From a virus, in the IMG/VR virus record IMGVR_UViG_3300032224_001706, positions 1-21,690 of that record: DNA of 21,690 nt; one strand, given 5' to 3'. Both the position numbers and the translations under genes were made by a program. Under the pieces are notes generated by a model. The model had not been told where the DNA came from. It did no database searches and saw only the letters and a program-made list of their open reading frames with translations. Below are positions 1 to 21,690 of the stretch, piece after piece; the stretch's first letter is position 1; each line of letters starts with the position of its first letter.

Positions 1-310
1 AATGTGAAGGACCAAAACTGAAATATAAATACATAGATCGGCTATTTGTTTTTTTGCAGCATATTAAATGTCTGTTTGGTATGTTGCAATGCTATTGAAT
101 TGCTGTTGTGCGTTGCTTGTCTGCTTGCTTGTGGTGGCGTGGTTGCCTTCGTTTTTTTATTTTCGGGGGGTGCGGGTTCGGCTTTTCGGGTTCCGGCTTG
201 CGATTTTGCACCCCCTGGCTCATATAGTAACTCGCACTCTCACTTAATCTTCACCATATTCATCTTTATTTAATCCCTACTTAACTATAATTCATTTTCC
301 TTACCAAGTA
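1..310. other. Gene-free left edge, partly G+C-rich
   Basis: I see no credible gene here. Open frames on the + strand lack a normal start and give cysteine- and leucine-rich translations with no recognisable family. The part from about 90 to 225 is visibly richer in G and C than the rest of the AT-rich window. It contains repeated GCTTG units (about 114-131) and the inverted repeat at 166-215. The change in composition next to a recombinase gene suggests host DNA, a mobile repeat or an integration boundary, but this is inference. Confidence 0.5.
166..215. repeat. Palindromic element with internal direct repeats
   Basis: GGGGGTGC (166-173) and GCACCCCC (208-215) form a perfect 8-bp inverted repeat. 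The 34-nt interior holds two imperfect direct copies, CGGGTTCGGCTT (173-184) and CGGGTTCCGGCTT (187-199). There is no T-run matched to a terminator. It resembles an interspersed REP-like or stem-loop repeat of a host chromosome, or a recombination site. Its function is unknown. Confidence 0.5.
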
Positions 311-343
311 TTAAAAAATAAAAAAGCCCTCGTGAGAGAGCTT
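311..343 (-). terminator. Intrinsic terminator of the leftward operon
   Basis: On the minus strand AAGC and GCTT (340-343 with 324-327) plus GAG and CTC (336-338 with 329-331) make a hairpin with one mismatch and a 4-nt loop. It runs into a T-rich tract (GCTTTTTTATTTTTT). It lies about 118 nt past the last leftward gene and plausibly ends that transcript. The + strand side has no T-run. Confidence 0.65.
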
Positions 344-461
344 AATTAGAATGGTTGTTATTTCTGTAGATAGGTAATGATTAAATTGAATGTTTTGATT
401 AGAATTGGTTTTAATACCTCCCAAATCGGTATGGTAAGAATAATGGTAATAATAATTGTTT
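344..461. other. AT-rich 3' untranslated stretch
   Basis: Between the last leftward gene and the terminator there is AT-rich sequence with no gene I can support. It contains a weak interrupted dyad (ATACC 414-418 with GGTAT 428-432) and two copies of ATGGTAA. Given its place beside the recombinase gene it could hold a recombination site, but nothing specific shows this. Confidence 0.3.
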
Positions 462-686
462 TCATAATTTTTTGTTTAGTTCTAAAAGTACATTTGTCCA
501 AACTGATATAGTTTCGTATTGAAGAATGACAGTTGTAGTGGTAAAATGAATGTGAATAGAATAGTCGTTTTCAGCATTTTGAAAAGAGTTGATAGCAACT
601 AAGTTTTGTTTAATTATGTAAATATGAAGGTAGTTATTAATGAATATCCTAATATCGTCTGTGCCAGAAGTTGATGTTACTTTCAT
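462..686 (-). CDS. Small hypothetical protein coupled to recombinase
   Basis: A 74-residue protein I do not recognise. It is polar, rich in Ile, Thr and Asn, with no clear membrane segment or signal peptide. Its ATG overlaps the TGA of the recombinase gene as ATGA, the same junction used twice upstream in this operon. That packing is the main evidence that it is translated. It is the last gene before the leftward terminator. Small genes after recombinases can be directionality factors or regulators, but no helix-turn-helix is evident here, so I assign no function. Confidence 0.5.
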   Translation of the reverse strand: MKVTSTSGTDDIRIFINNYLHIYIIKQNLVAINSFQNAENDYSIHIHFTTTTVILQYETISVWTNVLLELNKKL

Positions 687-1369
687 TTTAAGTAGTTATA
701 AATGGTACGATTAGAAATTGATATTTGTAATTCAGAAAGTTTGGAAATAATGTCCTTGGGTTTGTTTCCGTTTTTGTGGAGAGATTTTACAAGTTCTAAG
801 GCTGTTGGGTTTTTTTTTGAGTAGGAACGAACTTTGAGCATATTTGAACAATGTTCTTTTGCTTTTTCTTTATCCTGCATATTTGGATTACCGCGTTTAG
901 TAATTATTCTACCTGTTTTTTTAGCTACATAAAAACCATCTTTTTCAATAATTTTTTGAATAGATGTTTGAGCGTCTTTGGTACGAAGTCTAATTTTTTC
1001 TACTTCTTCTTGAGCAACAGCAGCTAAAATTCTAAGGAGCATTGGTGTTGCTTCTGGGTTATCACAACAAATAAATTTAAGATTAGAAGCAAGGAGTTGG
1101 TTTATGAATAAAGAATCACCAGTTAACCTATCTAGTTTTGCAATGACTAAAGTGGCATTTTGTTTACGAGCAATTTCAATGGCAAGTTTAATTTGTGGCC
1201 TATTATTATCACTACGACTTTCAATTTCAGTAAATGAAGATATTACTTCTCCATTCCTAGTGTATTCTTGTATGGCTCTTAATTGGGCATCTAAGCCTAA
1301 GCCTGATTCTTCTTGTTTGTCTGTACTAACTCTAAGGTAAGTAACGTATTTGATTGTTTGTGTATTCAT
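683..1369 (-). CDS. Serine recombinase (resolvase/invertase family)
   Basis: A 228-residue small serine recombinase. It would cut and rejoin DNA through a 5'-phosphoserine link, for integration, inversion or multimer resolution. The N-terminal catalytic domain is complete by eye: YLRVSTDKQ with the nucleophile Ser15 and Arg13, an ESRSDNNRP segment near residues 50-58, and the AKLDRL core near residues 76-83. The conserved helix ending AAVAQEEVEKIRLRTKDA is at about 114-132. A GNPN linker follows, then a C-terminal helix-turn-helix region (about 185-228, SISNRTIYNYL). There is no zinc ribbon or long C-terminal domain, so it is not a large serine integrase. It could be a prophage integrase, a resolvase of a circular replicon, or an invertase. 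No inverted sites flanking a fibre gene were seen. Confidence 0.9.
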   Translation of the reverse strand: MNTQTIKYVTYLRVSTDKQEESGLGLDAQLRAIQEYTRNGEVISSFTEIESRSDNNRPQIKLAIEIARKQNATLVIAKLDRLTGDSLFINQLLASNLKFICCDNPEATPMLLRILAAVAQEEVEKIRLRTKDAQTSIQKIIEKDGFYVAKKTGRIITKRGNPNMQDKEKAKEHCSNMLKVRSYSKKNPTALELVKSLHKNGNKPKDIISKLSELQISISNRTIYNYLK

Positions 1370-1381
1370 GTTTTTTAGTGT

Positions 1382-1777
1382 TTATTTTTTATCTTCCTTA
1401 AATCTGTAATAAATCCATTTTGGCGATCTATACATGTATTCAATCTTTTCTCTTTGGTTATAAACACTTTGTCTTGTGTTCATTTTATTTTTAGCCATAA
1501 AGTCAATAAGCTCTAAGTAGCCATAATCGTATGGTCTTAATTCAAATAAAATTATTCCTTTGTTATTGGTAAAAATATCAATTTTATCAAAATACGTTTT
1601 ATGGTATTTAAGATTGTTTACTACTTCTACAAGTTCTTTGTTTCTGTTACTGTCTATTTTTACCCTAAGCATAGATGTTTTTTTTGAGCCAAACCACTCT
1701 GTTGATACGTCAGTACCAAATTTTGTTTTAAGCTCGTCTATTAGCTTAAAAATGTCTTTTAGTTTTGTTGTTTTCAT
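1382..1777 (-). CDS. Hypothetical protein, possible HTH at C-terminus
   Basis: A 131-residue protein of unknown family. The N-terminal half is a mixed charged segment (KDIFKLIDELKTKFGTDVS, then a WFGSKKTSMLRVKI strand region). The C-terminal part (about 85-128, ELIDFMAKNKMNTRQSVYNQ) resembles excisionase-like or MerR-like winged helices, in which a short helix and 'RQSVYN' precede the recognition helix. This is pattern reading only. The ATG overlaps the upstream gene's stop by 4 nt, and the recombinase starts 12 nt downstream. A DNA-binding accessory factor for the recombinase or for replication would fit this position. Confidence 0.6.
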   Translation of the reverse strand: MKTTKLKDIFKLIDELKTKFGTDVSTEWFGSKKTSMLRVKIDSNRNKELVEVVNNLKYHKTYFDKIDIFTNNKGIILFELRPYDYGYLELIDFMAKNKMNTRQSVYNQREKIEYMYRSPKWIYYRFKEDKK

Positions 1778-2001
1778 TTTTGTATTTTGTTTTTAAGTTT
1801 TAAAAATTCTTCTATGGGCATCTTGGAATCAACTAAAATCCAATATCCATTTATTTCTAATTTGTGTGCAGGACGAGTATTGACACCCATGTCCTTATAA
1901 ATATTCTCTTTACTTGTAGGTGGCTGTATTCCTGTTTCGTTTATTTTCTCTTGAAACCAAGATTGAAGTCTTTTTAGCTTCTCTTTGCTTGATTGGTTCA
2001 T
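1774..2001 (-). CDS. Small hypothetical protein
   Basis: A 75-residue soluble, lysine-rich protein I do not recognise. An amphipathic helix is likely near the start (KEKLKRLQSWFQEKINE). Then comes a short strand-like segment (LEINGYWILVDS) and a final helix. Its start and stop overlap its neighbours by 4 nt on both sides, which supports translation as part of the leftward operon. No function is assigned. Confidence 0.6.
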   Translation of the reverse strand: MNQSSKEKLKRLQSWFQEKINETGIQPPTSKENIYKDMGVNTRPAHKLEINGYWILVDSKMPIEEFLKLKNKIQK

Positions 2002-2321
2002 TTTACTGTTCTTGAGATTATGTAATCATGTCCAATAATTGTTTCTTTGTAAAAATCGTGTGTATCAACATTGCAGTAAGTTTTAAATAGTTTCCTAAGT
2101 TCTTCACCACAACTTTGCGCCATTTTAAGCCTATCTTCTTGGCTCATTTTGTCTTGTTCTTGCATATCCCACATTTTGTCCATTACTACCGATAAAAGTA
2201 TTTTACCCGATGCTCGAAGTGCATCTTCTGTGTAATTTGGCTTTTCGTTTATAGTGCAATCAAATTCAACAATTGCTGCCTCTAATTCTAAAAGAATTGG
2301 ACTTATTTTTTTTCCTATCAT
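1998..2321 (-). CDS. Hypothetical helical protein
   Basis: A 107-residue, mainly helical, charged protein of unknown family. The ATG directly follows the TAA of the replication-initiator-like gene with no gap, and its stop overlaps the next gene by 4 nt. No catalytic motif, membrane segment or signal peptide is visible. Its position just after a replication protein suggests a helper role in replication, such as a helicase loader or regulator, but the sequence does not prove it. Confidence 0.6.
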   Translation of the reverse strand: MIGKKISPILLELEAAIVEFDCTINEKPNYTEDALRASGKILLSVVMDKMWDMQEQDKMSQEDRLKMAQSCGEELRKLFKTYCNVDTHDFYKETIIGHDYIISRTVK

Positions 2322-3635
2322 TTATTTTTTCTCCTTTTGTTTAATTAAATCAGTTAAAATTTTGTAGTAGTTTGGCACATTTGAGGCTGTGTTTAAAAAT
2401 GCTTTTAACCTTGGTGCTGCTTGTTTTTCTAAATACGAATAAGGGTAAATAGGAACCCAAATCTCGGTGTATTTCATAGTTGGCTTATCTGTATTTTTAC
2501 CCATGGCTTCATACTTTAATCCAAAATACATCAATGTTGCTGTGGTAGAATATTCCATGTCTTTTAAAAAATCATCGTTAATATCTTCTTTTTGAATTGG
2601 TTCAATACCTTTTTTGGAACGAACTAAATTCCATTGTATTTTTTCTGGATAGAGCTGCTCAAAAAGTAATTGACCTTTAGCTTCATTTTTAGAAAAATCT
2701 CTTAAACATGACTGATAAATGTTCATGTAGTTTCCAAACTTAGGGTATAAAGGTGGGTATTTAGCCCTAAATCTTTCGTTTGCTTCATTATCTTGTATAG
2801 GTAGGTACGTTTCATCAATCGGGTAATAATCGTTCGTTAAATCGCTTATAAAGCCTTTTTGAATTAATAATTCTTCTTTTGTAAAAATTTTATGTGGGTT
2901 GTTGGATTGTTTTAAGATATTTCCGTTTTCATCTAGCTTCTTATACAAGAACTCAGGTGAGTTCTTGCCTAGACTTCCAATACTCTCCAATCCTTGCGCT
3001 GTATCTTTTGTGTTTTCGCGAAGCAAAAAAAAATCATTTTCTTCTGCATCAAGGTTTAGGTCAAAATCTAAATTTAAATCTTCTTCAAAAATTTCTTTAT
3101 TTTTATTTTCTTTATTATTTTCTTTATTTACTTTAATATTATTTTCTTTAATATTGTTTGTCTTTGATTTGGTGCTGTCTAGTTCTGCTGTTTGAGCATA
3201 GTCTAGTTCTGCTGTTTCGTCAATACTTGTAAAACTCAATGTAGATAAGGCTTCTATCATTTTCTTCGGATTTATCGAATAATATTTTACAGAAGGTAAT
3301 CCGGCTCTGTGGCAAAAAATAAATTCCTTTTTTTCAAGTATATCAATTGCGTTTGTTTGAGCTCTATATCCAAGGTTTAATTCTGCCCTTAAACTATCAT
3401 AAGTTGCATAGAAAAATTTTGCGTTTTTAGGAGCTTTTGCTTTTGGAAAAACCTTCAATTGATTTGTTCTATCAAAATACTTTTGCCTGCTTACAAGCAA
3501 CGACAAAACAACCGTAGGAACAATTGTTAGTTCTACACACAATCTTGTGTTAACCATAAGAAAAGAATCTTTGGATAGTGTATTTAATAGAATAGCCATT
3601 TGGCTATCGTAACTTAGGTTTAAATCTTCATTCAT
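2322..3635 (-). CDS. Replication-initiator-like winged-helix protein
   Basis: A 437-residue protein built like phage or plasmid replication organisers. There is an N-terminal winged-helix region (about 30-121; helices around TIVPTVVLSLLVSR and FYATYDSLRAELNLGYRAQT, then a KYYSIN wing). A low-complexity linker rich in Asn, Lys and Glu follows (about 155-205), then a charged C-terminal domain (about 270-437). The layout matches families in which an N-terminal DNA-binding domain recognises the origin and the C-terminal part recruits helicase or loader. I cannot name the family. The linker holds a short internal repeat (TAELD twice). The gene is preceded by a promoter and a terminator-like leader (3650-3719), so its expression is probably tightly controlled. 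A plain transcription regulator is the main alternative. Confidence 0.55.
   Translation of the reverse strand: MNEDLNLSYDSQMAILLNTLSKDSFLMVNTRLCVELTIVPTVVLSLLVSRQKYFDRTNQLKVFPKAKAPKNAKFFYATYDSLRAELNLGYRAQTNAIDILEKKEFIFCHRAGLPSVKYYSINPKKMIEALSTLSFTSIDETAELDYAQTAELDSTKSKTNNIKENNIKVNKENNKENKNKEIFEEDLNLDFDLNLDAEENDFFLLRENTKDTAQGLESIGSLGKNSPEFLYKKLDENGNILKQSNNPHKIFTKEELLIQKGFISDLTNDYYPIDETYLPIQDNEANERFRAKYPPLYPKFGNYMNIYQSCLRDFSKNEAKGQLLFEQLYPEKIQWNLVRSKKGIEPIQKEDINDDFLKDMEYSTTATLMYFGLKYEAMGKNTDKPTMKYTEIWVPIYPYSYLEKQAAPRLKAFLNTASNVPNYYKILTDLIKQKEKK
3177..3217. repeat. 17-bp direct repeat inside replication gene
   Basis: GTCTAGTTCTGCTGTTT occurs at 3177-3193 and again at 3201-3217 (period 24 nt). 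It duplicates 8 codons (TAELD on the coding strand) at the start of the low-complexity linker. It looks like a replication-slippage duplication. Iteron function is possible but only two copies are present. Confidence 0.6.
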
Positions 3636-3645
3636 AATTTTGCAT
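3628..3645 (-). CDS. Possible 5-codon leader ORF before replication gene
   Basis: On the minus strand ATG CAA AAT TAT GAA TGA (MQNYE) begins right after the T-run of the leader hairpin. It overlaps the replication gene's ATG in another frame. A ribosome starting here would run over the true start, so it could tune translation. It may equally be chance in AT-rich sequence. Confidence 0.15.
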   Translation of the reverse strand: MQNYE

Positions 3646-3649
3646 AAAA

Positions 3650-3719
3650 AAAGCCACTGACTGAATATCTTTAGAAAGGAGGCACTACCAAACCTCGAAG
3701 ATAAACAGCCAATGGCTTT
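3650..3719 (-). promoter_or_regulatory. Structured leader / conditional-terminator candidate
   Basis: On the minus strand AAAGCCATTGGCTG (3719-3706) pairs with CAGTCAGTGGCTTT (3663-3650). Inner helices follow: ATCTT (3702-3698) with AAGAT (3671-3667), and GAGG (3696-3693) with CCTC (3682-3679). The outer stem runs straight into seven T residues (3652-3646), and the replication gene's ATG is 10 nt further on. Two positions that are C.A mismatches on the + strand become G.U wobbles in the minus-strand RNA, so the structure is tuned to the gene-sense transcript. An upstream copy of the 5' arm start, AAAGCCAC (3763-3756), can also pair with the 3' arm. This fits an attenuator or other structured regulator; the ligand or antisense partner is unknown. 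Confidence 0.65.
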
Positions 3720-3775
3720 ATTCTAAATGTCGTTAATTTTGATAGTTTATTTTTTGTGGCTTTCTAATTCCGCTA

Positions 3776-3804
3776 CAAACATACCTAAAAAAACGAATTA
3801 CAAA
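3776..3804 (-). promoter_or_regulatory. Promoter for replication gene (TTTG-N17-TATGTTTG)
   Basis: On the minus strand TTTG (3804-3801), a 17-nt spacer and TATGTTTG (3783-3776) match the Bacteroidota -33/-7 consensus TAnnTTTG. Transcription would start near 3770 and give a leader of about 135 nt before the replication gene. Confidence 0.65.
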
Positions 3805-3820
3805 ATATTTTTTTGTAAAT

Positions 3821-4573
3821 TTATTTTATTCCCAATGAAAATAAATAATCTTTTTGAACTATTGCTTTGATATAGCAGCGATTAAATCGAAAAAAAGTTT
3901 TTTTACGACCATCTAAAGATTGGTGTAAATCATACTCTAAAGGTAAATCACAATTTTTATCAAATATGACAATATCTCCAACTGACACACCTTCGGCATC
4001 TTTCAAATCGTGTCTTACATCTTTATTACCATTTGTAATGTAATATTCTTTGTTTACTGATCCTAAATAAACAACCTTACCAAACTTATCAGATTTGAAT
4101 TTTGATAAATGAGAAGGAAGGTCAGAAAGAAGTACAGATTCCGAAACATTTTGTTCTACTGGTTCGCAAATAACAAGTCCATTAAGCGGAATGACATTTT
4201 CGTTTCGTATTGATACAAAAAGGTCACTATAATCAAGCAAAAAATATTTGTCATTATTTTCATCAATAAATGTTCTGCTCGTATCTCCGTCATCAAAACA
4301 ATATAAAATAGATTCGTAACTTGAAATAACAACATCGCCAATTTTAGCTTCAATTGTTGTTAACCAAGGCATAGCAAAAAAATTCAATTTATTACAAATA
4401 TTAATAATAGTACCTCTTGTAGGTGCGTGCATTTCGGGCGCAGCTTTGTGTTCAATAAAAATTTTTTGCCCATCAACAAAAAGAAGTTCGTCAATTTCTC
4501 TTGAGGGTTTTACTAAAACTTTGTTTGGCCTAAGTTTAAGACCTAAAATTTCATGTTTGGTTAATTTAATCAT
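3821..4573 (-). CDS. Tandem GroES-like co-chaperonin candidate
   Basis: A 250-residue protein that reads as two GroES-like folds in a row. Repeat 1 (about 12-123) has LKLRPNKVLVKPS, then a loop, GTIINI, KIGDVVISSYES and a closing YFLLDYSDLFVSI. Repeat 2 (about 128-239) has IPLNGLVICEPVE, a longer loop, GKVVYLGS, VSVGDIVIFDKN and a closing RFNRCYIKAIV. These match the GroES order: RPL..RVLVK, a mobile loop, G.VV.VG, VKVGD.V.F, and a final ..DILA. GroES itself is about 95 residues, so this is double length. Phage co-chaperonins (such as T4 gp31) redirect host GroEL to fold the capsid protein; that role is inferred here. It has its own divergent promoter and is separated from the replication gene by another promoter. 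The similarity is remote and needs a profile or structure check. Confidence 0.55.
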   Translation of the reverse strand: MIKLTKHEILGLKLRPNKVLVKPSREIDELLFVDGQKIFIEHKAAPEMHAPTRGTIINICNKLNFFAMPWLTTIEAKIGDVVISSYESILYCFDDGDTSRTFIDENNDKYFLLDYSDLFVSIRNENVIPLNGLVICEPVEQNVSESVLLSDLPSHLSKFKSDKFGKVVYLGSVNKEYYITNGNKDVRHDLKDAEGVSVGDIVIFDKNCDLPLEYDLHQSLDGRKKTFFRFNRCYIKAIVQKDYLFSLGIK

Positions 4574-4588
4574 TTTGTTTTATATTTG
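4556..4588 (+). promoter_or_regulatory. Promoter for rightward tail/lysis operon
   Basis: TTTG (4556-4559), a 21-nt spacer and TATATTTG (4581-4588) match the Bacteroidota consensus. Transcription would start near 4595, about 18 nt before the ATG at 4613. It probably drives the run of genes to 8720. Confidence 0.6.
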
Positions 4589-4594
4589 AAAGGT

Positions 4595-4625
4595 CAAAAT
4601 AAAGATAAAAAAATGAGTATTCAAA
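4595..4625 (-). promoter_or_regulatory. Probable promoter for co-chaperonin gene
   Basis: On the minus strand TTTG (4625-4622), a 19-nt spacer and TTATTTTG (4602-4595) fit the Bacteroidota promoter with one mismatch in TAnnTTTG. It overlaps the start of the oppositely directed gene and abuts the divergent + strand promoter, so the two polymerases would probably interfere. Confidence 0.45.
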
Positions 4626-5182
4626 TTACCAATTCAGGCGCAAGCATAAAAGTAACCATGAATGGAGGTTCTTTTTATATACCAAAACCATATATGGTAG
4701 ATTTTGTACCAACAGTACAACAACCAAATTTTAAAGTAACTCAAGGCACTATAACAATAAAATATTCTCAAGGAGATGATTTTAAAGATTTTTCTTTTAA
4801 TTGGAAAGAAGTAAATATACCTTATTACTCAACTATTCAAGCATTAGTTGATGCAATAGAAGCGTTTCAAGATTCAAGTTTTTCAACAGATGTAAATATT
4901 GTTGGACCAATAGGACAAAATGCAGATTCGGGTAGCGTTTCGGTAGTTTTGTCTTCGGGAGTTCAAATTGTAAGTTCTAGTTTAGAAGATCCTAGTGCTG
5001 CTACTTTTGGTTCTGGTTTAAAAAGTATTAAATTTACAACAAGTCCTGATTTTGTTGGTACTATAAATGGTGTTGTAAGGCAACCAAACAGATCAATAAC
5101 ATTTTCAGCAGACCCCGGTAAAACGCTTGATTCTATCGGTTATGATTTTAGTTTAGGTAAATTAACAATTGATTATATTTAA
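4613..5182 (+). CDS. Beta-rich hypothetical virion protein
   Basis: A 189-residue protein I do not recognise. I place the start at the ATG at 4613, not at an in-frame TTG at 4586. The TTG overlaps the -7 promoter box, while the ATG follows an A-rich stretch typical of this genome. The sequence is rich in Ser, Thr, Val and Asn with alternating hydrophobic strands (GTITIKYSQ, VSVVLSSGVQIVSSS) and no signal peptide. This fits a tail, baseplate or fibre-associated structural protein. It lies 6 nt before the fibre-like gene and probably shares its transcript. Confidence 0.6.
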   Translation: MSIQITNSGASIKVTMNGGSFYIPKPYMVDFVPTVQQPNFKVTQGTITIKYSQGDDFKDFSFNWKEVNIPYYSTIQALVDAIEAFQDSSFSTDVNIVGPIGQNADSGSVSVVLSSGVQIVSSSLEDPSAATFGSGLKSIKFTTSPDFVGTINGVVRQPNRSITFSADPGKTLDSIGYDFSLGKLTIDYI

Positions 5183-5188
5183 AAAATT

Positions 5189-6634
5189 ATGGCAAATATT
5201 ACAGAAGAATTTTTAGGAAGTGTTGGTTTATTGCAAATATTAAATGGTGTGGCTTTAGATACTACATTAAGAGCAGTTACAGACCAATCAAACAATGCTT
5301 CTGCTTTATATTTAAGCACAACTCAAGTAAGAATAGGTACCGTTACTAGTGATACTCCTTTAGTTTTATTGGGAGCACAAAATGTTACTGCTACATTTAA
5401 TACTGTTAATATAAGCGGAACATCTAAAACTTTTACATTACCAAATGCAAGTTTAACTTTTGCGGGTATTGATATTGCTCAAACATTTAGTGATGCTAAT
5501 ACTTTTAGTACAATTCAAACTTTTAATGTACCAAATGGAACTTCTGGAACTGCTAATATAAGTATTCCAACCATTCCATTTTCAGGAGGAGGAAGAAATG
5601 CTAATCATCCTACTTTAGTTTTAGGTTCTGTTACAGGTTCTATATGGGGTTTAAGTGGTAATGGTACTTATTTAGGTATTAATGCTCCTACTACATTTAC
5701 TGGTAATTTAATAGATTTAAAACTTAATGGTACAACTGTATTAAATATTACTCAAACTGGAGCATTAACATCTACAGCATCTGGAGCAGCGTCTACGCCA
5801 GCTTTATCATTAACAGGAACACCTTTTGTTGGAACTGGAACTACAAGTGTACCTTTATTTTATTTAAACGGAGGTACAGCACCAATTACATGGGATAATA
5901 CAACAACAGGTGGAACTTATATTGGAATAAACTCAATTGCTAATTTTGCAGGTAATTTTATTGATTTTCGTAAAAATGGTGGTTCAAGTGTATTTAAAGT
6001 TGATAATGCAGGTACAGCTACAATTTCAAATATTAATTTAGGGCCTTCTGCTGCAGCAGGAGGTATATTAAATTTAGGTAATGGTGGTAATGGTTCAGCA
6101 ATTCAAGCAGCAGGTCTTCAAGTGTACAACTTTAGTTCAAGACATCGTTTTGATGGAGATGGTACAGGTTCAGCATTTGTAGGTAGAGTTTATATAGGTG
6201 GAAATTCAGCAACAAATGTTTCGGCTCAATTCCAAATAGATAGTACGGTTAGGTCTTTTTTGCCTCCCAGATTATCAACAGGACAGCAACAATTTATTGG
6301 GGCAGCTATTTCAGCAGCAGGATCTGGGTATGTTAACGGTACTTATACAAATGTTCCTTTAACTGGAGGAACAGGAACTTCTGCTCAAGCTACAATAGTT
6401 GTTTCATCAGGAGTAGTTTCTTCCGTAACTATAACAACTTTTGGCTCTGGTTATAAAGTAGCAGATGTTCTTTCTGCTTCAAATAGCAACTTAGGAGGAG
6501 CTGGTAGTGGTTTTACATATACGCTTCCTTCTCAGCCTGTAGGTTTAGTTCATTATAATACTACTTTAAATAAATTAGTAGTTTATACTGGAGCAATAAC
6601 AAATAATGGATGGGAAACAATAACATCAGTTTAA
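5189..6634 (+). CDS. Tail-fibre-like protein
   Basis: A 481-residue Gly/Ser/Thr/Asn-rich protein with the low-complexity beta character of phage fibres. Two internal repeats are visible, about residues 142-190 and 222-275, each ending in a YLGIN / YIGIN...GN.IDF/L.LNG pattern. Residues about 372-430 (AAGSGYVNGTYTNVPLTGG ... GSGYKVADVL) match a 'GSGY..GTYTNVPLTGG.G' module common in phage structural proteins. The region FLPPRLSTGQQQ ... GLVHYNTTLNKLVVYTG near 357-468 is a familiar ending in Bacteroidota fibre and cell-surface proteins. It probably contributes to host contact. A lyase or depolymerase activity cannot be read from it. Confidence 0.75.
   Translation: MANITEEFLGSVGLLQILNGVALDTTLRAVTDQSNNASALYLSTTQVRIGTVTSDTPLVLLGAQNVTATFNTVNISGTSKTFTLPNASLTFAGIDIAQTFSDANTFSTIQTFNVPNGTSGTANISIPTIPFSGGGRNANHPTLVLGSVTGSIWGLSGNGTYLGINAPTTFTGNLIDLKLNGTTVLNITQTGALTSTASGAASTPALSLTGTPFVGTGTTSVPLFYLNGGTAPITWDNTTTGGTYIGINSIANFAGNFIDFRKNGGSSVFKVDNAGTATISNINLGPSAAAGGILNLGNGGNGSAIQAAGLQVYNFSSRHRFDGDGTGSAFVGRVYIGGNSATNVSAQFQIDSTVRSFLPPRLSTGQQQFIGAAISAAGSGYVNGTYTNVPLTGGTGTSAQATIVVSSGVVSSVTITTFGSGYKVADVLSASNSNLGGAGSGFTYTLPSQPVGLVHYNTTLNKLVVYTGAITNNGWETITSV
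5612..6013 (+). repeat. Two-copy internal repeat of fibre-like protein
   Basis: Codons for residues about 142-190 (5612-5758) and 222-275 (5852-6013) encode related modules: a hydrophobic strand, G.G.TY.GIN, a short turn, F.GN.IDF/L.LNG and a final strand. The copies are diverged at the DNA level, so this is an old domain duplication. Confidence 0.6.
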
Positions 6635-6644
6635 ATATAAAACT

Positions 6645-6941
6645 ATGATAAAATTAGATAAACCGAGTTTTATCTTCACATCAGAAGAAACTCAAACAAA
6701 TAGAAAAGTAAGTGAATTAAGTATTAATGTAACTCAATACTTAGGCTTTGTAGAAAAACCTAAAGGTTTTATAAACTCTACAATTAATTCAGATTTTGGC
6801 CAATTGTCAGAATTAAGTATGACAATTGAAGACATTGAATTTAAAGGCAAAGATGTTTTAGCTGAATTACATAAAATTTATCTTGCTAAACTACAAGCAT
6901 TAAACAAAAAAATAAATTTTACAGACACCTATAATAATTAA
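6645..6941 (+). CDS. Small hypothetical protein
   Basis: A 98-residue protein of unknown family. It is soluble and mixed alpha/beta by eye, with no signal or membrane segment. It starts 10 nt after the fibre-like gene and ends 3 nt before the next gene, so it belongs to the same transcript. By position it may be a small structural protein or a fibre chaperone; neither is shown by its sequence. Confidence 0.65.
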   Translation: MIKLDKPSFIFTSEETQTNRKVSELSINVTQYLGFVEKPKGFINSTINSDFGQLSELSMTIEDIEFKGKDVLAELHKIYLAKLQALNKKINFTDTYNN

Positions 6942-6944
6942 TTT

Positions 6945-7376
6945 ATGACTAAAAAAGATTTTCTTGTAATTTACAACACAGCTAATTACGCTGCAAACAA
7001 CGCTTTTAATAAATTTGGATTGAAAGCAAAGTTTTTTACAAACTCATTTAAAAGCGATTTTGAAGCATTAGCAGATGAAGAGTATTACCTAAGAGCCGAA
7101 CTTGCAGAAAAAGACAATGGAGTGCCTAAAAAAGACCAATCTGGCCAATTAATTATTAATTATGAAAATGAAAAAAAATTAATGGTAGAATTAAAAAAAT
7201 GGAAATTGGAAGAATTTGTTTTAGACAAATCTAAACTTGCACCATTTGTACCAACTGAAAAAGATGAAAAGTGCTTTTTAATTAGCCCCGAAATATATGA
7301 AACATTAAATGGTTTTGTATTTGACTTAAATGAAGAAAAATACCTTGAAATACTTTCGAAACAACATAAAACATAA
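6945..7376 (+). CDS. Hypothetical protein downstream of fibre gene
   Basis: A 143-residue, charged, soluble protein that I do not recognise. It has long lysine/glutamate-rich helices (residues about 45-105) and no membrane segment. It sits 3 nt after the preceding gene and 21 nt before the holin-like gene. Small proteins after fibre genes are often assembly chaperones, but that is only a positional guess. Confidence 0.65.
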   Translation: MTKKDFLVIYNTANYAANNAFNKFGLKAKFFTNSFKSDFEALADEEYYLRAELAEKDNGVPKKDQSGQLIINYENEKKLMVELKKWKLEEFVLDKSKLAPFVPTEKDEKCFLISPEIYETLNGFVFDLNEEKYLEILSKQHKT

Positions 7377-7397
7377 ACTATAAAATACTAATATTAT

Positions 7398-7592
7398 ATG
7401 CCTCACAGATTACTTGATGTACTAATGTCGTTAATGGGTTTGATAGCTTTACTTGAAAAGCATCATTTTTTATTTGCTTCTATTGCAAGTTTGTGTACTA
7501 TTTTTTATTGGCTTTACAGATTTGTAGAATGGTTAATAAAAAAAATTACAAGCAAATCAGTTGATGATTTTGAAAAAGGGGCAAATAAATAA
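7398..7592 (+). CDS. Small membrane protein, holin-like
   Basis: A 64-residue protein with a hydrophobic stretch near residues 6-18 and a clearer membrane segment near 24-46. A basic then acidic tail (WLIKKITSKSVDDFEKGANK) ends it. Length, topology and position upstream of a lysozyme fit a phage holin, which would permeabilise the inner membrane to release the endolysin. Holins are not conserved in sequence, so this is a contextual call. A second small membrane protein two genes along is an equally good candidate. Confidence 0.55.
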   Translation: MPHRLLDVLMSLMGLIALLEKHHFLFASIASLCTIFYWLYRFVEWLIKKITSKSVDDFEKGANK

Positions 7593-7593
7593 T

Positions 7594-7641
7594 ATGGAGA
7601 GAGAAGATTACATTTTTCAATTTTTAAACTTAGAAGAATGA
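7594..7641 (+). CDS. Possible 15-residue micro-ORF
   Basis: An ATG 1 nt after the preceding stop opens a 15-codon frame (MEREDYIFQFLNLEE) that ends at TGA 1 nt before the next ATG. It fills the gap between two holin-like genes exactly. The neat fit suggests translation, perhaps for coupling, but a chance ORF is possible. Confidence 0.3.
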   Translation: MEREDYIFQFLNLEE

Positions 7642-7642
7642 T

Positions 7643-7885
7643 ATGACTAAATTTGGAAAAAAATACAAAAACCACCCAACGCCAAAATGGGCTTTAATAC
7701 TTCAAGAATTATTTGAATATGGTTTTGGAGCAATTGCCACTGGAACAATTTTGGTTCCTGACGAATGGGTTTGGTGGAAATATGTAATAGCCATTTCTGG
7801 TATTATAGTTGGAGCTTGGAATAAAATAAAGCATTACTTTGCAGAAACAAATAATTTTCCAATAGATGAAAATTCGCCAAAATAA
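7643..7885 (+). CDS. Small membrane protein, second holin-like candidate
   Basis: An 80-residue protein with a basic N-terminus (MTKFGKKYKNHPTPKW) and two hydrophobic segments, about 26-40 and 46-60, followed by a charged tail. It lies 2 nt before the lysozyme gene. Two short hydrophobic segments, small size and direct linkage to the endolysin fit a class II-like holin. Paired holin-like genes may act as holin and antiholin; which is which cannot be told from sequence. Confidence 0.6.
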   Translation: MTKFGKKYKNHPTPKWALILQELFEYGFGAIATGTILVPDEWVWWKYVIAISGIIVGAWNKIKHYFAETNNFPIDENSPK

Positions 7886-7887
7886 TT

Positions 7888-8388
7888 ATGAAAACAGGAA
7901 TTAAGGGAATTGATTTGATAAAAGAATTTGAATCTTTGCATGATGGAGATTTAAAACAAATAGGGCTTCAACCAAAAATGTGTCCAGCAAATATTTGGAC
8001 CGAGGGTTATGGTCGAGCTATGCGTGATAACAAGGGATTGTTTATTAAAGGTTCTGCAAATAAAACATTGGCTTATTCTAGCATATCAATACACAATGAA
8101 GAAGAAGCGGTAAAAGCATTAATGGAAGATTTAAAGCCACGCGAGCAGCTTATAATTCAAAAAATAAAAGTACCATTAACTCAAAACCAATTTGATGCTC
8201 TTGTAGCATATTTTTATAATATTGGATTTTCAGACACCATGGTTAAATTGATTAATGGCAAATTTCCTATTGAGCAAATTACTAAATGGTGGAAAACTCA
8301 TTATATAACAGGAGAAGGAAACACTAAACCTTTGGCAGGATTAATTCGAAGAAGAGAAGCAGAATCAAATTTATTTATACAACCATGA
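7888..8388 (+). CDS. Lysozyme / endolysin, GH24 family
   Basis: A 166-residue T4/P22-type lysozyme (glycoside hydrolase family 24) that would cleave the MurNAc-GlcNAc bond of peptidoglycan at lysis. The catalytic Glu15 lies in IKEFESLHD. After a longer than usual loop come CPANIWTEGYGR (Cys32 at the position often Asp or Cys in this family, Thr38, then GYG). The conserved helix LTQNQFDALVAYFYNIG and the C-terminal GLIRRREAESNLF are both present. The residue after GYG is Arg instead of the usual His. It has no N-terminal signal or SAR segment, so release should depend on a holin, consistent with the two upstream membrane proteins. Its stop overlaps the next start as ATGA. Confidence 0.92.
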   Translation: MKTGIKGIDLIKEFESLHDGDLKQIGLQPKMCPANIWTEGYGRAMRDNKGLFIKGSANKTLAYSSISIHNEEEAVKALMEDLKPREQLIIQKIKVPLTQNQFDALVAYFYNIGFSDTMVKLINGKFPIEQITKWWKTHYITGEGNTKPLAGLIRRREAESNLFIQP

Positions 8389-8720
8389 CAACACAAATAA
8401 CACTAGCACTTATAAGCGTATTGTTTTTTATGCTTATGAAATTTGTAATGGACGCAATAGCCCATTATGATTTTTTTACAAAAATTGGTTGGCCATATTT
8501 TTGGAGTAGAACTGCAAAAGAAGCACCTAAAACTAATTGGTTTTATAGGTATTTTCCAATGTTTCACGATGCTTGGCATTTGGCTACATTCTTACAAGTA
8601 TTTCAAATATGTCTTATAGTATCAATACCTTGTAATAATGTTTGGGTATTTCCAATATTGATTGTAATTTCAGGCTTAGTATTTAATGTTTTAAACGACT
8701 GGGCTTCAAAAGTAAAATAA
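8385..8720 (+). CDS. Multi-pass membrane protein of lysis cassette
   Basis: A 111-residue protein with hydrophobic segments near 4-20, 67-82 and 88-102, and an aromatic, His-containing middle (residues about 26-66, with DFFTKIGWPYFW and FHDAWH). Its start overlaps the lysozyme stop by 4 nt, so it is probably made with the lysozyme. I do not recognise the family. It could aid lysis, act in superinfection exclusion, or be a third holin-like component. It is the last gene before a promoter-terminator region. Confidence 0.6.
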   Translation: MTTQITLALISVLFFMLMKFVMDAIAHYDFFTKIGWPYFWSRTAKEAPKTNWFYRYFPMFHDAWHLATFLQVFQICLIVSIPCNNVWVFPILIVISGLVFNVLNDWASKVK

Positions 8721-8750
8721 TTGCAATTGTAAAAAGTAATTATATATTTG
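8721..8750 (+). promoter_or_regulatory. Promoter (TTG-N19-TATATTTG)
   Basis: TTG (8721-8723), a 19-nt spacer and TATATTTG (8743-8750) are a good Bacteroidota promoter match directly after the upstream stop codon. Transcription would begin near 8757 and meet an intrinsic terminator about 50 nt later. Confidence 0.6.
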
Positions 8751-8756
8751 CATTGT

Positions 8757-8810
8757 ATTCATAGTGTTAATTTTTTCATCATTAAGCCCCGAACAACATC
8801 GGGGTTTTTT
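8757..8810 (+). ncRNA. Candidate ~54-nt small RNA or attenuated leader
   Basis: The interval between the promoter at 8721-8750 and the end of the terminator T-run at 8810 has no ORF. The predicted transcript is an unstructured AU-rich 5' part followed by the terminator hairpin, which is the form of many small RNAs. It may instead be a leader whose terminator is read through into the spanin-like genes. Confidence 0.35.
8787..8810 (+). terminator. Intrinsic terminator
   Basis: CCCCGA (8787-8792) and TCGGGG (8799-8804) form a perfect 6-bp G+C-rich stem with a 6-nt loop, followed by six T residues. It would stop transcription from the tail/lysis operon and from the promoter at 8721. Confidence 0.85.
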
Positions 8811-8837
8811 GTTTTGTAACTTTTTAATTTACCTTCG
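8808..8837 (+). promoter_or_regulatory. Possible promoter for spanin-like pair
   Basis: TTTG (8808-8811), an 18-nt spacer and TACCTTCG (8830-8837) fit the consensus with one mismatch. The -33 box overlaps the terminator T-run. The -7 box ends 4 nt before the ATG at 8842, so the transcript would be leaderless or nearly so. Confidence 0.45.
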
Positions 8838-8841
8838 TATT

Positions 8842-9201
8842 ATGAAAATTTGGCAAATAGCATTAATAACAATTTTATCAATTGGTTTAATTATATACTT
8901 TGAAACCAAAAATACATTACCTCAACAAACACCAATTTTTGTACCTTCTAACGTAAAGCCATTAGAAAAGAAAGCAGACGACTTGCACAAGTCGGCAGAC
9001 AGCAGCTACAAGGCAGCAAACCAAACAATTAAAAACACAAAACCCCTAATAAAAAAATACTATGATAAAGACAAAACTATTGTTACTCTTAGCTCTAATA
9101 ACTCACTTGTGTTATTCACAGAATGGAACAAGCAAATTGATAGTATCGGGGAAAGATACTTTTGCCTTGGTGCCGATTCACTTTATAATGAACTCAAATA
9201 G
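8842..9201 (+). CDS. Inner-membrane spanin-like protein (Rz-like)
   Basis: A 119-residue protein starting at the ATG at 8842. Upstream in-frame codons would run through the terminator hairpin, so a longer form is unlikely. It has one N-terminal membrane anchor (about residues 4-20, WQIALITILSIGLIIYF). A polar helical segment rich in Lys, Asp and Ser follows (about 41-75), then a short C-terminal region. An N-terminal anchor with a periplasmic helical domain, after the endolysin and overlapping a second secreted-protein gene in another frame, is the arrangement of Rz (i-spanin). Spanins fuse inner and outer membranes in the last step of lysis. The family is not recognisable by sequence, so the call rests on topology and gene overlap. 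Confidence 0.45.
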   Translation: MKIWQIALITILSIGLIIYFETKNTLPQQTPIFVPSNVKPLEKKADDLHKSADSSYKAANQTIKNTKPLIKKYYDKDKTIVTLSSNNSLVLFTEWNKQIDSIGERYFCLGADSLYNELK

Positions 9202-9472
9202 AGTTAAGAATATGAACGATATTCAAAAGCAATTATTAGACAGCACATTTAAAGCGTTTGACGCTAAAAACAAAGAAGCTAAATTTTTAAGAAAAGAGCT
9301 TACCCTAAAAGATACGATTATAGAGATTAAAAACACCGACATAGGTAAATGCTCGGAACTACTAAAAAAAGAAACGCAGAGGGCAGATAAAGCAGAAAAA
9401 AAAGTAATATTTTGGAGATATGTTTCGGCAGTAACAACTACAGCGCTTGTTTTATATGCAATAATTAAATAA
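9062..9472 (+). CDS. Secreted, membrane-anchored spanin partner candidate
   Basis: A 136-residue protein with a signal peptide (MIKTKLLLLLALITHLCYSQ, probable cut before Gln, as in many Bacteroidota secreted proteins). A charged coiled-coil-like region follows (about 55-110), then a C-terminal hydrophobic segment (about 114-134, VIFWRYVSAVTTTALVLYAII). The cysteine near the cut site lacks a standard lipobox, so an outer-membrane lipoprotein like Rz1 is not supported. The first 140 nt overlap the preceding gene in the +1 frame. The overlap and the lysis context suggest a spanin-like pair, but signal peptide plus C-terminal anchor is unusual for either partner and a different envelope role is possible. 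Confidence 0.4.
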   Translation: MIKTKLLLLLALITHLCYSQNGTSKLIVSGKDTFALVPIHFIMNSNRVKNMNDIQKQLLDSTFKAFDAKNKEAKFLRKELTLKDTIIEIKNTDIGKCSELLKKETQRADKAEKKVIFWRYVSAVTTTALVLYAIIK

Positions 9473-9477
9473 TTTTG
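9447..9477 (+). promoter_or_regulatory. Promoter for terminase gene (TTG-N20-TAATTTTG)
   Basis: TTG (9447-9449), a 20-nt spacer and TAATTTTG (9470-9477) match the consensus. The -7 box overlaps the stop codon of the upstream gene and ends 5 nt before the terminase ATG, so the transcript may be leaderless. Confidence 0.5.
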
Positions 9478-9482
9478 TTTTA

Positions 9483-12362
9483 ATGGAATTGGATTTCGAT
9501 AATTTTTCGTGGGATAAAATGCTCGCGGACACATACAACATGAAACCAAAACAAGACCCAAGAGTTTTGTATGAGAGCGTGTTTAGCTTCAAGGAATATC
9601 ACGAAGATTTACAAGATGTAGATGTAAGGAAATTTCTCAGATTTATACCTATGTGCTATGATAAAAATAGCCCACTTCGACAACACATTACAGAAACAAA
9701 TCGTTTAAAAATAAAAGCAGCCGATTTAGCTGGATTTGTTCGTCAAGAAGATGGACGTTTTTTAAGCAACGTAGAAAGCGTATTGGCAGGAGAAAGTGAG
9801 ATTGCTAACAGAATGATTATTCGTTACGTTACGCAACATAAAAACAGCCTTTACACTCGTTTTGTAATGTATCAAGAGTTATACGAAAACGAAATGCAAA
9901 AGCTCCGAAGCGGAGAAAAGGGAGTGGCCAAGATTTCAGAATTTGATACACTAGGAGATAGGCTTGACGAAATACGTCAAGAATTATTTAGCCAAGACAA
10001 TAATCAAAAATTACATCAAGACTTTATTCAATTTTATTTTGAAGATAAACTTTTGCTTCGTCCCGAAGACATAGCTGAAAAATTAAGAAAAGGAGAGCAA
10101 CCAGTTACTCCACCCGAAAAAAAAAAATTCGAAAAGCAGCCAAGTCAAAAGATACTTAACGAATACCAAAAAGAAGATAGTTACGTTATCATAAACGAAG
10201 ACCCTGATTTACACCCAATACACATAAAATTACCAAAGTGTGAAGACCCAACTCAAGCAGATGGATATGGATTGCCAATAAAAGACCAAAAGTTTAGCAT
10301 TGTTAAATGGCCAAATAAGTTAGAGTATTTATTATCAACAGTAGAAAAAATTGAAGATGTTTGGGCAACATTAAGCGCAAATCAAGCTGAATATAAAAAA
10401 GAAATACGTTGGATTGAAGACCAATGGTACTACACATTAAATGGATATTGGTTTTATAATAATGGGAAACTTACCTACTTAGATGGTTGGCATTACAACT
10501 TTTTAAACTTTTGGAAAATTGCTGGAACAATAAATCCCGAATACCGCGACAGAGATAGAAAATGGTATCATGGAATAAAATACGCTTATACTACAACCGA
10601 ATACCCACAAAAAGACGATAAGGGTAAATTAGTATATCAAAACGAATTAAAAAAAATCCTTAAAATGCAAGATGCAAAAAGGAGAGTATTTTTGGGATAT
10701 ACAGACCCAAAAGGTAGAAGAGCGGGAGATAGCAATAAACACCTTTGCGCCCAATACATTGAAACAATAACCCACTTTGGTATAATATCAGGTATAGTTT
10801 CAAGTAGTGGTGGCCATGCAAAAGATAAATTGTTTGATGAAATTTTAGTTTCGTCTTGGCAGAAACAAGCGTTCTTTTTTAGGCCAATGACTTCAAGTAA
10901 TGAAAACCCCAATACAGAAATAAACTTTTCAGCAAGTAGAAAAAGAGCCGACAATAGTAAAATGCAACTGCAGCTCAAATCAAAATTGGATCACTCACCA
11001 ACAGCAACAGCAAGTTACTATGATGGAGGTAAGTTATTTTGGTTGCTTTGTGATGAATCAGGAAAAGCTAAAGATATTGATGTTTACGAGCGGCACCAAC
11101 AATTAAAACAGTGTGTAGCCCAAGGAGCAGGTATAAATATTTTTGGTTTTATGGGGTTACCTTCAACAGTAGGAGAAATGGAAGGTGCAGGTGGACGAGG
11201 TTACTATAATATTTGCAAAGATAGTTTTTTTGAAAAACGAAACATATCTGGGCAGACTACAACAGGACTTATGCTTTTATACATTTCTTGTTTAGAAGGA
11301 TTGGAAGGATTTGTAGATGAATATGGCTATTCAGTAATAAATAATCCAACACCACAACAAGCTAAATTTATTAATAAAAATTATGGTTCAAAAGAATATA
11401 TAAACAGCACAAGGGCAGCATTATTATTAGACCCAAAAGACATTGATAAGTATAACGAGTTTGTAAGACAAAACCCTATTTATTTTAAAGAATGTTTTAG
11501 GACAACCGATGGTGATATAGGTTTTAACACCAAAATAATAAACGAAAGACTTGATGAAATATCAATGAATAAACACCTTTGGATAAGAAAAGGAAATTTT
11601 TATTGGACAGGAGAAAAGTACAATAGTAGAGTTGAGTTTATGGACATTCCAAATGGAAAGTGGGAAGTCAGCCAACTTTTACCATCAAATGTTAGTAGTA
11701 AATTTAATTGGACAACTATAAACGGAGAACCACAAAGAGTTCCATTTGCACCAAAACACATTACTTGTTGCGATCCTTACAAACAAGAAAAAACAGTAAG
11801 TGGTAGAATGTCCGATTTAGGTATTGCAACAGCGTATGATTACGACCAAAGCGTTGATGGTGGTAAAGAACCAATGGATTGGCAAAGCTACAGATTAACG
11901 TGTACATATTTAGGAAGACCGGGTTCAACAGATGATCAATATGACGATGTTTTATTGCAAGCAGTTTATTACAACTCATGGATTTATCCTGAAATAAACG
12001 TAGCTGAAATAATACCATTTATGACTAAGATTGGATTTGCAGGGTATTTTCTTTATGATTACGATTGGAAAACAGGAAAACTTAGGGTAACACCAGGATT
12101 TAATTCACAAGGAGAAAAAAAACAAAATCTATTTAATACAGTAAGAAATTATATTTCTGTGCATGGACACAAAGATAAGCATGCTGATTTTTTACAACAA
12201 TGTAAAGATATTTCAAGCATGGATGAAATGACAGATTTCGATTTGTTTACCGCAGGAGCAGGGGCATTAATGGGATGTAGTAGTATAATGGTACAATCTC
12301 AAAAATCAAAAACAGAAGTAGTTAGGAAGCCAAATATGTTCAAAAAGAGAAAATATACTTAA
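9483..12362 (+). CDS. Terminase large subunit, unusually long
   Basis: A 959-residue DNA-packaging motor that would pump phage DNA into the procapsid and cut it. The ATPase half has a degenerate Walker A-like GRRAGDSNK (about 411-419) and a Walker B strand KLFWLLCDES with Asp524-Glu525. The RNase H-like nuclease half has CCDPYKQ (Asp764), an acidic strand end near EINVAE (837-842) and MTDFDLFTAGAGALM (Asp918/Asp920). Typical large subunits are about 400-700 residues; the extra length is an N-terminal region (about 1-270) with no recognised motif, which may hold small-terminase or portal-docking functions. Walker A lacks the usual GKS/T, but lysine or arginine alternatives occur in terminases. 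No separate small terminase gene is seen upstream. Confidence 0.85.
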   Translation: MELDFDNFSWDKMLADTYNMKPKQDPRVLYESVFSFKEYHEDLQDVDVRKFLRFIPMCYDKNSPLRQHITETNRLKIKAADLAGFVRQEDGRFLSNVESVLAGESEIANRMIIRYVTQHKNSLYTRFVMYQELYENEMQKLRSGEKGVAKISEFDTLGDRLDEIRQELFSQDNNQKLHQDFIQFYFEDKLLLRPEDIAEKLRKGEQPVTPPEKKKFEKQPSQKILNEYQKEDSYVIINEDPDLHPIHIKLPKCEDPTQADGYGLPIKDQKFSIVKWPNKLEYLLSTVEKIEDVWATLSANQAEYKKEIRWIEDQWYYTLNGYWFYNNGKLTYLDGWHYNFLNFWKIAGTINPEYRDRDRKWYHGIKYAYTTTEYPQKDDKGKLVYQNELKKILKMQDAKRRVFLGYTDPKGRRAGDSNKHLCAQYIETITHFGIISGIVSSSGGHAKDKLFDEILVSSWQKQAFFFRPMTSSNENPNTEINFSASRKRADNSKMQLQLKSKLDHSPTATASYYDGGKLFWLLCDESGKAKDIDVYERHQQLKQCVAQGAGINIFGFMGLPSTVGEMEGAGGRGYYNICKDSFFEKRNISGQTTTGLMLLYISCLEGLEGFVDEYGYSVINNPTPQQAKFINKNYGSKEYINSTRAALLLDPKDIDKYNEFVRQNPIYFKECFRTTDGDIGFNTKIINERLDEISMNKHLWIRKGNFYWTGEKYNSRVEFMDIPNGKWEVSQLLPSNVSSKFNWTTINGEPQRVPFAPKHITCCDPYKQEKTVSGRMSDLGIATAYDYDQSVDGGKEPMDWQSYRLTCTYLGRPGSTDDQYDDVLLQAVYYNSWIYPEINVAEIIPFMTKIGFAGYFLYDYDWKTGKLRVTPGFNSQGEKKQNLFNTVRNYISVHGHKDKHADFLQQCKDISSMDEMTDFDLFTAGAGALMGCSSIMVQSQKSKTEVVRKPNMFKKRKYT

Positions 12363-12369
12363 AAATTTG

Positions 12370-12377
12370 TAATTTTG
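12370..12377 (+). promoter_or_regulatory. -7 box TAATTTTG before portal gene
   Basis: TAATTTTG matches TAnnTTTG and lies 19 nt before the portal ATG, just after the terminase stop. No good -33 TTG is present at 17-23 nt. The surrounding TTGTAATTTTGAA (12368-12380) is identical to the one before the large fibre gene (18501-18513), which supports function. Confidence 0.4.
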
Positions 12378-12396
12378 AAAAAAGAAATTTACAAAA

Positions 12397-14727
12397 ATGG
12401 CACTTACTCAAGAAAAATATTCAGCACAAATTGGAAGTAGTAGATTAGAAAAAGTTGCAAAACTTACTGAAAAAGACTACATTGAAGATGGCTATTTCTT
12501 TCCAAGTGACGATATTGACCCTTCATTAAAAAAAGGCGCATGGGCTTTAAAATGGTCGGAAGCAATTTGGAGTTTATTTTTAAGAAGCAACTTATCTACA
12601 AATGTTGCTATGCTTCAAGAAATGAGATGGCTAAGAATGTATGGTGCAGGTTCGCAACCTAAAGAACTATACATGGATTTATTGCTAGATAATGAATCAG
12701 GAAAAGGAAGAGAAGGATATATGGCTACCAATTGGGACATATTTAGCCCTATGAGTAAATACAAAAGAGTAATACAAGGTAAGTTTGAATCGCTCGAATT
12801 TGATTATGTAGCCACAGCTATTGACCCTACATCAATAGATGAAAAAGATGAAGCTAAATGGGAATTATGGTACAAATCAAATTACGCAGAAAAAGAAAGA
12901 GAAATACAAGCTATGATAGGTTTGCCTCCCGAAAACCAAGTTGAATATATTGCAAAATCATTAGAAGAACTAGATTTATTCAAAGAAATGGGAGGGTTTA
13001 AAATTAAAGCAGAATCGGAAGCCGAAGCCGTTTTGAGTGCTACCGATTACCTTTCAGATATAGGAACAATAAAAAGAAAATTAATTAATGATGCTATTGA
13101 TTTAAACAGAATGGCATTTAGAGATTTGTATGATCCAATAAGTAAAACTTGCAAATACGAATATGTTGATTGGGAGAATTTGGTTATAGATTATTCGAAT
13201 GAAACAGATTTTAAAGACATTCGTTTTTGGGGTTATCTAAAATTTGAAACATTAAATAATGTTCGAGTTGAAACTGGATTAACCGAAAAAGAACTTTTAG
13301 AAATGGCAAAGCCATGGTACGGATTATTTGGTAATTACAATGGACAGCAAATGAATAGATATGTTCAAGGTAATTACGTCAATGAAAATGGAGATTACGT
13401 TTACAATATGTTTAGGGTTCCTGTTTTAGTTTCGGAGTGGATAAGTACTGATTCATATTACGAAACAGTGAAAAATGGTAAACGCTACCCTCAAGAGCAT
13501 GGAAAAATAATAAATACTGAAAAGAAAAAAACAAAAGTTGTAACCAAAAACAGAGCTTACACCACAAAATGGATTATAGGTAGTAAATACGTTTATGATG
13601 ATGGACCACAATTAGCAGGTAATATTGAAAAGCCAACTTTGAGTATTCATGCGATAAGACTTCAAGGTAAATCAATTGTAGAAACAATCATTCCTAACTT
13701 AGATCAGATACAATTAACAAAATTAAGACTTGAAAGCGCAATAGCAACAGCAGCACCAAATGGATTGAACATAGAAATAGGTGCAATGGAAAATATTGAT
13801 TTGGGTGATGGTATAATGAAACCCTTACAACTTATAGCCTTAAAAAGACAAACAGGTGATACTGTTTACCGAGCAACCACACACGCAGGAGATAGGGGTA
13901 GTCAAGCAAACCCAATAAGTCATTCAGAAGGAGGTGTTGGTAATTTATTCAACGAGTGTATAAAAAATTTTGAAATAAACTTTAATTTTATTTCGGAACT
14001 TACAGGAATAGATAGGGTAAGCGCAGCAAGCCCAAAAGGTGGAGAACAAACAGCTACCGAAACAAAAGCAGCAATAAGCGCAACTAACGATTCGTTACAA
14101 CCCATTTATACCTCGTATATTCAAATAAAACAATGGGCAGGGCAAACAGTGTTACCTCGTATTCAAAGAGCTATTAGACGTTATCCTGAAACTAAAAAAA
14201 TATATCAAAACATTTTAGGTAAAAGTGGAACTTCAATACTTGAAATAAGCAGCGACATAGGAGTAAGGGATATGGGAATAAAGATTGAAATAAAACCCAC
14301 TCAAGAAAGAAAGCAACAAATAATGCAAGCAGCAATTGAAGCTATGAAGCCCGGTAAGGATGGAGAGAAAATAAGCATGGGCGATTATTTAATGATAAGC
14401 AGATTAATAAACGCAGGTAGATTAAACCATGCTGAAACATTAATTAGATTTAAGCAAGACCAAAGCCGAGAGCAATCAATAAAACTTCAACAAGAAAACA
14501 TGAAGCTAAATGCTGAAAGCGCACAACAAACTGAAATGTTAAAAGCTAAAAACGAAATGGAAAAAATTAAGTTTGAAGCAGACCAAACAATACGAATTGA
14601 AGCCGCGAAAGCATTATTTAAAATTGAAGGAACTAGTAATGAAACTATTTTGAGATTACAAGAACAAATGATAATGAGCACTTTACAACCTCAAGTAGAA
14701 AGTAACACACAACAAATGCAACAATAA
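12397..14727 (+). CDS. Portal protein
   Basis: A 776-residue protein that fits the portal, the dodecameric ring at the capsid vertex through which DNA passes. Evidence is the position directly after the terminase, the length, and the composition. A mixed N-terminal domain leads to a core with long helices (about 430-460, ETIIPNLDQIQLTKLRLESA). Then comes an FNFISELTGIDRVSAASP loop-helix (about 525-545) of the kind seen in portal stem and wing regions, and a long coiled-coil, Gln-rich C-terminal tail (about 685-776) such as portal barrels carry. I cannot assign the family; the size is near that of crAss-like and P22-like portals. Confidence 0.75.
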   Translation: MALTQEKYSAQIGSSRLEKVAKLTEKDYIEDGYFFPSDDIDPSLKKGAWALKWSEAIWSLFLRSNLSTNVAMLQEMRWLRMYGAGSQPKELYMDLLLDNESGKGREGYMATNWDIFSPMSKYKRVIQGKFESLEFDYVATAIDPTSIDEKDEAKWELWYKSNYAEKEREIQAMIGLPPENQVEYIAKSLEELDLFKEMGGFKIKAESEAEAVLSATDYLSDIGTIKRKLINDAIDLNRMAFRDLYDPISKTCKYEYVDWENLVIDYSNETDFKDIRFWGYLKFETLNNVRVETGLTEKELLEMAKPWYGLFGNYNGQQMNRYVQGNYVNENGDYVYNMFRVPVLVSEWISTDSYYETVKNGKRYPQEHGKIINTEKKKTKVVTKNRAYTTKWIIGSKYVYDDGPQLAGNIEKPTLSIHAIRLQGKSIVETIIPNLDQIQLTKLRLESAIATAAPNGLNIEIGAMENIDLGDGIMKPLQLIALKRQTGDTVYRATTHAGDRGSQANPISHSEGGVGNLFNECIKNFEINFNFISELTGIDRVSAASPKGGEQTATETKAAISATNDSLQPIYTSYIQIKQWAGQTVLPRIQRAIRRYPETKKIYQNILGKSGTSILEISSDIGVRDMGIKIEIKPTQERKQQIMQAAIEAMKPGKDGEKISMGDYLMISRLINAGRLNHAETLIRFKQDQSREQSIKLQQENMKLNAESAQQTEMLKAKNEMEKIKFEADQTIRIEAAKALFKIEGTSNETILRLQEQMIMSTLQPQVESNTQQMQQ

Positions 14728-14760
14728 TTTGCTAATATCAAAACAATTAACATAAATTTG
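14728..14760 (+). promoter_or_regulatory. Promoter for scaffold/capsid genes (TTTG-N21-TAAATTTG)
   Basis: TTTG (14728-14731), a 21-nt spacer and TAAATTTG (14753-14760) are a full consensus match between the portal stop and the next ATG. The box ends 7 nt before the ATG, giving a very short or absent leader. It would drive the scaffold-like and capsid genes up to the terminator at 17392. Confidence 0.6.
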
Positions 14761-14767
14761 TAACACA

Positions 14768-15847
14768 ATGGTAGAAACAAACGAAAGCGCATCATTTTTT
14801 GCAGAAATTGGAATCCCAGCCTCAACAGGTGAAGAAAACAACAATAGTGAAAATGACAATGGTGGAGCAGGAGCTTCGTCAGAAGGCGCAGAAAGAAAAA
14901 ATGAAGGTGGAGAGGGAGATAATAACTCCGCAGCTTCGTCACAACAAAACACAAACACATCAGCACCTAACTTTGCTGAATTATTTGGAGAAGGATATGA
15001 CCAAGATAAGGTTAAAGCAGAACTAAATGAATTTAAAGAGTTAAAAGCTAAGTATGATGAATTGGCTGCAAAGCCGACATTAGATTTTGCAGATGAAAGT
15101 GTAGCCGAGTTTAATGCTTATATTAAAGCTACCGGAAATAAAGATTACTCTGCTTTTTTACAATTAAAAAACGCAGGTGATAATTTAGATCCAATTGAAG
15201 CATTAGTTTTAAAAGCAACAATCGAAAACCCTGATTACAGAGGTAAAGAAGAAATGTTGCGAAACAAACTGATTAAAGAATATGGATTAGACCCAGATGT
15301 TTTTGATTCAGATGAAATTGAGTTTAATAAAATTGCGTTGAAAGGTAAGACAAAAGAGGTTTTCGATTGGCTGCAAGACAACAAAAATAAAATGGTATCA
15401 ACTAAGGTTGACCCCGAAATGGCTAAACAAGCCAAAGCGTTAACAGAAAGCAAATGGCTAGAAGTTGCAAATGAAAAAATAGGTGGAAAATCGAAGTTAA
15501 CGATTCCTACTTATCAAGATGGTAAAGTGATTCCTTTTACGGAATTTGAAATTAAGCCTGAACTTGCAGATCAGTACAAAACCGCCTTCGCTAAAATGAT
15601 GTCGGAAAACAACTATGATGTCAACCCTAAAAGTGTTGAATTAATGGAGCAGGAATTTAATAACAGGTTTATTGTTAATAACCTACCTCAAATCATGGCA
15701 GATGCTTTACAAAAACACGAAGCAAAATTAAAAGAAACTTGGGAGGATCAATATGGAGGTCCAATGGATAAATTAAAATCACCAGGTTCGGCTTCAAACA
15801 GAGCCAAAGATGAGCTTGATAAAGTTCTCGAAGGTTATGGACAGTAA
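14768..15847 (+). CDS. Scaffold-like head assembly protein
   Basis: A 359-residue acidic protein between the portal and major capsid genes, the usual place for a scaffold. The first 70 residues are low-complexity and disordered, rich in Asn, Gly, Ser and Glu. A helical, charged middle follows (about 75-220, KVKAELNEFKELKAKYDEL and similar) with a compact C-terminal part. Scaffolds are typically helical, acidic and disordered in part, and guide coat-protein assembly before leaving the shell. No protease motif is visible. A minor head protein is the alternative. Confidence 0.65.
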   Translation: MVETNESASFFAEIGIPASTGEENNNSENDNGGAGASSEGAERKNEGGEGDNNSAASSQQNTNTSAPNFAELFGEGYDQDKVKAELNEFKELKAKYDELAAKPTLDFADESVAEFNAYIKATGNKDYSAFLQLKNAGDNLDPIEALVLKATIENPDYRGKEEMLRNKLIKEYGLDPDVFDSDEIEFNKIALKGKTKEVFDWLQDNKNKMVSTKVDPEMAKQAKALTESKWLEVANEKIGGKSKLTIPTYQDGKVIPFTEFEIKPELADQYKTAFAKMMSENNYDVNPKSVELMEQEFNNRFIVNNLPQIMADALQKHEAKLKETWEDQYGGPMDKLKSPGSASNRAKDELDKVLEGYGQ

Positions 15848-15884
15848 AAAAATTATTTAAAAACTAAAAAAACAAAAACTAAAA

Positions 15885-17366
15885 ATGAAAAAAATATTTA
15901 CAGGTTTATTGTTCCTTATAACAATATTTAGTGTGTTTTTTGGTATGCCCGAAGTAGCTTTGGGTGCATCATTAGCATATTCAGGCGCAGTAGCAGCCAC
16001 AATGAGTAACAACTTTGTTTCAGGTTTCGATTTGAACAAAAGACAAGTTTACGAAAGATTAGTAGCCATCCATGGTGACCAAGGATTAGAATTTATTATG
16101 ATGCTTATGTCAATGGGTTGGGAAGATACTTGTAGTGTTGACACTATTGAGCATTTTGAAGATGATTGGATTAGCCCTTCGTTTATAGTAAACTCATCGG
16201 CAGCAGGAGCTACAGGTGCGGCTGTAACAATCACAATTAATGCAAATAGTATTGACGCAAGTGGTCGTTCTATTCCTGTAGTAAAAGATGTAATTGAATT
16301 TCCTGGTGTAGGTGGTACAACTCCAATTTGGGGTTTAATCACAGCAAAAAGTGGAGCAAATTTAACAGTAGTACCTTATCGTAGCACACAATCAATTCCA
16401 GCAGTATCAAATGGACAAACATTGATTATAGCAACCAACGCAAATGCTGAGGGTTCGTTTCAATTAGCGCCAAAAGCACGTGGAGCAAATTTATACCAAA
16501 ACAAATTTGCTATTTGTAAGGCTGACATTTCAGCAACAGGTTCGGAAATGACAACCGATTCATGGATTCAAGTAGCACCTGATGGTGGTAAAGTAGGTCC
16601 TTGGTACAATTTAGCATTAAACATGGATTTAGATTTCCGTATGGCAAAAGCTATTCAAGGTACATTATTAGGTGGACAAGAGCCAACTAATCCATTAGCA
16701 TTAGATCCCGATACAGGAACAGCAGTTAAATGGACAAAAGGTTTATTTCCAACTATGAACGATACTTCAATTCAACACCCTTACATTACTTTTGGTATTG
16801 CAGATTTCGATACAATAGAAAGAGCAATTGCTAAAGAATATGGTGGAACAACAACAGCTTGTTTATTTGGTATTGATTTAGATATTCAAGTTGAAAATAC
16901 TCTTAAAACTTACTTTAACTTTACTAACATTGACTACATACGCGAAAAAAACACTGCTAATTTATTTGGTGGAGATAAAGGTATGGCAGCAACAGTTGGT
17001 TTTAGTTATTTAGAAAAAGCTAAAAGAGCATTTGCTTTCAAGCGTTTTGATACTTTAACTGACCCTCAATCGTATGGTGCAGATGGTTACTCATACACTT
17101 CAAGAGGTGTTATGTTCCCATTAAAACCTAAAAACAAAGTTCAGTTAGCTGGTGGTGGTAATGCAATGATTCCTTCAATTAGAGTTCGTTACAAAGCTGC
17201 TGATGGATATAACCGTAAAATGGAAGTATTCAATAGTGGTTCTGCTAATGCTGCTAAGTGGGGCGTTACTAACACTCAAGACGTTAGAAGCTGGCACCAA
17301 AGAACAGAAGTTGGATTGGAAGTATTCGGTTCGAACACTTTCGTAAACATTTTCTTAGGTAGCTAG
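15885..17366 (+). CDS. Major capsid protein with hydrophobic N-terminal leader
   Basis: A 493-residue protein, probably the HK97-fold coat protein, called from its position after the scaffold, its length and features such as KARGANLYQNKFAICKADIS (about 199-218) followed by a long helix-rich core. Residues about 70-190 contain a beta-rich Gly/Thr insertion with a VVKDVIEFPG...WGLITAKSG pattern, seen in coat proteins with an inserted domain. The first 28 residues look like a Sec signal peptide: KK, a hydrophobic core and VALG|AS. The A-rich stretch before 15885 marks this as the translation start. A later in-frame ATG at 16002 (MSNNFVSGF) lacks such context. The leader could be removed during maturation or form part of the N-arm. 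The gene ends at TAG before a strong terminator. Confidence 0.75.
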   Translation: MKKIFTGLLFLITIFSVFFGMPEVALGASLAYSGAVAATMSNNFVSGFDLNKRQVYERLVAIHGDQGLEFIMMLMSMGWEDTCSVDTIEHFEDDWISPSFIVNSSAAGATGAAVTITINANSIDASGRSIPVVKDVIEFPGVGGTTPIWGLITAKSGANLTVVPYRSTQSIPAVSNGQTLIIATNANAEGSFQLAPKARGANLYQNKFAICKADISATGSEMTTDSWIQVAPDGGKVGPWYNLALNMDLDFRMAKAIQGTLLGGQEPTNPLALDPDTGTAVKWTKGLFPTMNDTSIQHPYITFGIADFDTIERAIAKEYGGTTTACLFGIDLDIQVENTLKTYFNFTNIDYIREKNTANLFGGDKGMAATVGFSYLEKAKRAFAFKRFDTLTDPQSYGADGYSYTSRGVMFPLKPKNKVQLAGGGNAMIPSIRVRYKAADGYNRKMEVFNSGSANAAKWGVTNTQDVRSWHQRTEVGLEVFGSNTFVNIFLGS

Positions 17367-17391
17367 TATTTAAACATCTAATTATCAATAA

Positions 17392-17427
17392 AATGCGATT
17401 ATCTTAATAGGTAGTCGCATTTTTTTA
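17392..17427 (+). terminator. Intrinsic terminator after capsid gene
   Basis: AATGCGATTATC (17392-17403) pairs with GGTAGTCGCATT (17410-17421), a 12-bp stem with two G.U pairs and a 6-nt loop, followed by a T-run to about 17427. It would end the abundant capsid transcript and insulate the next gene. Confidence 0.85.
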
Positions 17428-17457
17428 TTGTGTAATTCGTTTATATTCATACTTTTG
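17428..17457 (+). promoter_or_regulatory. Promoter (TTG-N19-TACTTTTG)
   Basis: TTG (17428-17430), a 19-nt spacer and TACTTTTG (17450-17457) match the consensus. The promoter starts right after the capsid terminator T-run and would give a leader of about 42 nt before the ATG at 17506. Confidence 0.6.
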
Positions 17458-17505
17458 TCAAACAAACCAAGGGTGGTAACAATCCGTCCATAAAACAAAA
17501 ATAAG

Positions 17506-18438
17506 ATGATCTACAAAAACAATGAGGTTTATAACCTCACAGATGCCGACAAGAAAAAAGTATTTGACTTTTTAGGTTGGGAAAACAAAAATGGGAAACT
17601 AACAAGACCAGACAAAGTAAGACCTGCAGTTATTGTTCACCCTGAAAGTTATTACACTTACGACAACGTAAACAAAAGAATAAGCAAACCTGCTTTATTT
17701 AATTTACCATTAGAAGCAATTGATTACGGAGAGCAAGGAAGTGAGAAATGGAATTACGCTGAAAAGCCACCAATTTACGATGGAAACAATAAAACTTATA
17801 CTTATGTGAGCCATATGGCAATGAAAAGTAATTTTTTATTAACCATTGCACAGATTGATTTATTGTTTTTCCTTATTACAAAAAGTTCTTTCAGAGAACT
17901 AACAGATTCGGAAATAGCAAGTGGAATGGTTCAAAAAAACAAGCCAGCATTTAAAGTAGAAAATAGAGAAGCCGAAGCAATGGCTAAACTCCAAAAAGAC
18001 AGAAACAAAACTACCATTAAAAATTATATCAATGGAGATGCGACAGTATGTTGGACGATTGAAAAAATACGCCAAAATGCAATTGTTTTTGGATTAAGTG
18101 GAGCATTAGATATGGGGCCGTTTGAACTTAAATCAGCATTATTGGGTAAGTTAGAAGGAGAACCAGGAGCATGGGAAAGGTTTTGGGCGCAATGTAGTAT
18201 TGGAGAAGAAACAGATTATCGTTACATGATAGAAGTTGCCAAGGCAAACAAGGTTCTTAAATATGTGGAAAAAGACAGAAAGTGGTATTGGTTAGACGAT
18301 AAAGGTGGTAAAAACGGAGAGATTTGTTCACACACAAGTTTAACATCAAAACCAGAAGATGACCTATTGAATCACATGAAAAATGACGATGCGACAATGT
18401 TACAAATCAAAAGTAATTCAGAATATAACCCCGAATAA
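17506..18438 (+). CDS. Hypothetical protein between capsid and fibre genes
   Basis: A 310-residue soluble protein I do not recognise. The N-terminal part is charged (TDADKKKVFDFLGWE), the middle has a hydrophobic helix (about 107-125, SNFLLTIAQIDLLFFLITK), and the C-terminal third has a WERFWAQC...DYRYMIEVAKANKVLKYVEKDRKWYW segment resembling a small helical, winged-helix-like fold. It has its own promoter and is closed by its own terminator, so it is a single-gene unit. Genes here often encode head completion or decoration proteins, but a regulatory or early-acting role would also explain the separate expression. Confidence 0.65.
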   Translation: MIYKNNEVYNLTDADKKKVFDFLGWENKNGKLTRPDKVRPAVIVHPESYYTYDNVNKRISKPALFNLPLEAIDYGEQGSEKWNYAEKPPIYDGNNKTYTYVSHMAMKSNFLLTIAQIDLLFFLITKSSFRELTDSEIASGMVQKNKPAFKVENREAEAMAKLQKDRNKTTIKNYINGDATVCWTIEKIRQNAIVFGLSGALDMGPFELKSALLGKLEGEPGAWERFWAQCSIGEETDYRYMIEVAKANKVLKYVEKDRKWYWLDDKGGKNGEICSHTSLTSKPEDDLLNHMKNDDATMLQIKSNSEYNPE

Positions 18439-18460
18439 ACACCATTAATTGTAATAAAAA

Positions 18461-18489
18461 TCCTAGTTTAAAAACTAGGATTTTTTTTT
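18461..18489 (+). terminator. Intrinsic terminator before large fibre gene
   Basis: TCCTAGTTT (18461-18469) and AAACTAGGA (18472-18480) form a 9-bp perfect inverted repeat with a tight centre, followed by nine T residues. It closes the single-gene unit upstream. Confidence 0.85.
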
Positions 18490-18503
18490 GTTTAGAAAAG
18501 TTG

Positions 18504-18511
18504 TAATTTTG
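18504..18511 (+). promoter_or_regulatory. -7 box TAATTTTG before large fibre gene
   Basis: TAATTTTG lies 20 nt before the ATG and directly after a terminator, so a promoter is needed here. No TTG occurs at 17-23 nt; the nearest ends the T-run at 13 nt. The 13-mer TTGTAATTTTGAA is shared with the portal upstream region. Confidence 0.45.
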
Positions 18512-18531
18512 AATAACCAAAAAGGACTAAA

Positions 18532-20682
18532 ATGACACCAACTTTTTCAACATTATTTAAGCTATTAACAAAAGCAGTAAGAGTTACAGACACTTTTAAT
18601 TATAGTGGTATAACAGCCTCGGCAATATATGGTAATGTTACAGCCAAGATTGGTAACACTATTTTTCATACCAATACTAATTTTAACGCAAGTGCAGATA
18701 TTGTACAAGGAACAAACACTTACGTTGATTTTAATTTGCCATTAAACGCAGATGGTACAATAAGAGAAACTAGTTATAATTTTACCTATAACGTAAAAAT
18801 TGAAAATGAACAAATTGGAACATCTTCGGCAGATGTATCAGCAGACACATTTACAACAGTTGTTATACCAAGTAATCCCACATTAGCAGCTTCAATAAAC
18901 GCTTTAATAGCAGCAGGAGTTGATTGTAGGGCTAGATTTAACCTTGGAAGTACAAGTGGGTATGCTATTTTAAGTGCAACAGCTACAACCATAGTAATTG
19001 CTAGTACAACAATTTCTGGAGCAGGAACAGGCTTAAACGCAGTTACAATATTAAGTACAAGTACAAGCACCACAGTTAAAAATTATGATTTTTGTGATAT
19101 TACCCCACAAACTAATTTATGTGTAACTTCGGATTGTTTCTTTGCAACAGTTACAGCTCAAGATAGTACATTGTACCCCGCAAACATGACAATTGCTTCA
19201 AGAGCCTTAACAATTAATTGGCCAAGACTAGCAAATGGAAATCCTGTAGATACAGCAGTTGTTACAAGTGATGCAAGCAAAACAATAGGTCCAAATATTT
19301 TTACAGGTGGTTATTTAGTAACACTAAGCACCGCTTTAACTTGGACACAAACAGATGGATTATTAGTAAGCAATACAGTACAAGGCAGAAGCGACTATGT
19401 AGTAGATTGTAGTGGCAATATTTGTAGTGCCTTTAATTGCATAAAAGCATACATGGTTAGATACCAACAAGCAGTTGCTTTAGGTTCGAGAGAATTAACT
19501 CAATTTACTCAACAAAACTTTCAAATTTTACTTTATTGTAATTTGTACAATATTGCTATTGAATGTCAGAAAACAAGTGATGCAAGAGATATTTTAATTG
19601 CATTAGGAGAGTACATGAGTGTAAGCGGAATAACTGTAGAAGGTTGTGATTGCGGTTGCTCGGATAGTAGTACAAGTAGTACCGAGCCAACTTTAATTAC
19701 ACCATTATACAATTCGGCCACTTACAACAGCGCAACAGAAACAGCAGCAGGTATAGCAGAATTAGCTACTCAAGCAGAAACAAATACTGGCACCGATGAT
19801 ACTAAAATTGTTACACCTTTAAAATTAAAGACTTATGTAGCAACACAAGTAGTAAGTGCAACAGAAACAATACCGGGTATAATTGAAATTGCTACTCAAT
19901 CAGAAACAAATACAGGAACAGATGATTTAAGAGCAATAACACCTTTAAAACTTCAAAATAAAGTAGCTTCTGAAAGTGCAAAAGGTATTGCTGATATTAT
20001 AAATTCAAGCGATGCTGCTAGTATAAATTTAGACAATACTCTTCTGAATAATGACACTAAAATTGTTACGCTTAGAAAGTTATCTTTAGCAATTAATAAT
20101 ATACTTCAAAGAACTTTAACTTTTGCCAATAAAATATTGTTTCAAAAAGGCGTTAATGTTGTTGGAGCTCCAAGTCCAATTACGGAAGGAGATTTTTATT
20201 ATGATGGAAATTATTATCAGGGTAAAAATTCTACTAGCACAGTTGTTTTTATTACAGATGTTACTCAGGCAACAGAGGGAACAATAGGTGTAGCTAGAGT
20301 TGCTCAACAGATTTTGGTTAATATTGGTATTGGAGATGATACAATTGTTACACCGATTAAACTTCAAAAGAAAATTTTAGATTCAACAAATACTGCTAGT
20401 GGTACAGGTACAGCTACACTTAATACCTATAATGGTGTAGTATCTTATTCTACAGGGCTTAGTGCTAATACAGGCGCTTTTTACACTCTTTCAAATAGTC
20501 TTGTAACTGCAAACACAGTAATACAATGGAGCTTGCAACATACATTTTCAGGTAACGAAAATCCAATTGCTTGTTCTTATCAAGTACAAGCTGGAACTAT
20601 ATCTTTCAAATTATTTAATAATGGTTCGGCAACAGCTAGCGGATTAAAAATATATTTTACAATCTTAAATCCTGGAGTATAA
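18532..20682 (+). CDS. Large fibre protein with Phage_fiber_2-type repeats
   Basis: A 716-residue fibre. The N-terminal half (1-370) is beta-rich, with an unusual set of cysteines (about 12, including CDCGC near 372-376) and probably attaches to the virion. Residues 401-433 and 443-475 are clear repeats of the form ATET..GI.E.AT..ETNTGTDD...TPLKL. Weaker copies lie at about 480-515 and 579-611. This pattern is that of lambda Stf and related tail-fibre repeats, which form trimeric shafts. The last 100 residues (about 616-716) look like a beta-sandwich tip for receptor binding. It lies between head genes, so it may be a head fibre instead of a tail fibre. It ends with TAATG, coupled to the next gene. 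Confidence 0.85.
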   Translation: MTPTFSTLFKLLTKAVRVTDTFNYSGITASAIYGNVTAKIGNTIFHTNTNFNASADIVQGTNTYVDFNLPLNADGTIRETSYNFTYNVKIENEQIGTSSADVSADTFTTVVIPSNPTLAASINALIAAGVDCRARFNLGSTSGYAILSATATTIVIASTTISGAGTGLNAVTILSTSTSTTVKNYDFCDITPQTNLCVTSDCFFATVTAQDSTLYPANMTIASRALTINWPRLANGNPVDTAVVTSDASKTIGPNIFTGGYLVTLSTALTWTQTDGLLVSNTVQGRSDYVVDCSGNICSAFNCIKAYMVRYQQAVALGSRELTQFTQQNFQILLYCNLYNIAIECQKTSDARDILIALGEYMSVSGITVEGCDCGCSDSSTSSTEPTLITPLYNSATYNSATETAAGIAELATQAETNTGTDDTKIVTPLKLKTYVATQVVSATETIPGIIEIATQSETNTGTDDLRAITPLKLQNKVASESAKGIADIINSSDAASINLDNTLLNNDTKIVTLRKLSLAINNILQRTLTFANKILFQKGVNVVGAPSPITEGDFYYDGNYYQGKNSTSTVVFITDVTQATEGTIGVARVAQQILVNIGIGDDTIVTPIKLQKKILDSTNTASGTGTATLNTYNGVVSYSTGLSANTGAFYTLSNSLVTANTVIQWSLQHTFSGNENPIACSYQVQAGTISFKLFNNGSATASGLKIYFTILNPGV
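19732..20364 (+). repeat. Fibre shaft repeats, two clear and two diverged
   Basis: Two near-identical codon blocks at 19732-19830 and 19858-19956 (126-nt period, sharing CAGAAACAAATAC and GATGAT) and diverged copies at about 19969-20076 and 20266-20364 encode the GI.E.AT/TP.KL modules. The first two may be recent duplications and possible recombination points for tip exchange. Confidence 0.75.
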
Positions 20683-21422
20683 TGGTAAACATATTTGAAA
20701 TCTACGAATACGTTTTGTTTAAAGCAAATAAAGAACAATCAGGAAATACATTTACTCCTGACAAGTTTAATTTGACTTGCAAAATTGTAAACTTAGAATA
20801 TTTTAAATTAAAGGTTGGACTTCCCGAAGCGTATGCTCCGGGCAAACCATTTCCACCTCAAGCATATCAAATAAGTCAAAAAATGACTGATGATATTATG
20901 CCATTTATAAAATGGTTGGGTGGACCCGATTATCCGATATTAAGTTTAGATCAATATGGAGTAGGTATAATTCCAAGCGATTATGTAGCATATTCTAGTT
21001 GCTACTATGATTATGTTGCTAAAGGTGCAAATTGCGACACAGAAGAAACCATAACACCAAGAGAGGTAGAATTTATTACTGATGCAAATTGGAGCGACAG
21101 AGTAAGCAGTAAAATAGATTATCCTGACAAAAAATATCCTTGCGCTAAATGGATTGGAAACAATAAGATTCAATTTTTGCCTCGTGATTTAAAATCTGTA
21201 AATTTTACCTACCTAAGAGAACCTATTGCACCTGTAATGGGATATACTTATGATGGAAACAACGATATAGTTTACAACCCAACAACAAGCACTCAATTTG
21301 AATGGCCTCAAGTATGTTTGTCAGACATAGCAAATATGGTTTACAGCATTATGGCTGGTAATTTAAAAAGTCAAATTGATATTCAATTAGCAAATCAAAG
21401 AAAGGCAGGGGGAACTGAATAA
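20682..21422 (+). CDS. Probable connector/virion structural protein
   Basis: A 246-residue protein that starts within the TAATG of the fibre stop. It contains an N-terminal helix (FEIYEYVLFKANKEQSG), a repeated beta pattern in the middle (about 95-165, with ANWSDRVSSKIDYPDKKYPCAKW and IQFLPRDLKSVNFTYLREP) and a helical C-terminus. The IQFLP..L..VNFTYLR.P motif resembles head-tail adaptor or tail-tube-associated proteins in podovirus-like gene maps, but I cannot name the family. It overlaps the next gene by 1 nt, so the fibre and the two following genes are one transcript. Confidence 0.6.
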   Translation: MVNIFEIYEYVLFKANKEQSGNTFTPDKFNLTCKIVNLEYFKLKVGLPEAYAPGKPFPPQAYQISQKMTDDIMPFIKWLGGPDYPILSLDQYGVGIIPSDYVAYSSCYYDYVAKGANCDTEETITPREVEFITDANWSDRVSSKIDYPDKKYPCAKWIGNNKIQFLPRDLKSVNFTYLREPIAPVMGYTYDGNNDIVYNPTTSTQFEWPQVCLSDIANMVYSIMAGNLKSQIDIQLANQRKAGGTE

Positions 21423-21690
21423 TGACACGCGACCAATTTGTAGAATTAATAAGAAGAAATTTGCAAGGCAGCGATGCTCCAGCAGCAATTCGTGGTAAGT
21501 ATTCTGAAAGAGAAATACAGTTGTACTCTGAAATGGCTTACAATGACATGGTAAGCATGCTTGGAGAAGAAGCTAATAAGACTAAAGATTATAGTCTTAT
21601 GGATAGTTTTGGAAAAGCATATAAACGAATAATAAAATATGATTCAGAAAGAGATGAAAAGTATCTTGACATAGAAGTTCAAATTGTACC
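21422..21690 (+). CDS. Virion protein gene, cut at right edge
   Basis: An open frame starting at the ATG in TAATG at 21422 and still open at the window end. The visible 89 residues begin MTRDQFVELIRRNLQGSDAP and are helical and charged, with several Tyr and Met (YSEREIQLYSEMAYNDMVSML). Position and composition suggest another head-tail connector or tail protein. The rest lies outside the window and no family is recognised. Confidence 0.6.
   Translation, partial: MTRDQFVELIRRNLQGSDAPAAIRGKYSEREIQLYSEMAYNDMVSMLGEEANKTKDYSLMDSFGKAYKRIIKYDSERDEKYLDIEVQIV

Follow-up and report, generated by a model that had tools for sequence, protein, structure and literature searches.

What decides whether transcription that starts upstream of a phage replication gene continues into that gene? 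Most known cases in which RNA controls replication initiation through premature termination come from Gram-positive plasmids or from the phages and satellites of enterobacteria, and the locus studied here raises the question for a phage of a different kind. The window (the whole stretch of DNA that was analysed) is a 21.7-kb phage fragment whose portal resembles the portals of Cellulophaga and Flavobacterium phages (22–27% identity) and whose + strand carries structural genes from about 4.6 kb on. On its minus strand a GroES-like gene (4573-3821) is followed by the leader, then by the replication-initiation gene (3635-2322) and by small genes, among them one for a serine recombinase. The replication assignment of 2322-3635 was made because the encoded protein matches phrog_9773 and because its homologue in a related contig, L002, matches both the phrog_270 replication initiation protein (E = 4e-9) and the phrog_186 DnaD-like helicase loader (E = 2e-7). 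The features of the locus are as follows.

2322-3635, minus strand: replication-initiation gene, 437 aa (phrog_9773, "replication initiation O-like", E = 2e-4)
3628-3645, minus strand: 5-codon ORF overlapping the gene start, downstream of the terminator; its ATG is TTG in L002
3646-3652, minus strand: U tract of seven residues (six in L002), read from the sequence
3650-3719, minus strand: predicted terminator hairpin with a 14-bp stem, a UAUCUU/AAGAUA helix and a GAGGU/GCCUC helix, -32.0 kcal/mol
3671-3678, minus strand: CUUUCUAA, made up of the internal loop (CUUUCUA) and an A from the middle helix; putative early-fold partner of UUAGAAAG
3684-3691, minus strand: apical loop UUGGUAGU (L002: UCGUUGC); both it and the upstream segment differ between the phages, and their complementarity is kept
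3741-3746, minus strand: upstream segment ACUAUC (L002: GCAAC), putative partner of the apical loop
3756-3767, minus strand: 5' leader element UUAGAAAGCCAC, identical in L002
3776-3804, minus strand: putative promoter of the Bacteroidota sigma-A type, TTTG-N17-TATGTTTG, with an expected RNA start near 3771
3798-3818, minus strand: inverted repeat TTACAAAA-AAATA-TTTTGTAA; the -33 box lies in its right arm
3821-4573, minus strand: gene distantly like that of the co-chaperonin GroES; its homologue in the contig L010 matches phrog_13932 weakly (E = 0.004)

The hairpin has the makeup of an intrinsic (rho-independent) terminator, in that a G+C-containing structure with a 14-bp stem is followed directly by seven U. 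A reading made from the letters of the window without database searches (herein referred to as the sequence-only reading) had described such a stem with inner helices, seven T residues and the ATG behind them, and all of these were found: the stem occupies 3719-3706/3663-3650, the inner helices 3703-3698/3671-3666 and 3696-3692/3683-3679, and the ATG of the replication gene lies at 3635, 10 nt past the U tract. Folding of the minus strand from 3770 to 3628, which the same reading had proposed as a check, gave a 143-nt RNA of -34.7 kcal/mol (z = -3.9) that was equalled by 0 of 200 shuffled sequences, and the window has four hairpins with a T6 tail and 12 or more ungapped pairs, vs none in 20 shuffles. 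The structure is better formed in the gene-sense RNA, where it consists of 22 Watson–Crick and 3 G-U pairs; in the + strand copy the G-U pairs are broken and the hairpin falls to -20.6 kcal/mol, vs -32.0 for the sense strand. The leader matched none of the 4227 Rfam families at the gathering threshold.

One relative of the locus was found, the 54-kb IMG/VR contig L002, in which promoter, leader and hairpin are all kept. All 25 hairpin pairs form in both phages, and only 3 of the 50 paired bases differ, against a background divergence of 18% at the fourfold-degenerate sites of three shared genes (P = 0.012); each of the three changes preserves its pair (n = 2 sequences). The argument that the G-U pairs mark the gene-sense RNA as the functional strand is strengthened by this comparison, since the L002 hairpin has 21 Watson–Crick and 4 G-U pairs and none is broken on the sense strand in either phage. 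What follows the leader differs: in L002 it precedes a separate 118-aa protein and then a 421-aa initiator, which has its C-terminal part in common with the 437-aa protein of the window and a different N-terminal part. The window protein is fusion-like, its N-terminal part being 29% like the 118-aa protein and its C-terminal part 96% like the initiator. As the same leader stands before different arrangements, it appears to have stayed in place while the start of the following gene was rearranged. The region in question spans 4974-6598 in L002 and 2322-3635 in the window, and its neighbourhoods are near-identical.

The comparison has this depth after several searches. Queries with the Rep protein, the GroES-like protein, a 131-aa protein and the leader pattern returned the L002 contig alone among viral contigs, and a terminase query returned relatives at 62% and ~35% that are without the leader. 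A scan of genome contigs with a Rep alignment returned nothing, and the annotated phage genomes held neither similar DNA nor a similar Rep protein. A covariance model of the leader (R1), run against phage records, recovered just the window and L002; a further weak match, in L034, proved to be a different terminator. The 25 other loci retrieved by an element-pattern search were all judged to be chance matches from their fold and coding context, and a BLAST match to the leader in L010 falls in coding sequence.

The promoter agrees with the pattern TTTG-N17-TAnnTTTG, the Bacteroidota -7 box being TAnnTTTG at -12 to -5 (PMC9723704). Strict matches to the consensus number 4 in the window vs 2.4 expected from shuffles, so the consensus alone is near chance; support for the promoter therefore rests on its conservation, as the block 3829-3754, which includes the 5' element, is identical to L002 at 75 of 76 positions (one change in 76, P = 4e-6). 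The promoter that the sequence-only reading placed at 3804-3776 is thus present and kept in the relative, but as a consensus match by itself it says little. The inverted repeat that reaches into it (3818-3798) differs from L002 by one base, in the left arm; it may be an operator, or else a weak terminator for the upstream gene. The stretch from the U tract to the ATG of the replication gene shows no promoter match, and transcripts that serve the gene should therefore cross the hairpin. Because the stem survives in the relative and no promoter is evident behind it, the locus is best read as a putative conditional terminator acting on the replication gene. In this the terminator part of the earlier proposal stands, whereas the competitor and the short ORF that accompanied it are not supported. 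The 5-codon ORF is present and overlaps the gene start as described, but its start codon is lost in L002; as a regulator (attenuation by a leader peptide) it was rejected, for it lies after the terminator and its ATG is not conserved.

The sequence-only reading had nominated a copy of the 5' arm, AAAGCCAC (3763-3756), as competitor for the 3' arm. It is indeed fully complementary to that arm, yet forcing the pairing costs 8.8 kcal/mol (-29.7 vs -38.5), its probability is about 1%, and the base of the stem beside the U tract would remain paired. Pairing of the upstream AGCCA with the 5' arm of the stem is worse still (-22.2 kcal/mol) and was discarded. The competing element that is supported is instead the pairing of the 5' leader with the apical and internal loops. 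Within UUAGAAAGCCAC, whose AAAGCCAC portion complements the 3' arm, UUAGAAAG complements CUUUCUAA of the hairpin in an 8-bp helix that is identical in both phages. Changes in the transcribed leader relative to L002 concentrate in the apical loop and in the segment about 50 nt upstream of it, and the two remain complementary: ACUAUC faces GGUAGU in the window and GCAAC faces GUUGC in L002. From the window to L002 there are three compensatory changes (C-G to G-C, U-A to C-G, U-G to A-U), two pairs are unchanged and one pair is co-deleted; the A-U pair that comes next in the window corresponds to an A.C mismatch in L002. Pairings across the two phages are worse than those within each.

In each phage the nascent RNA is predicted to fold best with these two helices (the early fold) as long as fewer than about 8 nt of the 3' arm have emerged; beyond that the terminator wins. 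An alternative fold of the kind expected of an attenuator, which precedes the terminator and is preserved in the relative, was thereby predicted (n = 2 sequences). Shuffling of the 5' leader reproduced the two helices in 0.2% (window) and 1.7% (L002) of trials, and two random 5-mers pair by Watson–Crick rules alone with P = 0.0017; these figures are suggestive only, because the pairing was noticed before they were computed and because the 8-bp helix is common to both phages. A control that shuffled L002 alone is weak: 61% of its trials paired five or more bases of the apical loop with upstream sequence. At full length the terminator is more stable than the early fold by about 15 kcal/mol, and the 5' arm of the stem stays mostly free in the early fold. 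With this lower stability and free arm, the early fold alone is unlikely to prevent termination and probably slows rather than stops it. It is also possible that, in the folded RNA, the loop/upstream pairing forms a pseudoknot atop the finished 14-bp hairpin.

We hypothesize, with slightly better than even confidence, that the leader (3771-3636) is a cis-acting transcription attenuator of the phage replication operon. RNA polymerase would start near 3771, and the first ~100 nt would adopt an early structure in which UUAGAAAG pairs with CUUUCUAA, ACUAUC(AAA) pairs with (UUU)GGUAGU and a small AGCC-AUU-GGCU hairpin forms. As the 3' arm (3663-3650) emerges, the far more stable 14-bp hairpin would replace this structure and transcription would stop in the U tract, releasing a terminated RNA of about 126 nt. 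Termination would be the default, with some polymerases reading through into the replication gene; most would do so if a phage or host factor stabilised the early fold or modified the polymerase. Three elements of this scheme are inferred: a working terminator, an early fold able to delay or prevent termination, and a signal that sets the ratio; full control would need a stabilising factor, an antisense RNA or modification of the polymerase. There is an outside chance that the early fold represents a new aptamer-like class of RNA in Bacteroidota phages that decides transcription of the replication genes by binding a signal from phage or host, be it a metabolite, a protein, or the 16S rRNA tail/bS21 system.

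Three further features bear on other readings of the leader.

3614-3617, plus strand: TTAG, weak candidate -33 box of an antisense promoter; not kept in L002
3635-3642, plus strand: TAATTTTG, candidate antisense -7 box, kept in L002; an antisense RNA would start near 3647
3673-3682, minus strand: CCUCCUUUCU (CCTCCTTTCT), a 16S rRNA 3' tail copy in the hairpin, overlapping CUUUCUAA

Promoter, structured RNA and strong terminator make up a complete unit, which could also produce a discrete ~126-nt phage small RNA with targets in trans, the replication gene being fed by constitutive read-through; the unpaired CUUUCUA and the 5' tail would be available for pairing, and IsrK of Gifsy-1, of which the terminated and read-through forms both act, is a precedent (PMC4825925). 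Set against this are the short distance of 10 nt between the unit and a gene for which no other promoter is visible, the lack of an identified target and the lack of a further copy in the phage records searched with the covariance model. We regard such a small RNA as unlikely; on this reading the pairing of the 5' leader with the loops would belong to its folded or pseudoknotted form. The hairpin might also serve mainly to insulate the operon from upstream transcription, or to protect or expose the mRNA (as an RNase III site or in translation control), the loop complementarity being coincidental. The upstream gene on the same strand does end at 3821 and is followed by just the AT-rich repeat, the start-codon region is A/U-rich, and a stem of this length is sufficient for RNase III. 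An insulator in this place would, however, shut off the intervening promoter (3804-3776) as well, and coincidence sits poorly with changes that are paired across the two partner segments, so that we hold this reading to be quite unlikely.

Under control of the pT181/pIP501 type, a + strand antisense RNA from near 3647 would bind the leader and force the terminator, restraining replication as copies rise. Its -7 box (TAATTTTG) is perfect, conserved in L002 and placed for a start at the base of the hairpin, the loops could be first contact sites, and RNAIII of pIP501 offers a precedent (PMC4981023). The -33 box is weak and missing in L002, though, and conservation of TAATTTTG is equally explained by the start-codon context (CAAAATTATG); a search for strict-consensus antisense promoters facing the leader found none, the relaxed match being the conserved -7 box with an unconserved -33. 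No terminator is evident for the antisense RNA, and the + strand hairpin is weaker, with 3–4 broken pairs. This form of control is distinctly unlikely here. A last proposal is that the leader mimics the 16S rRNA 3' tail (CACCUCCUUUCU in L002, CCUCCUUUCU in the window) and senses or titrates ribosomes, the bS21-S18-S6 proteins or extended Shine–Dalgarno sequences. In Bacteroidia, bS21/bS18/bS6 sequester this tail, and regulation of rpsU works through an extended Shine–Dalgarno sequence (PMC9976891, PMC8710568). Positions 4925-4943 of L002 (CACCTCCTTTCTAAAGATA, 19 nt) are identical to the 16S rRNA gene ends of several Acidobacteria and Chloroflexi, which may not be the end found in the host, and the complementary UUAGAAAG at the 5' end of the leader resembles part of a matching extended Shine–Dalgarno sequence. 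The window copy, however, has two mismatches to CACCTCCTTTCTA, and 30% of shuffled windows reach the same somewhere; no bS21 gene was found in the phage records searched, and 0 of 15 viral loci retrieved with a 16S-tail-plus-U-tract pattern repeat the architecture on inspection. The inner helices already account for CCUC and AAAG, and pairing with the 5' element accounts for CUUUCUAA; with the segment so explained, mimicry is very improbable.

If the leader is an attenuator, the kind of system is known, while the RNA family appears to be undescribed in the sources searched. Plasmid pT181 has a terminator in the leader of the gene for its replication initiator, RepC, together with alternative leader folds. 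The same layout is found for RepR of pIP501 (PMC4981023); these plasmids combine Rep proteins with an antisense RNA, whereas the leader here precedes a phage O/DnaD-like initiator and has no supported antisense promoter. In P4 immunity (CI RNA, seqA/seqC), as summarised in PMC4825925, premature termination within an untranslated leader keeps the replication genes of a phage-like element silent, and according to that summary the P4 leader also holds mutually complementary segments. P4 differs in having a processed, trans-acting CI RNA and a host of another phylum, the present leader being known from sequence alone; the likeness is one of layout, and no sequence relation is claimed. IsrK of prophage Gifsy-1 is similar as a phage RNA that exists in terminated and read-through forms (PMC4825925), but its targets are the translation of its own read-through form and an antirepressor, and replication is not among them. 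Terminator-type riboswitches share the order of an early fold of about 100 nt and then a competing terminator; unlike them, this leader has no Rfam match and no identified ligand, its early fold is less stable and the 5' arm of its terminator is unburied. P4 and pIP501 are the nearest working models by analogy, not as systems to which the leader is assigned. A switch-like leader that lies outside Rfam and whose early fold covaries would add poorly studied environmental phages of the Bacteroidota type to the groups in which initiator genes are attenuated, and the switch reading makes precise predictions, namely the behaviour of compensatory mutants and a terminated RNA of ~126 nt.

Some minor observations concern the surroundings. 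Two AGCCA-N1-2-TGGCT palindromes occur, at 3717-3707 in the 5' arm of the stem and at 3605-3594 in the start of the gene, where 0.09 are expected in the window; they were rejected as binding sites, as the copy at 3605-3594 is absent from the L002 sequence. The GroES-like gene (3821-4573) is also present in the ~35% terminase relatives, where it lies near the terminase and not near replication genes. In L002, downstream of the replication module, positions 9516-10127 encode an antirestriction protein ArdA (Pfam E = 1e-10).
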